64,000 bases of DNA from Anaerolineales bacterium (GTDB lineage Bacteria; Chloroflexota; Anaerolineae; Anaerolineales; UBA11579). The notes beneath the pieces were generated by a model, which was not told where the DNA came from, did no database searches, and was given only the letters and a program-made list of their open reading frames with translations. The stretch is taken from NCBI GenBank assembly GCA_025808555.1, contig CP075526.1:884712-948711 (forward strand). Reading direction: 5' to 3'. A program made the position numbers and the translations under genes. This document shows positions 1 to 64,000 of this stretch, one piece after another (the first letter of the stretch is position 1; every line of letters begins with the position of its first letter).

Positions 1-105
1 GAGGAATTTTCTACAAACGGCAAGGGGCGATTATAGTCAGCCCATATACCCATGTCAAGAAAGCCCGTCCGTTGCAGCCGGCAAACCCCGCCGCTCTCAA
101 GCATG

Positions 106-111
106 TATAAT
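106..111 (+). promoter_or_regulatory. -10 box (TATAAT) for the DUF4388 gene
   Basis: A perfect TATAAT hexamer ends 21 bases before the ATG at 133, giving a predicted leader of about 15 bases. I see no good -35 box at normal spacing and no clear Shine-Dalgarno sequence. Confidence 0.5.
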
Positions 112-132
112 CGCTTCGATCCGTGAGCATCG

Positions 133-966
133 ATGGCATTACAAGGCAACCTGCAGGATTTTTCCGTCACCCAGCTACTCAACCTGATCAATCTGGCAGG
201 TAAAAGCGGCGCGCTGCTGGTGCAAGGGCCAAACGAAGGCGCCCGGCTCATCTTCCGCACGGGCAAGCTGGCGTATGCCCAGCTGACCAGCGAGAACGGC
301 CAGCAGCAGGCCGCCCTGCCCAATATCCTGCACCGCTCCGAAAAGATCAACGACGCCCAACTCAACACCCTGCAAGCGCGTGCCGCCAACATGAGCGACA
401 AAGAGCTGGGGCTGCTGCTGATCAACTCCGGCTATGTATCCCAGCAAGACATCCTGGAGAGCCTGCAGGACTATTTTGTCTTCGTGATCCAGCAGCTCTT
501 CACTTGGGTCGAGGGCCGCTTCAAGTTCGACGCCGGGCAAGACGTGCCTGAAAGCAAGATCCCGGTGCGCATGGCGCTGGAAGACCTCATTATGGAAGGC
601 TCCCGCCAGGTCAATGAGTGGGAGAAGCTGAACTCCGAGATCCCCAATCTGGACATGGCGCTGGCCTTCACCGCTCGCCCCGGCGTGAACCTCAAGAAGG
701 TCAATCTGAACGTGGAAGAGTGGCGTGTGGTGTCTTACATCAACCCCAAGAACAGCATCCGCCAAATTGCCAAAGCCACAAAGATGAACGAGGTGGAGAT
801 CCGCCGCATCGTCTACGGCCTGCTGCAAGCTGGCCTGGTCAAACTGATCCGCCCGGCCGGCGCGCCGACTCAGATCGATGGGTTGCAGAGCGCCTTCCCT
901 GGCAAGACCCGCCAGGAGCAGAAGAGTCTGGTGAACCGCCTCATGGAACGCATCCGCTCGATCTAG
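133..966 (+). CDS. DUF4388 (PatA-like N-terminal) domain protein
   Basis: A 277-residue soluble protein. The first 150 or so residues match the DUF4388/PatA N-terminal pattern (MALQGNLQDFSVTQLLNLI, then a strand-rich GALLV...GKLAYA segment), a domain found in bacterial signalling proteins. Residues about 205-245 look like a winged helix (IRQIAKATKMNEVEIRRIV followed by GLLQAGLVKLIRP). The GTPase gene starts 5 bases after the stop, so the two are almost certainly co-transcribed. By analogy with GTPase/partner pairs it may be an effector or regulator of that GTPase; this is inference. The start is the first ATG after the -10 box. Confidence 0.85.
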   Translation: MALQGNLQDFSVTQLLNLINLAGKSGALLVQGPNEGARLIFRTGKLAYAQLTSENGQQQAALPNILHRSEKINDAQLNTLQARAANMSDKELGLLLINSGYVSQQDILESLQDYFVFVIQQLFTWVEGRFKFDAGQDVPESKIPVRMALEDLIMEGSRQVNEWEKLNSEIPNLDMALAFTARPGVNLKKVNLNVEEWRVVSYINPKNSIRQIAKATKMNEVEIRRIVYGLLQAGLVKLIRPAGAPTQIDGLQSAFPGKTRQEQKSLVNRLMERIRSI

Positions 967-970
967 CCTG

Positions 971-1519
971 ATGGAAAACGACGCACGCGCCCTCACAGTC
1001 AAAATGGTGGTCACCGGTCCCTTCAACGCCGGCAAGACCGAGTTCATTCAAACGGTCAGCGAGATCGATGTTGTCTCCACCGAGCGCAAGATCAGCTCCG
1101 ATGCTGAGCGGGTGAAAGAGACCACAACGGTGGCGATGGATTTTGGCCGCATCACGGTGGACGACAGCCTGGTGCTGTATCTGTTCGGCACGCCAGGCCA
1201 GAAGCGTTTCGATTTCATGTGGGAGATCCTTTCGGAAGGCATGCTGGGTTTCATTGTGATGGTGGACAGCACCCGCCCGGAAACCTTTCAGGAAGCTCGC
1301 AACATCATGGAGGCCTTCCGCGCTTTCTCGCCCACCCCCTACGTGGTGGCCGCCAGCAAGCAAGACCTGCCAGACGCCTGGGAAGTAGAAGACCTGCGCG
1401 TGGCCCTGCGCCTGGACGAGGGTGTGCCGATGCTGCCCTGCATCTCCACCGATAAAGAGGCGGTCAAAACCGTGCTGCTGCAGCTGCTGGAGAACATCCT
1501 GATCGAGCTGGAACATTAA
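971..1519 (+). CDS. conservon CvnD/MglA-type small GTPase
   Basis: A 182-residue Ras-like GTPase. Visible motifs are the P-loop GPFNAGKT (about residues 16-23), the switch segment TTTVAMDFGRI, the G3 motif LFGTPGQKRF, and ASKQD in place of the NKxD base-recognition motif. TTTVAMDFG and LYLFGTPGQ-RF are hallmarks of the GTPases of actinobacterial conservons (CvnD) and relatives of MglA. In those systems the GTPase acts with roadblock proteins and a sensor kinase; here the neighbours are a DUF4388 protein upstream and a response regulator downstream. No Shine-Dalgarno is visible, so translation is probably coupled to the upstream gene. Confidence 0.88.
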   Translation: MENDARALTVKMVVTGPFNAGKTEFIQTVSEIDVVSTERKISSDAERVKETTTVAMDFGRITVDDSLVLYLFGTPGQKRFDFMWEILSEGMLGFIVMVDSTRPETFQEARNIMEAFRAFSPTPYVVAASKQDLPDAWEVEDLRVALRLDEGVPMLPCISTDKEAVKTVLLQLLENILIELEH

Positions 1520-1597
1520 GTCTCCCTAAGCTTCAGCCTCACTAGTAATAAATTCCTAGAATAGTCGCCAATCTCAAACGTTTTGGGCAGTAAGCAC

Positions 1598-1963
1598 ATG
1601 CCCAAGATACTTGTTGTGGATGACCAGCCTGAATTGCTGGAAATGATCCGGGCCGGTCTCAGTCTTTCCGGTTACCAGGTGTGCGCTGCCTCCAGCGGGC
1701 AGGCGGCCCTGTATGCCGCCTCTCATTTTTGGCCTGACCTGGTGATCATGGATGTCAACATGCCTGGGCTGAGCGGGCCGGCCCTGTGCGCCAAGCTCAA
1801 CCAGGCGGCCGGCGCCCAGATGCCCATTCTGCTGATCTCCGCTATGGCCACGGCCGAGGAACTACAAGCCACGCTGCAGGCCGGGGCGCATGAGTACCTG
1901 CGCAAGCCGTTCGAGCTTGGACAGCTGCTCCAGCGGGTAGACGCACTTCTAAGCGAAGTCTAA
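1598..1963 (+). CDS. single-domain response regulator
   Basis: A 121-residue CheY-like receiver with no output domain. It shows the acidic pocket VVDDQP, the phospho-acceptor Asp in DLVIMDVNMPG, and the conserved Lys in LRKPF. I start at the ATG at 1598 (MPKILVVDD); an in-frame TTG at 1583 would add five residues that are not typical of receivers. A TAGAAT box at 1557-1562 is a possible promoter, so it may be transcribed separately from the GTPase. It lies in the same direction as the GTPase/DUF4388 pair and may be their phosphorylation-controlled partner, but that is inference. Confidence 0.85.
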   Translation: MPKILVVDDQPELLEMIRAGLSLSGYQVCAASSGQAALYAASHFWPDLVIMDVNMPGLSGPALCAKLNQAAGAQMPILLISAMATAEELQATLQAGAHEYLRKPFELGQLLQRVDALLSEV

Positions 1964-1997
1964 GACCCGCCTACGGGCAATTCCTGCCTCGCTCTGC

Positions 1998-2003
1998 TAG
2001 AAT
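1998..2003 (+). promoter_or_regulatory. -10 box (TAGAAT) for the NBR1-type lipoprotein gene
   Basis: TAGAAT ends 7 bases before an ATG at 2011 and 28 bases before the ATG at 2032. A start site about 7 bases past the box would make the 2011 ATG leaderless or give the 2032 ATG a leader of about 22 bases. Confidence 0.45.
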
Positions 2004-2031
2004 CCCCAAAATGCAATTATTTAGGAGTCTT

Positions 2032-3147
2032 ATGAAAACCAAGGTCTTTGCCCTTCTGCTGGCTGTTGCGCTTGTATTGAGTGCGTGCAGCTTCCCCTCA
2101 AGCAATTCGCCAGATGCAGCGTCTTTGGTGCAAACCGCGGCCGCTTCCACTGTCAGCGCCCAGCTCACTGAGAACGCCCTGCTGGTGCCCACGGCCACGG
2201 AAACTCCGTTGCCCACGGCGACCTCTGAAGCTACCTCCACCCCGTTGGTGACCAACACGGCCGCCCCCACTGCCTCGGGCGGCACGGGTGGCACCGGCGG
2301 AGTGAACCCGGCTTGCGATGCGATGGCCTTCGTGAGCGATGTGACTGTGCCGGATGGCACCGATTTTGCGCCCGGGGCTACGTTCACCAAGACCTGGCGC
2401 ATTCGCAACTCCGGCACCTGTTCATGGAGCACCTCATACTCAGTGGTGTTTAGCAGCGGCGCGGCCATGGGCGGTCCGGCTACGCAGCCGCTCACGGCCA
2501 CCATCGCGCCTAACAGCACGCTGGATGTTTCCGTCAACCTGACTGCGCCCAGCGCAACCGGCACGCACACCGGCTATTGGATGCTGCGCAACGCGGCCGG
2601 CCAGACCTTCGGCAGTTTCTACGTCATCATTGATGTAGTCGGCTCCGGTGGCACAGGCGGCAGCACGGGCACCACGTTCATTGCCAGCCAGATCGGCCAG
2701 GTGAGCTCTACGGGCGCCACTAGCGGCTCCCCGTTTGCGGGCTCAAGCAGCGGCAATGGTGTGCAGGTCTTCGCGCTGTTCGATCTCTCCTCCATCCCGG
2801 CTGGGTCCACGATCACACAGGTGACCGTGGACTTCACTAAATTCGATACGATAGCCGACCCTTTTGCGGTGATGGGCTGCCTGAAAGCTATCCCGGGCAG
2901 CTACTTCCCGCTGGACGCGGGCGACTACAACGCCGCCACCTCCGGCGCGGATGTTGAGTGGTGTAGCGCCAGTGCGTTGTCAACTTCCGGCGCCAGTGAA
3001 GCGGTAAAGACGCGAGCGCAGGCTGCGCTTGGCGGCTCAAAGATGCTTGAGTACCGAATCGCTTTTTCTGGCGCACCGAGTGGCGACACGCTGGTGCGTT
3101 TCCTCAACAACGGCCTCAAGCTCATCATCACTTACACCACACCGTAG
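2032..3147 (+). CDS. NBR1-type Ig (four-tryptophan) domain lipoprotein
   Basis: A secreted lipoprotein of 371 residues. The N-terminus is MKTKVFALLLAVALVLSAC, with lipobox LSAC. A low-complexity Thr/Pro/Ala linker follows, then an NBR1-type Ig-like domain (TWRIRNSGTCSWS...GYWMLRN, about residues 95-205) of the kind common in Chloroflexota surface proteins. A C-terminal beta-rich domain (QVFALFDLSSIPAGSTITQV) resembles jelly-roll DNRLRE/carbohydrate-binding modules. AGGAG at 2023-2027 favours the ATG at 2032; the ATG at 2011 would add seven residues and fits a leaderless start. The role is probably cell-surface adhesion or binding; the ligand is unknown. Confidence 0.75.
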   Translation: MKTKVFALLLAVALVLSACSFPSSNSPDAASLVQTAAASTVSAQLTENALLVPTATETPLPTATSEATSTPLVTNTAAPTASGGTGGTGGVNPACDAMAFVSDVTVPDGTDFAPGATFTKTWRIRNSGTCSWSTSYSVVFSSGAAMGGPATQPLTATIAPNSTLDVSVNLTAPSATGTHTGYWMLRNAAGQTFGSFYVIIDVVGSGGTGGSTGTTFIASQIGQVSSTGATSGSPFAGSSSGNGVQVFALFDLSSIPAGSTITQVTVDFTKFDTIADPFAVMGCLKAIPGSYFPLDAGDYNAATSGADVEWCSASALSTSGASEAVKTRAQAALGGSKMLEYRIAFSGAPSGDTLVRFLNNGLKLIITYTTP

Positions 3148-3171
3148 GCACACTGCGGATGAACAACAAAC

Positions 3172-3202
3172 AAAAAGCCCTGCTCAATGAGCAGGGCTTT
3201 TT
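3172..3202. terminator. bidirectional intrinsic terminator
   Basis: A 14-bp perfect inverted repeat (AAAAAGCCCTGCTC / GAGCAGGGCTTTTT) with a 3-base loop lies between two convergent genes. It ends in T-runs in both directions and overlaps the last codons of the permease gene. Confidence 0.88.
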
Positions 3203-4047
3203 GTTTCCACTCGCCTGGCTGTTGGCAATGCATTACGAAATAAATAGACAAGCACAAAGAGAAAGGTGGATACCAATACGATCGCCGCGCCGGATGCGAT
3301 GCTTAAGTAGTACGAGGTGTACAGCCCGGCCACTCCAGAGAAAGCCGCCAGGCCGGCGGCCATGACCATCATGCGCTTCAAGCGCTTGGTGAGCAGGAAA
3401 GCGGTAGCGGCCGGGGTGACCAGCATGGCGACCACGAGGGCAATGCCCACGGTCTGCAGCGAAGCCACGATGGCCAGGGCGATGAGCACATGCAGTAGCA
3501 CATCCAGAGCGCGCACCGGCAAACGCAGAGTGACTGCCAGCACAGGGTCAAAAGAAACCACCAGCAGCTCTTTGTAAAAAAACGTGATTGCCAGCAGCAC
3601 AACCAAGCTGACCGCCAAGACCAGCCAGATGTCGCCTGTGGTGACACCAAGGATGTTGCCGAACAACATATGGGTCAGATCCACGGCGTAGCTGCGAATA
3701 CTGGAAATGATGGCAATGCCCAGCGCAAACATGCCGGCGAACACAATGCCGATGGCTGTGTCGTGGCGCAATTTTGTATTGCGGCTCAAGGCTCCCATCA
3801 CCACCGAAGTGAGCACCGCGGTGCCCAAGGCCCAGAAGAAGGAGCCTGAGCGGTCGCCATTGGAAACCAAGTAGCCTACCGCCAGGCCGGGCAGGGTGGC
3901 GTGGCCGAGCGCATCACCTAAAAAGGCCATGCCGCGCAGGATCATGTAACAGCCCACCAGCGCGCACACCACGCCCACCACCACAGCGGCCAAAAAGCCG
4001 CGCTGCATGAAGGCGTAGCCCAGCGGCTCCAGCAGCCACTCAACCAT
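3184..4047 (-). CDS. Zn/Mn ABC transporter permease (ZnuB/MntB family)
   Basis: A 287-residue integral membrane protein with about eight hydrophobic segments. It has the family pattern CYMILRGMAFLGDALGHATLPG near the N-terminus and the AIGIVFAGMFALG and LVVAMLVTPAATA motifs. It forms the membrane channel for divalent metal uptake with the ATPase encoded just upstream. I start at the ATG at 4047, which has GGAGG 6 bases upstream and overlaps the ATPase stop by 8 bases; an ATG at 4065 lacks such a site. No periplasmic metal-binding (ZnuA) gene is present in the window, so it must be encoded elsewhere if the importer is complete. Confidence 0.88.
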   Translation of the reverse strand: MVEWLLEPLGYAFMQRGFLAAVVVGVVCALVGCYMILRGMAFLGDALGHATLPGLAVGYLVSNGDRSGSFFWALGTAVLTSVVMGALSRNTKLRHDTAIGIVFAGMFALGIAIISSIRSYAVDLTHMLFGNILGVTTGDIWLVLAVSLVVLLAITFFYKELLVVSFDPVLAVTLRLPVRALDVLLHVLIALAIVASLQTVGIALVVAMLVTPAATAFLLTKRLKRMMVMAAGLAAFSGVAGLYTSYYLSIASGAAIVLVSTFLFVLVYLFRNALPTARRVETKSPAH

Positions 4048-4876
4048 GCTTGCCCTCCGCGCCATGGTGATGATGCCCGCCGCTATCGCCCACCACCAGC
4101 GGGCCCTGAGCCGTGTTCACAACCTGCAAGTGGCCGCCAAAGGCAGCGCTCAGGTTGGGCTGGGTCAACGCCTGAGCCGGGATGTCATAAGCAACACAGC
4201 GGTGATTCAGTAGCAGTATCCGGTCAAACTTTTGCGCAGCCAGCTCAAGGTCATGCGTGGCAAACAGCACTGTCACGCCCTGGCTGCGCAGATCATCCAA
4301 GATGTGCAGAATTTGCTCCTGGGAGGGCACGTCAAGGCCGGCGAAGGGTTCATCCAACAGGAGCAGGTCCGCCTCCTGCGCCAACGCCCGCGCAATGAAC
4401 AGGCGTTGGCGCTGCCCGCCCGAGAGCTGGCCCACCTGGCGGTCAGCCAGGGCCAGCATGCCCACGCGCTGCAGGCTGGCGCGCACGAGTTCACGATCGG
4501 GTGCACCTGGGCGGCGTAGTAAGCCCAGCTTGCCGGCCCGCCCCATCATGGCCACGTCCCACACGCTCACCGGGAAGTTCCAGTCAAGCTGATTGGCCTG
4601 GGTCACATACGCCAGGCACAAGTGCTGGCCGGGCGCATGCCCATGCACGCGCACCTCGCCGCGGGTCGGGGCCAGCAGGCCGCTGACAAGATTGAAGAAG
4701 GTGGATTTGCCTGCGCCGTTCGGCCCGACGACTGCCACGCGCAAGCCAGGGTCAATGGAAACGCTCACGTCTTCGAGCGCCAGGTGCGCTTCAAAGCGCA
4801 CGTCCACTCGCGTAAGCTCTACTGCTGGCCCATGTGCGCCATGGGTTTGCGGGGTTTGTTTGGTGGAAGTCTGCAT
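4040..4876 (-). CDS. Zn/Mn ABC transporter ATP-binding protein (ZnuC family)
   Basis: A 278-residue ABC ATPase. It shows Walker A GPNGAGKST, the Q-loop region AYVTQANQLDWNFP, signature LSGGQRQR, Walker B LLLLDEPFAGLD, and the switch His in ATHDLE. The wording VTQ...DWNFPVSV and the paired permease identify the Zn/Mn/Fe chelate class. The C-terminus carries a His-rich tail (GGHHHHGAEGKHG) that may bind metal and is unusual on an ATPase. It is translated together with the permease. A 19-bp palindrome 31 bases upstream is a likely Fur-family operator, which would make expression metal-responsive. Confidence 0.9.
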   Translation of the reverse strand: MQTSTKQTPQTHGAHGPAVELTRVDVRFEAHLALEDVSVSIDPGLRVAVVGPNGAGKSTFFNLVSGLLAPTRGEVRVHGHAPGQHLCLAYVTQANQLDWNFPVSVWDVAMMGRAGKLGLLRRPGAPDRELVRASLQRVGMLALADRQVGQLSGGQRQRLFIARALAQEADLLLLDEPFAGLDVPSQEQILHILDDLRSQGVTVLFATHDLELAAQKFDRILLLNHRCVAYDIPAQALTQPNLSAAFGGHLQVVNTAQGPLVVGDSGGHHHHGAEGKHG

Positions 4877-4906
4877 AGACTAAATGCTGGCAGAACCGCG
4901 CCAGTT

Positions 4907-4925
4907 ATTGAAAAGTGTTTTCAAT
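4907..4925. promoter_or_regulatory. candidate Fur/Zur-family operator
   Basis: ATTGAAAAGTGTTTTCAAT is a perfect 8-3-8 palindrome between the end of the Fur-family gene (4942) and the start of the ABC ATPase gene (4876). TTGAAA within it could also act as the -35 box for the transporter, so repressor binding would block transcription. The assignment rests on symmetry and position. Confidence 0.6.
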
Positions 4926-4941
4926 TATATCAGAGGGGAGT

Positions 4942-5400
4942 TTATTGACACTGGGCGCAAAGGCCGAAGAACTGCAACCAGTGGTCATTGATCGTGTAGC
5001 CGCTCTCGCCCTCGAGACGACGGCTGAGCTCCGACAGGTCATCGCCGCGGAAGTATTCAACGCGCCCGCACTGCTGGCACAGAAGCAAGTGCTCATGGCC
5101 GTGCAGCGCGGGGATGTAGGCATGGCAGCCATCCGGCCGATGCACGCGCTGCACCAGGCCCAGCTCTTCCAGCTTCTCCAGGGTGCGGTAGACCGTCACC
5201 AGGCCCAGCTGCTTATGGACTGCCCGGCCCTGCTCGTAGATCTCGGCGGGCGAAAGCGAGGCGCCGGCTTCCGCAAGGACATCCACCACCGCCCGGCGCG
5301 AGCCGGTGATGCGGTAGCCGCGCTCAGCCAGGTGGGCCAGCCAGCCGCTGGTGCGCTCTTTGATCTCTTGTTCACTGCTGATGTGTGCTTGCGCCATCAC
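4942..5400 (-). CDS. Fur-family metalloregulator (Zur/Fur/PerR type)
   Basis: A 152-residue protein with an N-terminal winged helix (YRITGSRRAVVDVL, SPAEIYEQ, TVYRTLEKLEELGLV) and a C-terminal metal-sensing dimerisation domain with HGHEHLLLCQQCG and a final CAQC. The two CxxC pairs form the structural zinc site known in this family. Which metal it senses cannot be read from sequence; the Zn/Mn transporter next door suggests zinc or manganese. A TATAAT ends 5 bases before a GTG (5400) and 8 before an ATG (5397), so the mRNA is probably leaderless and either codon may be used. It probably represses the ABC genes through the palindrome at 4907-4925. Confidence 0.9.
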   Translation of the reverse strand: MMAQAHISSEQEIKERTSGWLAHLAERGYRITGSRRAVVDVLAEAGASLSPAEIYEQGRAVHKQLGLVTVYRTLEKLEELGLVQRVHRPDGCHAYIPALHGHEHLLLCQQCGRVEYFRGDDLSELSRRLEGESGYTINDHWLQFFGLCAQCQ

Positions 5401-5405
5401 AAATG

Positions 5406-5411
5406 ATTATA
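5406..5411 (-). promoter_or_regulatory. -10 box (TATAAT) for the Fur-family gene
   Basis: Perfect minus-strand TATAAT ending 5 bases before GTG 5400 and 8 before ATG 5397. This spacing predicts transcription starting at or next to the start codon. Confidence 0.6.
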
Positions 5412-5414
5412 CGC

Positions 5415-6770
5415 TCAGGGTAGCCAAAGCGGCTGGTTGCCGTCCTGCACCAGCAGGCGGCTGGCGCCCAGGCTGCGCTCCCACAGCCACAGGCTGGGGT
5501 CGCTCTCGGCGGTGCCCAATTGCAGACGGTGATAGAGCAGCGCTTGCGAATCGCTGCGCCACTGGTGTTTGCTGTAAAGGTATCCACTTTCTTGCACAGC
5601 CACCATGGCATATGCGCCATCCGGTGGCAGCACCCACAGCTGTTCGCTGGCCAGGTTTTCCAGATCGCGCACTTTCAGCGCCACCCACTCGCCACTGGGC
5701 GAGATCACCGGCCCGCTATAGTCTGCATCGGTAGGCTGGGGGTCGAAGAACGGCAGCACATCCTGAGTAGTGAAGTTGGCCCGGTAGATCTGATTGACGG
5801 GCCTGCCCTCGATCAGCAGCGTGTCGAAGAAAAGCATGTACTCGCCGTCCGGAGACCAGCTGCCAACCACACCGGCCAGGGTGGGGATGTGCACTTCCTC
5901 GCCGGTGCGCATTTCCAGCACCACCAGCCGTCCGTTACCGCCATCAAAGTAGGCCAAACGCTGCCCGTCTGGCGACCAATGCGGGCCGAAGCCGATCTTC
6001 TGGGAATCCGCGTGCAGGCGCACGGTTGCGCCGCTCTGCGGGTCGAGCAACCAGACGCGCGGCGGGCCGTACGGCTCTGTGGGCGTCATGGGCGCAAGTA
6101 CGCGGGTGTAGGCGATGCGCCCGGCACGCTCGCTTGGCCCGGTGCAGCGGTCTACGCCGCAGGCCAGCAGAATGCGGGTATCGCCGCCGTTGCGGCCCAC
6201 GATCCACAGGTCAATGCCTGATTGCTCGTTCACCACCGAGAATATCAAGCTCTCGCCGTCACTGGTGACGGTGAAGTCAAACACGGCATCGCCGGGCGAA
6301 AGCTGCACGGGCTGTGCATCCAGATCCGGCATCGCCCAGAGTGTGTAACCGGATCTTGCCAATCGCAAAAAGGCCACGCCTGCCGGGCGCACCTCAAAGG
6401 AAAAACTGAGATCTTGCAGCAACTCATGCGCGATGAGCCCCTGTGCACCCTGGGCCAGCGTTACTGTATAGCGCTGGCCCACCTCCAAGGGCTGGCTGGG
6501 CATGAAGTACAACGTGTTGTCATTCCACACAAATCGCCCGTCCACCGCCGGCTCCATCCTAAAGCTCTGCTCCACGCTGGCGGTGTTCATACGCTGGCCA
6601 AACTCGATCACTATCGGAGCGGTGGCGGCAGCCAGGCTACCGGGGGCGGGCACCGTGCGCACAACGGCCAGGCTGACGCGGTCGCCGCGCCACAGCACAA
6701 AGAGCAGCGCGGCCAGCAAAGCCAGCGTCACCGCAGCAACCGTCACATCCAGCTTGCGCCAGGCGCTCAT
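5415..6770 (-). CDS. membrane-anchored Ig-like plus TolB/WD40-type beta-propeller protein
   Basis: A 451-residue exported protein. It has one N-terminal membrane segment (LDVTVAAVTLALLAALLFVLW), a bacterial Ig-like domain (about residues 45-140, IEFGQRMNTASVEQSF), and a six-bladed-type propeller with repeated blade motifs SPDGQRLAYFD, SPDGEYMLFFD and SPSGEWVALKV. Such propellers bind ligands or partner proteins; no catalytic residues are visible. The ATG at 6770 overlaps the upstream stop in an ATGA junction, so it is translated with the TIGR03943 and permease genes. That placement suggests a part in metal handling, which is inference. Confidence 0.75.
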   Translation of the reverse strand: MSAWRKLDVTVAAVTLALLAALLFVLWRGDRVSLAVVRTVPAPGSLAAATAPIVIEFGQRMNTASVEQSFRMEPAVDGRFVWNDNTLYFMPSQPLEVGQRYTVTLAQGAQGLIAHELLQDLSFSFEVRPAGVAFLRLARSGYTLWAMPDLDAQPVQLSPGDAVFDFTVTSDGESLIFSVVNEQSGIDLWIVGRNGGDTRILLACGVDRCTGPSERAGRIAYTRVLAPMTPTEPYGPPRVWLLDPQSGATVRLHADSQKIGFGPHWSPDGQRLAYFDGGNGRLVVLEMRTGEEVHIPTLAGVVGSWSPDGEYMLFFDTLLIEGRPVNQIYRANFTTQDVLPFFDPQPTDADYSGPVISPSGEWVALKVRDLENLASEQLWVLPPDGAYAMVAVQESGYLYSKHQWRSDSQALLYHRLQLGTAESDPSLWLWERSLGASRLLVQDGNQPLWLP

Positions 6771-7513
6771 GGGAACAAGTACGGCTGGGGAGGAATATCG
6801 ACTTCTTTGATACTGGCAGCCTCGATCAAAGGCATTGCCACGCCGTCCAGGTAGCTCACTTGCACAATGCCATTGACATGCACCCATTGGTTGGGTTGCC
6901 AGCGGCTGGCGTCATCACTTTGAACAATCATGCCCACCGCGAACGCATCGGCTGCACAGCAGCTCACCGCAAAGCGGCCCACTAGGAATTGCCCTTCGGG
7001 CAGACGCTGATCGCGATAGACAAAGCCGACCACATCGGCAGGCTCGCCTTCGTAGATCACCGGGTCAACCGCAAAATTGAAGGCGCGCACCCAATCCAGC
7101 ACATTGCGCTGATCGGAGGGCTGCTCCAACTGGACGGCATTCTGGCCGCCCATGCTGGCCAGGGCATTGGTGGTCAGGCCGCGCGTGTCGAGGGCCGAGC
7201 TATCCAAGGGCCGAGAAGGCACAAGAAAGCCAAGCACCAGCGGTACGCATAGCACCACCAGAGGCCAGAGGCTGCGGGTGTGGGCATGGTCATGCTCGTG
7301 GTCATCTTCGTGATGATGAACATGCGCCTCGCTGCGGCGCGGCCAGGCGACAAAAGCCAGAGCCAACAGGATGGCGCCGCCCGCCAGCACCAGCCAGGTG
7401 AAGCGCGCATTGATATAGAAGTACAAGGTGCCAGACAAGCTCTTATAGAACAGGAAGGCGCCGAGGCCCAACAAGATACCGGCTTGGAGTTGTTTGTGGG
7501 CGCGTTCGCTCAT
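6767..7513 (-). CDS. TIGR03943 family membrane protein with His-rich loop
   Basis: A 248-residue protein with membrane helices at about residues 12-30, 38-57 and 82-100, then an extracytoplasmic domain containing the family hallmark VSCCAADAFAVG. Between helices 2 and 3 is a His/Asp/Glu-rich stretch (HVHHHEDDHEHDHAH), a strong candidate metal-binding loop. The family (Bacillus YcgQ) is typically paired with a YraQ/YcgR-type permease, as here with a 2-base gap, and is often linked to zinc-responsive regulation. Partner of the upstream permease; the molecular role is unproven. Confidence 0.85.
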   Translation of the reverse strand: MSERAHKQLQAGILLGLGAFLFYKSLSGTLYFYINARFTWLVLAGGAILLALAFVAWPRRSEAHVHHHEDDHEHDHAHTRSLWPLVVLCVPLVLGFLVPSRPLDSSALDTRGLTTNALASMGGQNAVQLEQPSDQRNVLDWVRAFNFAVDPVIYEGEPADVVGFVYRDQRLPEGQFLVGRFAVSCCAADAFAVGMIVQSDDASRWQPNQWVHVNGIVQVSYLDGVAMPLIEAASIKEVDIPPQPYLFP

Positions 7514-7515
7514 GG

Positions 7516-8535
7516 CTAAATTCCCAGGTTCAAGTTGATGAAGACCGTGGCAAGAATGACCATCAGTGCGGGCAGGATCACCATGTAAAGCACCGTGCGG
7601 CGGCGGAAGACTTGCATATACAGCAGAATGTTCTTGATGTCCACCATTGGCCCGAACACCAAAAACGACAGGATCGAGCCTGTGGTGAACGTGCCTACGA
7701 AGGCCAGCGATACGAATGCGTCCACCGTTGAGCAGATGGACAGCAGCACAGCTAACAACATCATCACCAAAACTGAGAGCAGCGGGCCGCTGCCTAGCGC
7801 CAGCAGGGTGCCCTGCGGCACCAGCGCCTGCAGCGCCGCCGCCAGCATGGAGCCGATGATGAGGTAGCGACCCATCTCGAAGAATTCTTCGCCGGCTATC
7901 CCTAAAGCGCGGCGCACCCGGCTAGCGAGGCTGCCTTGGTGCATCGGTACCGCCAAGTCCACGCTGCCGCCGCGGATCGGCGCCAAGCTTAGACTGCGCG
8001 GGCGCAGCAGCCGCTCCGGCTGCTCCTCCACGGCGAAGATAAGACCGATGCCAACCGCGATCGCCAAACTGAGCCCGATGCGCAGCCACAACACTGGCCC
8101 CCAGCCGTAGGCTGCATATGTGCTGAGGATGACAATGGGGTTGAGCACCGGCGAAGCCATAAGGAAGGCCACGCCCATGGCAGGCGCCATGCCCTTGCGA
8201 AACAGGCGCCGCGTCAAAGGCACTACGCCACATTCGCACACCGGGAACACAAAACCCAGCAAGCCGCCCACCAGCGCGCCGAGAAAGCGATTGCGCGGCA
8301 TGATGCGTTGAATAGATTCCTTCTTGAAAAAGACTTCAACAAAACCTGAAGCCAGCGTGCCTAGCAGCAGAAAAGGCGCCGCCTCAATAAAAATGCCTAG
8401 AAAGATCGTAGTAAAGGTATAGAACTGCCCTGGCAACTCAATGGCCCCGCTCATCCAGTTCTGTAGAGACAACACCAGCGCCACCCCCAGCACGGCCAAA
8501 GCTACTATGCTGAGGATATTGAAAACGTGTTTCAT
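7516..8535 (-). CDS. permease of the ArsP/YraQ (DUF318, UPF0718) family
   Basis: A 339-residue integral membrane protein with about eight helices. It has the family motifs FPVCECGVVPLTRRL and AFLMASPVLNPIVILSTY and, near the C-terminus, FLVFGPMVDIKNILL. Related proteins export organoarsenicals (ArsP) or pair with TIGR03943 proteins in metal-responsive loci. The TIGR03943 gene directly downstream points to the second group. A TAGAAT box ends 7 bases before the ATG at 8535 and there is no Shine-Dalgarno, so this is probably the leaderless first gene of a three-gene operon. Confidence 0.85.
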   Translation of the reverse strand: MKHVFNILSIVALAVLGVALVLSLQNWMSGAIELPGQFYTFTTIFLGIFIEAAPFLLLGTLASGFVEVFFKKESIQRIMPRNRFLGALVGGLLGFVFPVCECGVVPLTRRLFRKGMAPAMGVAFLMASPVLNPIVILSTYAAYGWGPVLWLRIGLSLAIAVGIGLIFAVEEQPERLLRPRSLSLAPIRGGSVDLAVPMHQGSLASRVRRALGIAGEEFFEMGRYLIIGSMLAAALQALVPQGTLLALGSGPLLSVLVMMLLAVLLSICSTVDAFVSLAFVGTFTTGSILSFLVFGPMVDIKNILLYMQVFRRRTVLYMVILPALMVILATVFINLNLGI

Positions 8536-8542
8536 TGGGGAA

Positions 8543-8548
8543 ATTCTA
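8543..8548 (-). promoter_or_regulatory. -10 box (TAGAAT) for the permease operon
   Basis: Minus-strand TAGAAT ends 7 bases before ATG 8535; leaderless spacing. Confidence 0.5.
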
Positions 8549-8571
8549 TCGCGCCAATTGTGAGGCTCTGT

Positions 8572-8892
8572 CTACAAGCCCAGTTTGCGGTTGCTGCTGG
8601 CACGCGCCACGGCCAGGATCTGCTCAAAGTCATCCGCCGGCGCGGCCTGGTTCCACTTCTCCGCCCCGCACACGACGCAACGGTGCAGGATGCGGTACTG
8701 ACCCCCTCGGGCCTCCACTTCCACCGGCTCCATCATGCCGCCGCAACCGGCGGCCCGGTCGCCCGGGGCAATATCCACGTGCTTGCTCCACAGACAGGCC
8801 GGGCAGTGATTGGTGTAGCCATCGCCCGTCACCGCCTGCCCGCAGCGTTCGCAAACAAAGTCTTCCACCCGGCGCACAAAGCTAACCGGCAT
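8572..8892 (-). CDS. RNHCP domain zinc-ribbon protein
   Basis: A small 106-residue protein with four cysteine pairs or near-pairs: CERCG, the NHCPACLWSKHVD segment that names the RNHCP family, CGGMMEPV, and HRCVVCG. These form probable zinc ribbons. RNHCP proteins are small cytoplasmic proteins of unknown function. The start ATG at 8892 lies inside the 3' end of mutY (11-base overlap), so it is translated in the mutY operon. Confidence 0.85.
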   Translation of the reverse strand: MPVSFVRRVEDFVCERCGQAVTGDGYTNHCPACLWSKHVDIAPGDRAAGCGGMMEPVEVEARGGQYRILHRCVVCGAEKWNQAAPADDFEQILAVARASSNRKLGL

Positions 8893-9943
8893 GGCGCCCC
8901 TGCAGGCTGTCGGCCACGCCGCGGTCCAGCTTGCCCATTGGCAAGCGGCTCAGGCTGCGTGGAGCAAGCCACTTATACGGACGGTCTGTAGTTATCTCAT
9001 TACTGACCAGGCCACAGTCATACACACGCAAGCGCGCCTGAAAATGGCTGTAGGTATGCTCAAGCTCAACGTGCAACCCTCCGGCGTCAACCTTGACGCT
9101 GAGTTCACGCAACAAGGCAGATCGCAACTGCGTCTTGGCGCGCCCAGCCTGCTCTACTTGCACGTTGGGGAACTCCCACATGCCGGCCAGCAAGCCGCGC
9201 GCCGGGCGTTGCAACACCAGCACCTTGCCGCCCTGCCACAGCAGGGCGGCGGCGTAATGGCGCACCGGCAGCTGCGCCCCGCGCCGCTTGACCGGGCGCA
9301 GGAGCTGCGTGCCGCGTGCATTGGCCAGGCATTGCGCCTGCAACGGGCACTCGCTGCATTTCGGGCGCGGGCTGCACAGCGTAGCGCCCAGGTCCATCAT
9401 GGCCTGGTTGTACTCGGCGGCTTGCCCGGCGGGTAGGTGTTTGGCCGCCAGCGCCCAAAGGCGTTGCTGGCCCGCGGCGGTATGCACAGGCTCTTCCACA
9501 TCAAACAAACGCGAAAGCACCCGCACCGCATTGCCATCCACGGCGGGCACGTCTTCACCAAAGGCCAGCGAAGCGATCGCCCCGGCGGTGTAGGCGCCGA
9601 TCCCGGGCAGCTGGCGCAAGCCGGCTGCCGAGCGCGGTATGCGCCCACTGGCTTCGGCCACCAGGTGGCGGGCGGCCTTATGCAGATTGCGGGCGCGGCT
9701 GTAGTAGCCCAGCCCCTCCCAGGCGTTCAGCACCTGCTGCTCGCGGGCGGCGGCCAGCGCTTGTACGCTAGGAAACATACGCATCCAGCGCTGGTAATAC
9801 GGCAGCATGGTTTCCAAGCGCGTTTGCTGGGCCATGATCTCGGCCACCCACACCGCATACGGCTCCGGCCGCTCGCGCCAAGGCAGGCTGCGCTTGCGTG
9901 CGTGATACCAGCGGAGCAATGGCTTGGCGATCTGTGATTTCAC
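8882..9943 (-). CDS. mutY: A/G-specific adenine glycosylase MutY
   Basis: A 353-residue DNA repair enzyme that removes adenine mispaired with 8-oxoguanine. The N-terminal HhH-GPD domain shows the catalytic Glu in EIMAQQTR, hairpin LPGIGAYTAGAIAS and catalytic Asp in PAVDGNAVRVLSR. A 4Fe-4S cluster motif (CSPRPKCSECPLQAQC) and a C-terminal NUDIX-like domain for 8-oxoG recognition follow. The first cysteine spacing is C-x5-C, one residue shorter than the usual C-x6-C. The start is GTG 9943; no clear Shine-Dalgarno is present. It lies 35 bases after a small gene on the same strand and overlaps the RNHCP gene. Confidence 0.93.
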   Translation of the reverse strand: MKSQIAKPLLRWYHARKRSLPWRERPEPYAVWVAEIMAQQTRLETMLPYYQRWMRMFPSVQALAAAREQQVLNAWEGLGYYSRARNLHKAARHLVAEASGRIPRSAAGLRQLPGIGAYTAGAIASLAFGEDVPAVDGNAVRVLSRLFDVEEPVHTAAGQQRLWALAAKHLPAGQAAEYNQAMMDLGATLCSPRPKCSECPLQAQCLANARGTQLLRPVKRRGAQLPVRHYAAALLWQGGKVLVLQRPARGLLAGMWEFPNVQVEQAGRAKTQLRSALLRELSVKVDAGGLHVELEHTYSHFQARLRVYDCGLVSNEITTDRPYKWLAPRSLSRLPMGKLDRGVADSLQGRHAG

Positions 9944-9978
9944 TTGCTTTAGGGGTTGTGGCCGCGCCGGCCACCGGC

Positions 9979-10284
9979 TTACAGCTGGAAACCGCCGCGG
10001 GCGGGTACCAACTTGTAGTCAAAATTGTCCACCAGTTCCTGCATCTGTATCCCCAGGTCCTGCCAGGCGCTGCTATCCAGCACGCGGCGGGCTGTATCCA
10101 TGGTAGGGATGACCGCTTCGGCCAGCAAGCGCGGCTGCTCGCCGTACACGGTCAGCCAGGCCTCGCTCAGCGCCACACCCAGCCCTTCCAGCGCAGGCAC
10201 GAACTTACGAATATGGAACTCGAAGTAATCTTCTTCACGCCCGGGCTGAATATCCCAGGTCATCAATAACTTAATGCCAGACAT
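9979..10284 (-). CDS. small dimeric alpha/beta-barrel-like hypothetical protein
   Basis: A 101-residue soluble protein. The opening IKLLMTWDIQPGREEDYFEF and the pattern of short strands and helices resemble the ferredoxin-like ABM/dimeric alpha-beta barrel fold, where substrate or haem binds between two subunits. I see no catalytic signature and assign no reaction. Its ATG shares a base with the TAA of the MBL-fold gene, so the two are translationally coupled. Confidence 0.7.
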   Translation of the reverse strand: MSGIKLLMTWDIQPGREEDYFEFHIRKFVPALEGLGVALSEAWLTVYGEQPRLLAEAVIPTMDTARRVLDSSAWQDLGIQMQELVDNFDYKLVPARGGFQL

Positions 10285-10910
10285 TACGACGCCGCTTCCA
10301 GTACAACGACTTTGGTTTCATTGGGCACGCTGGAGGAGGTGACTTTTAGTGAAGCCTCGCTCTTCTGCTTATCCAGCCCCATCTCCTGCAGAAATTGCTT
10401 GAGCGGGTTGAGCTTCAGCATGGTGCCATCCACCTTGTAATGCATCGGCACCACGATGCCGGGCTCGATCAGGGCGATCACTTCGGCCGCCTTGGCCGCC
10501 GTCAGGGCGTTGCCACCGCCCACCGGTACCAGCAGCACATCCACCGTGCCCAGACCCTCCACCTGGGCGCGGCTGGGCACGCTGCGCATATCGCCCAGGT
10601 GGCAGACGGTCACACCGTCATAGTCAAAGGTGAAGATGACGTTGGCGTCCTTGCCCTCATTGATGGCCACGCCGGTCACGAACACGCCGCCGATCTCATA
10701 TTCGCCCGCGCCTTGGATCTCCCAACTGGCGCCCTTGGCGCCCTTGACGAAGTTGTGGCCGGGCGCATCGTGGCTCACGGTCACAATGTCGGCCTTGAGT
10801 TTGAGCGCCTTGAAACCGGCGCTGGTGTGATCATAGGGGTCGGTCACTACGGTGGGCATGCTGCGCTCCGTAATGCGAAAACAGGAATTTCCGTACCAGG
10901 TGATGTCCAT
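10284..10910 (-). CDS. MBL-fold metallo-hydrolase-like protein (COG2220/UlaG type)
   Basis: A 208-residue protein of the beta-lactamase_3 type. The opening MDITWYGNSCFRI is typical, and CHLGDM and the late VVPMHYKVDG match the family's later metal sites. The usual HxHxDH metal motif appears as SHDAPGH, so its second His and Asp are replaced by Ala and Gly. The protein may therefore bind one metal or be inactive. I start at the ATG at 10910, where family similarity begins; upstream codons encode unlikely sequence. A minus-strand TATAAT at 10965-10970 is the probable promoter. Confidence 0.85.
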   Translation of the reverse strand: MDITWYGNSCFRITERSMPTVVTDPYDHTSAGFKALKLKADIVTVSHDAPGHNFVKGAKGASWEIQGAGEYEIGGVFVTGVAINEGKDANVIFTFDYDGVTVCHLGDMRSVPSRAQVEGLGTVDVLLVPVGGGNALTAAKAAEVIALIEPGIVVPMHYKVDGTMLKLNPLKQFLQEMGLDKQKSEASLKVTSSSVPNETKVVVLEAAS

Positions 10911-10964
10911 GCATTGCTCTTTCAGGGGGATGTAGTTGTATCGCAAAAACGACACAACGAAGCG

Positions 10965-10970
10965 ATTATA
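10965..10970 (-). promoter_or_regulatory. -10 box (TATAAT) for the MBL-fold operon
   Basis: Perfect minus-strand TATAAT 54 bases before ATG 10910. The -35 position at 17-base spacing falls in the left arm of the inverted repeat at 10982-11025. Confidence 0.55.
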
Positions 10971-10981
10971 GCATTTTGGCC

Positions 10982-11025
10982 GCGGTATACCTGCGCATCG
11001 CGTGAGCGAGACGCAGGTATACCGC
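10982..11025. repeat. 14-bp perfect inverted repeat in a divergent promoter region
   Basis: GCGGTATACCTGCG (10982-10995) and CGCAGGTATACCGC (11012-11025) are exact reverse complements. The spacer contains a smaller TCGC-GTGA-GCGA palindrome. Each arm also holds a self-palindromic GGTATACC. The arms cover the expected -35 positions of the two divergent promoters, so this may be a shared operator. Confidence 0.75.
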
Positions 11026-11034
11026 ACGAGTCCG

Positions 11035-11040
11035 TATAAT
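11035..11040 (+). promoter_or_regulatory. -10 box (TATAAT) for the glycan cluster
   Basis: Perfect TATAAT ending 6 bases before ATG 11047. Predicts a leaderless mRNA for the first gene of the glycosyltransferase cluster. Confidence 0.65.
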
Positions 11041-11046
11041 TGCTGC

Positions 11047-11802
11047 ATGCTGCCGCCACTCGCTGCGCGCACCGCGGGCAGCGGACGCGTAGAGCAACAC
11101 AAAGACCTCTGGCGCCTGAGTCTTGGCGCCGCCCACGGCAACGAATACCACCTGGCTCAACTCGACGATTACGCCGGAATACCGCGCCGGCGCTTCACCC
11201 AGCGCGCCCCGCTGCGCCTCAGCCTGCGCGCCCGCGCTTCGCAGGCACAGTTGCCGGGCACCTGGGGCTTCGGCCTGTGGAACGATCCGTTTGGTTTTGC
11301 TCTCGGCTTAGGCGGCCGCGCCCAGCTGCCGGCGCTGCCCAACGCGGCCTGGTTCATGTTCGCTTCGCCGCAAAACCATCTCAGCCTGCACAATACGCTG
11401 CCCGGCAGCGGGGCCATGGCGGCGGTACACCGCTCGCCGCGCATCCCCAGCCTGGCCCTGGCGCCTGGCCTGCTGGCGCTGCCCCTCCTGGCACTGCCGC
11501 CGGCAGCCCGCGGCTTACGCCGCCTGACCGCCGCGCTGGTGCGCCAAGAGGCGGCCGCTTTGCAGCACGATCCGCGCCAATGGCACAATTTCGAGCTGGT
11601 CTGGGAAACGAGTGGCGTAGACTTCCGCATCAATGGCGAGAGCCAGCTGCATACCCAGATTGCGCCGCAGCCTCCGCTTAGCCTCGTCATCTGGATCGAC
11701 AACCAGTATGCCGCCTGGCTGCCCAGCGGGCAGATGCGCTATGGGACAGAAGAACCGCAGGCCGAGAGCTGGGTCGAGATCAGCGATTTGCAAGTACAGT
11801 AG
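11047..11802 (+). CDS. hypothetical protein, possible concanavalin-like beta-sandwich
   Basis: A 251-residue protein I do not recognise with certainty. Segments such as GTWGFGLWNDPFGFALG, QWHNFELVWE, GVDFRINGES and SLVIWIDNQYA resemble the strands of LamG/GH16-type concanavalin folds, with a hydrophobic insert (LALAPGLLALPLLALP) in the middle. No signal peptide is seen. The ATG at 11047 is preferred because a TATAAT ends 6 bases before it. It sits 6 bases upstream of the first glycosyltransferase, so a role in recognising or modifying glycan is plausible but unproven. Confidence 0.7.
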   Translation: MLPPLAARTAGSGRVEQHKDLWRLSLGAAHGNEYHLAQLDDYAGIPRRRFTQRAPLRLSLRARASQAQLPGTWGFGLWNDPFGFALGLGGRAQLPALPNAAWFMFASPQNHLSLHNTLPGSGAMAAVHRSPRIPSLALAPGLLALPLLALPPAARGLRRLTAALVRQEAAALQHDPRQWHNFELVWETSGVDFRINGESQLHTQIAPQPPLSLVIWIDNQYAAWLPSGQMRYGTEEPQAESWVEISDLQVQ

Positions 11803-11808
11803 GCTATT

Positions 11809-12831
11809 GTGAAACGCATTGGCATCATCCCCAAAGTCTCCGGTGTGGGCGGCATGGTTTCCTTCCAGGCCAAGCTTATACATGGTCTGGCCGCCCGCAA
11901 CATTCAGCACAGTTTTGAGCTTGACGGCGCGCTGGACAGCCTGCTGGTCATCGGCGGCACGCGCCACTTTGGCGCGTTGCGCCAGGCGCGCCAGCGCAAT
12001 ATCCCGGTCGTGCAACGGCTGGATGGCATCAACTGGCTGCATCGCCGCATGCGCACCGGCCCGCTGCACTGGCTGCGGGCCGAGCGCGGCAACCGGGTGC
12101 TGGCCCATATTCGTGGCCGGCTGGCCACCCGGATCGTCTACCAGAGCCGCTTTGTGCAGGAGTGGTGGCAGCGCCAATATGGTGCGGGGCCAGATTTCCG
12201 CATCATTCACAATGGCGTTGACCTGGCCACGTTCACACCCCAAGGCGAAGAAGCTCCGCCAACCAGCCACTTGCGTATCCTGGTGGTGGAGGGCAGCCTG
12301 CGCGGCGGCTACGAGCTGGGTCTTGAAAGCGCCATCGGCCTGGTTCGTACACTGGAACGCGAGCACCAGCTGGACATAGAGCTGGTCGTGGCCGGCATGG
12401 TGAGCGAGGTGCAGCGCATGCGCTACGCAGGCCGCACCCAACGCCCCATCCAATGGGTTGGCGTACTGCCCAATGACAAGATCCCGGCCCTCAACCGCTC
12501 CGCTCACCTGCTGTACTCTACCGACATCAACGCCGCCTGCCCCAACTCGGTCATCGAGGCGCTGGCCTGCGGGCTGCCCGTATTGGCCTACGATACAGGC
12601 GCGCTGAGCGAGCTGGTGCCCCCCGCCGCTGGCCGCCTGGTGGCGTACGGCGGGGACCCGTGGCAGCTGGATGCGCCAGATGCTCCCGCCCTGGCCGTGG
12701 CGGCGGCAGAGATGCTCACCGCACAGGACGCCCAGCAAGCCGCCCTGCGCCTGGCCGCCCGCGCCCACGCCGAAGCCCATCTTGGCCTCGAGCAAATGGT
12801 GGATGCGTACCTCGAGGCGCTGCGTGGCTAA
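11809..12831 (+). CDS. GT4 family glycosyltransferase
   Basis: A 340-residue GT-B fold retaining glycosyltransferase. The N-terminal GxxxF-type acceptor domain starts KRIGIIPKVSGVGGMVSF. The C-terminal nucleotide-sugar domain has VFQ-like LRILVVEGSLRGGYELG and the E-x7-E region NSVIEALACGLPVLAYDTGALSE. The start is GTG 11809. It joins the next gene by an 8-base overlap (GTGGCTAA). Probably adds a sugar to a cell-surface glycan or glycolipid; donor and acceptor cannot be read from sequence. Confidence 0.88.
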   Translation: MKRIGIIPKVSGVGGMVSFQAKLIHGLAARNIQHSFELDGALDSLLVIGGTRHFGALRQARQRNIPVVQRLDGINWLHRRMRTGPLHWLRAERGNRVLAHIRGRLATRIVYQSRFVQEWWQRQYGAGPDFRIIHNGVDLATFTPQGEEAPPTSHLRILVVEGSLRGGYELGLESAIGLVRTLEREHQLDIELVVAGMVSEVQRMRYAGRTQRPIQWVGVLPNDKIPALNRSAHLLYSTDINAACPNSVIEALACGLPVLAYDTGALSELVPPAAGRLVAYGGDPWQLDAPDAPALAVAAAEMLTAQDAQQAALRLAARAHAEAHLGLEQMVDAYLEALRG

Positions 12832-13657
12832 CCCGTTGCTGGGCCTGGCGGCAGCGGCCGCCCGCCTGCTACCTGCCCCGCTCAAACGCGGGCTGTATAA
12901 GCTCGGCCCGCTGAGCCGCGGCCTGCGCGCCGCCCTCAACCGTGCCGCACCGCGCGGGTTGGCCCAGGTCACGGTTGCGGGCGGCGGGTTACTGGGCGCA
13001 AGCCTGCTACTGGATATGCAATCTGAGAAAGATTATTGGCTCGGCACCTACGAAATGGAGTTGCAGCACGCCATCCAACACTGGGTCAAGCCCGGCCAGG
13101 TGGTGTACGACCTGGGCGCCAATGTCGGCTATGTCAGCCTGCTGTTCGCCCGCGTCGTTGGCGAGCAAGGCCGCGTCTTTGCCTTTGAGCCACTGCCCGC
13201 CAACCAGCAACGTCTGCGCCAGAATTTGGAGCTCAACCGGGGCTTGAGCATACAGCTGGTTCCGGCCGCCGCGGCCGAGCGCAGCGGCCGCGGCGCATTC
13301 GCCCTGCACGGCTCCGACGACATGGGCCGCCTGCACGCCGGCGGCGCCGCGGCCAAGACGATTGAAGTTGAAACAATTGCGTTGGATGATTTCGCCACAA
13401 CACATCCTGCGCCCGATCTGATCAAAATTGATATAGAAGGCGCCGAAGTGCTGGCGCTGCAAGGCATGCAAACCCTTCTGCGCAGCGCCAAGCCTGTCTT
13501 GTTCATTGAATTACACGGCTACGAAGCTGGTCGCGCCTGCTGGCAATTGCTTGAGCAAGCTGGCTATGAAATGTATTGGATGGATGCTGTATTCACTCGC
13601 ATCCATGCTGCCAGCGAACTAAAAAAGAAGAGCTACATCATTGCGAGGGCGGCATGA
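12824..13657 (+). CDS. FkbM family SAM-dependent methyltransferase
   Basis: A 277-residue Rossmann methyltransferase. SAM-binding motif I is VVYDLGANVGYVSLLFA, the acidic loop is AFEPLPAN, and the family signature is DLIKIDIEGAEVLALQGM. FkbM enzymes O-methylate sugars and polyketides, so this one probably methylates a hydroxyl on the glycan made by the flanking transferases. The start is GTG 12824, overlapping the upstream stop by 8 bases; a longer reading frame upstream is the shadow of the previous gene. It ends in an ATGA junction with the next glycosyltransferase. Confidence 0.88.
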   Translation: MANPLLGLAAAAARLLPAPLKRGLYKLGPLSRGLRAALNRAAPRGLAQVTVAGGGLLGASLLLDMQSEKDYWLGTYEMELQHAIQHWVKPGQVVYDLGANVGYVSLLFARVVGEQGRVFAFEPLPANQQRLRQNLELNRGLSIQLVPAAAAERSGRGAFALHGSDDMGRLHAGGAAAKTIEVETIALDDFATTHPAPDLIKIDIEGAEVLALQGMQTLLRSAKPVLFIELHGYEAGRACWQLLEQAGYEMYWMDAVFTRIHAASELKKKSYIIARAA

Positions 13658-14748
13658 GCCATTTTGCCGGCCGCCTCGGCATCGTGCAGCGCGTCCTGCC
13701 CAGTTACCGCGCCCCATTCTTCGACCTGCTGGCCAAAGATGCGGATGGCCTGAGCGTCTTCGCCGGGCAACCGCGCCCTGGCGAGGCTATTCGCTCGGCG
13801 ATGCATCTGGATGTTGCCCATTGGGAACCTGCCTTCAATCTACACATATTCTCCGGCCCACTCTACTTGTGCTACCAGCGCGGCCTGTTGGATTGGCTGC
13901 AGCGTCTTAACCCAGACGCGCTGGTGGTCGAGGCCAACCCGCGCTACCTCAGCACACCGCAAGCCATCCGCTGGATGAAGACGCACGGCCGCCCCGTGCT
14001 TGGCTGGGGCCTCGGCGCGCCGCCCCTGCGCGGCCCGTTGGCAGGCCTGCGCACCGAGCGGCGCCTCAAATTCCTGCAACAGTTCGATGGCCTGATTGCC
14101 TACAGCCAGCGCGGCGAGGCCGAATACCGTGCCCTCGGCCTGCCTGCCGAACGCATCTTCGTCGCCCCCAACGCGGTTGCACCGCGCCCCAACGCACCGG
14201 TGCAGGCGCGCAACTTTGACGGGCCGCTGACCGTGCTGTACGTCGGACGCCTGCAAACCCGCAAGCGCCTGGATGCACTGCTGCGCGCCTGCGCCGCCCT
14301 GCCCGCCCAGCACCAGCCCAAGCTGGTGCTGGTGGGCGACGGGCCGGCCCGCGCCGAGCTGCAGCAACTGGCTCAGCGCATCTACCCCAACACCCAGTTC
14401 ACTGGCCATCTGCAAGGCGAAGCACTGGAGCAGCGCTTCGCCCAGGCCCATCTCTTCGTGCTGCCCGGCACGGGAGGCCTGGCCGTGCAGCAGGCCATGG
14501 CGCATGGCCTGCCAATCATCGTCGCCGAGGGCGACGGCAGCCAGGCCGACTTAGTGGACCGCACGAACGGCTGGCTGCTGCCGCCCGGCCACGAAGCCGC
14601 GCTGCGCGCCGCCCTGGCACACGCCTTGGCCGATCCAGTTTCCCTGCAAACCAAAGGCGCAGCCTCATACCAGCGCGTGCAAGACACTTTCAATCTTGAG
14701 CGCATGGCAGCCGCCTTTATCCATGCCATTAACACGGTGAAGGGCTGA
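13654..14748 (+). CDS. GT4 family glycosyltransferase
   Basis: A 364-residue GT-B glycosyltransferase. The N-terminal domain begins GRLGIVQRVLPSYRAPFFDLL. The C-terminal domain shows VLYVGRLQTRKRLDALL and LVLVGDGPARAEL, with the donor-site region LPGTGGLAVQQAMAHGLPII. The last deviates from the usual E-x7-E (VQQAMAHG rather than EAMA), so the first Glu is replaced. Start ATG 13654 forms ATGA with the FkbM stop. Second sugar-adding enzyme of the cluster. Confidence 0.88.
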   Translation: MSHFAGRLGIVQRVLPSYRAPFFDLLAKDADGLSVFAGQPRPGEAIRSAMHLDVAHWEPAFNLHIFSGPLYLCYQRGLLDWLQRLNPDALVVEANPRYLSTPQAIRWMKTHGRPVLGWGLGAPPLRGPLAGLRTERRLKFLQQFDGLIAYSQRGEAEYRALGLPAERIFVAPNAVAPRPNAPVQARNFDGPLTVLYVGRLQTRKRLDALLRACAALPAQHQPKLVLVGDGPARAELQQLAQRIYPNTQFTGHLQGEALEQRFAQAHLFVLPGTGGLAVQQAMAHGLPIIVAEGDGSQADLVDRTNGWLLPPGHEAALRAALAHALADPVSLQTKGAASYQRVQDTFNLERMAAAFIHAINTVKG

Positions 14749-15920
14749 TGCGTACGCCAATGCGTATCCTCTTCGTGGCCGACGGCCGTTCGCCCATCAC
14801 GCAGCAATGGCTGGCTTACTTCATTGAGCAAGGCTACCAGGTACACCTGGCCAGCACTTTTGTCTGCGAAGCCCAGCCCGGGCTGGCCTCGCTGCACCAT
14901 ACGCCCGTAGCCTACAGCGGCGCGGGCGGCGGGCGCAAAGCGGCCCGCGGCTTGCTGCCCACCGGCCTGCGTACCGCCCTGCGCAACCTGGCCGGCCCGC
15001 TCACGCTGCCGGGCGCGGCCGCCGGGTTGCAAGCTGTCATCCGCCAGGTACAGCCACAGCTGGTGCACGCTCTACGCATCCCCTACGAGGGCATGCTGGC
15101 CGCCACTGCCATGCAAAACAGCCCGCTGCCGTTGCTGCTTTCCGTCTGGGGCAATGATTTCACACTGCACGCCCGTAGCACGCCGCTCATGGCCGCCGCT
15201 ACGCGGCGCGCCCTACGGCGCGCCAGCGGCCTACTGGCCGACACCCAGCGTGACCTGCGGCTGGCTCAAGACCTGGCCCTGCCGGCCGGCGCACCCACAC
15301 TGGCTGTGCCGGGCAACGGTGGAGTGCGCCGCGACCTGTTCCACCCGCCCAAACAACCCTTCGCCACGCCGCGCATCATCAACCCGCGCGGCATACGCGC
15401 CTACGTGCGCAACGATGTCTTCTTCAAGGCGCTCTCAATCGTAGTGAAAGATGTGCCTGAATTACAAGTGGACTGCCCTGCGATGGCGAACGAGCCGCAG
15501 GCCGAGGCCTGGGTGCGCCAGTATGGCCTCCAAACCCACGTGAACCTACTGCACAAGCTGACGCCCGCTGACCTGGCCGAACGATACCGCCACGCCCAGC
15601 TCATGGTCTCGCCCAGCACGCACGACGGCACGCCCAACACCCTGCTCGAAGCGATGGCCTGCGGCTTGCTGCCGGTAGCCGGCGACCTGGACTCCATTCG
15701 TGAATGGATCACGCCCAGCGAGAATGGCCTGCTGGTGAACCCCAACGATGCGGATGCGCTGGCCTCCGCCATCCTGCACGGATTGAGTGATGCGACCTTG
15801 CGAAGCAAAGCCGCATCGCTCAATAGCACGCTCATCGCTGAGCGCGCCGACTATCACACGGGCATGCGCCGCGCTGAGTCGTTCTACCAAGCCATCCTCG
15901 ACCGTGACAGCGATGTATGA
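14748..15920 (+). CDS. GT4 family glycosyltransferase
   Basis: A 390-residue GT-B glycosyltransferase. It begins MRILFVADGRSPITQQWL, has the interdomain PLLLSVWGNDF typical of GT4 enzymes acting on surface polysaccharide, and carries the donor motif SPSTHDGTPNTLLEAMACGLLPV with the E-x7-E pattern. The ATG shares one base with the upstream TGA. Third transferase of the cluster; the next gene starts 8 bases before its stop. Confidence 0.88.
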   Translation: MRTPMRILFVADGRSPITQQWLAYFIEQGYQVHLASTFVCEAQPGLASLHHTPVAYSGAGGGRKAARGLLPTGLRTALRNLAGPLTLPGAAAGLQAVIRQVQPQLVHALRIPYEGMLAATAMQNSPLPLLLSVWGNDFTLHARSTPLMAAATRRALRRASGLLADTQRDLRLAQDLALPAGAPTLAVPGNGGVRRDLFHPPKQPFATPRIINPRGIRAYVRNDVFFKALSIVVKDVPELQVDCPAMANEPQAEAWVRQYGLQTHVNLLHKLTPADLAERYRHAQLMVSPSTHDGTPNTLLEAMACGLLPVAGDLDSIREWITPSENGLLVNPNDADALASAILHGLSDATLRSKAASLNSTLIAERADYHTGMRRAESFYQAILDRDSDV

Positions 15921-16446
15921 CTACGAGCCAGTGCCGGCCGATATCCGCAAACTGATGCTGGATGAGCTGCAACACGACGCGAAGCAAAATTCGCTGTACA
16001 TCAATCCACTACTGAGGCCCGAGAGCGCGGTTAGGTATCTGCCGCTACTACTGACCGCGTTGGAAACCGGCACGCCCGAAAGCTTTGCTGCAGCGCTCAG
16101 CGCGGCAGATCTGTTGCAAACGGAGCAGACCTATACCCGCCAGGGCCGCGAGGTGACGGCGAAGCTGCCCGCCAACTATGCGATGACCTTGGCGGCCGGC
16201 GAATTCAATCGCTACTACATGCGCGCCGTGTGCTGCGCCGCCATCCACCAGGCCGCCCCGGCCGTGGAGATCTACCGCGCCAAGGCGGTGGCCACGCCGC
16301 GCCAGGCGGCCGATGAGCGTATCGGCCGCCGCATTGCGCCGGATGGGCTGCTGGCCGACTTGCGCCAGACCAACTTTGAGCGCCCCAGCCAATACAGGCT
16401 GGGCGCGCCCAATTCCGGGTTGAGCCTGCGCATCCCCCACAACTAA
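15913..16446 (+). CDS. hypothetical protein ending the glycan cluster
   Basis: A 177-residue soluble, Ala-rich protein that I do not recognise. A striking central segment, AAGEFNRYYMRAVCCAAI, and a C-terminal QTNFERPSQYRLGAPNSGLS stand out. There is no signal peptide or membrane helix. Start ATG 15913 overlaps the preceding stop by 8 bases (ATGTATGA), so it is translated with the glycosyltransferases even though nothing in it looks like a sugar enzyme. An intrinsic terminator follows the stop directly. Confidence 0.7.
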   Translation: MYDYEPVPADIRKLMLDELQHDAKQNSLYINPLLRPESAVRYLPLLLTALETGTPESFAAALSAADLLQTEQTYTRQGREVTAKLPANYAMTLAAGEFNRYYMRAVCCAAIHQAAPAVEIYRAKAVATPRQAADERIGRRIAPDGLLADLRQTNFERPSQYRLGAPNSGLSLRIPHN

Positions 16447-16469
16447 AAAGAGGCCTTGCGGCCTCTTTT
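16446..16469. terminator. bidirectional intrinsic terminator
   Basis: AAAAGAGGCC / GGCCTCTTTT, 10-bp stem with TTGC loop, between the convergent glycan cluster and lpdA. Confidence 0.85.
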
Positions 16470-16474
16470 GTTTC

Positions 16475-17872
16475 TTACATGTGAATGGCTTGCCCTTCGG
16501 CGGCGTGGGCCACTTCCATCAGCACTTCGCTCAGGCTGGGGTGGGCGTGCACATTGCGCGCCACCTCGGCGGCGGTCAACTCGGCCATCTGGGCGATGGT
16601 CAGCTCAGGCAGCAGCTCGGTGACCTCGGGGCCGATCATGTGGGCGCCAAGGATCTCACCGTAGCGCTCATCGGTCACCAGCTTGACCCAGCCGGAGTAG
16701 TCGCCCAGGCCGAGGGCCTTGCCATTGGCCTGGAAGTTGAAGCGGCCGACCTTCACCTGGTAGCCGGCTTCCTTGGCCTGCGCTTCGGTCAGGCCGAACG
16801 AAGCCACCTGCGGGTGGCAATAGGTAGCACGCGGCATCATGCGATAGTCCAACTTCACCGTTTCCACGCCGGCAATGTTCTCGGCGCACACAATGCCCTG
16901 CGCGGAGCCTACATGGGCCAGCATAAGCTTGGCGGTCACATCGCCCACGGCCCAGATACCGGGTACGCTGGTGGCCATACGGTCATCGATCTCGATCTCG
17001 CCGCGCTGGCCCAGTTTCACGCCAACCGCTTCGAGACCCAGGTCCTTGGTGTTGGGGCGGAAGCCGATCGCCATCAGGATCTGCTCAGCCTCGATCGTCT
17101 CCTGACCGTCCTTGCCGGATACGGTGACTTTGACGCCACCCTTGCCCTTTTCCACTTTCTCAAGCTTGGTGCCGGTCTTGACTGCGACGCCGTTCTTGCC
17201 CATCTGCTTGGCCAGCTCTTTGCTGACCTCTTCGTCTTCCAGCGGGGCGATGCGGTCGAGCATCTCCACCAGGGTCACGTCCACTCCGTAGGAGCCCCAC
17301 ACTGTGGCAAATTCCAGGCCGATGGCGCCACCTCCCACTACGACGGCGGACTTGGGCAGGGTTTCCTGCAAAATGGCTTCCCAATAGGTGAGCACCTGCT
17401 TGCCGTCCGGCTCCACACCGGGCACATTGATGGCGCTGGCACCGGTGGCAATGATGATGTCTTTGGCCTTGTGCTGCTCGGTCTCGCCGTCCTTGCTGGT
17501 GACCGAGACGGTGTCCTTGGCGGCCAGTTTGCCCGTGCCCCAGATGACATCGATCTTGTTCTTCTTCATCAGGAACTCAACGCCCTTGACCAGGCGCTCA
17601 GACACCTGGCGGCTGCGTTTGACCGCCGCGCCGTAGTCCAGCTTGAGATTGTCAAAGCTGAAGCCAAACTCCTCGCCGCGGTGGCGCAGGGTGTGGGCGA
17701 TCTCAGCATTCTTAAGCAGCGCCTTGGAAGGGATGCAGCCCACGTTGAGACACACCCCGCCGAGGAACTCGCGGTCAACGATGCCGACCTTCTTGCCCAA
17801 CTGGGCAGCGCGGATAGCGGCTACATAGCCACCCGGGCCAGCGCCGATCACTAAAACGTCATAATTTGCCAT
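16475..17872 (-). CDS. lpdA: dihydrolipoyl dehydrogenase (E3)
   Basis: A 465-residue flavoprotein that reoxidises the lipoyl arm of 2-oxoacid dehydrogenase complexes with NAD+. It shows the FAD-binding GAGPGGYVAAIRAAQLG, redox disulfide GGVCLNVGCIPSK, NAD-binding GGGAIGLEFA, second FAD motif GIWAVGDV, and C-terminal catalytic HAHPSLSE. Length is typical. Shine-Dalgarno GGAG lies upstream of ATG 17872, and the E2 gene ends 19 bases away on the same strand, so E2 and E3 form an operon. No E1 genes are in the window. Confidence 0.95.
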   Translation of the reverse strand: MANYDVLVIGAGPGGYVAAIRAAQLGKKVGIVDREFLGGVCLNVGCIPSKALLKNAEIAHTLRHRGEEFGFSFDNLKLDYGAAVKRSRQVSERLVKGVEFLMKKNKIDVIWGTGKLAAKDTVSVTSKDGETEQHKAKDIIIATGASAINVPGVEPDGKQVLTYWEAILQETLPKSAVVVGGGAIGLEFATVWGSYGVDVTLVEMLDRIAPLEDEEVSKELAKQMGKNGVAVKTGTKLEKVEKGKGGVKVTVSGKDGQETIEAEQILMAIGFRPNTKDLGLEAVGVKLGQRGEIEIDDRMATSVPGIWAVGDVTAKLMLAHVGSAQGIVCAENIAGVETVKLDYRMMPRATYCHPQVASFGLTEAQAKEAGYQVKVGRFNFQANGKALGLGDYSGWVKLVTDERYGEILGAHMIGPEVTELLPELTIAQMAELTAAEVARNVHAHPSLSEVLMEVAHAAEGQAIHM

Positions 17873-17891
17873 GCTTTACTCCAATGCGGGC

Positions 17892-19448
17892 CTAGGCCCA
17901 ATTCTCCAGTGTGAATTTGATGGTGCCGAGGAAATAATCAGCCACCGCTCCGTCAAGGATGCGATGGTCGAAGGTGAGGGTGATGTAGGCCATGGGGCGG
18001 ATGGCGATGGCGTCGTTGATGACCACGGCGCGCTTCTGAATGGCCCCGGTGCCGATGATGGCGCATTGCGGCTGATTGATGATAGGCGTGGCGAACAGCG
18101 AGCCGCTGGTGCCGTGATTGGTGAGCGTGATCGTGCCGCCCTGCACTTCATCGGTCTTGAGCTGCTTGCCGCGGGCGCGGCCCGAAAGGTCGTTGACGGC
18201 GCGGGCCATATCCAGCAGGGTCATGCTGCCGGCGTTCTTGACCACCGGCACGATCAGGCCGTCCGGCTCCAGCGCGGTGGCGACGCCAATGTTGACAGCG
18301 CTGTGCACCGCTACGCCCTCGTCGCTCCACGAAGAGTTGACGATGGGATAGGCGTTGCAGGCCGCCACAATGGCATTGACGAAATAAGCCGTGAAGGTGA
18401 GATTGACACTCTGTTGGGCAAAGGCGGCTTTGTTGGCGGCGCGGTGGCGGCTGATCGCGCTCATGTCGACTTCCATGACAGTGGTGACATGCGGCGAAGT
18501 GTGCTTGCTGCGCACCATGTGCTCGGCAATGGCGCGGCGCACCGGGTTGAGCTTCATCACCGTGCCGGGGATGGCCTCGGGGAACGCGGGTGGAAATTGC
18601 GGCTTCGCCGCGGCAGTTTGTTGCGCCGAAGGCGCGGCAAACTGCACTGGTATGTGGCCATTGGCCAACGCAGCTTCTACGTCGGCCTTGGTCACGCGGC
18701 CGCCTTCACCCGTGCCGCGGATGCGGCTAACGTCAATATTGTGCTCAGCGGCCAGCTTGCGCACCACTGGCGAGAGGAAGGTAGCCATGTTGTGCCCGTC
18801 AAACGTGGGCAGCGATACCGGGCCGCTGGCGGCAGGCGGCTGGCCGCCGGGCGCAAAGCGGGCGGTACCCGACTGGGCCGCAGCCAGCACATCTTCCTTG
18901 GTAATGCGGCCGCCGGGGCCGCTGCCCTGCACTGCCGCCAGGTTGACGCCGTGCTCGGCGGCCACTTTGGCCGCCAGGGCCGATACCGGGCCACCTGCGG
19001 TGGCCGGTGCGGGCTGGTGGGCTACAGGTGCGGGTTGTAGTTGTGGTTGTAGTGGCGCCGGGGTGGGCTTCACTACACCTTGACTTGGCACAGGCGTGGG
19101 TTGTGCAGCCGCCGGAACGGGCTGCAAGGCGGCCGGCACGGGCTGCGCCGCTGCCGGCTTGGGCGCCGCGGCCGCGGGAGCGCCGCCATCTTCCTCCGGC
19201 ACGCTTTCGCCGGGTTCGCCGATCCACACCAGGATGGCGTTCACAGGCACGACCGCGCCTTCAGCCTGCAATATCTTGAGGATCGTGCCGCTGGCGGGGC
19301 TGGGGATCTCGGTATCCACCTTATCGGTGTTGACCTCGACCAACGGGTCATATTCCTTGACCTGCTCGCCTTCTTTTTTGATCCATTTGGTGACGGTGGC
19401 GTCAGTGACGCCCTCGCCCATCTGCGGGAGGGTGACTTTCACAGCCAT
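17892..19448 (-). CDS. 2-oxoacid dehydrogenase E2 (dihydrolipoamide acyltransferase) with two E3-binding domains
   Basis: A 518-residue core enzyme. An N-terminal lipoyl domain carries the lipoylated Lys43 in NTDKVDTE. An Ala/Pro linker leads to two peripheral-subunit-binding domains (about 154-190, NLAAVQGSGPGGRITKEDV, and 224-261, DVSRIRGTGEGGRVTKADV). The C-terminal catalytic domain ends with the active-site DHRILDG. Most bacterial E2 proteins have one binding domain. The acyl group (pyruvate, 2-oxoglutarate or branched chain) cannot be assigned without E1. Start ATG 19448 has a TAGAAT ending 7 bases upstream; reading frame beyond it is not coding. Confidence 0.92.
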   Translation of the reverse strand: MAVKVTLPQMGEGVTDATVTKWIKKEGEQVKEYDPLVEVNTDKVDTEIPSPASGTILKILQAEGAVVPVNAILVWIGEPGESVPEEDGGAPAAAAPKPAAAQPVPAALQPVPAAAQPTPVPSQGVVKPTPAPLQPQLQPAPVAHQPAPATAGGPVSALAAKVAAEHGVNLAAVQGSGPGGRITKEDVLAAAQSGTARFAPGGQPPAASGPVSLPTFDGHNMATFLSPVVRKLAAEHNIDVSRIRGTGEGGRVTKADVEAALANGHIPVQFAAPSAQQTAAAKPQFPPAFPEAIPGTVMKLNPVRRAIAEHMVRSKHTSPHVTTVMEVDMSAISRHRAANKAAFAQQSVNLTFTAYFVNAIVAACNAYPIVNSSWSDEGVAVHSAVNIGVATALEPDGLIVPVVKNAGSMTLLDMARAVNDLSGRARGKQLKTDEVQGGTITLTNHGTSGSLFATPIINQPQCAIIGTGAIQKRAVVINDAIAIRPMAYITLTFDHRILDGAVADYFLGTIKFTLENWA

Positions 19449-19455
19449 AGGGTTA

Positions 19456-19461
19456 ATTCTA
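19456..19461 (-). promoter_or_regulatory. -10 box (TAGAAT) for the E2-E3 operon
   Basis: Minus-strand TAGAAT ending 7 bases before ATG 19448; leaderless spacing. Confidence 0.5.
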
Positions 19462-19510
19462 ACTGAGGAACATGGCGGCCTGCTGCACAATCGCTTGACA
19501 ACCGGACAAC

Positions 19511-19516
19511 TATAAT
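19511..19516 (+). promoter_or_regulatory. -10 box (TATAAT) for threonine aldolase
   Basis: Perfect TATAAT ending 7 bases before ATG 19524. A TTGACA at 19495-19500 is only 10 bases away, too close to be its -35. Confidence 0.55.
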
Positions 19517-19523
19517 CAGCGCC

Positions 19524-20552
19524 ATGAAGTACCAGTTCTTCAACGACTACTCCGAAGGCGCTCACCCCAAGATCCTGGAACGCCTGGCCGCCAGCAACCT
19601 GCAGCAAATGACCGGCTATGGCGAAGACGCGCTTTCGCTGCAGGCACAGACTATGATCCAGGAGGCGATCGGCAATCCGAAAGCGGCGGTGCACTTTGTC
19701 TCTGGGGGCACGCAGGCGAATTTGCTGTGCCTGGCCTCCATGCTGCGGCCATATGAATCCGTGATCGCGCCAAACAGCGGGCACATCAATGTGCACGAGG
19801 CCGGGGCGGTGGAAGCCACCGGCCACAAGATCGAGACCATCGCCAGCCAGGATGGTAAGCTGCACCCGCAGGCGCTACACCAGCTACTCGGCGCCCCGCG
19901 CGACGAGCATGTAACCAAACCCAAGGTGGTGTTCATATCACACGCCAGCGAAGTGGGCACGATCTATTCCAAAACTGAGCTGGAAGCCTTGCGAGCCTTC
20001 TGTTTGCAGCACGGCCTGTACTTGTATCTGGACGGCGCGCGCATCGGCTCGGCGCTGACCGCCAAAGACAGCGACCTGAGCCTGGCTGATATTGCCGCGC
20101 TGACCGATATGCTCTACATCGGCGGCACCAAGAACGGGGCTCTGCTGGGCGAGGCGATCATCATTACCAATCCGGCCCTGCAGCCCGAATTTCGCTGGCA
20201 CATCAAACAGCGCGGCGCGCTGCTTGCCAAGGGCCGCGTGGTCGGCGCCCAATTCCTGGAGCTGTTCGCCGACGAGTTGTATTTTGAGTTGGCCCAGCAC
20301 GCCAACCGCATGGCTGAGCAGCTGGCCGATGGGCTGCAGGAATTAGGTTTCGCTTTTCTGACGCCGCCACAGACCAACCAGATCTTCCCGATCCTGCCGG
20401 ATGAGTTGATCGCACAGTTGCAGCAAGAGTACGGCTTCTATGTGTGGGCGCCAGCGAGCGAGGGCATGTCGGCGATACGCCTGGTGACCTCATGGGCGAC
20501 CGAGGAACAGGCCGTGCAGGAATTTTTAGAGGATGCGCGCGGGTTGGCCTAG
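19524..20552 (+). CDS. low-specificity threonine aldolase
   Basis: A 342-residue PLP enzyme of fold type I that cleaves L-threonine (and allo-threonine) to glycine and acetaldehyde. Seen in the sequence: FNDYSEGAHPKILERL at the N-terminus, HFVSGGTQANLL for cofactor phosphate binding, LDGARIGSAL with the PLP-pairing Asp, and the Schiff-base Lys in YIGGTKNGAL. Length fits LtaE/GLY1 proteins. It is monocistronic, diverging from the E2 gene, and ends in a region of palindromic repeats. Confidence 0.9.
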   Translation: MKYQFFNDYSEGAHPKILERLAASNLQQMTGYGEDALSLQAQTMIQEAIGNPKAAVHFVSGGTQANLLCLASMLRPYESVIAPNSGHINVHEAGAVEATGHKIETIASQDGKLHPQALHQLLGAPRDEHVTKPKVVFISHASEVGTIYSKTELEALRAFCLQHGLYLYLDGARIGSALTAKDSDLSLADIAALTDMLYIGGTKNGALLGEAIIITNPALQPEFRWHIKQRGALLAKGRVVGAQFLELFADELYFELAQHANRMAEQLADGLQELGFAFLTPPQTNQIFPILPDELIAQLQQEYGFYVWAPASEGMSAIRLVTSWATEEQAVQEFLEDARGLA

Positions 20553-20559
20553 TAAAGGT

Positions 20560-20700
20560 GTGCATCCCGCGCGCAGCGAGGGATTCTTATTGGTATGTCT
20601 CACAAATACGCGCTGCATAGAAGATACGCTCATAAGGATCCTTCGCTGGCGCGGCTTCGGCGTCCAGATGGCTATCTCACTACCCGCTCAGGATGACACA
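20560..20700. repeat. REP-like palindromic repeats
   Basis: Two palindromic units lie after the aldolase gene. At 20560-20586 the minus strand reads a GATCCCTCG-type stem ending GGGATGCAC, matched at 35967-35992. At about 20636-20698 GGATCCTTCGCT and GCTCAGGATGACA are the two ends of a related element with a roughly 40-base middle. No gene is visible here. Confidence 0.5.
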
Positions 20701-20708
20701 GTGACCAA

Positions 20709-20737
20709 AAACAGCGCAGCCAATGGCTGCGCTGTTT
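20709..20737. terminator. bidirectional intrinsic terminator
   Basis: AAACAGCGCAGCC / GGCTGCGCTGTTT, a 13-bp perfect stem with AAT loop, just past the stop of the Fe-S protein gene and downstream of the aldolase. Confidence 0.75.
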
Positions 20738-20762
20738 GAAATCGATGTGCACTTTCTGACAA

Positions 20763-22769
20763 CTAGTCGTCTAAATTCTCGAACACGATCTCGACCACAT
20801 CGCGCACGCGCATCTGTGGTGCATCGGTCTTGGCGGCGTCCGAGAGCATGATCATGCAGTAGGGGCAGCCTACTGCCAGCGTGTCGGCGCCCACTTCCTG
20901 CGCCTGGCGAATACGCTCGCTGTTCACGCGGGTGGTGCCGTGCTCTTCTTCCTTCCACATCTGGGCGCCGCCGGCGCCGCAGCAGAAGGATTGTTTCTTG
21001 GTCTTGGCCATCTCTACAAGATCGGCGTTGACCGCGTTGAGCACATTGCGCGGCTCAATGACCACATCGTTCTGACGCCCCAGATAGCACGGGTCGTGCA
21101 TAGCGGTTTGAGTATCCGGCCCGGCTTTCACCCTCAGGCGGCCGCCGTTGATCAGCTCATCAATATAGCTGGTGTGGTGCACCACTTCGTAGTGGCCGCC
21201 AAACTGGCCGTATTCGTTCTTCAGGGTGTGCATGCAATGCGGGCAGGTGGTCAGGATGCGCTTGGGGGCAACTTCGTTGAGCATCTCCACGTTAGCGGTG
21301 GCAAGCTCATTGAACAGGAACTCATTGCCAGCACGGCGAGCCGAGTCGCCTGTGCACTGCTCGTTCTGGCCCAGCACGGCGAAGTTCACATTGGCGGCGT
21401 GCAGCACCTTGGCCAGGGCCTTGGCCGTCTCCTGGGCGCGCGGGTCAGTTGCCGGGGCACAGCCGACCCACCATAAAACCTCGGGGTCAGGGTTCTGTTC
21501 CACCGTCTGCACGTTCAGTCCCTCAGCCCACTTCATGCGCTCGGTGGGCGGCACATTCCACGGGTTCATGCTGCGTTCCATGCCGCGAAAGGCAGTCTGC
21601 CATTGGGCAGGCGCCTTGTCTTCCATCAGCACCATCGAGCGGCGGATGTCCATAATGTCGCGCATCGGGTCGTTGCCCACGGGGCAAATGTCCGTGCAGG
21701 CGCCGCAGGCCGTGCAGGCCAGCACGGCTTCTTCGGTGATGGCAAATTCGAGCAGGGTTTGGCTGCTGGCTTCGCCGGCCGCCAGGCGGCCGCCCTCTTG
21801 ATTGAGGAAATAGCGCTTGTTAATTTCCAGCGCAGCCGGGGAGAGCACTTTGCCGGTGTTGTAGGCCGGGCAGGCGTCCTGACAGCGATTGCACATGATG
21901 CAGGCATAGCCATCCAGAATTTGATGCCAGGCGAAATCTTCTACCCGCGTGGCGCCAAACTGCTCGATGGTGTTGTCGTCAAAGTTCAGCCTATCCAGCG
22001 CACCCGGGGCTGGGCGCTCAGGGCGCAGCAGAAAGTTGAGCGGCGCCATGAAGATATGGATGTGCTTGGAATACAGGAAGTACGGGAAGAAGGCCATGAT
22101 GAGGCCAATGGCGAGCCAGAAACCGACATGCTCGCCAACGGTTTGAGCGGCAGGCGACAGCCCGGCCCACAGCTGGGCCGCAGCCGAAGACAGCGGCTGC
22201 CACGGGTCGGCCCCATGCAGGGCCAGCTTGAAGCTGTTGCCCAGGAACCGGCCGCCCAGATGGAAGACGATGAACAGGCCCACGATGAGCGAGTCGCGGC
22301 GGATGCCGGCACGCGCCTTGGGGTGCAGCAGGGTGCTTTCACGCGTGGTCAGCTCGCGCGGGCGCAGCACGAAGCGGCGCGCCAGCAAGGCCAGCATGCC
22401 ACTGATGCCGGCCACGGTCAGCAGGTCGGCCAGCAGGCGATACACATTGCCGATCACGCCCTGCCCCAGGAACACAAAGTTGGGGATCAACGCCTCGAGC
22501 ACATCGCCGATATTGACCAGCAGATAGAACATGAAGGCCCACACCACCATGGCGTGCAGCACGCTCACCAGCAGGCGCTTGCGCCAGGTAGGGGTGAGCG
22601 CCACGGCTTTGACGCCAGTGGGCAGCAACCGCTTGGGGATGAGCGACCAATCCGGCTTGCCATGCCCGCGCCCGATGATGCGCACCACGCGCAAGGCCAC
22701 TTGCAGGGCGGCGTAGCCGCTGGCTGCGGCGGCAATGAAGAATATGATCTTTTCAGGGAGTGTCAGCAT
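20763..22769 (-). CDS. membrane Fe-S oxidoreductase, FadF/HdrD-like
   Basis: A 668-residue protein in three parts: an N-terminal NarI-like membrane domain with about six helices (residues 1-250), a ferredoxin domain with CIMCNRCQDACP and CTACGACTDICP (two 4Fe-4S clusters), and C-terminal cysteine-rich CCG domains (CPHCMHTL, FCCGAGGAQMW, CPYCMIML). The first CCG motif is reduced to WVGCAP. The layout matches Bacillus FadF, an ETF:menaquinone oxidoreductase in fatty-acid oxidation, and heterodisulfide reductase D. A role passing electrons from a soluble donor to the quinone pool is therefore likely. A TAGAAT ends 9 bases before ATG 22769. Confidence 0.85.
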   Translation of the reverse strand: MLTLPEKIIFFIAAAASGYAALQVALRVVRIIGRGHGKPDWSLIPKRLLPTGVKAVALTPTWRKRLLVSVLHAMVVWAFMFYLLVNIGDVLEALIPNFVFLGQGVIGNVYRLLADLLTVAGISGMLALLARRFVLRPRELTTRESTLLHPKARAGIRRDSLIVGLFIVFHLGGRFLGNSFKLALHGADPWQPLSSAAAQLWAGLSPAAQTVGEHVGFWLAIGLIMAFFPYFLYSKHIHIFMAPLNFLLRPERPAPGALDRLNFDDNTIEQFGATRVEDFAWHQILDGYACIMCNRCQDACPAYNTGKVLSPAALEINKRYFLNQEGGRLAAGEASSQTLLEFAITEEAVLACTACGACTDICPVGNDPMRDIMDIRRSMVLMEDKAPAQWQTAFRGMERSMNPWNVPPTERMKWAEGLNVQTVEQNPDPEVLWWVGCAPATDPRAQETAKALAKVLHAANVNFAVLGQNEQCTGDSARRAGNEFLFNELATANVEMLNEVAPKRILTTCPHCMHTLKNEYGQFGGHYEVVHHTSYIDELINGGRLRVKAGPDTQTAMHDPCYLGRQNDVVIEPRNVLNAVNADLVEMAKTKKQSFCCGAGGAQMWKEEEHGTTRVNSERIRQAQEVGADTLAVGCPYCMIMLSDAAKTDAPQMRVRDVVEIVFENLDD

Positions 22770-22778
22770 GAGACAAAA

Positions 22779-22784
22779 ATTCTA
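22779..22784 (-). promoter_or_regulatory. -10 box (TAGAAT) for the Fe-S protein gene
   Basis: Minus-strand TAGAAT ending 9 bases before ATG 22769. Confidence 0.45.
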
Positions 22785-22886
22785 GCATAGGAGCAAACCA
22801 GCGGTCAGCGCTGGCATGTATTCCAACTGTGCGGATTCTGCTCATCCTGAAAAGCTCGAACAGAAAGGATCATGGTGGTCATCGCC

Positions 22887-22932
22887 TTAACGGATTCCTC
22901 CTCGCGGCTACGCCGCTCGTTCGGAATGACAA
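22887..22932. repeat. REP-like palindromic element, copy 1
   Basis: An 18-base left flank (TTAACGGATTCCTCCTCG) and a 17-base right flank (CTCGTTCGGAATGACAA) enclose a hairpin core CGGC-TAC-GCCG. The same flanks with a different core occur at 35881-35924. Confidence 0.75.
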
Positions 22933-22957
22933 CGGTGCAATGGAGTCATCGCATATA

Positions 22958-22987
22958 AAAAGGCCAGGCAAAATTGCCTGGCCTTTT
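22958..22987. terminator. intrinsic terminator
   Basis: AAAAGGCCAGGCA / TGCCTGGCCTTTT, 13-bp perfect stem with AAAT loop, immediately after the L,D-transpeptidase stop (minus strand). Confidence 0.85.
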
Positions 22988-22995
22988 ATTCACGA

Positions 22996-24195
22996 CTATG
23001 CCCCACCCTCGCTGTATTGGAACTCTTCGTCGGTCGGGGTGCGGCCAGACGGGTCATGCACATACACCCAATCGCCCACATTGGCCCATTCATAGACCCA
23101 GCGGGCATCGCCAATCGCCAGGTTCACGCAACCGTGCGAGCCTTGATAGCCGAAGAACTGCTTCTGGCGCCAGTAGGCGCCGTGGATCGCACGCGCCTGG
23201 TCGTAATACATCGTCCAAGGCACATCCGCCAGGTAGTAATAGCCACCCGTGCCACCGGAGAAATCTCCGCTCATGGCCGTGGTGTCGTGCTTCTCGTAAA
23301 TCTGGAACAAGCCTGGCCGCGTCCACAAATTATCCAGGCCGGTGGCGATCAGTGTGGCGAAGACAAGCTGGTTGTTCTCATAGACCGACAGGGACTGCTG
23401 CTCCAGGTTGATCTCGATCCAGCGTCCACCCTCCACCCCCTCGGGCGCTTCTGTCATCGGGTGCACCAAGCGCATCTGCAACGAATTCAGCCACTGGTCC
23501 GGCCCCACCAGATACCACTGCAGATCGGCAACCTGTTGGATATCGAAGACTTCGATGACGCTGTAAGCCGCCAGGGTGCCAGGCGAACGCGGCGCCTGCA
23601 GGCTGGGGCTGCTGTACGTGGGGAACGGTGCCATTTCGCCAGCGGAGTGCTCCAGCACCCAGCCGAACGGCCGCGCGGGAGTGGTGTCAAACAACATGCC
23701 CATACCAAAGCGGCGCACTTCCACCGGGGAGAGATCGCTGCGTTTCATCCAACCCAGGTTGGTCAGGTAATAGCTGGTGCCGTCCACCTGCTGGAAGCCG
23801 GTATAGGTCACGTAATGGGGGCTTGTACCGAATTTGATGTAGGAGCGCGGGTTGGTGTACGCCACCGCATCTTCCAGCGTGGCAAACACCGGGCGCTGGA
23901 TGATGCCGGTGCTGTCAGAGGTATTGACGATGGCGTAGCTGATCGGCAGTTCGGCCATGGCCGGGTCGATCAGCTGCGCGTCCAGCGGGCGAAGTGGCAG
24001 GGACATGCCGATCTCAGACAGACGCTGGAAGTAACCGTACGAGCCCAGCGGCTGGCAGTCAGTCGCCGTGCCGAAGGCGGGCGGCAGGCACAGCGGGTCA
24101 CCGGCCGCCGGCGTGGGCGCCGGGGCGGCCAGGGCCGGGGTGGGAACAGTGGTCAGAACGAAAGCGAGCAGGAGGGCGGCGTGCAGTGTGCGCAT
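22996..24195 (-). CDS. secreted L,D-transpeptidase (YkuD domain)
   Basis: A 399-residue exported protein. The signal peptide is about residues 1-23 (LLLAFVLTTVPTPALAAPA). The C-terminal YkuD domain has the catalytic motif HGAYW...YQGSHGCVNL, with the nucleophile Cys in SHGC. Family members make 3-3 crosslinks in peptidoglycan or attach proteins to it. The long middle region, with SH3-like strands (VIEVFDIQQVADLQWYLV), probably helps wall binding. Start ATG 24195 has a TATAAT ending 9 bases upstream. Confidence 0.9.
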   Translation of the reverse strand: MRTLHAALLLAFVLTTVPTPALAAPAPTPAAGDPLCLPPAFGTATDCQPLGSYGYFQRLSEIGMSLPLRPLDAQLIDPAMAELPISYAIVNTSDSTGIIQRPVFATLEDAVAYTNPRSYIKFGTSPHYVTYTGFQQVDGTSYYLTNLGWMKRSDLSPVEVRRFGMGMLFDTTPARPFGWVLEHSAGEMAPFPTYSSPSLQAPRSPGTLAAYSVIEVFDIQQVADLQWYLVGPDQWLNSLQMRLVHPMTEAPEGVEGGRWIEINLEQQSLSVYENNQLVFATLIATGLDNLWTRPGLFQIYEKHDTTAMSGDFSGGTGGYYYLADVPWTMYYDQARAIHGAYWRQKQFFGYQGSHGCVNLAIGDARWVYEWANVGDWVYVHDPSGRTPTDEEFQYSEGGA

Positions 24196-24204
24196 ATGAT
24201 CAAA

Positions 24205-24210
24205 ATTATA
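24205..24210 (-). promoter_or_regulatory. -10 box (TATAAT) for the L,D-transpeptidase gene
   Basis: Perfect minus-strand TATAAT ending 9 bases before ATG 24195. Confidence 0.55.
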
Positions 24211-24240
24211 GCGGCGGCGGCTTTTGGCTGGCTTAAGGGA

Positions 24241-25413
24241 TCATGGGTTTTCAGCGGCGATCTGGATCCGCGTCAGGCTCCATAGGGCCAGCAGGTTGAA
24301 GGCGATCGCCGCCCCGGTATTGAAGCCGAATCCCTGCGCAAACAGCACTGGGGTCACCAGACTGGCCAGCGCACGCCCTATCGAAGCAAAGGTGACGAAA
24401 CCTGACATCATCGTGGCCCGCGCCGCGGGCAGCACTTCGGTCATCAGCGGGATGCTGCTCACAATGATGAACTCAAAGCTCACATAGAAGAAAAATAGCG
24501 TAATGAGCGCGCCGGCGTAGCTGCCGCCGAAGATGGGCATGGCCACACACGCGGCGCAGTTGACCAACAGGCCGATGACAATGGCGCGGCGCTTGCCGAG
24601 GCGGTCGGTCACCAGCGCCACCAGCCCCTCGCCGCTCAGCTCGGCGATTCCGAGCACGGCTGCGGCGGCGCCGAGGGCGGCCAATTGCAAGCCAAAGCTC
24701 ATCTCCAGCCATGCGCCAAAGGTCAGCGCCACCAGCTCATTGGCGGTACAGGTGAACAAGGTGAGCAACAGCACCATGCGCGCCGACTGGGATCGCATAA
24801 CCACTTTGAAGTTGCCCAGGGTGCTGCTGGCAACCGCTGGCCGGGCGCCTTGGGCCTGCATCATCCACAGCACGGCAAAGATGCACAGCAGGACCATCAC
24901 GCCCAGGAGCTGGAAGGGCGCCAGCCAGCCAAAGCGCCCAATGATCCACCCCATGACGGGCACACCGAGAATGAAAGCGCCCGACCAACTGAACTCGGTG
25001 ACGGTGATGGCCGCGCTGCGCCGGGCATACGGCACGCGGTCACCAATGTAGGCTTGCAGCGACGGGTCAAAGGTGGCCTTGCCCATCAGCATCAGGATCA
25101 TCGACAGGGTGAAGCCGCCGAAGGTAGGCCAAAAGCTGACCACGGCTACACCGAGAATGAACACGAACAGACCCAGCACAATGCCGGTGCGGCGGCCGCG
25201 GGTATCGCCAACCGTGGCGAGGAACGGTGCGGCGAATGCCGACACCAGCGAACGCAACCCAACCGCGCGCGTCAGCGTTTCCAGTGGCACATTGAGTGCA
25301 TCACGGAAGACGGGCAGGAACGGATAGACCATGCGGAATGCCGTGCTGATCAGCATGCGCACAAAGGTCAGGAATACGAGCTGCACACGCAGCGAGTCTC
25401 TCATTGAGCTCAT
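24241..25413 (-). CDS. major facilitator superfamily transporter
   Basis: A 390-residue protein with about twelve membrane helices. MFS landmarks include the loop 2-3 segment ATVGDTRGRRTGIVLG and the matching second-half loop LVTDRLGKRRAIVIG. The substrate is not readable. It starts 10 bases after the urocanase stop on the same strand, so it may carry histidine, urocanate or a breakdown product (inference). I start at ATG 25413; ATG 25404 is also possible, and neither has a clear Shine-Dalgarno. Confidence 0.85.
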   Translation of the reverse strand: MSSMRDSLRVQLVFLTFVRMLISTAFRMVYPFLPVFRDALNVPLETLTRAVGLRSLVSAFAAPFLATVGDTRGRRTGIVLGLFVFILGVAVVSFWPTFGGFTLSMILMLMGKATFDPSLQAYIGDRVPYARRSAAITVTEFSWSGAFILGVPVMGWIIGRFGWLAPFQLLGVMVLLCIFAVLWMMQAQGARPAVASSTLGNFKVVMRSQSARMVLLLTLFTCTANELVALTFGAWLEMSFGLQLAALGAAAAVLGIAELSGEGLVALVTDRLGKRRAIVIGLLVNCAACVAMPIFGGSYAGALITLFFFYVSFEFIIVSSIPLMTEVLPAARATMMSGFVTFASIGRALASLVTPVLFAQGFGFNTGAAIAFNLLALWSLTRIQIAAENP

Positions 25414-25423
25414 GGGGATCGCT

Positions 25424-27079
<1,656 letters not shown>

Positions 27080-27115
27080 GCCATTTCCTTACTGTGGGAT
27101 ATTGTCAGTTTACTA

Positions 27116-27159
27116 CGCTCGGCAAAGGCAGCCGAGCGTTTGGAGTTTTACGCAAACTC
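27116..27159. repeat. two-hairpin element, copy 1
   Basis: Hairpin one is CGCTCGGC / GCCGAGCG (27116-27123, 27131-27138). Hairpin two is GAGTTT / AAACTC (27143-27148, 27154-27159). The same order, with a nearly identical second hairpin, occurs at 52556-52600. Confidence 0.5.
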
Positions 27160-27336
27160 TATCGAATATCCGTTGTTTGTTTGCGGATAACTTTTAATAA
27201 TCATCATCTTGTTTCGAGGCCCCGACCCCAAGTTAAAACATTTGCCCCTGTTTTTGGCGAGCACTTAGCCTGCGCTTACGGGAAATGTATTTAATGTATT
27301 AATTGTTTTAATAGTTTTAACCTCGTTCCACTGGTC

Positions 27337-27510
27337 CTACAGGACATAGGCAGAAAGCAAAAGCTCAGATTGCTACGCCGCTCAACGGCTACGCCGCTCA
27401 ACGGCTACGCCGCTCAACGGCTACGCCGTTTCACGTCCTCGCAATGACAGAGCGAATTGCCAAGTCAGGGTTCGATGTAAGCAGGATGCTCGGTCGGCCA
27501 GGAGGTTATA
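27337..27510. repeat. duplicated block A with 16-bp tandem repeat
   Basis: This block matches 27590-27735. Its core holds three full copies and a half copy of CTACGCCGCTCAACGG (27373-27428), where block B has one. On the minus strand the ends read GTCATTGCGAGGA...AAGCAATCT-like, a common bacterial intergenic repeat. Its right end (27475-27510) is a decayed copy of the 3' end of the M23 gene. Confidence 0.75.
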
Positions 27511-27589
27511 GCAGCGAATGGGAGTTGTTGGGTGAATTGGGTGGACATGTCAAGGAAGGCGGAGGGGAGCGCACCAAACCTGGCAATCG

Positions 27590-27671
27590 CTACAGGACAC
27601 AGGTAGGAAAGCAAAGCTCAGATTGCTACGCCGCTCAACGGCTGCACCGTTTCACGTCCTCGCAATGACAG
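27590..27671. repeat. duplicated block B
   Basis: Second copy of the block, with a single CTACGCCGCTCAACGG unit. It runs straight into the intact 3' end of the M23 peptidase gene, so it is probably the parent of block A. Confidence 0.75.
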
Positions 27672-27686
27672 AAGTGCATTGCCACG

Positions 27687-28457
27687 TCAGGGTGCTACGG
27701 TAAGCAGGATGCTGGGGTCGGCCAGGCGGAACTCGTCGCCGGTGCGCCAGCGCATGTACTCGGCCTTCTCGTCCTCGGTGGCGGTGGTGGTGTAGTAGGC
27801 CATCGCGCCCAGCTGCAGCCCGGCCGCGCCGACCCGCGTCTCGAAGTGCAAATGCGGGTCGCTTACAAAGAAGCGGTCACCCGAATCGCCCACATGGCCC
27901 AGCAACTGGGCGCAGACCAGCCCATCGCCGGCTGCGAACGGCGCGGGTTGCTGCAAATGGGCATACAGCAAATACAGCGAGTGATTCGCTTGCATGCCGT
28001 AGAGTTCGGCGACACCCGCTGGCAACTGCTCGAACGGCGTCTCGCTCACGAGGTAGTGGCCATACACCGCGTTGTAGCCCACACCGGCTACATAGCCATC
28101 CAACACGGATTGCACCGGCGTGCCATTGATATGCCCGCCGGTGGGGCCGCCGCTGTAATAGGCAAAATCCAAGCCATGATGCCCGGTTTCCTTGTTGGCG
28201 CCGGCCGGCGGGATGAAGGGCTGGGTCATGTACAGGCTCATCAAGGTGGCTATGTCATGCCCGGCCAGCGGCGTGCAGATGGCGCTGCGCGGGGTGGCCG
28301 TTGCGGTGGGCGTCTCGCTGGGCACCGGGCTGGGGGTCACCGTAGGCGCCAGAGTGGCGCTGGGCAGCGCAGTCGCCGTAGCGGGCGGGGGCGGGGCGCT
28401 GCAGGCGGCCAGCCAGAGCACAAATACGGCGCTCACGAGGTAGCATTGCGGCTTCAC
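27687..28457 (-). CDS. M23 family metallopeptidase lipoprotein
   Basis: A 256-residue lipoprotein. The signal peptide MKPQCYLVSAVFVLWLAAC ends in lipobox LAAC and is followed by a Pro/Thr/Ala-rich linker. The LytM-type peptidase domain shows HHGLDFAYY (HxxxD zinc site) and HLHFETRVG (HxH zinc site). Such enzymes cut peptidoglycan crosslinks or regulate those that do. I choose the GTG at 28457 because a TACAAT ends 7 bases before it and the signal peptide is then complete; an ATG at 28484 would add nine unlikely residues. Confidence 0.83.
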   Translation of the reverse strand: MKPQCYLVSAVFVLWLAACSAPPPPATATALPSATLAPTVTPSPVPSETPTATATPRSAICTPLAGHDIATLMSLYMTQPFIPPAGANKETGHHGLDFAYYSGGPTGGHINGTPVQSVLDGYVAGVGYNAVYGHYLVSETPFEQLPAGVAELYGMQANHSLYLLYAHLQQPAPFAAGDGLVCAQLLGHVGDSGDRFFVSDPHLHFETRVGAAGLQLGAMAYYTTTATEDEKAEYMRWRTGDEFRLADPSILLTVAP

Positions 28458-28464
28458 AAACACG

Positions 28465-28470
28465 ATTGTA
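28465..28470 (-). promoter_or_regulatory. -10 box (TACAAT) for the M23 gene
   Basis: Minus-strand TACAAT ending 7 bases before GTG 28457; supports the GTG as a leaderless start. It also overlaps the codons of the longer alternative reading. Confidence 0.5.
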
Positions 28471-28545
28471 ACGTTAGGGCACAAACAGCTGCCCGCGCGG
28501 CGCGGGTGTTATTATTCACCCTGCAACTTTTTTGGAGGCACCTGA

Positions 28546-29889
28546 ATGCGAAAGATCACTGTCATTGGCGTAGGCTACGTAGGCTTGGTCACCGCCGCCT
28601 GCTTTAGCGACCTGGGCAACCAGGTGATCGCCCTGGACGTGGACGAGAACCGCGTGGCCGGGCTGAAGCGCGGCGAAATGCCGATCTACGAGCCTGGGCT
28701 GGAAGAGCTGGTCAAGCGCAATGTGGCCGCTGGCCGCCTCAGCTTCACCACCTCGTACCAAGACGCCCTGAAAGACAGCGAATTCGTGTTCATCTGCGTG
28801 GGCACGCCCTCCGGTTCGGACGGCGAGGCTGACCTCAAGTACGTGGCCGCCGCCGCCCGCAGCATCGCCCAGAACATGGCCGCCCCGGTCATCGTCATCA
28901 ACAAGTCCACCGTGCCGGTCGGCACGGGGGACTGGGTGGCCGAGATCGTGCGCGAGGCACAGCCCACCCCGATCGACTTCTGGGTAGTGTCCTGCCCCGA
29001 ATTCCTGCGTGAGGGCGTGGCCATCGCCGACTTTATGAACCCGCACCGCACGGTGCTGGGCTCCACCAGCCGCGAAGCGGCCGACAAGGTGGCCCAGCTG
29101 CACCTCACCCTGCGTGCCCCGATCGTGATCACCGACCTACGCACAGCCGAGATGATCAAGTACGCCTCCAATGCCTTCCTGGCCACCAAGATCTCCTTCA
29201 TTAACGAGATCGCCGACATTTGCGAGCGCCTCGGCGCCGACGTCAAAGAAGTCGCGGCCGGGATGGGCTTCGACACCCGCATCGGCAAGCAGTTCCTCGA
29301 AGCCGGGCTTGGATACGGCGGCTCGTGCTTCCCCAAAGACGTCAAGGCCCTGGCCTTTATGGGCGATGAGATGGGCGTGGACACGCGCATCCTCAACTCT
29401 GTAATGGAGGTCAACTCCGCCCGCCGCAACGCCATCGTCCAAAAGCTGGATGAGATGCTGGGCGGCCTGCAGGGTAAGACGATCGGCCTGCTGGGCCTGG
29501 CCTTCAAAGCCAACACGGACGACATGCGTGACGCGCCCTCGATCGACATTGCGGCCACGCTGCAAGCGGCCGGCGCCAAGGTGCGCGGCTACGACCCCGT
29601 GGCCATGGACGTGGCCCGCGGCGTGATGCCCGGCGTGGAGATGGTGAAGGATGCCTATGCCCTGGCGGACGGCGTGGACGCGGTGCTGGTGGCGACCGAA
29701 TGGAACGAATTCAAGAATCTGGACCTGGCCCGCGTGCGTGACAGCATGAAGCAGCCCGTGCTGCTGGATGGCCGCAACATCTACCAGCCTGAGATCATGC
29801 GCAACCTGGGCTTCACTTATTACGGTGTGGGCCGCGGCAACGCCGAAGGCGCCAAGACCCGTATCAAAGCTCACATCAATGGCAACTGA
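28546..29889 (+). CDS. UDP-glucose 6-dehydrogenase family protein
   Basis: A 447-residue enzyme oxidising a UDP-sugar at C6 in two NAD+-dependent steps to give a sugar acid for surface glycans. It shows the NAD-binding [26 protein letters not shown], the conserved Lys in [13 protein letters not shown], and the catalytic Cys in [15 protein letters not shown]-glucose is the likeliest substrate; GDP-mannose or UDP-HexNAc relatives cannot be ruled out. A strong GGAGG lies 7 bases before ATG 28546. It overlaps the following methyltransferase by 11 bases. Confidence 0.92.
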
Positions 29890-30781
29890 CACACAGCAGC
29901 GCCCCCCGGTTTGCGATTACGAAGGCTCTGACTACCAAACCCGCTTCTGGGAGCAGGGCGGCCGCGCCTATGAAGACGGCGCCGAGCAGATTGCCCTGCG
30001 CCGCCTGCTGCCCAGGCACGGCAAGCTGATGCTGGAGGTGGGCGCCGGCGCCGGCCGCAACACGCCGCGCTACGCCGGCTACGAGCGCATCGTGGTGATG
30101 GATTACTCCTCCACCCAACTCGAACAGGCCCAGCAGTATCTGGGCGCAAACGAGCGGTATATCTATGTAGCCGCCGATGTTTACAAGCTGCCTTTTGTGG
30201 ATGGCCTATTTGACGGCGCCACCATGATCCGCGTGCTGCACCACATGGCGGATGCGCCGGCCGCGCTGGCGCAGATCCGCAACACTTTGCAGCCCGGGGC
30301 CAGTTTCATCCTCGAATACGCCAACAAGCGCAACCTCAAAGCGATCGTGCGTTGGCTGTTGGGCAGGCAAAAATGGAACCCGTTCAGCCAGGAGCCGGTG
30401 GAATATATTGAGCTGAACTTTGATTTTCATCCGGCGGCGATCAACCGCTGGCTGGGCGAGCTGGGCTTCCGGATCGAGCGCCAGCTGGCTGTCTCACACT
30501 TCCGCCTCGGCTGGCTCAAGCGCAACATCCCCACCAAGCTGCTCGTGGCGCTGGACGGGCTGTTTCAGCCGCTGGGCGCGTTCTGGAAGTTCACGCCCAG
30601 CATTTTCTTGCGCGCCCGCAGCGCACACAGCGGGCAGGCCGCGACCGCGGGCAGCTTCTTCAAGTGCCCGGAGTGCGGCGCGGCGTTGGGCGCGCCGACA
30701 TCGGCCGTGCTGCAATGCAGCTGCGGCCGCCGTTGGGGCCAGGCCAACGGCATCTGGAATTTCAAGCAGCCGTTGAGTTAA
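29879..30781 (+). CDS. class I SAM methyltransferase with C-terminal zinc ribbon
   Basis: A 300-residue protein. Residues about 45-150 are a Methyltransf_11 domain with motif [17 protein letters not shown], acidic loop VMDYS, and MIRVLHHM. The last 40 residues carry a zinc ribbon, KCPECGAAL...QCSCGRRWG, resembling the Trm112-like Zn domain usually separate or N-terminal. Start ATG 29879 overlaps the dehydrogenase stop by 11 bases. It may methylate a sugar or lipid intermediate; the substrate is unknown. Confidence 0.85.
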
Positions 30782-30787
30782 AACATA

Positions 30788-30812
30788 GCGGGCGGGTCTA
30801 AGACCCGCCCGC
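30788..30812. terminator. intrinsic terminator
   Basis: GCGGGCGGGTCT / AGACCCGCCCGC followed by ATTTTTG, after the methyltransferase gene and before the convergent DsbA-like gene. Confidence 0.85.
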
Positions 30813-30844
30813 ATTTTTGTTAATACGTTCGATGCGGCAGCGCG

Positions 30845-31660
30845 CTACTGGCCGCTGTTGCCCAACTCAAAATCGATCACGGTCTGGAACGCATCGATCG
30901 GGTAGGCGCCTACCATGGCGATCCCGTTGATGAAGAAGGTCGGCGTGGAGGAAACACCCAATTGCTGGCCCAGCGCGTAATCACGCTCTACAGACTCAGC
31001 ATAGCGGCCTTCGTCCAGGCAGGCCAGCAGCGCATCCGTATCCAGGCCAAGCTGGTCGGCATACCCGGCATACGCCTCGCGCCCCAGCCCCAGCGCGCCG
31101 CCGAACAGCAGGTCGTGATATTCCCAGAACATCCCCTGCTCCTGGGCGCACTCCGCCGCCTGGGCAGCCGCGTCGGCATCCGGGTGGATGGAGCGCAGCG
31201 GATAGTTCTTGAACACAAAGCGCACCTGCTCGCCGTATTGCTCCAGGATCAACGGATAGGTCTGCTCAAAGTGGCGCACGCAGTACGGGCACTGGAAATC
31301 GGCAAATTCCACGATGGTGATGGGCGCATCCGCCGGGCCAAATACGGGGTCATTGTCGTCAATGGTGATCTCATAGCGCTGAATGTCTGCCAGATTGTTG
31401 CCAGGATTGGGCTGACTTTGGGTTTGCGTCAGCGCCCCGGTTGGGGCAGGGTTGTTGGCTGTCGCCACCGGGCCGCGCCCCCACAGCACAAAGCCCACCG
31501 CCAGGCCCAACACAAAAGTCAGCGGGGCTACTAGCGCCCAAAAGTGGCTGCGCTTGATCTCGAAGCGCAAAATATCATCGCCAGATCTGCGCTCGGTCGG
31601 AGACTGTGGGATCTTCCTGCTTGTAGCTGCCTGCTTGCGGGGTCGTTGGGTGGTTGCCAT
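30845..31660 (-). CDS. membrane-anchored DsbA-like thioredoxin-fold protein
   Basis: A 271-residue protein with a basic cytoplasmic N-terminus, one membrane helix (about residues 38-58, WALVAPLTFVLGLAVGFVLW) and an extracytoplasmic thioredoxin domain with redox motif CPYC in VEFADFQCPYCVRHFEQ. The cis-Pro region is SSTPTFFINGIAMVGA. Related to DsbA/DsbG and BdbD oxidases or isomerases that form disulfides in exported proteins. A TATAAT ends 6 bases before ATG 31660, indicating a leaderless mRNA. Confidence 0.9.
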   Translation of the reverse strand: MATTQRPRKQAATSRKIPQSPTERRSGDDILRFEIKRSHFWALVAPLTFVLGLAVGFVLWGRGPVATANNPAPTGALTQTQSQPNPGNNLADIQRYEITIDDNDPVFGPADAPITIVEFADFQCPYCVRHFEQTYPLILEQYGEQVRFVFKNYPLRSIHPDADAAAQAAECAQEQGMFWEYHDLLFGGALGLGREAYAGYADQLGLDTDALLACLDEGRYAESVERDYALGQQLGVSSTPTFFINGIAMVGAYPIDAFQTVIDFELGNSGQ

Positions 31661-31666
31661 GCGGGC

Positions 31667-31672
31667 ATTATA
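31667..31672 (-). promoter_or_regulatory. -10 box (TATAAT) for the DsbA-like gene
   Basis: Perfect minus-strand TATAAT ending 6 bases before ATG 31660. Confidence 0.6.
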
Positions 31673-31739
31673 TCGCCGCGCCGCAAGCTAGCAGTCAAGG
31701 CTCGCGTAGTGCTTGGCGATAACCATCAGCCTGCCCTCG

Positions 31740-31745
31740 TATAAT
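31740..31745 (+). promoter_or_regulatory. -10 box (TATAAT) for the PyrD-like gene
   Basis: Perfect TATAAT ending 6 bases before ATG 31752. Confidence 0.6.
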
Positions 31746-31751
31746 GCCGCC

Positions 31752-32492
31752 ATGGTCCCAGACGCGCCCCCGTTGGATCTGCGCACGCCGTACCTCAATG
31801 CGGCCGGCAGCCTGGGTTTTGTGCCCAGGGAGCCCCCCCTGCCAGACAGCTTGCCCATTGGCGCCTTCATTACCAACCCCATCAGCCTGCAAGCCCGCCG
31901 CGCAAGCCAGGGCCAGCGTATGCTGCCCTTCGCTGGCGGCGTGTTGCTGCATACCGGTTTGCCCAACCCCGGCCTGCGTTCCTGCGTGCGTGAATACGGC
32001 ATGGCCTGGGCACATGCCGAACTGCCCATCATTTTGAACCTGCTAGTAGACGAGCCCAGCGCGCTGCGCAAAGTGATGCCCAACATTGAGGCGCTGGACA
32101 ATATCTTGGCAGTCGAGCTCAACATCCCGGCGGATGCGAGCCCGCAGCTGGCCTCCGATCTGTGCGCCGCGGCGGCGGGCAAGCTGCCGGTCATCGCCCA
32201 GCTCTGCCTGCCGCGTGCCGAGGAGCTGGCGCATCGCTGTCTGGCGGCGGGAGCCAGCGCGGTCAGCCTCGGCCCGCCGCGCGGCAGTCTGCCCGGAGAG
32301 GGTGGAGGGCTGCTCAACGGGCGGCTGTATGGCCCAGCACTGTTCCCACAGGCGCTGGCTGCCACGCAGACGCTTGCCCGCGCCGGCGTGCCGGTCATCG
32401 CCGCCGGCGGCATCATGGGCGAAGCCGAAGCCAGCGCCGCCCTGGCGGCAGGGGCGATGGCGGTTCAGTTTGATGTGGGGTTATGGAAGTAA
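31752..32492 (+). CDS. dihydroorotate dehydrogenase-like TIM-barrel protein
   Basis: A 246-residue flavin-type TIM barrel. LRTPYLNAAGSLGF, VELNIPADASP and the C-terminal phosphate-binding GGIMGEAEASAALAAGAMAVQF follow the PyrD fold. It is shorter than class 1 enzymes (about 300 residues). The usual ELNxSCPN is ELNIPADASP, and I find no catalytic Cys or Ser loop. It may be a PyrD relative with another substrate, or inactive. Start ATG 31752 follows a TATAAT by 6 bases. Confidence 0.72.
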   Translation: MVPDAPPLDLRTPYLNAAGSLGFVPREPPLPDSLPIGAFITNPISLQARRASQGQRMLPFAGGVLLHTGLPNPGLRSCVREYGMAWAHAELPIILNLLVDEPSALRKVMPNIEALDNILAVELNIPADASPQLASDLCAAAAGKLPVIAQLCLPRAEELAHRCLAAGASAVSLGPPRGSLPGEGGGLLNGRLYGPALFPQALAATQTLARAGVPVIAAGGIMGEAEASAALAAGAMAVQFDVGLWK

Positions 32493-32511
32493 GCAGAGAA
32501 GGAAGCGCGGG

Positions 32512-32949
32512 CTACTTCTCCAGCCAGATCGTTACCGGCCCATCATTGTGAATGTCCACCTGCATCTCGGCCCCAAAGCGGCCGGTCTGCACCGCCACAC
32601 CCTGGGCGGCCAGTAAGGCGACAAAGCGCTCGACCAGCGGCTCGGCCTGTTGCGGCGGGGCCGCATTCACGAAGGATGGCCGCCGGCCGCGCTCTGTGTC
32701 GGCGTATAGCGTGAACTGCGAGACTACTATCGCCGCGCCGCCCACCTTCAGCAGCGACAGGTTCATCTTGCCCTCAGCGTCTTCAAAAATACGCAGGTTG
32801 GCGATCTTCTCGGCCAGGTACTGTGCCTGAGCCTCGCCGTCCTGCGGGCCAACGCCCAGCAGGATCACCAGACCGCGTTGAATGCGGGCGATCTCCTGCC
32901 CATCCACACTCACCGCGCCGGCGCGCACGCGTTGCACCAAAGCTCGCAT
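32512..32949 (-). CDS. dtd: D-aminoacyl-tRNA deacylase
   Basis: A 145-residue enzyme that hydrolyses D-amino acids and glycine wrongly attached to tRNA. Opening MRALVQRVRAGAVSV and both active-site signatures, SQFTLYAD and the C-terminal HNDGPVTIWLE (the Gly-cisPro motif), are present. Length is typical. Start ATG 32949 lies 6 bases after a TATACT box. Divergent from the GT2 gene. Confidence 0.93.
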   Translation of the reverse strand: MRALVQRVRAGAVSVDGQEIARIQRGLVILLGVGPQDGEAQAQYLAEKIANLRIFEDAEGKMNLSLLKVGGAAIVVSQFTLYADTERGRRPSFVNAAPPQQAEPLVERFVALLAAQGVAVQTGRFGAEMQVDIHNDGPVTIWLEK

Positions 32950-32955
32950 GCGGGC

Positions 32956-32961
32956 AGTATA
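32956..32961 (-). promoter_or_regulatory. -10 box (TATACT) for dtd
   Basis: Minus-strand TATACT ending 6 bases before ATG 32949. Together with the box at 32983-32988 it gives two back-to-back leaderless promoters within 45 bases. Confidence 0.55.
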
Positions 32962-32982
32962 ACCATAGCCGCTGGGGGTGCG

Positions 32983-32988
32983 TATAAT
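32983..32988 (+). promoter_or_regulatory. -10 box (TATAAT) for the GT2 operon
   Basis: Perfect TATAAT ending 6 bases before ATG 32995. Confidence 0.6.
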
Positions 32989-32994
32989 CGCACA

Positions 32995-33729
32995 ATGCCG
33001 CTCGTGCCGCCCGCCCCCTATCTTTCTCTGATCATTCCCGCCTATAACGAAGAGCAACGCCTCCCCGCCAGCCTGGGCAGCGTGTTTGAGTTTGTGAGCC
33101 AGCAAGACTTCACCTGGGAAGTGGTGGTGGTTGAGAACGGCAGCAGCGACAGCACGCTGCGCATTGCCCGGGAATTTGCGGATAAGCATCCCGGCTTCCA
33201 TGTGTTGCAGGCCAATGGGCGCGGCAAGGGCCTGGCCGTACGCCAGGGCATGCTCTTCGCCCAGGGCGAGTGGCGCATGATGCTGGATGCGGACCTCTCC
33301 ATGCCGGTCAACGAGATCCCGCGCTTTATCCCGCCGGCGATCCAGAACAGTGAGGTGATCATCGCCTCGCGTGAGGCGCCGGGCGCAGTGCGCTACAACG
33401 AACCCGAGGTGCGCCATATCGGCGGCCGCGTGATCAACGCCATGATCCGCCTGCTGGCGCTGCCGGGCCTGCACGATACCCAATGTGGCTTCAAATGCTT
33501 CAGCGCCCGCGCCGTGCAGGAGCTGTTCACCCACCAGACGATCGACGGCTGGTCATTTGACGTGGAGATCCTCTACCTGGCGCGCAAACGTGGTTACAAG
33601 ATCACTGAATTGCCCATCCCCTGGTATTACAGCGACCAAAGCCACGTGCGCCCGGTGGCCGATACGCTGGCCATGCTGGCCGATATTCTGCGCATCCGCA
33701 GCAATGATCTGCTGGGGCATTATGCCTAG
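32995..33729 (+). CDS. GT2 family glycosyltransferase, dolichyl/polyprenyl-phosphate glucosyltransferase-like
   Basis: A 244-residue GT-A enzyme. SLIIPAYNEEQRLP, VVVVENGSSDST and the metal/donor site DADLSMP are clear, and the C-terminal DTQCGFKCFSARAVQELF and WSFDVEILYLARKRG match dolichyl-phosphate beta-glucosyltransferase-like proteins. It probably loads a sugar onto a polyprenyl phosphate for membrane GT-C enzymes; no membrane anchor is seen. Its last bases overlap the RNase HII start by 8. Confidence 0.88.
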   Translation: MPLVPPAPYLSLIIPAYNEEQRLPASLGSVFEFVSQQDFTWEVVVVENGSSDSTLRIAREFADKHPGFHVLQANGRGKGLAVRQGMLFAQGEWRMMLDADLSMPVNEIPRFIPPAIQNSEVIIASREAPGAVRYNEPEVRHIGGRVINAMIRLLALPGLHDTQCGFKCFSARAVQELFTHQTIDGWSFDVEILYLARKRGYKITELPIPWYYSDQSHVRPVADTLAMLADILRIRSNDLLGHYA

Positions 33730-34372
33730 CGTGGCTGCACCGAAGGTTCGCAAAGCGGCCCAGCGCTGGCCCACCCTGCGCTATGAGCGCAGGCTGTGGC
33801 AGCAAGGCCTGCTGCACATCGCCGGGGCCGACGAAGCCGGCCGCGGCGCCCTGGCCGGGCCGGTGTATGCCGCCGCGGTCATCCTGCCCAGCAGCATCGC
33901 TCGCCAGCTCAAAGGCGTGCGCGACTCCAAGCAGATGACCGCCGCCGAGCGCGAGGCGCTGGCGCCGCGCATTCGCGAACATGCTCTGGCCTGGGCGGTA
34001 GCCAGCGCCAGTGTGGAAGAGATCGAAGACATCAACATCCTGCAGGCCAGCCACCTCGCCACCCGCCGCGCCCTGGAGGCGCTCAAGGTGCCGCCGCAGC
34101 ACCTGCTGCTGGATGCAGTGCGCCTCACCGCCGTAGACCTGCCGCAGACCCCACTGGTGGGCGGCGACGCCCGCTGCCTCAGCATCTCGGCCGCCTCTGT
34201 ACTAGCCAAGACCGAACGTGACGCCGAGCTGTGTCGCCTGGACACCCTCTTCCCCCAATACGGCTTCGCCGAGCACAAAGGCTACGCCACCCCGGCCCAC
34301 CGAGCCGCCATCGCCGCCCATGGCCCCTGCGTGCACCACCGCCGCAGCTTCGCCCCCATGCGCGCCGTATGA
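33722..34372 (+). CDS. rnhB: ribonuclease HII
   Basis: A 216-residue endonuclease cutting RNA in RNA/DNA hybrids. The signature GADEAGRGALAGPVYAAAV carries the catalytic Asp and Glu; further acidic residues are in LLLDAVRL. SISAASVLAKTERD and the C-terminal YGFAEHKGYATPAHRAAI complete the family pattern. Start ATG 33722 overlaps the GT2 stop; the longer upstream frame is that gene's shadow. It ends in ATGA with the M1 peptidase gene. Confidence 0.94.
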   Translation: MPSVAAPKVRKAAQRWPTLRYERRLWQQGLLHIAGADEAGRGALAGPVYAAAVILPSSIARQLKGVRDSKQMTAAEREALAPRIREHALAWAVASASVEEIEDINILQASHLATRRALEALKVPPQHLLLDAVRLTAVDLPQTPLVGGDARCLSISAASVLAKTERDAELCRLDTLFPQYGFAEHKGYATPAHRAAIAAHGPCVHHRRSFAPMRAV

Positions 34373-35814
34373 ACAACGGACGTATAGCTCTTGCCAGCCT
34401 ACTAGTCCTCCTGCTCGCCGCTTGCAACCTGCCCTATACCGGCTCGCCACCTCTCGGCAGCGAAGCTGCTGCCACCCAGCAAGCCGCCGCCGAAGCCACT
34501 CTCGTCCCTACCCCCACACTCGCCGCCCCGGAAACATTCACGCCCAGCCAATATCGTCTGGTCGCCACGCTCGACTTTGCCGCTCATTACCTAGCGGTCA
34601 GTCAGCGCATCAGCTACACGAACAACACCGACCAGGCGTTTGAGCTGGTGCCGCTGGTCGTGCCGATCTCAGACGAGCTGCTTAGCGTGAGCTCGATCGA
34701 GTTTGACCGCGGTCTGGAGTGGAGTGAACACATGACAAGCAACGGCGGCCAGATCGAGCTGCTGCTTGCCCGCCCACTGCTGCCCGGCGAGCAACTGCAG
34801 GTGGAGTTGGAGTTCGCCATCGCTGTGCCGGAGCGGCCAACCCTGCTGGGCTGGTCGGCCCGCCAGATGACCCTGATCGACTGGTATCCCTTCATCCCGC
34901 CCTACGCAGCTGACGCCGGCTGGATGATCAACGAACCCACTCAGCAAGGCGAATATCTGGTCTACGAGAGCGCCGACTTCGACGTCTCGATCTACACCGT
35001 CAACCCGCCCAGTCTGCTGCAGATCGCCGCGCCAGCCCCGGCGCGGCAGGAGGGCAGCGCGTATCACTACCAGTTACCCAACGCACGCCGCTTTGTGTGG
35101 GCGGCCAGCGGGCACTACCAGGCGGAGACCCTGCATGCCGGCGAGCAGCGCATTCCGGTGACCATCTACTACTTCGAGGAAGAGCGCGCCGCCGCCCAGG
35201 CGGCCCTGCGCACGGCAGTCTCTTCGCTGGAGCTGTACGAGACCCTGTTCGGCGCCTACCCGTACGAGAGCCTGGCCATCGTGGGGTGCATTTTCCCGGA
35301 CGGGATGGAGTCGGACGGTATTTTCTTCCTCGACATGGGCTACTTCCGCCGCTACGATGGCACGCCGCGCAACCTGCTCACGATGCTGACCGCGCATGAA
35401 GTGGCGCACAACTGGTGGTTCGGCGCGGTGGGCAACGATGCCGGCAACGAACCCTGGCTGGACGAAGCGATGGCCACCTATGCTGAGCTGCTCTACTACG
35501 AGCAGGCCCACCCATCTGATCTGGACTGGTGGTGGGAGTTTCGGATCAACCAGTGGGGACCGGGCGGGGCCGTGGACAGCACCGCCTACGAGCTGCCCGG
35601 CTTCCGGCCTTATGTGAATGCGGTGTATCTGCGCGGGGCGCAGTTCCTACACGCGGTGCGCCAACAGGTGGGCGACCAGGCTTTCTATACGTTTTTGAAA
35701 GACTATTACGCGATGCATGACGGGCAGATTGCTACAGGTGCTGAATTTCTGAGGTTGCTAGAGCAATCTACCGGGCAAGATGTGAGCGAGTTGGTTATGG
35801 AGTATTTTGAATAG
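34369..35814 (+). CDS. M1 family aminopeptidase lipoprotein
   Basis: A 481-residue exported zinc peptidase. Signal peptide IALASLLVLLLAAC has lipobox LAAC. The N-terminal beta-saddle (residues about 50-250) leads to the thermolysin-like domain with zinc motif HEVAHNWW and the second Glu ligand in WLDEAMATYAE. The GxMEN-type substrate motif appears as FPDGMESDGIFF. It likely trims peptides at the cell surface. Translationally coupled to rnhB through ATGA. Confidence 0.9.
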   Translation: MNNGRIALASLLVLLLAACNLPYTGSPPLGSEAAATQQAAAEATLVPTPTLAAPETFTPSQYRLVATLDFAAHYLAVSQRISYTNNTDQAFELVPLVVPISDELLSVSSIEFDRGLEWSEHMTSNGGQIELLLARPLLPGEQLQVELEFAIAVPERPTLLGWSARQMTLIDWYPFIPPYAADAGWMINEPTQQGEYLVYESADFDVSIYTVNPPSLLQIAAPAPARQEGSAYHYQLPNARRFVWAASGHYQAETLHAGEQRIPVTIYYFEEERAAAQAALRTAVSSLELYETLFGAYPYESLAIVGCIFPDGMESDGIFFLDMGYFRRYDGTPRNLLTMLTAHEVAHNWWFGAVGNDAGNEPWLDEAMATYAELLYYEQAHPSDLDWWWEFRINQWGPGGAVDSTAYELPGFRPYVNAVYLRGAQFLHAVRQQVGDQAFYTFLKDYYAMHDGQIATGAEFLRLLEQSTGQDVSELVMEYFE

Positions 35815-35880
35815 AGCGGGGGTAGATAAATGACCAAATCTGCAGTTGTTCGTGCAGGGAGTAGGTTCTTAACCTAAGGC

Positions 35881-35924
35881 TTAACGGATTCCTCCTCGGC
35901 CTTCGGCCTCGTTCGGAATGACAA
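35881..35924. repeat. REP-like palindromic element, copy 2
   Basis: Same 18- and 17-base flanks as 22887-22932 but with hairpin core GCC-TTC-GGC. Lies between convergent genes. Confidence 0.75.
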
Positions 35925-35952
35925 ATAATCTTGCTACATACGTGGGCTACAA

Positions 35953-35998
35953 ACGTCCGCTGCGAGGATCCCTCGCTATGCTCGGGATGCACGGACGT
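35953..35998. repeat. REP-like palindrome, GATCCCTCG/GGGATGCAC family
   Basis: Outer arms ACGTCCG and CGGACGT enclose a unit (35967-35992) matching the minus strand of 20560-20586. The 215 bases between the convergent M1 peptidase and obg genes hold only this and the element at 35881. Confidence 0.6.
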
Positions 35999-36029
35999 GA
36001 TTGCCTTTGATTGCCCTGATTGCCTTCGA

Positions 36030-37298
36030 CTATTCCTTCCACTCCAACTCATACTCGCCGATATAGACCGTATCTCCATCGCGGACGCCCTTCTCGCGCA
36101 TGGCCACATCCACTTGCAGCTGGCGCAGAATGCGCTGGAAGCGGCGCACCGATTGGTCATGCTCCCAATAGGTCATGGCAGCGGCGCGCTCCAGCGCCGG
36201 GCCGCTCAGGCGCCAACCGTCGCCCTCGCGGCGGATGTCAAATTCGGTGGGGTCGGTCTCCGGGCGGTAGATGGGCAGTTCTTCGGCCAGAGGCTCCGGC
36301 AGGGTGCGCAACTCCTCTGCGGCGCGGCCCAGCAGGCGGCGCACGTCTTGCCCGCTCACGGCCGAAACCGCCAGCGGACTGCTGACGCCAAGCTTCTTCA
36401 AGCCAGACTGCAGTTCAGGCCAGCGCGCCTGCACATCGGGCAGGTCGATCTTGTTGACCGCCACCACCTGAGGCTTGGCAGCCAACTGCGTGTCGAAGAG
36501 AGCCAGCTCGCTGTTGATCTGGGTGAAATCAGCCAGCGGGTCTTCAGCCATGCCATCCAGCAGATGGATGAGCACACGGGTGCGCTGGATATGGCGCAAA
36601 AAGTCGTGACCTAAACCCTTGCCGGTGTGGGCGCCTTCGATCAAGCCGGGAATATCAGCCAAAACCAGACTGCTGTCCTCGTCCAGCGCGGCCACGCCTA
36701 GGTTCGGCTCCAGGGTAGTGAAGGCGTAATCGGCAATGCGCGGCTTGGCGTTGGTGAGGGCGGCCAACAGGGTGGATTTGCCGGCATTCGGCACGCCCAC
36801 GATGCCCACATCTGCGATCAGCTTGAGCTCCAGGCGCAACATCTTCTCTTCGCCCGGGACGCCCTTCTCGGCGATGCGGGGGGCCTGATTGCGCGAGTTG
36901 GCGAAGTGCTGGTTGCCGCGGCCGCCGCGGCCGCCGCGGGCCGCCTCGTAGGTGTCGCCGTCCTTCACCAAATCAGCCAACAGATTGCCGGTTTTGGCGT
37001 CATATACCAGGGTGCCAGGCGGCACCTTTAGCACCAGATCCTGAGCGCCGCGGCCGCTGCGGTTGTTGGTGCCGCCTGGGCGGCCTTCATCGGCTTCGAA
37101 CTTCTTTTGGCGGCGGAAGTTGTACAGGGTACGCATTGAGCTCTGTACCTGAAGCACCACAGAGCCGCCGCGGCCGCCATCTCCGCCGTCAGGGCCGCCA
37201 CGCGGCATAAAACGCTCGCGGCGGAAGTGCATTATGCCGTCGCCACCCTTGCCTGAACTCACGCTGATCTCTACATGATCAATAAAATTTCCATCCAT
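36030..37298 (-). CDS. obgE: GTPase Obg/CgtA
   Basis: A 422-residue GTPase of 50S ribosome assembly and stress control. The glycine-rich Obg domain (GKGGDGIMHFRRERF, GGPDGGDGGRGG) spans about residues 1-157. The G domain has GVPNAGKST, DIPGLIEGAH and NKIDLPD. A C-terminal OCT domain (about 345-422) is present, as in many Gram-positive and Chloroflexota proteins. A TATCAT box ends 9 bases before ATG 37298. Confidence 0.95.
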   Translation of the reverse strand: MDGNFIDHVEISVSSGKGGDGIMHFRRERFMPRGGPDGGDGGRGGSVVLQVQSSMRTLYNFRRQKKFEADEGRPGGTNNRSGRGAQDLVLKVPPGTLVYDAKTGNLLADLVKDGDTYEAARGGRGGRGNQHFANSRNQAPRIAEKGVPGEEKMLRLELKLIADVGIVGVPNAGKSTLLAALTNAKPRIADYAFTTLEPNLGVAALDEDSSLVLADIPGLIEGAHTGKGLGHDFLRHIQRTRVLIHLLDGMAEDPLADFTQINSELALFDTQLAAKPQVVAVNKIDLPDVQARWPELQSGLKKLGVSSPLAVSAVSGQDVRRLLGRAAEELRTLPEPLAEELPIYRPETDPTEFDIRREGDGWRLSGPALERAAAMTYWEHDQSVRRFQRILRQLQVDVAMREKGVRDGDTVYIGEYELEWKE

Positions 37299-37307
37299 AC
37301 GGTGCGA

Positions 37308-37313
37308 ATGATA
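37308..37313 (-). promoter_or_regulatory. -10 box (TATCAT) for obg
   Basis: Minus-strand TATCAT ending 9 bases before ATG 37298; weaker match than others. Confidence 0.35.
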
Positions 37314-37399
37314 CTCCGCCCAGCCAAAAAATCTGCTACAGACTTACAACCAATCCGCAATCCATGATGGACATACCTTGCACCCTGCTTGTACAAGCA

Positions 37400-37417
37400 T
37401 TGTGGGCAATGGCACAA
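37400..37417. promoter_or_regulatory. Rex operator
   Basis: TTGTG-N8-CACAA matches the known Rex site (TTGTGAANNNNTTCACAA) in spacing and outer bases and extends to ATTGTG...CACAAT. It lies 44 bases before the rex ATG, indicating redox-controlled autorepression. Confidence 0.75.
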
Positions 37418-37461
37418 TAAGCGCTTTAATGCTACAGTTCTGAGCGGGAGACACGAAAGCT

Positions 37462-38079
37462 ATGGCAAAACAGATCCCAGACATTGTGATCGGCCGCCTG
37501 CCGGTATACCTGCGGGCGCTGCAGCAAATGCTGGCGGAAGGCCGCCAGGTGACCAGCTCGCAGGAGCTAGGCGAGCGCCTGGGCATCTCGGCCGCCCAGA
37601 TCCGCAAAGATCTTTCGCAATTCGGCGAATTTGGCAAGCAAGGCACTGGATACAACATTGAGTACCTGGCCAACCAGGTGCGCGAGATCCTCAAGGTCAA
37701 CAAGACCTGGGAGGTCGTGATCGTAGGCTCAGGCGATATTGGCCGGGCGCTTGCTGGCTACAGCGGGTTCAGCGAGCGCGGCTTCAAGATCCGCGACATT
37801 TTTGATAATTCGCCGGAGCGGATCGGCCAGAAGTACCAGGAATTTGTGATCAAAGACATCGCCACGCTAAAGAGCGAGGTGCAGGCGGCTGGCATCAAGA
37901 TGGCCATGATCGCCGTGCCCGCCAGCGCCGCTCAACAGGTAGCCGATGTGCTGGTAGATGCGGGTATCCGCGCTATTTTGAGCTATGCGCCGGTGAATCT
38001 GAATGTGCCGGCCGGTGTGCGCGTGCAGAACATCGACCCCTCGATCCACCTGCAGCGCATGACCTATTATCTAGACTAA
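37462..38079 (+). CDS. rex: redox-sensing transcriptional repressor Rex
   Basis: A 205-residue repressor that leaves DNA when NADH rises. N-terminal winged helix (residues about 1-75: IPDIVIGRLPVYLRAL, ISAAQIRKDLSQFGEFGKQG) and Rossmann domain VIVGSGDIGRALAGY, ending with the swapped C-terminal helix. Length is typical. Start ATG 37462. A Rex-site palindrome lies just upstream, and a strong terminator follows. No other Rex site was noticed in the window. Confidence 0.95.
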   Translation: MAKQIPDIVIGRLPVYLRALQQMLAEGRQVTSSQELGERLGISAAQIRKDLSQFGEFGKQGTGYNIEYLANQVREILKVNKTWEVVIVGSGDIGRALAGYSGFSERGFKIRDIFDNSPERIGQKYQEFVIKDIATLKSEVQAAGIKMAMIAVPASAAQQVADVLVDAGIRAILSYAPVNLNVPAGVRVQNIDPSIHLQRMTYYLD

Positions 38080-38088
38080 CCCTGCAAG

Positions 38089-38125
38089 AAAACGAAGCGA
38101 ATAATTGAATTATTCGCTTCGTTTT
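38089..38125. terminator. intrinsic terminator after rex
   Basis: An 18-bp perfect inverted repeat (arms beginning AAAACGAAGCG and ending CGCTTCGTTTT) followed by a T-run. Confidence 0.9.
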
Positions 38126-38139
38126 TTACCTCCAGTAAC

Positions 38140-38145
38140 TATAAT
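38140..38145 (+). promoter_or_regulatory. -10 box (TATAAT) for the membrane-protein pair
   Basis: Perfect TATAAT ending 10 bases before ATG 38156. Confidence 0.55.
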
Positions 38146-38155
38146 TAAGCTCATC

Positions 38156-39859
38156 ATGCCCAAGATCAAGCACTTTGCCCTGGCCGGGGCTTTTTTCTTG
38201 TTGCTGGCTCTGCTATTCACCTATCCGCTGGTTCTTGATTTCACTGATTCCATCGTGGGCGGCACGCAAGGTGATGGCATTTACTTCGTTTGGCTGGTGC
38301 GCTGGTATCAAGGCTTCTTTTTGGGCGAGAACGCGCACATCTTCTTTAATCCAATGATGAACTACCCGCAGGGCTGGAATCTCTCCACCACCGATACCAG
38401 CCTGGCGGCGCTGCTGCCCAGTATTCCGTTCAGCATGGCGCTGGGGCCGGTAGCGGGCTTCAACATTGGCATGTGGCTTAGCTTTGTGTTTTCCGGCTTG
38501 GCCATATATGCATGGGTGTACCGCCATACTCGATCACACGCGGCCAGCCTGCTGGCTGGGACCATCTATGCCTTTTTCCCCAACCGAATTGCGCACTACA
38601 CGGCGGGACACCTCAACCTTTCAGCCACGGCCTGGTTTCCGCTGTATTTCATGGGGCTTTATGAGGTGCTGCGAACGCGTCAGAAGTTCAACTGGCCCTG
38701 GATGACGCTGTGCGCGGTCTCTCTGGGACTGATCGCATTCACATCTATGTACTACCTGCTATTCACGCTGCTGATGACGCTTGCCTTCATTGGCGGCTAC
38801 CTGCTTTTTGAAAACCGCGCCCAAGTGCGCGGCCTGCTCACCCAGCCAGGTAACTGGGTGCGGGTGGCAGCCACCGCGGCACTGAGCGCGCCATTCCTGT
38901 ACCTGGCGCTGCGCCCATTCCTTTCGCTGGCGGGCCAAGGCGGCTTGGCCGACCGCAGCGTAGATTACATGAACGAATACGCGGCCGAGCTGACGGATTT
39001 TCTGGCGCCGGCCTCCAGCCACTTCCTGTGGGGCGGTTGGATCAGCGAGATCGTTGACCGCTCACAGTGGATCGAAGGCTCGCTGTACATTGGCGCGGTG
39101 ACGCTGGCTTTGGTGGCGCTGGCCTTCATATGGAAGAAGGATCTGGCCAACAAACCGCTGTTGTACACCGCTGGGCTGGTCATGCTGGCAGCGCTGGTGA
39201 TCGCCATGGGGCCACACTTGCACTGGGACCGCGAACCGGTGCTGGTCAGTGGTGAACGTGTGCCGCTGCCCGGATTGCTGCTCTACAACTATCTGCCCTT
39301 CTTTGCGAAGATGCGCGCCATTATGCGCATGGGAGTATTCACGTTGCTGTTTGCAGCCTTCGCGGCCGGCCTGGGCACCGATCTGCTGCTGCGACGGCTG
39401 AAGCCCCAATGGCGCACCTGGGCCGCGGCGGGCCTGATCGCGTTGGCCTTGTTCGATTTTTATCCTGGCACTTACTATGGCAGCATCAAGCCGGTGGAGG
39501 CGCGCCCGGTGGATCATTGGCTGGCAGAACAGCCCGGCATAGGAGCGGTAGTGCAGCTGCCCTTCGGCCGCTCGGCAGACCAGGAGCAGGTGTATTACGC
39601 ACTGACGCACCAGAAACCCTTCACCGGCGGCTTCTTCAACGCCAACCAAACGCCGCAATTCGAGTACCTGGCGCCGATACTGGATCGTTTCCCAGACGAA
39701 CACAGCGTAAACACGCTGCGCGAATATCAGGTTGAATACATCGTGATCGACCCGGCAGACTACACCGACTTTGACGCGCTACGGAACTCGCTCACCAGCC
39801 TGGGGCTTGTGCCACTTACCCAGCAGGGCGGCGTGTGGGTGTATACGTTCAGTGACTAG
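38156..39859 (+). CDS. polytopic membrane protein, GT-C-like
   Basis: A 567-residue protein with about 10-12 membrane helices. The first loop contains DGIYFVWLVRWYQG and NPMMNYPQGWNLS, resembling the acidic first extracytoplasmic loop of lipid-linked-sugar (GT-C) glycosyltransferases. A soluble C-terminal part (VEARPVDHWLAEQPG...VEYIVIDPADY) follows. Catalysis is not proven. Start ATG 38156; a 17-codon extension upstream would run through the terminator. Followed 1 base after its stop by a similar protein. Confidence 0.78.
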   Translation: MPKIKHFALAGAFFLLLALLFTYPLVLDFTDSIVGGTQGDGIYFVWLVRWYQGFFLGENAHIFFNPMMNYPQGWNLSTTDTSLAALLPSIPFSMALGPVAGFNIGMWLSFVFSGLAIYAWVYRHTRSHAASLLAGTIYAFFPNRIAHYTAGHLNLSATAWFPLYFMGLYEVLRTRQKFNWPWMTLCAVSLGLIAFTSMYYLLFTLLMTLAFIGGYLLFENRAQVRGLLTQPGNWVRVAATAALSAPFLYLALRPFLSLAGQGGLADRSVDYMNEYAAELTDFLAPASSHFLWGGWISEIVDRSQWIEGSLYIGAVTLALVALAFIWKKDLANKPLLYTAGLVMLAALVIAMGPHLHWDREPVLVSGERVPLPGLLLYNYLPFFAKMRAIMRMGVFTLLFAAFAAGLGTDLLLRRLKPQWRTWAAAGLIALALFDFYPGTYYGSIKPVEARPVDHWLAEQPGIGAVVQLPFGRSADQEQVYYALTHQKPFTGGFFNANQTPQFEYLAPILDRFPDEHSVNTLREYQVEYIVIDPADYTDFDALRNSLTSLGLVPLTQQGGVWVYTFSD

Positions 39860-39860
39860 C

Positions 39861-41414
39861 ATGGCCTTCTTGAAAGATCGCTTTTATTGGCTTTTGGCGG
39901 CAATCGGCCTGGCGGCTGCCTGGCTCACGCTGCGCCAGATGCACTGGGGGCCGTGGGCGTTCAGCGATTCGGCCGCCTACATTTCAGCGGCGCGCAATCT
40001 GGTGGCCGGCCACGGGTTGAGCGTGCTGGAGCCCAGCGGTAACTACGCCCCACTGACCTTGCACCAGCCGCTGTATCCGCTGCTCATGGCGGGCTTTCTG
40101 CTCGCCGGCGTTCATCCGTTCACATCCACAGTGGCGATCAATCTTGCCGGGGCGTTCGTAGCCGTGTTCGCCTTGAGCGCGGGCGCCTATGCCATCACGC
40201 GCAGCAAGGCGCTGGCCGTGCTGCTGGCTCTGGGCATGGCCAGCTTTCCGCCCATGATGGACAACCTGGGCGGAGCGATGAGCGAGCCGCTGTACCTGGC
40301 GCTGATGCTAGCCGGCTTTGTATGTTTGCAGATCTACATTGCACGCCAGCCACGCTGGGCGCTGTATGCCGCCGCGATCTGCGCCGGGCTGACGGTATTG
40401 ACGCGCCTGGTGGGCGCGGCCAACGTAGTGGCCGGCGTCCTGGCGCTGCTGGTGCTGTTGCCCGGCAGCCTGGGAGCACGCGCCAGCAAGGCCGGGATCT
40501 TCCTCGGCATTGGAGTATTGCCCCTGGCGTGGCTGCTTGGCATGCCCTCGGTCGCTGGGCGCAGCTACGGCATGCCGGCCGACCTGACTGACAGCCTGAC
40601 GAGCTTCTGGACTTCCCTGGTGAATGTGCTGGGCAGCTGGCTGCCATTGCGTGCGGTATGGGGTCTGCCCAGCCTGGCATCAAAAGCAGTGGCTGCTTTG
40701 ATGGTGCTGCTGCTGCTGGGCGGCATCGCCGCAGCGGTGTGGCAGGCATGGCGCAATCGCCCGCCATCCGCCTGGGCCGGCCTGGCGGTGGCCACCAGCC
40801 TGCACGCGGCTGCTTTTGTGCTGGTGTGCCTGGCCGCCTACGTCTTCTCCAGCGTCACACCAGATATCAACGACCGGACTATGTTGCCGCTGTTCCCATG
40901 GCTGCTCGTGCTGATCGGCAGCGGGTTACTGGGCCTGCTGGCCAGCAAGCCCAAAGCCGCCAGTGGGCTGCTGGCGGCGCTGACGCTGGTGGGCCTGCTG
41001 GCCTGGCTTCCGGTGACCAACAAAATGGTGACTGAACGCCACGCAATGGGGCACGGCTATACGGCTACGTACTACCGCGGCTCGCCCCTGCTGCAAGCGG
41101 CGCGTGACCTGCCACAGGATGTGCCCTGGATATCCAACGAACCGGCCTTGTTCCTGCTGTATCTCAACAAGCAGCCCCATGACTTAAAGGTCATGTATCC
41201 GCTGATCCTGGCGGGCAACAACCCACCGCTTGGTGAAGGCGATACCCGCTTTGATGAAATGATGCGCGATGAAAATGCGATCCTGCTGTTCTACCCGCTG
41301 CAGGTAAAAGCCGCCCTGGGTGAAAGCGCCTTCCCGCACTTCGAAAACCTGCTGCGCGGGCTGCACCCGCTGTATGATGCAGCGGATGGCAGCATTTCCA
41401 TCTACGACAAATAA
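39861..41414 (+). CDS. GT39/ArnT-like membrane glycosyltransferase
   Basis: A 517-residue protein with about 11 helices. The first loop has FSDSAAYISAARNLVAGHGLS and LTLHQPLYPLLMAG, the D-x-YH-type pattern of GT-C mannosyl/arabinosyl transferases that use polyprenyl-phosphate sugars. The sugar and acceptor are unknown. Starts one base after the previous gene and ends at a terminator, so the two form an operon. Confidence 0.8.
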   Translation: MAFLKDRFYWLLAAIGLAAAWLTLRQMHWGPWAFSDSAAYISAARNLVAGHGLSVLEPSGNYAPLTLHQPLYPLLMAGFLLAGVHPFTSTVAINLAGAFVAVFALSAGAYAITRSKALAVLLALGMASFPPMMDNLGGAMSEPLYLALMLAGFVCLQIYIARQPRWALYAAAICAGLTVLTRLVGAANVVAGVLALLVLLPGSLGARASKAGIFLGIGVLPLAWLLGMPSVAGRSYGMPADLTDSLTSFWTSLVNVLGSWLPLRAVWGLPSLASKAVAALMVLLLLGGIAAAVWQAWRNRPPSAWAGLAVATSLHAAAFVLVCLAAYVFSSVTPDINDRTMLPLFPWLLVLIGSGLLGLLASKPKAASGLLAALTLVGLLAWLPVTNKMVTERHAMGHGYTATYYRGSPLLQAARDLPQDVPWISNEPALFLLYLNKQPHDLKVMYPLILAGNNPPLGEGDTRFDEMMRDENAILLFYPLQVKAALGESAFPHFENLLRGLHPLYDAADGSISIYDK

Positions 41415-41441
41415 AAAACCGGCCTGCAGGCCGCTTTTTTT
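41413..41441. terminator. intrinsic terminator
   Basis: A-run, CGGCCTGCAGGCCG palindrome (41420-41433), then a T-run, between the convergent membrane-protein and MreB-like genes. Confidence 0.8.
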
Positions 41442-41454
41442 GTTTCTGTTGGGA

Positions 41455-42453
41455 TCAGCCCAAATAGCGGGCAAGGGTCTTATATTCGTCCAACGCGCGT
41501 TGGGCGCCGAGGGCGACGCAGTTCACCGGGTCATCCACCAGGTAGGCGGGCACGCCCAGCTTCTGGGTCATCAAGCGGTCCATGCCGCGCAGCAGCGCGC
41601 CACCGCCGCACAACGCCACACCGCGGTCAATGATGTCAGACGCCAATTCGGGCGGAGTCTTCTCCAGCACGCGGCGAATCATTTCGAACACTTCGTCCAG
41701 CGCCGGCTGCACGGCCTCGACGACTTCGGACGTAGTGACGGTGAGCGGGCGCGGCAGGCCGGTCACCTGATCCTGCCCTTGCAGCTCGATGCTCTGCTCT
41801 TCATCCTGCGGCACGGCGGCGCCGATGCGCAGCTTGACCATCTCGGCGGTGCGCTGGCCGATATGCAGGCCGTACTTGCGGCGTACATAGCTGGCGATGG
41901 CATCGTCCAGGTCCAGGCCGCCCTGGCGCAGGTTCTCGCCCGAGACCACATCATTCATGGCCAGCACGGCGGCTTGGGTGCAGCCGCCGCCGAGGCACAC
42001 CACCATGTTGCCGGTGGGCGTGCCGACCGGCAGGTCAATGCCGAGGGCGGCCGCCAGCGGCTGGGAAATGAGGGCGGCCTCGCCGCTGGCGAGGGCGGCC
42101 TCATGCACGGCGCGGCGCTCTACGCTGGTGATGCCGTAGGGGTGGGTGATCATCATGCGCGGCTTGAACAGACGCACGGAGCCGCCGACGCGGCGCACGA
42201 GGGTCTCGAGCAACAGCTCGGTGAGTTCGTAATAAGCGACTACGCCCTTTTGCAAAGGACGCACGACTTCGAGCGTCTCGTCTGAGACGCGGCCAATCAT
42301 GCCTAGGGCTTCTTCGCCCACGGCGACCATTTTTTGCTCCTGCAGGTCCACGGCAACCACCGTGGGCTCCTGCAAGGTGATCTCACCGCCCTGGACAATG
42401 CGAATGAACATTGTCCCGAGATCAATACCAAGTTCACGTGCTAAAACAGCCAT
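41455..42453 (-). CDS. MreB-like actin-family protein
   Basis: A 332-residue ATPase of the actin/Hsp70 fold. Phosphate-1 motif LGIDLGTMFIRIV, phosphate-2 CLGGGCTQAAV (a variant of DIGGGT, lacking the Asp), and adenosine-binding LCGGGALLRGMDRLM are visible. MreB polymerises under the membrane and guides wall synthesis. The altered phosphate-2 motif suggests a divergent paralogue. There is no mreC/mreD beside it. It could be co-transcribed from the atp genes across a 132-base gap. Confidence 0.85.
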   Translation of the reverse strand: MAVLARELGIDLGTMFIRIVQGGEITLQEPTVVAVDLQEQKMVAVGEEALGMIGRVSDETLEVVRPLQKGVVAYYELTELLLETLVRRVGGSVRLFKPRMMITHPYGITSVERRAVHEAALASGEAALISQPLAAALGIDLPVGTPTGNMVVCLGGGCTQAAVLAMNDVVSGENLRQGGLDLDDAIASYVRRKYGLHIGQRTAEMVKLRIGAAVPQDEEQSIELQGQDQVTGLPRPLTVTTSEVVEAVQPALDEVFEMIRRVLEKTPPELASDIIDRGVALCGGGALLRGMDRLMTQKLGVPAYLVDDPVNCVALGAQRALDEYKTLARYLG

Positions 42454-42585
42454 AGGGTCTCATTAGTATGCCAGTGAGGCAATGGCAACCGCGCTCGTGT
42501 GAGGCAGGAGCCATAACGCATGCAGATAGATTGCCACGCCTGCCCTAGGGGCAGAGCTTGTACAGGCGCTGAGCGTGAGATTATT

Positions 42586-43038
42586 CTACTCGCCGGAGCT
42601 TTGAGTTGGGAAGCGGGAATGGCGGTTGGCGCGGCCAAAGCGGCGGGCAATATCCAGGCGCAGGTTGGAGCGGGCCAGGGCAGCTTCGGCGGCCAGGTAG
42701 GCTTCGGTGCCGCGCGGCAAGCCTTCGGCCAGGCGCTGCTCAGCCTCACGCTTGGCGCGTTCGGCGCGGTTCACATCGATCTCTTCGATGTTCTCGGCCG
42801 CATCGGCCAGAATGGTGACGATGTCGGGCTGGATCTCAGCCAGGCCGCCGGTTACGGTGAACAAACTCTCCTGAGAGCCTTGCCTGACCTTGACGACACC
42901 CGGGTGAAGGGTTGAAAGCAGGGGCGCGTGGTTGGGCAGCACACCCATTTCGCCATCGTGGCCGGGGATGGTCACGATGTCTGCATCGCCTTCAAAGACG
43001 CTGCGGTCCTGGGAAACAATTTCGCAACGGATGGTCAT
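42586..43038 (-). CDS. atpC: F1F0 ATP synthase epsilon subunit
   Basis: A 150-residue subunit of the F1 central stalk. N-terminal beta-sandwich (IRCEIVSQDRSVFEGDADIV, IPGHDGEMGVLPNHAPLL) and C-terminal helical hairpin (about 85-135) are present, with a charged tail slightly longer than usual. It regulates rotation and ATP hydrolysis. A strong hairpin separates it from atpD upstream. Confidence 0.93.
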   Translation of the reverse strand: MTIRCEIVSQDRSVFEGDADIVTIPGHDGEMGVLPNHAPLLSTLHPGVVKVRQGSQESLFTVTGGLAEIQPDIVTILADAAENIEEIDVNRAERAKREAEQRLAEGLPRGTEAYLAAEAALARSNLRLDIARRFGRANRHSRFPTQSSGE

Positions 43039-43060
43039 GACAGATCAGTCCTCATCTGCG

Positions 43061-43089
43061 CCGGTCGGGCAGTTTTACTGCCCGACCGG
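43061..43089 (-). other. strong hairpin between atpD and atpC
   Basis: CCGGTCGGGCAGT / ACTGCCCGACCGG is a 13-bp perfect stem with a 3-base loop in the 68-base atpD-atpC gap. No T-run follows on the transcribed strand, so it is more likely an mRNA processing or stabilising element than a terminator. Confidence 0.7.
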
Positions 43090-43106
43090 ACACATTGGTG
43101 AGCTAA

Positions 43107-45412
<2,306 letters not shown>

Positions 45413-45438
45413 ACTTGCTCACTGATCCTGACGTATGC

Positions 45439-47082
45439 CTAGGACCAGGTGCTATTGAAGGTCTCGATGGCGCTCTTTAGACGAGCCTTAAGCTCGTCGC
45501 TAAGGGCTTTCTTCTCGCGGATCTCCTTGAGGATGTCAGAGTGCGAGGCATCCAGGAAGCGAATAAGGGAAGCTTCCCACTCGTTCATGCGCTCGATCTC
45601 GATCTTGTCCGCCAGGCCGCTGGTACCAGCAAAGATCACCGCAACTTCGTGCTCCAGTGCCATTGGCATGTATTGAGGCTGCTTGAGAATTTCCTGCAGG
45701 CGCTGGCCGCGGTTCAGTTGAGCCTGAGTGGCCTTGTCCAAGCCGGAACCGAATTGAGCAAAGGCCGCTAATTCGCGGAACGAAGCCATGTCCAGACGTA
45801 GACCACCAGCCACCTGCTTCATGGCTTTGGTTTGGGCGTCACCACCTACGCGCGAGACAGATTGGCCGGCGTTGATGGCCGGGCGGATGCCCGCGTAGAA
45901 CAGGTTGGCTTCCAGATAGATCTGGCCATCGGTGATGGAAATAACGTTGGTGGGCACATAGGCCGAAACGTCACCCAGTAGGGTTTCAATGATCGGCAGC
46001 GCAGTCAGTGAACCGCCGGAATGCTTGAGCTCAACGATCTTGCTGTCCTTGGCGCCCTTCAACGCCTCTTCGGCGTTGTGCTTGGCCAGAGGGCCACTGA
46101 AAGCCTGGCCGTCTTTCTCTTCAGCCACGTCCCCGCTGAAGCTATTGGGCACAACCACGTAGCCATCCGCCAGGCGGGCGGCACGCTCCAGCAAGCGGGA
46201 GTGGAGATAGAAGAGATCACCCGGGTAGGCTTCACGGCCCGGGGGGCGGCGCAACAGCAAGGACACCTGACGGTAAGCCCAAGCATGCTTGGAAAGATCA
46301 TCGTAGACGATGAGCGCATCGCGCCCGGTTTCCATGAATTCTTCACCAATGGCACAACCCGCGTAAGGGGCAATGTACTGCAGCGCGGCCGATTCGTCAG
46401 CCGAGGCCACCACGATCACGGTGTGGTCCATGGCGCCGTGCTCTTCTAAAATGGCAACGGTGCGCGCAATGGCGGCTTTCTTCTGGCCGATGGCCACATA
46501 GATACACAGCAGGTCTTTACCCTTCTGGTTAATGATGGCGTCGATCGCCAAGGCGGTTTTGCCGGTCTGGCGGTCGCCAATGATGAGCTGGCGCTGGCCA
46601 CGGCCAACAGGGGTGAGAGCGTCAATACCCTTGATGCCGGTTTGCACCGGGGTGTCTACGTCTTTGCGGCGAATCACACCCGGAGCAATGCGCTCGATCG
46701 GGCGGTACTGGGTGAAGGCGATGGGGCCTTTGCCGTCGACGGGTTCGCCGAGGGCGTTGACCACACGGCCAACCATGGCATCGCCAACCGGCACAGACGC
46801 AATGCGCCCAGTGGAGCGCACAGTCATGCCTTCGTTAATGCCGGAGAATTCTCCCATGACGATGATGCCGACGTTGTCACGCTCCAGGTTGAAGGCAATA
46901 CCCATTACGCCGTTCTCAAACTGCACCAGCTCCTGGGCTTTCACCTGGGCCAGGCCGGTGGCGCGGGCAATACCGTCACCGGCGGCTGTCACCGTGCCGA
47001 CATCACGCAGCTCAAATTCAGGCTTAAAGGAATCGATCTGCTTTTGCAGGCTGGAAGAAATATCTTTGATCATGTCAGTCAT
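45439..47082 (-). CDS. atpA: F1F0 ATP synthase alpha subunit
   Basis: A 547-residue non-catalytic nucleotide-binding subunit. P-loop [22 protein letters not shown], and [14 protein letters not shown] are diagnostic. It is the first gene of the cluster: upstream lie 164 bases and then a divergent J-domain gene, so no delta or F0 genes precede it. It is somewhat longer than the usual 500-510 residues because of a C-terminal extension. Confidence 0.97.
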
Positions 47083-47246
47083 GGGTCAAATCTCCGCATT
47101 TCGCGAAAGGGATTTAGCCAATTTAGGCATTTGGGTAGATGATAACAGATAGGCTCCAATTAGTCCAGTATTTCACAAACCAATTGCACGGGCGGTTTGG
47201 AGCGCGGCCAGCAGGCTCGTTATAATTTCTGGCACTTTTGCCGAAA

Positions 47247-48083
47247 ATGCCGAAAACGACCAGTAGTCTCATCTCCCCTCTACAGGCTGAGCTTGAGAGC
47301 CTGCGCGCCAAACTGGCGCGGCGCCGTGAGTACATGGACCTGCTCGATGTGGAGCTGACCAACACCCGCAGCGCCCTGCAGGAGTTCACTGACCTGTATA
47401 ACCGCCGCATCGGCCCTCTGGAGGCGCACCAGCAGCGCCTGCAGCGCCAGCTGGAGGAGTTGACCGTCGATCAGGCCCCGCCATCCAACGATTGGCGCGG
47501 CGCCCGCGGGCCGCGCCGCTTTGGCGCCGCGCCGGCGGCGGAGGGCGAAGCCCAGGAGCCGGAGGCTGAGCACCCCTTCAAAAAACGGGCCGCCCCTACC
47601 TCGCAGGATATCAACCACGAGCGCCGCGTGCGCGACCTGTTCCGCCGCCTGGCCAAGCGCTACCACCCTGACCTGGCGCAGGATGATGAGCAGCGCAAAT
47701 GGCACGAAGACATCATGGCCGAGATCAACCAGGCCTACAGCGCCAAGAATTTGCAGGCGCTGGAAACGCTGGATAGGCGCATGGAACTGGAAATGGACAT
47801 CAGCCCCACCCCGGCTGTAGAACTGGCGCGGCTGACGGTGGAGTTGCGCCAGCTTGAGACGCTGATATTTGATATGGAGCAAACCATCCGCGAGCTGGAC
47901 CTTTCACCAGCCATGCAAATGCGCACTGAACTGCGCACGGATCAGGAAGATGGCCGCGACACGTTGGCCGCCCTGGAGCGCGAAATGCGCTCACGCATCG
48001 CTGCGCTGGAAGAACAGGTGCTGGTATTGGGGGGAGAGTTGGCAGAGAAGGAAAACGGCGCCGAAGACGCAAAGGCGAACTAG
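47247..48083 (+). CDS. J-domain protein with flanking coiled coils
   Basis: A 278-residue protein. An N-terminal coiled coil (about residues 12-75) and an Ala/Glu linker lead to a J-like domain (about 115-170) with the HPD triad in LAKRYHPDLAQD, then a C-terminal coiled coil (about 195-275). The HPD motif is what stimulates DnaK, so it may recruit Hsp70 to a scaffold. Start ATG 47247 is preferred over TTG 47238. Its stop overlaps the stop of convergent ruvA in CTAG. Confidence 0.78.
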   Translation: MPKTTSSLISPLQAELESLRAKLARRREYMDLLDVELTNTRSALQEFTDLYNRRIGPLEAHQQRLQRQLEELTVDQAPPSNDWRGARGPRRFGAAPAAEGEAQEPEAEHPFKKRAAPTSQDINHERRVRDLFRRLAKRYHPDLAQDDEQRKWHEDIMAEINQAYSAKNLQALETLDRRMELEMDISPTPAVELARLTVELRQLETLIFDMEQTIRELDLSPAMQMRTELRTDQEDGRDTLAALEREMRSRIAALEEQVLVLGGELAEKENGAEDAKAN

Positions 48084-48664
48084 GCTGGTTTTTTAAAGTA
48101 GCGCAGCGCCAGCTTCAAGCGCTCTTCAATATCAGCGGGGGCGTCTGCTGGCACAGATTGCAAAGCGGCCTGGGCCTCGACCACGCTATATCCCAATGCC
48201 AACAACGCATCCAACAGATCGCCATCCGCGGGCTGTGCCATTGGCACGGGCGCATCGCCCTCCATGGGCAGAATGCGGTCAGCCAAATGCAGCACGATCT
48301 TCTGAGCGGTCTTACTGCCCACACCGGGCACCTTGCCCAGCACCGCGCTCTGCCCGCCCAGCACGGCGGCGCGCAGGCTGGTGACGCTGAGGGCGGTGAG
48401 GATCGCCAGGGCCAACTTGGGGCCAACCCGCTCCACGCCGATCAGCATCCTGAAGGTGTCACGCGCTTCAGGGGATGGGAAGCCGTACAGGCTCAGCTCG
48501 TTCTCGCGCACCACCAGATAGGTGTGCAGGCTGAGGCTCTGGCCAATTTGGGCTTCGCTCAGCACGCCGCGCGGCACGCTGACCTTGAAGCCCACGCCGG
48601 ACAGCTCCAGCGTCATACTGCTTTCACCGATATGGGCCACCCGCCCGCTGAGCGAAGAGATCAT
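48080..48664 (-). CDS. ruvA: Holliday junction branch-migration protein RuvA
   Basis: A 194-residue tetramer-forming protein that binds four-way junctions and loads RuvB. N-terminal OB domain MISSLSGRVAHIGE, helix-hairpin-helix motifs (LIGVERVGPKLALAIL, VPGVGSKTAQKIVLHL), and a C-terminal RuvB-binding domain. Last gene of a yebC-ruvC-transporter-ruvA operon; ruvB is not in the window. Confidence 0.95.
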   Translation of the reverse strand: MISSLSGRVAHIGESSMTLELSGVGFKVSVPRGVLSEAQIGQSLSLHTYLVVRENELSLYGFPSPEARDTFRMLIGVERVGPKLALAILTALSVTSLRAAVLGGQSAVLGKVPGVGSKTAQKIVLHLADRILPMEGDAPVPMAQPADGDLLDALLALGYSVVEAQAALQSVPADAPADIEERLKLALRYFKKPA

Positions 48665-48666
48665 GG

Positions 48667-49926
48667 CTAGATCAGGAAGGCCGAGCCGATGCCAACCACC
48701 ACCACCAGCAGCATGCCCGGCCAGATGGCACGGCGCAGGCCTGGGGAAGCCGAGGTGAGCACAATACCGCCCTTGAAGAGTGTGTTGGTCATCGTAGCAA
48801 TGACGATGCCCAGCGCGGCCGTGTTGAGGCTCAGGCCACCGCTGTAGCTGAGCTCAGCCAGACTAAGCGTGATGGCATTCGAGTCTGAGAAGCCAGCGAC
48901 GAAACTGGAGAGCAAGACGCCCTGCTCTCCAAGGTAGAGCTGTGCAGCACGGTTGATGAGTAACACAAACGCATACAACAAGCCAAAGCGCAGCGCAGAC
49001 ATCAGGTCAAACGGGTTGCTGAACTCCACCTGGCTGTTGGCCGGGCTGCGCTTCGCGACATATAGATAGAAGGCATAGCCCAGACCCGCCAGAGCGGCCA
49101 GCGCAAGCGGCTTCCACACCACCTCGACCAAGGCCATATTGACGATGGCGATCTGCACGATCACGCGCACGAACATGACCGACCATGCCAGCAGCACGCC
49201 AAAACCCAGCATGCGCACCAAACGGGCCTGCTTTTTGCTGCGGGCCGAGAAGCTGAGCGTGACCGCGGTGCTGGATACCAGGCCGCCCAGCAGGCCGGAC
49301 AGGCCGAGCCCTTGCTCGCTGCCCAGCACCTTGATGAGCACATAGGCCAGGAAGCTGATGCCGGAGATGAGCACCACCATCAGCCAGATCTTGAAAGGAT
49401 TGAGTACATCGAACGGCGCGGGCAGCAGGGCCTGATTTGGCAGCACCGGCAGCACCACCGCAGTAATGACGAGGAATTGCAGCGCGGCCTGAATGTCCTC
49501 GCGCGTCAGCGCCGTGACCAGCCGGTCCGTCTCCAGCTTGATGGAAAGGATCAGCGTAGTGGCTACGCCCAGCGCAACCGCCAACCCTACATAATCCCAA
49601 TAGCACAGGCCGCCCAGCAGCACGGTAATGAGCACGGCCGCTTCGGTGGTCATGCCCACATGCTGGTCGCTGGCCTTGAAGTAATAGCCCACCACCTGCA
49701 TCAACCCCACTGCCAGCAGCAGGCCAAAGAAGATGAGCGGCTGGTGGTAACGCTCAGACGCCATGGCGGCCAGGCTGCCCGCCAGGGCGAAGAGGGCGAA
49801 GGTGCGCTCGCCAGCGGGGATGTTCTTGCCGCGCCCGCCATGCGAGAATTCGCGCTGCAGGCCGATGGAGAAGCCGATGACGAGCGCGGCGCCAAAGCGC
49901 AGGAACAGATCCCATTCGCTGATCAT
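48667..49926 (-). CDS. MgtC/SapB plus DUF4010 membrane protein
   Basis: A 419-residue protein with about 11 helices. Residues 1-140 match the MgtC/SapB family (FGAALVIGFSIGLQREFSH, GERTFALFALAGSL, TTEAAVLITVLLGG). The rest matches DUF4010 (LGLSGLLGGLVSSTAVTLSFSARS, SFVAGFSDSNAITLSLAEL). Related proteins are poorly characterised and implicated in Mg2+ homeostasis or transport. It overlaps ruvC by ATGA and sits 2 bases before ruvA, an odd place for a membrane protein. Confidence 0.88.
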   Translation of the reverse strand: MISEWDLFLRFGAALVIGFSIGLQREFSHGGRGKNIPAGERTFALFALAGSLAAMASERYHQPLIFFGLLLAVGLMQVVGYYFKASDQHVGMTTEAAVLITVLLGGLCYWDYVGLAVALGVATTLILSIKLETDRLVTALTREDIQAALQFLVITAVVLPVLPNQALLPAPFDVLNPFKIWLMVVLISGISFLAYVLIKVLGSEQGLGLSGLLGGLVSSTAVTLSFSARSKKQARLVRMLGFGVLLAWSVMFVRVIVQIAIVNMALVEVVWKPLALAALAGLGYAFYLYVAKRSPANSQVEFSNPFDLMSALRFGLLYAFVLLINRAAQLYLGEQGVLLSSFVAGFSDSNAITLSLAELSYSGGLSLNTAALGIVIATMTNTLFKGGIVLTSASPGLRRAIWPGMLLVVVVGIGSAFLI

Positions 49927-50423
49927 TGTGCACGCTCCATGGCCGCCACTGTGCGGCGGGTGTTGAGATGGCAGATGGCGATCGCCAACGCGTCGGCGGC
50001 GTCATCCGGCTTGGGCATTTCAGACAGACCGAGTAGAGTTTTGACCATACTTTGCATTTGGTGTTTATCCGCCGCGCCGTAACCGCTGACGGCCTGCTTG
50101 ACCTGATTGGGCGTGTAATCCGCCACGGCCAGCCCGGCCTGCTGCAGCGCCAGCAGCACCACGCCGCGCGCCTGGCCCACGCTCATGGCCGTGCGCACGT
50201 TGCGCTGAAAGAAGAGCGATTCGACCGCGGCGCTGGCCGGCCGGTGGGTCTCCAGGATGGTGACCAGTCCTGCGTGGATCTGCGCCAGGCGTTCGCTCAG
50301 TTCCATTTTGGCCGGGGTGAGGATGACGCCCCAATCCACGCATTCCAAATTGCCAGACGGCGTCTGGCGTACGAGTCCGTAGCCGGTAATGGCCGTGCCG
50401 GGGTCGATTCCGATGGCCAACAT
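49923..50423 (-). CDS. ruvC: Holliday junction resolvase RuvC
   Basis: A 166-residue endonuclease that cuts four-way junctions. Catalytic acids lie in LAIGIDPGTAITGYG, AVESLFFQRN and the C-terminal DDAADALAIAICH. Length is typical. It follows yebC by 5 bases, the usual genomic pairing. Confidence 0.95.
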   Translation of the reverse strand: MLAIGIDPGTAITGYGLVRQTPSGNLECVDWGVILTPAKMELSERLAQIHAGLVTILETHRPASAAVESLFFQRNVRTAMSVGQARGVVLLALQQAGLAVADYTPNQVKQAVSGYGAADKHQMQSMVKTLLGLSEMPKPDDAADALAIAICHLNTRRTVAAMERAQ

Positions 50424-50428
50424 AGACG

Positions 50429-51175
50429 TTAGAGCTGGGCCAAGGCTTCGTCGCTGATCTTCAGGTTGCTTGCGGTAGCCTGAACGTCGTCGATCTCTTC
50501 CAGGTTTTCAATGAAGCGCAGCACTTGCAGACTCTCGCTGGCGGTGAGCTCCAGCTCCTGTTTGGCTTGCATGCGCAGACCGGCATCATCGATGGCAATG
50601 TTGGCCTGGCGCAGCGCATCGCCGATGCGCTTGAACGCGTCGACCGGGCCGGTCACTTCCACCTGGCCGTCTTCGTACCAGATGTCATCGGCGCCGGCTT
50701 CCACGACCAGTTCGAACAGCTCTTCTTCGCTCTTGCCTTGAGCGGCAAAGGCAAAGAAAGCCACGCGGTCAAACTGCCAGTTCACCGATCCGGTTTCGCC
50801 CAAAGTGCCGCCGTTGCGGCTGAAGGCATGGCGCAGCTCGGAGACGGTGCGGTTGCGATTGTCGGTGACGGCTTCCACGATGACGGCCACGCCGTTGGGG
50901 CCGAAACCTTCATAGGTCACCTGCTCCAGGGTGGCGCCGTCCTTGTCCTCGCCCGTGCCGCGCTTGATGGCGCGGTCGATATTGTCGCTGGGCATGTTCT
51001 CGCCCTTGGCTTTATCGATCGCCAGGCGCAAGGTGAAGTTGGTTTCGGGGCTGCCGCCGCCCTCGCGGGCAGCGATCGTGATCTCGCGCGCCAGGCGGGT
51101 GAAGACGGCGCCGCGCTTGGCGTCGGTTACGGCTTTCTTGCGTTTAATGGTGGACCATTTACTATGACCGGACAT
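50429..51175 (-). CDS. YebC/PmpR family protein
   Basis: A 248-residue protein with the family start MSGHSKWSTIKRKK and the conserved DNIDRAIKRGTGE and YEGFGPNGVAVIVE. YebC proteins are described as transcriptional regulators and, more recently, as factors that help ribosomes through difficult motifs. First gene of the ruv operon; TATAAT at 51193-51198, with a weak GAGGT before ATG 51175. Confidence 0.94.
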   Translation of the reverse strand: MSGHSKWSTIKRKKAVTDAKRGAVFTRLAREITIAAREGGGSPETNFTLRLAIDKAKGENMPSDNIDRAIKRGTGEDKDGATLEQVTYEGFGPNGVAVIVEAVTDNRNRTVSELRHAFSRNGGTLGETGSVNWQFDRVAFFAFAAQGKSEEELFELVVEAGADDIWYEDGQVEVTGPVDAFKRIGDALRQANIAIDDAGLRMQAKQELELTASESLQVLRFIENLEEIDDVQATASNLKISDEALAQL

Positions 51176-51192
51176 ACGTACCTCTACAAAAA

Positions 51193-51198
51193 ATTATA
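51193..51198 (-). promoter_or_regulatory. -10 box (TATAAT) for the yebC-ruv operon
   Basis: Perfect minus-strand TATAAT 17 bases before ATG 51175, giving a short leader that includes GAGGT. Confidence 0.5.
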
Positions 51199-51275
51199 CG
51201 CAAATTAAGGGAGCAAGTGACGAGTAATCAGACAAGAGTATGAAAGCATCACTTCCTCTGCTCCTTTCTCTACCT

Positions 51276-51281
51276 TATACT
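51276..51281 (+). promoter_or_regulatory. -10 box (TATACT) for the histidine kinase gene
   Basis: TATACT ends 6 bases before GTG 51288. It would lie inside the coding region if translation began at ATG 51240, so it argues for the GTG. Confidence 0.5.
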
Positions 51282-51287
51282 CGCAGT

Positions 51288-52529
51288 GTGGCTAAAACAT
51301 CCGAACTGATGGACGCCCACGCGTTGCGCACCCGGCTGGAGCGCGTGCAGCGCGTGCTGGAGGCCAACCGCTCGCTCAGCGCCACGCTGCAGCCGGAGGA
51401 ACTGGTGCGCGCCATCGTGCGCGCCGCGGCCGAGCTGACCCACAGCGAGCAAGGCGCCCTGGCCCGCTACGACCCCCAGAGTGAGGCGCTGCGCCTGGTG
51501 TTTGCGCCCTGGCTGCCGAATGAGCGCCGCGAAGCGATCTCATTGCCGCTCGAGAACAATCCTATAGGCCAGGCCTACCGGGGCCTGTGGCCAGTACTGC
51601 TGAGCGAAGCGCACGAAGCCCAGCCAGAGCTGGAGGCACGCAGCCTGCTGGCCGTGCCGATGGTGGCCGACGGGATCGCCATCGGTGTACTGTGCGCGGT
51701 GAACAAGCGCGATGGGGAATACGACAAAGAAGACGTGCTGGTGATGGAAAGCCTGGCAGCCCAGGCCGCGATTGCCCTGGAAAATGCCGAGATGCTACAC
51801 CAGGCCCGCCAAAGCTACACAACCATGGCCGAGCTGGACAAGCTGCGCAATGACTTCATCGCCATCACCTCGCACGAGTTGCGCATTCCGTTGGGCCTGG
51901 TTCTTGGTCATGCCAGCTATTTAAAAGAAATCCTGGACGGCGAAGCCAGGCAACAGAGCGAAACCATCGAGAAAGCCGCCCTGCGTCTGAAACAGATCGT
52001 CGAAGATCTCTCCAAGATCGAGCTGGCACAGAGCGGCACCGCCGTGCTGCGCACACAAAGCTTTGACGTAGCCGCTCAGATGCAAACCTTGCTTCAGGCG
52101 CACGAGGCCCGCGCCAACGAAGCTGGCATCGTACTCAGCAGCCAGATCCCGGCGGATTCCATATACATCACCGCGGATGCCAACAAACTCTTCGTGGCGG
52201 TGGACCATTTGCTCAAGAACGCGATCAGCTTCACCAACCCGGGCGGCATGGTGCAAGTAAGCCTGGCCGAGCATCCGGACGCCGTCGAGATCCAGGTGGC
52301 GGACAGCGGGGTAGGCATCCCGGCTCAGGATCTGCCACGCATCTTCGATCGCTTCTTTCAGGTCGAAGACCATATGACCCGCCGACACGGCGGCATGGGG
52401 CTGGGTCTCACCATCACGCGCACGCTCGTCGAACTGCAGGGTGGCTCGGTGAGCGCCGAGAGCGTTGAAGGCAAAGGCAGCCGCTTCACCATCCGCCTGC
52501 CCCGGCAGGCCTGGGCAGAGCAAGACTAA
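51288..52529 (+). CDS. GAF-domain sensor histidine kinase
   Basis: A 413-residue cytoplasmic kinase with no membrane helix. A short coiled coil precedes a GAF domain (about residues 30-180: LVRAIVRAAAELTHSEQG, SLLAVPMVADGIAIGVL). A HisKA domain with phospho-His in FIAITSHELRIPLG follows, then a HATPase domain (N box LLKNAISFT, DSGVGIP, GMGLGLTITR). The GAF ligand is unknown. Start GTG 51288 fits the leaderless pattern; an ATG at 51240 would add 16 residues. The cognate regulator is not adjacent. Confidence 0.88.
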   Translation: MAKTSELMDAHALRTRLERVQRVLEANRSLSATLQPEELVRAIVRAAAELTHSEQGALARYDPQSEALRLVFAPWLPNERREAISLPLENNPIGQAYRGLWPVLLSEAHEAQPELEARSLLAVPMVADGIAIGVLCAVNKRDGEYDKEDVLVMESLAAQAAIALENAEMLHQARQSYTTMAELDKLRNDFIAITSHELRIPLGLVLGHASYLKEILDGEARQQSETIEKAALRLKQIVEDLSKIELAQSGTAVLRTQSFDVAAQMQTLLQAHEARANEAGIVLSSQIPADSIYITADANKLFVAVDHLLKNAISFTNPGGMVQVSLAEHPDAVEIQVADSGVGIPAQDLPRIFDRFFQVEDHMTRRHGGMGLGLTITRTLVELQGGSVSAESVEGKGSRFTIRLPRQAWAEQD

Positions 52530-52555
52530 ACGCGGATATAATCACGGCTCATTTT

Positions 52556-52600
52556 GCGAATGGCTGCGCCATTCGCGTTGGAGTTTGCTGCGCAAACTCC
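52556..52600. repeat. two-hairpin element, copy 2
   Basis: GCGAATGGC / GCCATTCGC (52556-52576), then GGAGTTTGC / GCAAACTCC (52580-52600). Similar in layout and in its second hairpin to 27116-27159. Confidence 0.55.
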
Positions 52601-52680
52601 ATAGATGAAGTTACAATTCTTGTTCATTCGGGGCGTTGTGGCAAAAGGCTAAAGCCTTTTGCCGCGTGCTCGAGAGTTCT

Positions 52681-52755
52681 CGGGGCGTGGCGCAGCCCGG
52701 CTAGCGCGCACCGTTCGGGACGGTGAGGTCGAAGGTTCAAATCCTTTCGCCCCGA
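52681..52755 (+). tRNA. tRNA-Pro (anticodon CGG)
   Basis: Folds fully by eye: acceptor CGGGGCG / CGCCCCG, D-stem GCGC / GCGC, anticodon stem CACCG / CGGTG around loop TTCGGGA (anticodon CGG), T-arm GAAGG-TTCAAAT-CCTTT with one G-U pair, discriminator A. CCA is not encoded. Reads CCG codons. Confidence 0.95.
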
Positions 52756-52762
52756 CTGACAG

Positions 52763-52786
52763 AAAGCCTGGTCTTTGCCAGGCTTT
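52763..52786 (+). terminator. intrinsic terminator after tRNA-Pro
   Basis: AAAGCCTGG / CCAGGCTTT with a 6-base loop followed by TT, 8 bases after the tRNA. Confidence 0.8.
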
Positions 52787-52837
52787 TTGATTCCTAGACG
52801 TGCAGCCTTCATCCCTTTGGTTTATTCTTAGCCCCGC

Positions 52838-53794
52838 ATGTCAGCCTTGCAACGCATCAATGCCTACCTTGACCGCATCTGGCCGCCGGATGCAGCCAAC
52901 CGCATCCGGTTGGACCTAGTGGCGTTGGCCCTGGCCGGCGGTTTGATATTGGGCTGGCTGCTACGTGACGCACCTCTACTAGGCTACGACTGGCTCACCA
53001 TGTTCCATGCCAACACCGCCACAGACGTCTACTACCCACCCTGGACATCGATCGTGCTGTGGCCGCTGGCCGAGCTGCCCTGGCGGTTGGGGCTGGCGTT
53101 CATCAATGGCATCACCATTGCTGCGGTAGCGGTTTGCACGTACCACCAAGGCGTTCTGGGTCAGAATCGCTGGCGTATTCCAGCCACGCTGCTGGCCGTA
53201 CTTACATTTCAAGTAGCCATGGTGTTGTGGCTCGGCCATATTGATGGTCTGGCGCTGTTAGCCATCCTTGGCCTGCCGTGGTTGGCGCCGGTAGTGCTTA
53301 TGAAAGCCACCTTTGTCGGCTTCGCAATCTTTGCGCGCAAAAGCTGGTTCATCGCCGCGCTGGCCTTTGGCCTACTCAGTCTGCTGGTTTGGCCCGGCTG
53401 GCCAGGCAGCCTGGTTGGCACGCTGGGCTTTCGCAATACGCACCCTTCGGCGGCGGGTTGGGCAGTGACCGGCTGGCTGCCCGCCGGGTTCGGCGTGCTG
53501 ATGCTGACGTTCAGCAAGCGCACAGACTGGCTACAGCTGATGGCCGCCGGTTCGCTGCTATACCCGTTCCTGTTGCCGTATCATTCGCTGGTGCTGCTGC
53601 CCGCCTTTGGCGCCTTGCGCGGTTTGCGCCTGCTGACGGCCTGGTTAGCCGCCTGGCTTATGCTCATCCCCGTCGCACTCAATGAACATTACTGGCTGTA
53701 CTTGGTGATGCCAGCGCTGTTGTGGTTCTGGCGCTACCGCCAGAACGGCCCACAGCATACCTGGCTGGCCCAGCTTCAAGGCAGGCGCGCATGA
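52838..53794 (+). CDS. polytopic membrane protein, GT87-like hypothetical
   Basis: A 318-residue, Trp- and Leu-rich protein with about eight membrane helices. LLGYDWLTMFHANTATDVYYPPWTSIVLWPL resembles in layout the first loop of GT-C (GT87-like) transferases, though shorter than usual. A TATTCT box ends 9 bases before ATG 52838. It ends in ATGA with the next membrane protein, so the two are made together. Confidence 0.72.
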   Translation: MSALQRINAYLDRIWPPDAANRIRLDLVALALAGGLILGWLLRDAPLLGYDWLTMFHANTATDVYYPPWTSIVLWPLAELPWRLGLAFINGITIAAVAVCTYHQGVLGQNRWRIPATLLAVLTFQVAMVLWLGHIDGLALLAILGLPWLAPVVLMKATFVGFAIFARKSWFIAALAFGLLSLLVWPGWPGSLVGTLGFRNTHPSAAGWAVTGWLPAGFGVLMLTFSKRTDWLQLMAAGSLLYPFLLPYHSLVLLPAFGALRGLRLLTAWLAAWLMLIPVALNEHYWLYLVMPALLWFWRYRQNGPQHTWLAQLQGRRA

Positions 53795-55755
53795 AACGCA
53801 TCATTCAGTCACTTTTGCAAGACCCCTTGCGCTACGCTCCCTGGTTGTATCTGGCCGCTTGCTTGCTGGCCTATGGGCCACTCATCCCCTGGTTGGGCTT
53901 TTATTGGGATGATTGGCCGATTATTCTTTTTATTCACAACAAGCAGTGGGGTCAGCTTCTGACCCATTTCAGCTATGACCGACCTTTCTCTCCATGGCCT
54001 TTCTTTATTATCGGGCAGTTGGGCACACACCCGCTGGTATGGCACCTCAGTGCACTAGTGATGCGCTGGCTGGGCGTGCTGGGCCTGGCCTGGGCGCTCA
54101 AACCCCTATGGCCGCGCCAGCCGCGCTTCATTCTGTCTGTGGCGTTGCTGTTTGCAGTCTATCCGGGCTACCTTACCCAACCTGTACCAGCCACCTTCGC
54201 CACCCAGCTGGGTGCACAAATCGCTTTCTTCGTCTCATTGGGCGCGATGGCACATGCCGCAGCGCACCCAGCCCATTATTGGCAGTACACCCTGCTCGGG
54301 CTTGCGGCCGCGCTGGTGCACATGTTCACCATGGAGTATTTCGTCGGGCTGGACATGGTGCGCGTGCTGTTCCTCTGGCTGATCCTGCGCCGCCAACACA
54401 GCTCAGAAAACTGGCTGACCTCCGCCAGGCGCGTAGCCGCCCAATGGGCTCCATATCTGCTGGTGCTGGCCGCCTGGCTGGTCTGGCGCTTCTGGCTGCT
54501 GGAGCTGCCCCAGGAACCGTATCCGCTGGAGCTAAGTCGGAACCCGCTACGCTTGCTGGCCCAGCTCGGGCCCGGCGCACTGCAGGATCTTTGGCACGCG
54601 CTGATCGGCGTGTGGCGGCTTGTCCTGCAGCCTAGCTTCTGGCCGGCCTGGGTGTTGGCCGCCCTCAGCGCGGCCGGGTTTAGCCTGCTGCTCACCCGCC
54701 TGCGCGACGAGCAGCAAAGCGAGCCCTTGCGCCAGGCGGCATGGCTGGGCCTCGCTGCAGTCTTTCTGGGCCTGATGCCTATCTGGATCACGGGCAACCG
54801 CGCCAACGAGGGCGACTATGGTAGCCGCTATTTGATGGCTGCGCTTTTCGGCGCGTCCCTTCTTGTGGTGTGGCTGCTTACGAAGGTGATTCGCTCCACG
54901 CGCTGGCGCGCCGTGACGCTGGCAATTTTGCTCGGCCTATCCGTAGGCAGCCATGTGCGCAATGCCGAGCTTTACCGGCAGGACTGGATTGCGCAGCGCA
55001 ATCTGTATTGGCAGCTAAGCTGGCGCGCCCCCCATATTGCGCCGAGCACTGCCATCATCACCCCAGACCGGCTGACCCCCTTGACCGGTGAACCTTTGCT
55101 TGGGGCTGCGCTAAATATGCTCTATCCCATCCACAGCGCAGCTCCCGTGGCGGACCTATGGAACCTTGAACTACGCTATTCGCACACTCTTGACCCCATT
55201 CTGCGCGGCGAAACTTTTGACATCAACTACCGCGGGCACATCTTTCGCAGCGAGAACCCCGACAGCCTGCTGATAGTGCGCATGGCGCCGCAGGGCGGCT
55301 GCCTGTGGACCTTGAACGCTTATGACGAGTTCAACCCTTACCTGACGGAAGAAGAACGTCAGGTAGCGGCCTATTCCAATCACACGCGCATTCTGCAGCA
55401 GGGCACAGCGCCGAACACGAACATTTTCGGTTCCGAGCCGCAGCATGGCTGGTGCTACTACTACCAACGCGCTCAGCTGGCCAATCAACTTGGCGACCCT
55501 GTCACGGCACTGCTGACGCTTAACGCAGCTGAAGATCAAGGGTTGCAGCCTGCGCTCAGCATTGAGTGGCTGCCGCTGGTGCAAGCCCATGCCATGCTAG
55601 GCCAATGGCCGCAGGCCACTGAAGCCAGCCAACGAGCCCTTGGCGACGGGCCGGCCGCCGGCGCCATGCTGTGCGCCATGTGGGCAGACTGGCAGGCACA
55701 GGCGCCGGCGGAGGTGTATGCAAGCATCACCCAGGAAGCAGGCTGCACTCAATAA
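53791..55755 (+). CDS. polytopic membrane protein, GT-C-like, with C-terminal helical region
   Basis: A 654-residue protein. About 11 helices fill residues 15-410, with FYWDDWPIILFIHNKQWG in the first loop recalling the acidic motif of GT-C transferases. The C-terminal 230 residues are soluble and end in helical, TPR-like segments (QLANQLGDPVTALLTLNAAEDQG). Start ATG 53791 forms ATGA with the upstream stop. Function is probably glycan assembly; not proven. Confidence 0.75.
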   Translation: MKRIIQSLLQDPLRYAPWLYLAACLLAYGPLIPWLGFYWDDWPIILFIHNKQWGQLLTHFSYDRPFSPWPFFIIGQLGTHPLVWHLSALVMRWLGVLGLAWALKPLWPRQPRFILSVALLFAVYPGYLTQPVPATFATQLGAQIAFFVSLGAMAHAAAHPAHYWQYTLLGLAAALVHMFTMEYFVGLDMVRVLFLWLILRRQHSSENWLTSARRVAAQWAPYLLVLAAWLVWRFWLLELPQEPYPLELSRNPLRLLAQLGPGALQDLWHALIGVWRLVLQPSFWPAWVLAALSAAGFSLLLTRLRDEQQSEPLRQAAWLGLAAVFLGLMPIWITGNRANEGDYGSRYLMAALFGASLLVVWLLTKVIRSTRWRAVTLAILLGLSVGSHVRNAELYRQDWIAQRNLYWQLSWRAPHIAPSTAIITPDRLTPLTGEPLLGAALNMLYPIHSAAPVADLWNLELRYSHTLDPILRGETFDINYRGHIFRSENPDSLLIVRMAPQGGCLWTLNAYDEFNPYLTEEERQVAAYSNHTRILQQGTAPNTNIFGSEPQHGWCYYYQRAQLANQLGDPVTALLTLNAAEDQGLQPALSIEWLPLVQAHAMLGQWPQATEASQRALGDGPAAGAMLCAMWADWQAQAPAEVYASITQEAGCTQ

Positions 55756-55758
55756 AAA

Positions 55759-55783
55759 AACACCGCTCTTGCAGAGCGGTGTT
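55759..55783. terminator. intrinsic terminator
   Basis: AACACCGCTCT / AGAGCGGTGTT with a TGC loop, preceded by an A-run, between convergent genes. Confidence 0.8.
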
Positions 55784-55787
55784 CTAG

Positions 55788-56156
55788 TTACACAGAAACC
55801 GAGAGATATTGCTGGGCCAGCTGGCGCATTTGCTCATACCCGATGGGCTTGAGCAGCACCTGGTCAGCCAGGCCGGCAAAGCGGGCCACCGCGCTGGCGT
55901 CACCGGTGGTGATCACCACTCGTGTATTGGCAAAGCGCAATTGGCCGCGCAATTGGCGCAGAATAATGTCGCCTGAGAGATTGGGGATATGCAGGTCAAG
56001 CAGCACAAGATCAGGCGTTGTGAAAACCAGCTGCGCCTGGGCTTTGTGGCCGCTGTCCATCACATCGGCCTGATAGCCACAGTCTTGCAGAGCGCGCTGA
56101 AAGATCTCAGTCACTGCCTGGTCGTCATCCACGACCAATGCATACGGTGCGTTCAT
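55788..56156 (-). CDS. single-domain response regulator
   Basis: A 122-residue CheY-like receiver: acidic pocket VVDDDQ, phospho-Asp in DLVLLDLHIPN, Thr in RVVITTGD and Lys in VLLKPIG. No output domain. The ATG at 56156 has a strong GAGGAG 6 bases upstream; the longer frame above it is not typical receiver sequence. Monocistronic; its kinase is unknown. Confidence 0.87.
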   Translation of the reverse strand: MNAPYALVVDDDQAVTEIFQRALQDCGYQADVMDSGHKAQAQLVFTTPDLVLLDLHIPNLSGDIILRQLRGQLRFANTRVVITTGDASAVARFAGLADQVLLKPIGYEQMRQLAQQYLSVSV

Positions 56157-56645
56157 GTGCTCCTCCTCAGCTGTGCGGGCAGCACAGCCAGCATACTGGC
56201 CAGGGCTCGGCGAAGCCTGCTGTATGCACAGCGTCCAGTACTCTAATAACACTGTACGGGCCAAAAGGTTGCCAGCCTCAGGCTGGGAACGAATGGCAAC
56301 CCTCGCAGTTATGCGTTCGCATGTCCCTCATCCCCAGCCGACAGCCCTCTTGCTTGACAGCCACTATCAAAAATAGCGCTGGCCGCCTGGGATATGGCAA
56401 GATACCTGGGTCAGGGTGAGGCAATTGCCAGATATCTTTTAAGTTGCACCCCCCACCCCCACACTGAAAACGAACAACATCTGGCAAACCAGAGCTGTCG
56501 GGAAGCACCGCTCAGCCCCTTTGGGCAGGCTCCCGTTGACTCTTTATTGGCGCGTATGGTATTATGCGCCCCGCCTTACGCCCCAAGGCTATCGATCGCA
56601 AAGGCGACGGTTGCCGGGGCGAATTTGTGCCAGGAGAATAAGCAG
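56157..56645. other. 489-base divergent intergenic region ending in the infC leader
   Basis: Between the response regulator and infC. It holds nested inverted repeats (GGTTGCCA / TGGCAACC at 56267-56301 around CCAGCC-TCA-GGCTGG), a C-rich stretch near 56445-56460, the infC promoter (56536-56565) and a short leader in which CGCCCC and GGGGCG could pair. No gene is supported upstream of the promoter. Confidence 0.6.
56536..56565 (+). promoter_or_regulatory. strong sigma-70-type promoter for infC-rpmI-rplT
   Basis: TTGACT (56536-56541) and TATTAT (56560-56565) with 18-base spacing, the best two-box promoter in the window. Predicted leader to the AUC start is about 75 bases. Confidence 0.7.
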
Positions 56646-57230
56646 ATCAGTACATCTGAATACCGTGTAAACAGAGCCATTCGGGTAAAGGAAGTCCGCC
56701 TCATTGATGCGGACGGCGAAAACCGTGGAATTGTGCCAATCGAAGAAGCGCTCAGGATCGCCGCCGAGGCGGGCCTGGACCTGATTGAGGTTGCCCCCAA
56801 TTCCAAGCCGCCAGTCTGCCGAGTGGTCAGCTACGGTAAGTTCACCTACGAGCGCACCAAGAAAGAACGTGAGGCGCGCAAGGCACAGAAAAAGGTCGAG
56901 ATCAAGGAAATTCGTCTGCGACCCAAGACCACCGAGCACCACCGCGGTTTCAAAACCAAGGCGGCGCGTGGCTGGCTGAACGAAGGCAAGAAGGTCAAGG
57001 TTCGTATCCGCTTCCGCGGCCGCGAGCGTGACTATCCTGAGATCGCTTTGCAGGATCTCAAGGAGATTGCCGCCGAGTTGCAGGACATTTCGATCATTGA
57101 GCAGGCCCCCGAGTTTGAGGGGCGCACGCTGCTGATGGTGCTGGCCCCTAATGAAGGCGCGGGCAAGGATGCCGCCAAGGGCGAGGCCAAGGAAAAGAAA
57201 GAACCTGCGGCTAATGGCGCAGAAGAATAG
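56646..57230 (+). CDS. infC: translation initiation factor IF-3 with AUC start
   Basis: A 194-residue factor that keeps 30S subunits free and checks start codons. N-terminal domain STSEYRVNRAIRVKEVRLID through APNSKPPVCRVVSYGKF; C-terminal domain from EIRLRPKTTEHH to LLMVLAPNE, with an acidic/Lys-rich tail. No ATG, GTG or TTG lies at the family start. An ATC at 56646 does, with AGGAG 9 bases upstream. Rare AUU/AUC starts are known in infC and allow IF-3 to repress its own translation. A frame running from an ATG at 56394 would include the promoter, so it is not real. Confidence 0.9.
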   Translation: MSTSEYRVNRAIRVKEVRLIDADGENRGIVPIEEALRIAAEAGLDLIEVAPNSKPPVCRVVSYGKFTYERTKKEREARKAQKKVEIKEIRLRPKTTEHHRGFKTKAARGWLNEGKKVKVRIRFRGRERDYPEIALQDLKEIAAELQDISIIEQAPEFEGRTLLMVLAPNEGAGKDAAKGEAKEKKEPAANGAEE

Positions 57231-57259
57231 CGCTCAGCTAAAGCGCAAGAGGAGTTGTT

Positions 57260-57511
57260 GTGGCAGTTAAGAAATTTCGCATGAAGACCCATAAAGCCAC
57301 CGCCAAGCGTTTTCGCTTGACCGGGTCTGGCAAGCTGGTGCGCACCAAGGGCGGCAAGAGCCACTTGCGCCGCCGCACTTCGGCGCGCACCAAGGCAAAA
57401 TTCACGGAGATGATCCCCGTGCAGGGCAAAGCCCTGCAGAAGCGCATCCGCCAGTTGGCGCCGTACATGAGCAAGTACCGCGCCAACCCGGCCACGCGCA
57501 CGGCGAAGTAG
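57260..57511 (+). CDS. rpmI: 50S ribosomal protein L35
   Basis: An 83-residue basic protein with [12 protein letters not shown]-like start ([19 protein letters not shown]) and the L35 core. The C-terminus is a little longer than the usual 65 residues. Start GTG 57260 with AGGAG 5 bases upstream. Middle gene of the standard infC-rpmI-rplT operon. Confidence 0.95.
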
Positions 57512-57518
57512 AGGAAGC

Positions 57519-57869
57519 ATGGCACGAGTAAAAACCGGTATTACCCGCCGCAAGCGGCACCAAAAGGTTCTCAAGGAGACTAAGGGCCAGTTTGGCACGC
57601 GCTCCAAGTTGTACAAGCGCGCTAACGAAGCCCGCCTGAAGAGCCTGGCCTATGCCTATCGCGACCGCCGCAATAAGAAGCGCGATTTGCGTGGCTTGTG
57701 GATCATGCGCATCAACGCTGCGGCCCGCCTGAACGGCGTGAGCTACAGCCAGTTGATGAATGGCCTGAAGAAGGCCAACATTGAGATCAACCGCAAGATG
57801 CTATCTGACATTGCAGTGCGTGACGCGGCTGCCTTCAAAGCCGTGATGGCCCAGGCCAAGCTCAACTAG
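57519..57869 (+). CDS. rplT: 50S ribosomal protein L20
   Basis: A 116-residue protein: [36 protein letters not shown] and [16 protein letters not shown] are diagnostic. Essential early 50S assembly protein; in other bacteria it also represses this operon through the mRNA leader. GAGGAAGC precedes the ATG. Confidence 0.97.
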
Positions 57870-57887
57870 CATCCCCGCTGTAACGAT

Positions 57888-57916
57888 AAAAAGACCGCCC
57901 GATGGGCGGTCTTTTT
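57888..57916. terminator. intrinsic terminator after rplT
   Basis: AAAAAGACCGCCC / GGGCGGTCTTTTT, 13-bp perfect stem with GAT loop. Confidence 0.9.
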
Positions 57917-57952
57917 GTTTCATCGTCATTGCGTGTAGAAGCAATCCCCAGC

Positions 57953-59056
57953 CTAGACTTGAAACTCGCCATTCTTATAGAAGAGTTCGCCGTCCACTAC
58001 GATCTCGCTGTCGTTGCGCATATCGCAAATCATGTCCCAGTGCAGCGAAGATTCATTCTTGCCGCCGGTTTCCGGGTAGCTCATGCCGAGCGCCATGTGG
58101 ATGGTGCCGCCCATCTTCTCGTCGTACAGGATGCTCTTGGTGAAGCGGTCAATGCTGAAGTTGGTGCCAATGCCCAGCTCACCCAGGAAGCGTGCTCCAG
58201 CGTCAATATCCAGCATCTTGAGCAAATACTCCTCGTTCTTCTCAGCGGTGGCATTGACCACTTTGCCATCCTTGAACTCGAGGCGAATGCCATCCACTTC
58301 GCGCCCCAGATAGATCGCCGGATAGGTGTAGCTGACCCAGCCGTTCACTGAATCTTCCACCGGGCCGGTGAAGATCTCAGAGCCCGGCATGTTGTGATGG
58401 GCAGTGGAGTTCACAAAGGTGCGGCCCTCGATGGACATCTGGATATCAATATTTCCGCCACGCAGATGGACTTGCTTCTTTCCCTTGAGCCAATCCACGA
58501 GGCGTTTCTGGTCAGCTTCGATCTGGTTCCACAAGGCGACCGGGTCGGCTTGGTCAACCTTGCAGGCGCGGTAAACAAAATCGGCATAGTCGCTCAGGCT
58601 CATGTCGGCTTCCTGGGCATAAGCCTGGCAGGGTACACGGGTCAGCGTCCAGCGCAGCTCACCGCTGGCGCTGCGGCGCATATAGGCTTGCATGATCTCG
58701 CGGCGGGCTGCCGAGCGGATTTGCTGCTTCTGGCTGTCCACCATGGTCAGGTTGCGCGTATTTTCGGACGCGTCCAAGCTGATGAAGACATCCGCCTGCT
58801 CAAAGGGCATGCGGTCAAAAGGCGATAGCCACTTGAGTTGCTCGTCATTGGCCTCTTCAAGGAAAACGCGCTGCGTAGCGCCAACACCCATCAGCACGCT
58901 GGGGTTGCCGCCGGCGCGCAAAGTGTAGCGGAGCACTTCGGCGGCCAGTTCTTCGGCCAATGGATGGCCGAAAATGACCACCCAGTCACCAGGTTTCACC
59001 TTGACGGAGTACTCCACAAGGGTTTGAGCAAGTTTTTGTACACGCGGGTCAGCCAT
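57953..59056 (-). CDS. M29 family aminopeptidase (AmpS/AmpT type)
   Basis: A 367-residue cytoplasmic metallo-aminopeptidase. LVEYSVKVKPGDWVVIFG at the start, NMPGSEIFTGPVEDSVNGWV, the metal-site region around LGELGIGTN, and the C-terminal SSLHWDMICDM match the thermophilic aminopeptidases. Works as a dimer with two metal ions; removes N-terminal residues from peptides. A GGAGGA site lies just upstream of ATG 59056, with TAGAAT further up. Confidence 0.9.
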   Translation of the reverse strand: MADPRVQKLAQTLVEYSVKVKPGDWVVIFGHPLAEELAAEVLRYTLRAGGNPSVLMGVGATQRVFLEEANDEQLKWLSPFDRMPFEQADVFISLDASENTRNLTMVDSQKQQIRSAARREIMQAYMRRSASGELRWTLTRVPCQAYAQEADMSLSDYADFVYRACKVDQADPVALWNQIEADQKRLVDWLKGKKQVHLRGGNIDIQMSIEGRTFVNSTAHHNMPGSEIFTGPVEDSVNGWVSYTYPAIYLGREVDGIRLEFKDGKVVNATAEKNEEYLLKMLDIDAGARFLGELGIGTNFSIDRFTKSILYDEKMGGTIHMALGMSYPETGGKNESSLHWDMICDMRNDSEIVVDGELFYKNGEFQV

Positions 59057-59114
59057 GCGATTCCTCCAAAATGGAATTCTACACTGGGGCTTGCCTTGCC
59101 TTGCGGCGCGGCAC

Positions 59115-59120
59115 TACAAT
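59115..59120 (+). promoter_or_regulatory. -10 box (TACAAT) for the TrmH-family gene
   Basis: TACAAT ending 8 bases before ATG 59129. Confidence 0.45.
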
Positions 59121-59128
59121 AGCCGCGC

Positions 59129-59908
59129 ATGATCAGTTCAGCACAGAACCCACGCGTACAGCATATCCGCGCCCTGCAGGGCCGCGCCAAAGCCCGCCGC
59201 GAAGCGAAGGCTTTCGTTGTGGAAGGCGTGCGCCTGGCGGAGGAGGTATTGGCCGCCAACTGGAAGGTACGCCAGGGCTTCTACACCGCCGGTCTGGACC
59301 CGCGCGGCATGGAGCTGGTCGCCGCGCTGAAAGGGGCAGGCGCGGAGATGGAAGAGGTTACCGATAGTGTGATGGAAGCCAGCAGCGATACGCAGACCCC
59401 AGCTGGCCTGCTACTGGAAGTTGAACGCCAGGATGTGCCGCTGGCGGCCGCGCCGGACCTGGTGGTGATTCTCGACCGGGTGAACGACCCTGGCAATGTG
59501 GGCACGCTGCTGCGTAGCGCGGCCGCGGCGGGTGCGCACGCAGCTTTGCTGGCGCCGGGCTGCGTAGACCCGTTTGCGCCCAAGGTGCTACGCGGCGGCA
59601 TGGGCGCCCAACTGCGCCTGCCCGTACTGGAGCTGGACTGGTCAGGCATCCGTGACTTCTTGGTGCAGCACAGCCTGTATGCCATGCTGGCCGAAGCCAA
59701 CATTGGCCGCCCTTTTGATGAAGTGGACCTGACCCGCAAGCTGGCGTTCATCGTGGGCGGCGAGGCCAATGGCCCCAGCCCGGAGGCACGCGGCCTGGGC
59801 GCAGAACCGATCCAGATCCGCATGCCCGGCCAGATCGAATCGCTGAACGCGGCCACCGCCGGCAGCCTGCTGCTGTTCGAAGCTGTGCGCCAACGCCGCA
59901 CAGCTTAG
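59129..59908 (+). CDS. TrmH/SpoU family RNA 2'-O-methyltransferase
   Basis: A 259-residue SPOUT enzyme. An N-terminal substrate-binding domain (SAQNPRVQHIRALQGR, FVVEGVRLAEEV) is followed by the knotted SPOUT domain with LDRVNDPGNVGTLLRSA, VGGEANGPS and IRMPGQIESLNAATAGS. It methylates a ribose in rRNA or tRNA using SAM; the exact site is not readable (RlmB-like). Confidence 0.92.
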   Translation: MISSAQNPRVQHIRALQGRAKARREAKAFVVEGVRLAEEVLAANWKVRQGFYTAGLDPRGMELVAALKGAGAEMEEVTDSVMEASSDTQTPAGLLLEVERQDVPLAAAPDLVVILDRVNDPGNVGTLLRSAAAAGAHAALLAPGCVDPFAPKVLRGGMGAQLRLPVLELDWSGIRDFLVQHSLYAMLAEANIGRPFDEVDLTRKLAFIVGGEANGPSPEARGLGAEPIQIRMPGQIESLNAATAGSLLLFEAVRQRRTA

Positions 59909-59938
59909 TAGTACTCTCAGAATTTGACAGGAAAAAGA

Positions 59939-60844
59939 CTAGGCTGGCTGCGGCACAGCAATGTTCAGCGCAGCCTTCTCCAGCGTGATCGTGATCGGCG
60001 TGACGCCAATCACGTCGCCATCCCCCTGCACCAATAAGCCTTCCGGGCGCACAATACGCAGGCTGCGCGCTAACGGCACCACATTCACGCGCTCGTTGCG
60101 GGTGTACAGGCGCACCGCAAAACTGAGAATGGTCAGGGCGTATTCCAGGCCGTTGCGCGCCCACAGGAAGCAAAAATCCAGTAGGCCATCATCGGGCTTG
60201 ACGTCTGGCCCCCAGCGGATGGCGCGGAAGGCAATGGTGCCAACATTCATGGCGAGCACATCGGTGGAGCGCAATTGGGTGGCGTACCCATCCAGCTCCA
60301 CCGTGAAGAGATGCGAACGCAAACTAAAAAAGTGCCGCGCAAAGGTGAGCCAGTAGGCCCACGGGCCAAGCAGGCGCTTCTGCCCGCGGCCGGTATCTTT
60401 CATAGCCTGCGCGCTGAGGCCTACGCTGACGCCCAGCACGCACACGCTGTCGCCGGCGCGCAGCACATCGATCTTGCGCACGGCGTACTCGCCGGCCAGG
60501 ATACGGGCGGCGGCATCCATGCGCAGCGGCAGCTTGAGCTCACGCGCCAGCACGTTGCTGGTGCCTTGCGGCAGGATGCCGAGCACCACATCCGTGCCCA
60601 CCAGCGCTTCGGCCACATCCGAGATGGTGCCGTCGCCGCCGGCGGCGATCACCAGGCGCACGCCGTTGGCCAGCCAGGGCGCCAGGCGCGCCTGCATGTC
60701 GGCCTGCGGGCTGCATTCGCAAAAATCCACTGGGCGTGCGCCAAATGCATCGCCAATGGCTTTGCGCAGACGCGCTTCATTGGCCGCGCTGGATTGCGGG
60801 TTGTAGACCACCACAATGTCAGCCGTTGGAGTGGGTGCTGCCAT
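59939..60844 (-). CDS. diacylglycerol/sphingosine kinase-family lipid kinase
   Basis: A 301-residue DagK/YegS-like kinase. The nucleotide-binding motif is VIAAGGDGTISDVAEAL, then ILPQGTSNVLARELKLPL and the C-terminal DGLLDFCFLW and VQGDGDVIG. It phosphorylates a lipid such as diacylglycerol or undecaprenol-type alcohol. Start ATG 60844; the longer frame above is not family sequence. It starts 10 bases after the stop of the PQQ-type lipoprotein gene and probably shares its transcript. Confidence 0.9.
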   Translation of the reverse strand: MAAPTPTADIVVVYNPQSSAANEARLRKAIGDAFGARPVDFCECSPQADMQARLAPWLANGVRLVIAAGGDGTISDVAEALVGTDVVLGILPQGTSNVLARELKLPLRMDAAARILAGEYAVRKIDVLRAGDSVCVLGVSVGLSAQAMKDTGRGQKRLLGPWAYWLTFARHFFSLRSHLFTVELDGYATQLRSTDVLAMNVGTIAFRAIRWGPDVKPDDGLLDFCFLWARNGLEYALTILSFAVRLYTRNERVNVVPLARSLRIVRPEGLLVQGDGDVIGVTPITITLEKAALNIAVPQPA

Positions 60845-60854
60845 GCTGCTGAGT

Positions 60855-62084
60855 TTAGTTGTTGGCTTGGAGTTGGTAAATCCCGCCGTTGCGATCCACC
60901 AGGTACAGTTCACCAGCCTCGTCAAGGCCGAAGGATGTGATCAACGCCTGCGTATCCCATAGCACCTGGGAATCCCATTCGCCGCTGGGGGTTTGATGCA
61001 TACCCATCACCTCACCGGAGCAGAAGTCTCCGTAGAAGTAGATGCCATTCCATTCAGGAACATTGGCGCCGCGGTACACATAGCCACCGGTGATGGAGCA
61101 GCGCGAGCCGTGATCGTACTCGACCACAGGAAAATTCAGTTCCAGGCCCTCAGGCGGGGTGCCCTCATACGGGTGCGTGCCTTCGTAGTATCTCCAGCCC
61201 AGGTTGGCGCCGTTGCCAGAGCCCGCGGGGAGCACGTGCACTTCTTCCCAGTCGCCCTGGCCCACATCGGCAATGTATAGATCGCCCGTAGCAGCGTCGA
61301 AGCTGAAGCGCCAAGGGTTGCGCAGGCCATAGGCCCAGATCTCTCCCAGCCCGCCGCCGGATGCGTACGGATTGTCGGACGGGATGCCGTAGGGGCCATC
61401 CACATTCACGTCAAGGCGCAGCATCTTGCCCAGCAAGGTCTCGAGCGACTGGCCATTGTTCTGCGGGTCACCGCCGGAGCCGCCATCGCCGCTGCCGATA
61501 TACAGATAGCCATCCGGCCCAAATTCAATGTGGCCGCCGTTGTGATTGGCGTACGGCTGTGCGATGTACAAGATCGGCGCTTCCGTATTCGTATCAACCA
61601 CATTGCGGTTATCAGAAACCTGGAAGCGCGAAACGACCGTGTTGCCGCCCAGGCCGGTGTAGTTCACATAGAAATAGCCATTGTTCTCAAAATCAGGATG
61701 GAAGGCGAGGCCGAGCAGACCTTGCTCGTTGCCATTGCTGCCCACTTCAAAGCGAATATCAAGGAAAGGATCAGCCAGGCGCTGGCCATCCTCGATCACG
61801 GCGATCACGCCCTGCTGCTCCACCACGAACAGGCGCCCGCTGCCGTCGCCGGCATGCGTCACCAGCAGCGGCTGGGCATAGCCCTGGCTCACCAGGTTCC
61901 AACTGTAGTCAGCCGGGTTGGCGAAACCCACGGCGGCCGCCTGGTCCTTATCGATGGCCAAGGTGGCCTGCTCAGCCGGCGCGGTATCGCTGGGGGAAGC
62001 CGATACGGGTGTAGAGATCACCGGCTCGGAGGGGGAGGTGCTGGGGGCCGGGCGGTTGTAGCAGGCCGCCAACAGCAGCATCAA
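60855..62084 (-). CDS. PQQ-dependent sugar dehydrogenase-type beta-propeller lipoprotein
   Basis: About 410 residues of a six-bladed GSDH-like propeller. Marks include THAGDGSGRLFVVEQ, GLLGLAFHPDFENNGYFYV, NHNGGHIEFGPDGYLYIG, GDGGSGGDPQN, AYGLRNPWRFSFD and GGYVYRG. Family members oxidise aldoses outside the cell with PQQ and Ca2+. The N-terminus ends in lipobox LAAC. The first usual start (TTG 62084 or ATG 62081) leaves only 4-5 residues before the lipobox; codons from ATA 62111 would give the complete signal peptide IKTLLRLLPLMLLLAAC with GGAG upstream. The true start may be that ATA. Confidence 0.82.
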   Translation of the reverse strand: MMLLLAACYNRPAPSTSPSEPVISTPVSASPSDTAPAEQATLAIDKDQAAAVGFANPADYSWNLVSQGYAQPLLVTHAGDGSGRLFVVEQQGVIAVIEDGQRLADPFLDIRFEVGSNGNEQGLLGLAFHPDFENNGYFYVNYTGLGGNTVVSRFQVSDNRNVVDTNTEAPILYIAQPYANHNGGHIEFGPDGYLYIGSGDGGSGGDPQNNGQSLETLLGKMLRLDVNVDGPYGIPSDNPYASGGGLGEIWAYGLRNPWRFSFDAATGDLYIADVGQGDWEEVHVLPAGSGNGANLGWRYYEGTHPYEGTPPEGLELNFPVVEYDHGSRCSITGGYVYRGANVPEWNGIYFYGDFCSGEVMGMHQTPSGEWDSQVLWDTQALITSFGLDEAGELYLVDRNGGIYQLQANN

Positions 62085-62107
62085 AGGCAGTAGGCGAAGT
62101 AAGGTCT

Positions 62108-62455
62108 TTATTCTTTCTCCGTATAGTCGGCGTCCATTACGTCGCCTTCATCGATCTTGATCTGGGCGCGGCGGCCACCTTTGGCCAGCGCGGCGCGGTG
62201 CTCTTCCACCACATCGGGCGGGCACAGCTCAGTGAATATGGAGGTGCCCAGCCAGAGAACGGCTACATCATCCAGCAGGGGAATGGCAAAATCCAGCGGG
62301 GAGATGAGATACAAAAGCGATGCAAACGGAATGATCTTGTACAGCGCAATGACCCGCTTGTCGCGAAGAAGACGCCAGGTCAGGCGGAACTGGTTGAGAA
62401 AATCGGCCATGCGGCCACCGCCGCCGGGAGGGAGGAATTTCTGCAAAAATTGCAT
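62108..62455 (-). CDS. DUF1232 membrane protein
   Basis: A 115-residue protein. The DUF1232 core (RVIALYKIIPFASLLYLIS, then PLDFAIPLLDDVAVLWLG) forms one or two hydrophobic helices, followed by a charged tail EHRAALAKGGRRAQI. Function unknown. It is the second of two adjacent paralogues and overlaps the possible ATA start of the next gene by four bases. Confidence 0.85.
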   Translation of the reverse strand: MQFLQKFLPPGGGGRMADFLNQFRLTWRLLRDKRVIALYKIIPFASLLYLISPLDFAIPLLDDVAVLWLGTSIFTELCPPDVVEEHRAALAKGGRRAQIKIDEGDVMDADYTEKE

Positions 62456-62459
62456 GGGA

Positions 62460-62762
62460 TTAGCTGCCTCTCGCAGCTTCAGCAGCCAGGGCGGCACGGT
62501 GCTCGGCCACGACGTCAGGCGGGCACAACTCGATAAATGCATAGAAACCCACACCCAGCACGACGGCATCGTCCAGGATCATGGGCAGCAGGTCAGGCGA
62601 GAACAGATACACCACCGCGCCCACCGGCAGCACTTTGAGTAGAGGGCTTACACGCGGGTCACGCATCAGGCGCAGCAAAAGCTTGAATTGAGCGCCCAAG
62701 CCGCTGGGGGTGCCACGCTGATCACGTTCTACGAGAATTTCAGGCTTATTGTTATCTTCCAT
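62460..62762 (-). CDS. DUF1232 membrane protein
   Basis: A 100-residue paralogue of the downstream protein: VSPLLKVLPVGAVVYLFSPDLLPMILDDAVVLGVG and the shared ELCPPDVVAEHRAALA tail are nearly the same. The pair probably arose by tandem duplication. A GGAGG lies before ATG 62762. First gene of a run through the lipid kinase. Confidence 0.87.
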   Translation of the reverse strand: MEDNNKPEILVERDQRGTPSGLGAQFKLLLRLMRDPRVSPLLKVLPVGAVVYLFSPDLLPMILDDAVVLGVGFYAFIELCPPDVVAEHRAALAAEAARGS

Positions 62763-62894
62763 CTTGCCTCCAGCATGCTACGGGCATTATACCGTTGCGT
62801 GCCTGATTGATTTTAGTGAAGCATTATCAGAACTAAATTAGCAAACGAAGCAACTCCCTGACCTGTGCTGGTGTTCCTATAGAGGCTCATCAAT

Positions 62895-62900
62895 TAGAAT
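62895..62900 (+). promoter_or_regulatory. -10 box (TAGAAT) for the EamA gene
   Basis: TAGAAT ending 9 bases before ATG 62910. Confidence 0.45.
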
Positions 62901-62909
62901 CCGAGACGT

Positions 62910-63803
62910 ATGCCTAAAACCCAATCGCTTTGGAAAGCCTATCTCGCCCTTGCGGCGGGGACATTGATCATCGCCACCTCGGCCATCTTCACCCGCCTGG
63001 CCGACGCGCCGGGTAGCGTGGTGAGCCTGTACCGCATGGGCATTGCCGCGGTTGCGCTGGCGATCCCATTCTTCGCCAGCCGCCGCAAACTGGGGCCGCT
63101 CTCGCGCCAAGGCCTATGGTTCGGCGCCCTGGCCGGCCTGTTTTTGGCAACCGACCTGGCGGTATGGTCCAGTGGCGTCGCTTACGGCGGCGCCACGATC
63201 CCTACGTTGCTTGGCAATGCGGCACCGCTTTGGGTGGGGCTGGGCGCGCTGTTCATCTTCCGCGAGAAACTCAAGCCCACCTTCTGGCTAGGTTTGGCGC
63301 TGGCGATGCTAGGCGCGTTGGTTGTGCTGGGGATCGAATTTGGCGCAGAGTTCGAGATCAACCGCGGCGGCATCCTCGGCCTGATCGGCTCATTCTTCTA
63401 TGCGGGCTACATGCTGGTGGCGCAACGCGGCCGCGAGCATTTGGATACCTTTTCATTCTTCTGGGTCACGGCGGCCGTCGGCAGCGTACTGTTGCTCATC
63501 TTCTGCCTGATAGTGCAAGCGCCACTGACCGGCTATTCGCAGCCCACGTATCTGTATCTGGCCGCGCTGGGTCTGGTGGTGCAGGGCGGCGGCTGGATGC
63601 TGCTCAACTATGCGCAAGGCCATCTGCCCGCCTCGATGGTTTCGCCGACGCTGCTGATCCAGCCCATTCTCACCGCCATCATTGCCGGCCCGATTCTAGG
63701 CGAATGGCTTTCGCGCGGCGAGTGGCTGGGCGCGCTGGCGGTGCTGATCGGCGTGGTCATCGTGCATCGCAGCCGCGTAGCGGTTACTGTTCCGGCAAAG
63801 TAG
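62910..63803 (+). CDS. EamA/DMT family transporter
   Basis: A 297-residue protein with ten predicted helices in two EamA repeats (about 10-140 and 155-290). TSAIFTRLADAPGSVVSLYRM, YGGATIPTLLGNAAPLWVGL and the second-half SMVSPTLLIQPILTAIIAGPILGE are typical. Drug/metabolite transporters of this type move small metabolites; the substrate is unknown. A second EamA gene begins 10 bases after its stop. Confidence 0.9.
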   Translation: MPKTQSLWKAYLALAAGTLIIATSAIFTRLADAPGSVVSLYRMGIAAVALAIPFFASRRKLGPLSRQGLWFGALAGLFLATDLAVWSSGVAYGGATIPTLLGNAAPLWVGLGALFIFREKLKPTFWLGLALAMLGALVVLGIEFGAEFEINRGGILGLIGSFFYAGYMLVAQRGREHLDTFSFFWVTAAVGSVLLLIFCLIVQAPLTGYSQPTYLYLAALGLVVQGGGWMLLNYAQGHLPASMVSPTLLIQPILTAIIAGPILGEWLSRGEWLGALAVLIGVVIVHRSRVAVTVPAK

Positions 63804-63813
63804 ACTGGGCGGA

Positions 63814-64000
63814 ATGACAACTCACACATCTTCGCAAGGCTTGAATCGCACCGGTCTGGCCAACCTGCTGGTGGTCTACCTGGTGTGGAGCAGCACCTAC
63901 CTGGCGATCCGCATCGCCGTGCGCGAGGGCGCCGGCTTCCCGCCTTTCACCATGGGTCTGATGCGCGCCGCGCTGGGCTGCCTGATCCTGTTCACCTGGA
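63814..64000 (+). CDS. EamA/DMT family transporter, partial (cut by window end)
   Basis: The first 62 codons of a second DMT transporter: LANLLVVYLVWSSTYLAIRIAV and PPFTMGLMRAALGCLILF match the first two helices of EamA exporters (YdcZ/RhaT-like). Start ATG 63814. Probably co-transcribed with the preceding transporter; the two could form a pair. The remainder lies outside the window. Confidence 0.82.
   Translation, partial: MTTHTSSQGLNRTGLANLLVVYLVWSSTYLAIRIAVREGAGFPPFTMGLMRAALGCLILFTW

Follow-up and report, generated by a model that had tools for sequence, protein, structure and literature searches.

In the stretch of 64,000 nucleotides analysed here (the window), which belongs to a single-contig chromosome of 2.24 Mb, infC, the gene of IF3, is very likely translated from the codon AUC at position 56646, a rare start that would place the level of IF3 under negative feedback. 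The two halves of this statement differ in nature. The position of the start, and the keeping of AUH (that is, ATA, ATC or ATT) throughout the phylum, are read from the comparison of sequences alone. The discrimination of this organism's IF3 against AUC, and hence the self-control, is carried over by analogy from E. coli. This is also where the rare-start reading put forward in an earlier note on this DNA divides: its AUC start is well supported by comparison, and its self-control would hold insofar as what is known of E. coli extends to the present bacterium.

The infC locus

The gene comes first in the order infC-rpmI-rplT (Table 1). Its product is IF3: the NCBIfam model infC TIGR00168 matches with 208.3 bits for a cut-off of 60 (E 6.5e-62), and solved IF3 structures match the protein as well, the best of them, 5me0, being aligned from query residue 5. 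The IF3 of the closest named genomes, those of 'Anaerolineales bacterium' (L002-L004), is 98% identical, and on this ground the chromosome is placed in the order Anaerolineales (Chloroflexota). The L35 protein, 83 residues long, reaches 44 bits for a curated cut-off of 51.2; its family match stops at residue 65, which suggests an extension at the C-terminus. The likely terminator of the operon is absent from the output of our terminator scan of the window, perhaps because its T run is taken up by the stem. On the minus strand, a short response-regulator gene of 121 residues (55788-56153) is divergent from the infC operon and, judged by its length, encodes a receiver domain alone.

Table 1. Features of the infC operon and of its upstream region, in window coordinates
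Feature	Position	Strand	Description
Sigma-70 type promoter	56536..56565	+	TTGACT, 18-base spacer, TATTAT; TGG directly 5' of the -10 box
Predicted 5' leader	56572..56645	+	about 74 bases; transcription start predicted from the -10 box
Leader hairpin	56579..56621	+	CGCCCC / GGGGCG outer stem and inner stem, then a weak T stretch (AATTTGTG)
In-frame TTG	56625..56627	+	5' of the Shine-Dalgarno; probably not used as the start
Shine-Dalgarno AGGAG	56632..56636	+	nine bases 5' of ATC
infC, IF3	56646..57230	+	194 codons, ATC start; profile match and start comparison
rpmI, L35	57260..57511	+	GTG start; E 2e-11, under the curated cut-off of its own family model
rplT, L20	57519..57869	+	ATG start; ORF and profile match
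Likely intrinsic terminator of the operon	57888..57916	+	AAAGACCGCCC-GAT-GGGCGGTCTTT, identified by eye

The start codon at its own locus

The earlier note had the IF3 family N-terminus begin exactly at ATC 56646, with AGGAG nine bases upstream. Both observations stand: the codon (56646-56648) lies in the IF3 frame, the protein read from it aligns with IF3 from residue 4 or 5 onward, and the AGGAG is found at that distance. The note was mistaken in adding that there is no standard start nearby, as a TTG lies in frame seven codons upstream of ATC. The frame is open further upstream, as far as ATG 56394, with 96 open codons before a stop, and a gene finder limited to ATG, GTG and TTG would misplace the start of infC here. 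Because the window itself retains this TTG in frame, the claim for an AUC start rests on the relatives.

Start codons across the order and the phylum

Starts were called in the relatives as the best Shine-Dalgarno fit among ATA, ATC, ATT, ATG, GTG and TTG, with CTG added for the phylum-wide count. Of 121 genomes of the order, 113 were matched, 88 of them with usable start regions; outside the order, in the class and the phylum, we retained 105 of some 177 matched genomes, namely the best-scoring ones and a hand-picked spread. One locus cut at a contig end (L086) and eight second copies (L169, L171, L172 and L199-L203) were excluded from the counts. The called starts of the order were ATC in 44 genomes, ATA in 29, ATT in 13 and TTG in two (n=88), and in 78 of the 88 a Shine-Dalgarno precedes the called start by 6-9 bases. 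Over the 193 loci of the phylum we counted ATC 90, ATA 59, ATT 33, CTG 3, TTG 2, ATG 1 and GTG 1; AUH thus makes up 182 of the 189 calls, and ATG a single one. No start was called at the four other loci (L234, L240, L249 and L281); by eye, that of L249 may be ACG and that of L281 GTG.

Many of these loci leave no room for a standard start upstream of the called one. At 118 loci of the phylum the frame is closed by a stop 5' of the called start with no ATG, GTG or TTG in between, and the start is then AUH 115 times, and TTG, CTG and GTG once each. Within the order this is the case for 50 of the 88 genomes (49 AUH, one TTG): the stop is within six codons of the called start in 30 of them, and in 48 of the 50 there is likewise no ATG, GTG or TTG between the start and the anchor residue. 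A single codon stands between stop and start in L089, L100, L104, L115, L132 and L147.

The downstream genes of the operon provided controls, smaller in size since many loci end before them. For L20 the identical caller gave, at 68 loci, ATG 52, GTG 11, TTG 4 and ATT 1 (standard starts in 67 of 68); for L35, at 84 loci, it gave GTG 46, ATG 25, TTG 1, ATT 4 and ATC 3, with no call at five (standard starts in 72 of 79 calls). AUH was therefore called 8 times in 147 for L20 and L35 together, versus 182 times in 189 for IF3. Over the 18 codons that precede the anchor, only three L20 or L35 loci have neither ATG nor GTG, and two of these three have TTG; with so few of them, we infer that most of the eight AUH control calls are caller errors.

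A FastTree tree was built from the IF3 proteins deprived of their N-termini (at most 165 residues). On it the start codon changes at least 50 times, a figure in which some changes may be tree error, the tree being built on one short protein; when codons are scored as AUH versus all others, the minimum falls to five. The codon shifts among AUA, AUC and AUU and hardly ever to AUG, a pattern to be expected if IF3 self-control is selected for. AUH is nevertheless not indispensable, because some relatives have departed from it, to TTG in both genomes read of one family, to ATG and GTG in one genome each and to CTG in three. The TTG family (f6) belongs to the order: in L095 and L097, the two f6 genomes read, infC appears to start at TTG, which follows AAGGAG by 11 bases, and these genomes may no longer have an AUH start, nor the IF3 self-control that goes with it. 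Elsewhere in the phylum, CTG is the likely infC start in the f67 genomes L243, L248 and L258, ATG in L262 and perhaps ACG in L249, while GTG is likely in L270, a member of the same class.

The promoter

The strong promoter that had been noticed ahead of infC is borne out by its conservation in the order, with TTGACT at 56536-56541, TATTAT at 56560-56565 and TGG before the -10 box. Such a match alone is not rare, one being found in 2.5 kb where 0.7 is expected. Within the 160 bases upstream of infC, TTGACN combined with TANNNT is present in 84 of the 88 order genomes (L141 being included despite a poor -10 box), whereas 50 shuffles of those 160 bases averaged 1.0 and never exceeded 4. The spacer is of 18 bases at 61 loci, 17 at 22 and 19 at one; TGG precedes the -10 box in 78 of the 84, and the promoters lie 33-123 bases ahead of the called starts. 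A similar scan outside the order found 66 of 105 (shuffle mean 0.6, maximum 3).

Alternative readings of the start and of the leader

If infC began at TTG 56625 or further upstream, ATC would be an internal isoleucine codon. The open frame of the window would allow it, and the TTG is kept in four genomes of the same genus (L082-L085), where the surrounding DNA is identical. Yet this TTG precedes the sole good Shine-Dalgarno, is without one of its own and adjoins a stable stem, while far-upstream starts are excluded in L082-L085 by a TAG, with 12 codons between it and ATC. Two further members of the genus, L087 and L088, have TAA and then no ATG, GTG or TTG ahead of ATT; L006 and L089 similarly have an in-frame stop and none of these codons ahead of ATH, as do the 115 AUH loci of the phylum counted above. 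Relatives of this kind led us to reject TTG 56625 as a required start, and we hold an upstream start for infC to be very unlikely, even if the window's species may make a longer minor product from that TTG. A hairpin of five pairs (CAGAT / ATCTG) that would enclose the start codon was also discarded: by eye it loses one pair in L085 and is altered in L087. Translation from AUC 56646 is the reading kept in what follows.

The leader raises a separate question, as the earlier note had suggested that L20 or L35 could read its stem. The stem was correctly seen: CGCCCC (56579-56584) pairs with GGGGCG (56616-56621) and, with the inner pairs, reaches about -26 kcal/mol. The 99-base stretch that was folded has a z of -1.9, with 8 of 200 shuffles equally stable. 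The hairpin occurs in five of the seven readable leaders of the genus, in the window and in L082-L085 (-23 to -27 kcal/mol in the latter four), the leaders of L087 and L088 being of 38 bases without it; the hairpins of other families differ in sequence. RNAalifold proposed 22 consensus pairs for the five sequences, two of them with two-sided changes and six broken or gapped in at least one sequence, with a covariation term of +0.68; there is little covariation, and it lends the fold no support beyond that of its energy. A binding site by which L20 (or L35) represses the operon, as in Bacillus or E. coli, would fit with the strength of the hairpin and with the order infC-rpmI-rplT, which is that of the L20-controlled operons of these organisms. 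It does not fit with the covariance search against known L20 leaders that the earlier note had called for. No Rfam L20_leader (RF00558) match was found in the window at the gathering score, and between 56450 and 57300, with E allowed up to 5, neither of two Rfam matches was L20_leader. None of 41 order genomes has a match over the cut-off, which 2 of 14 control genomes pass; weaker matches occur in 27 of the 41, none of those listed being at infC. A 2013 survey that included five Chloroflexi genomes describes the L20 motif in Firmicutes and Thermotogales (PMC3766115). With no match to the model at infC, a hairpin missing from two of seven leaders of the genus and so little covariation, the L20 or L35 reading was rejected; we regard it as highly improbable. 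The hairpin is of secondary importance, perhaps a stabiliser of the 5' end of the mRNA or a weak terminator.

This latter role, taken further, would make of the hairpin a transcription attenuator, an intrinsic terminator placed before infC as a second layer compatible with control by the start codon. In the phylum, infC leaders are enriched in terminator-like hairpins. A first scan, at -6 kcal/mol or better, covered 83 of the 84 promoter-bearing predicted leaders of the order (L141 was excluded for its spacing) and found terminator-like hairpins in 44 of the 83, where 20 dinucleotide shuffles gave 14.3 on average and 21 at most. A stricter scan, asking for a stronger T stretch within the last 60 bases before the start, found them in 22 of 88 loci of the order (mean 4.7 and maximum 9 in 30 shuffles) and in 18 of 102 outside it (mean 6.5, maximum 11), both above the shuffle maxima, with 2 of 88 and 2 of 102 in the respective coding controls. 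The outside count includes L249, its start set by hand to ACG, and leaves out L234, L240 and L281. Folding z averages -1.08 in the leaders (30 of 82 under -1.5) versus -0.38 in coding controls (9 of 82). We further infer that any hairpin whose end lies about 40 bases or less from the start belongs to the infC transcript, because no promoter would fit behind it. L249 has a clean terminator-like hairpin, GATAGCC / GGCTATC followed by TTTTTTG, just upstream of the Shine-Dalgarno and some 25 bases before its supposed start. Against attenuation stand the 39 of 83 order leaders without any such hairpin at -6 kcal/mol and the fact that related genomes are not independent in these counts; the excess outside the order is modest because near copies are among the 18 (L214 with L218-L220, L228 with L230). 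In the window itself the T stretch, with 4 T in 8, is weak and fails the stricter rule, and the terminator scan found no plus-strand terminator in the leader. Attenuation by the leader hairpin is accordingly a possibility that we would rate as rather unlikely. More doubtful still is a general scheme for the Chloroflexota, in which two layers of control would act on infC: IF3 would read the AUH start, and transcription of infC-rpmI-rplT would be attenuated, in response to some signal, by a short terminator in the leader that changes fast and has no relation to the L20 leader.

A proposed feedback loop at the start codon

With AUC 56646 as the start, we may picture the control as follows. The transcript would begin near 56572 from the strong promoter, and AGGAG would position the 30S subunit on AUC. 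IF3 is expected to destabilise initiation complexes formed on codons other than AUG, GUG and UUG. When free IF3 is plentiful the infC mRNA would be poorly translated, and when IF3 is scarce its translation would rise, the outcome being a negative feedback loop on the IF3 level. That the first codon changes often, and is ATG once in 189 calls, argues that this loop is old and under selection. The keeping of AUH through dozens of codon changes may be seen as a natural counterpart of what was found in E. coli, where repression by IF3 is lost with an AUG start, according to the title of a work cited in PMC5472188. There is a practical side to this as well: gene finders limited to ATG, GTG and TTG will misplace the start of infC, and such misplacement is described for most Streptomyces species (PMC5472188).

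Comparison with known systems

Reports of unusual infC starts exist for E. coli, Bacillus, Streptomyces and Staphylococcus, and the window adds another case. Among the open-licence articles on Chloroflexi found in our searches, none treats the infC start or the infC leader in that phylum; the present comparison contributes the wide conservation of AUH in the Chloroflexota, the conserved promoter and the signal of leader hairpins. As in E. coli, an IF3 gene with a start against which IF3 would discriminate is followed by rpmI and rplT (PMC5472188, PMC10931766); the E. coli start is ATT, with documented IF3 feedback (PMC5472188), whereas here it is AUC, no L20 site was found and the feedback is proposed by analogy. 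The ATC start itself is shared with Streptomyces, a member of another phylum, where infC is reported to have several promoters, one of them a SigR target (PMC5472188). B. subtilis has the same gene order and an AUH start, ATT (PMC6097659, PMC10931766), and part of the Chloroflexota relatives resemble it in their terminator-like leader hairpins; its attenuator, however, is one read by L20 (PMC6097659, PMC10931766), while the present leader, of a predicted 74 bases or so, is without a match to the L20-leader model. In S. aureus, finally, infC likewise begins with an AUH codon, AUA, established there experimentally by ribosome profiling (PMC13009471), whereas the AUC proposed for the window comes from comparison with its relatives.
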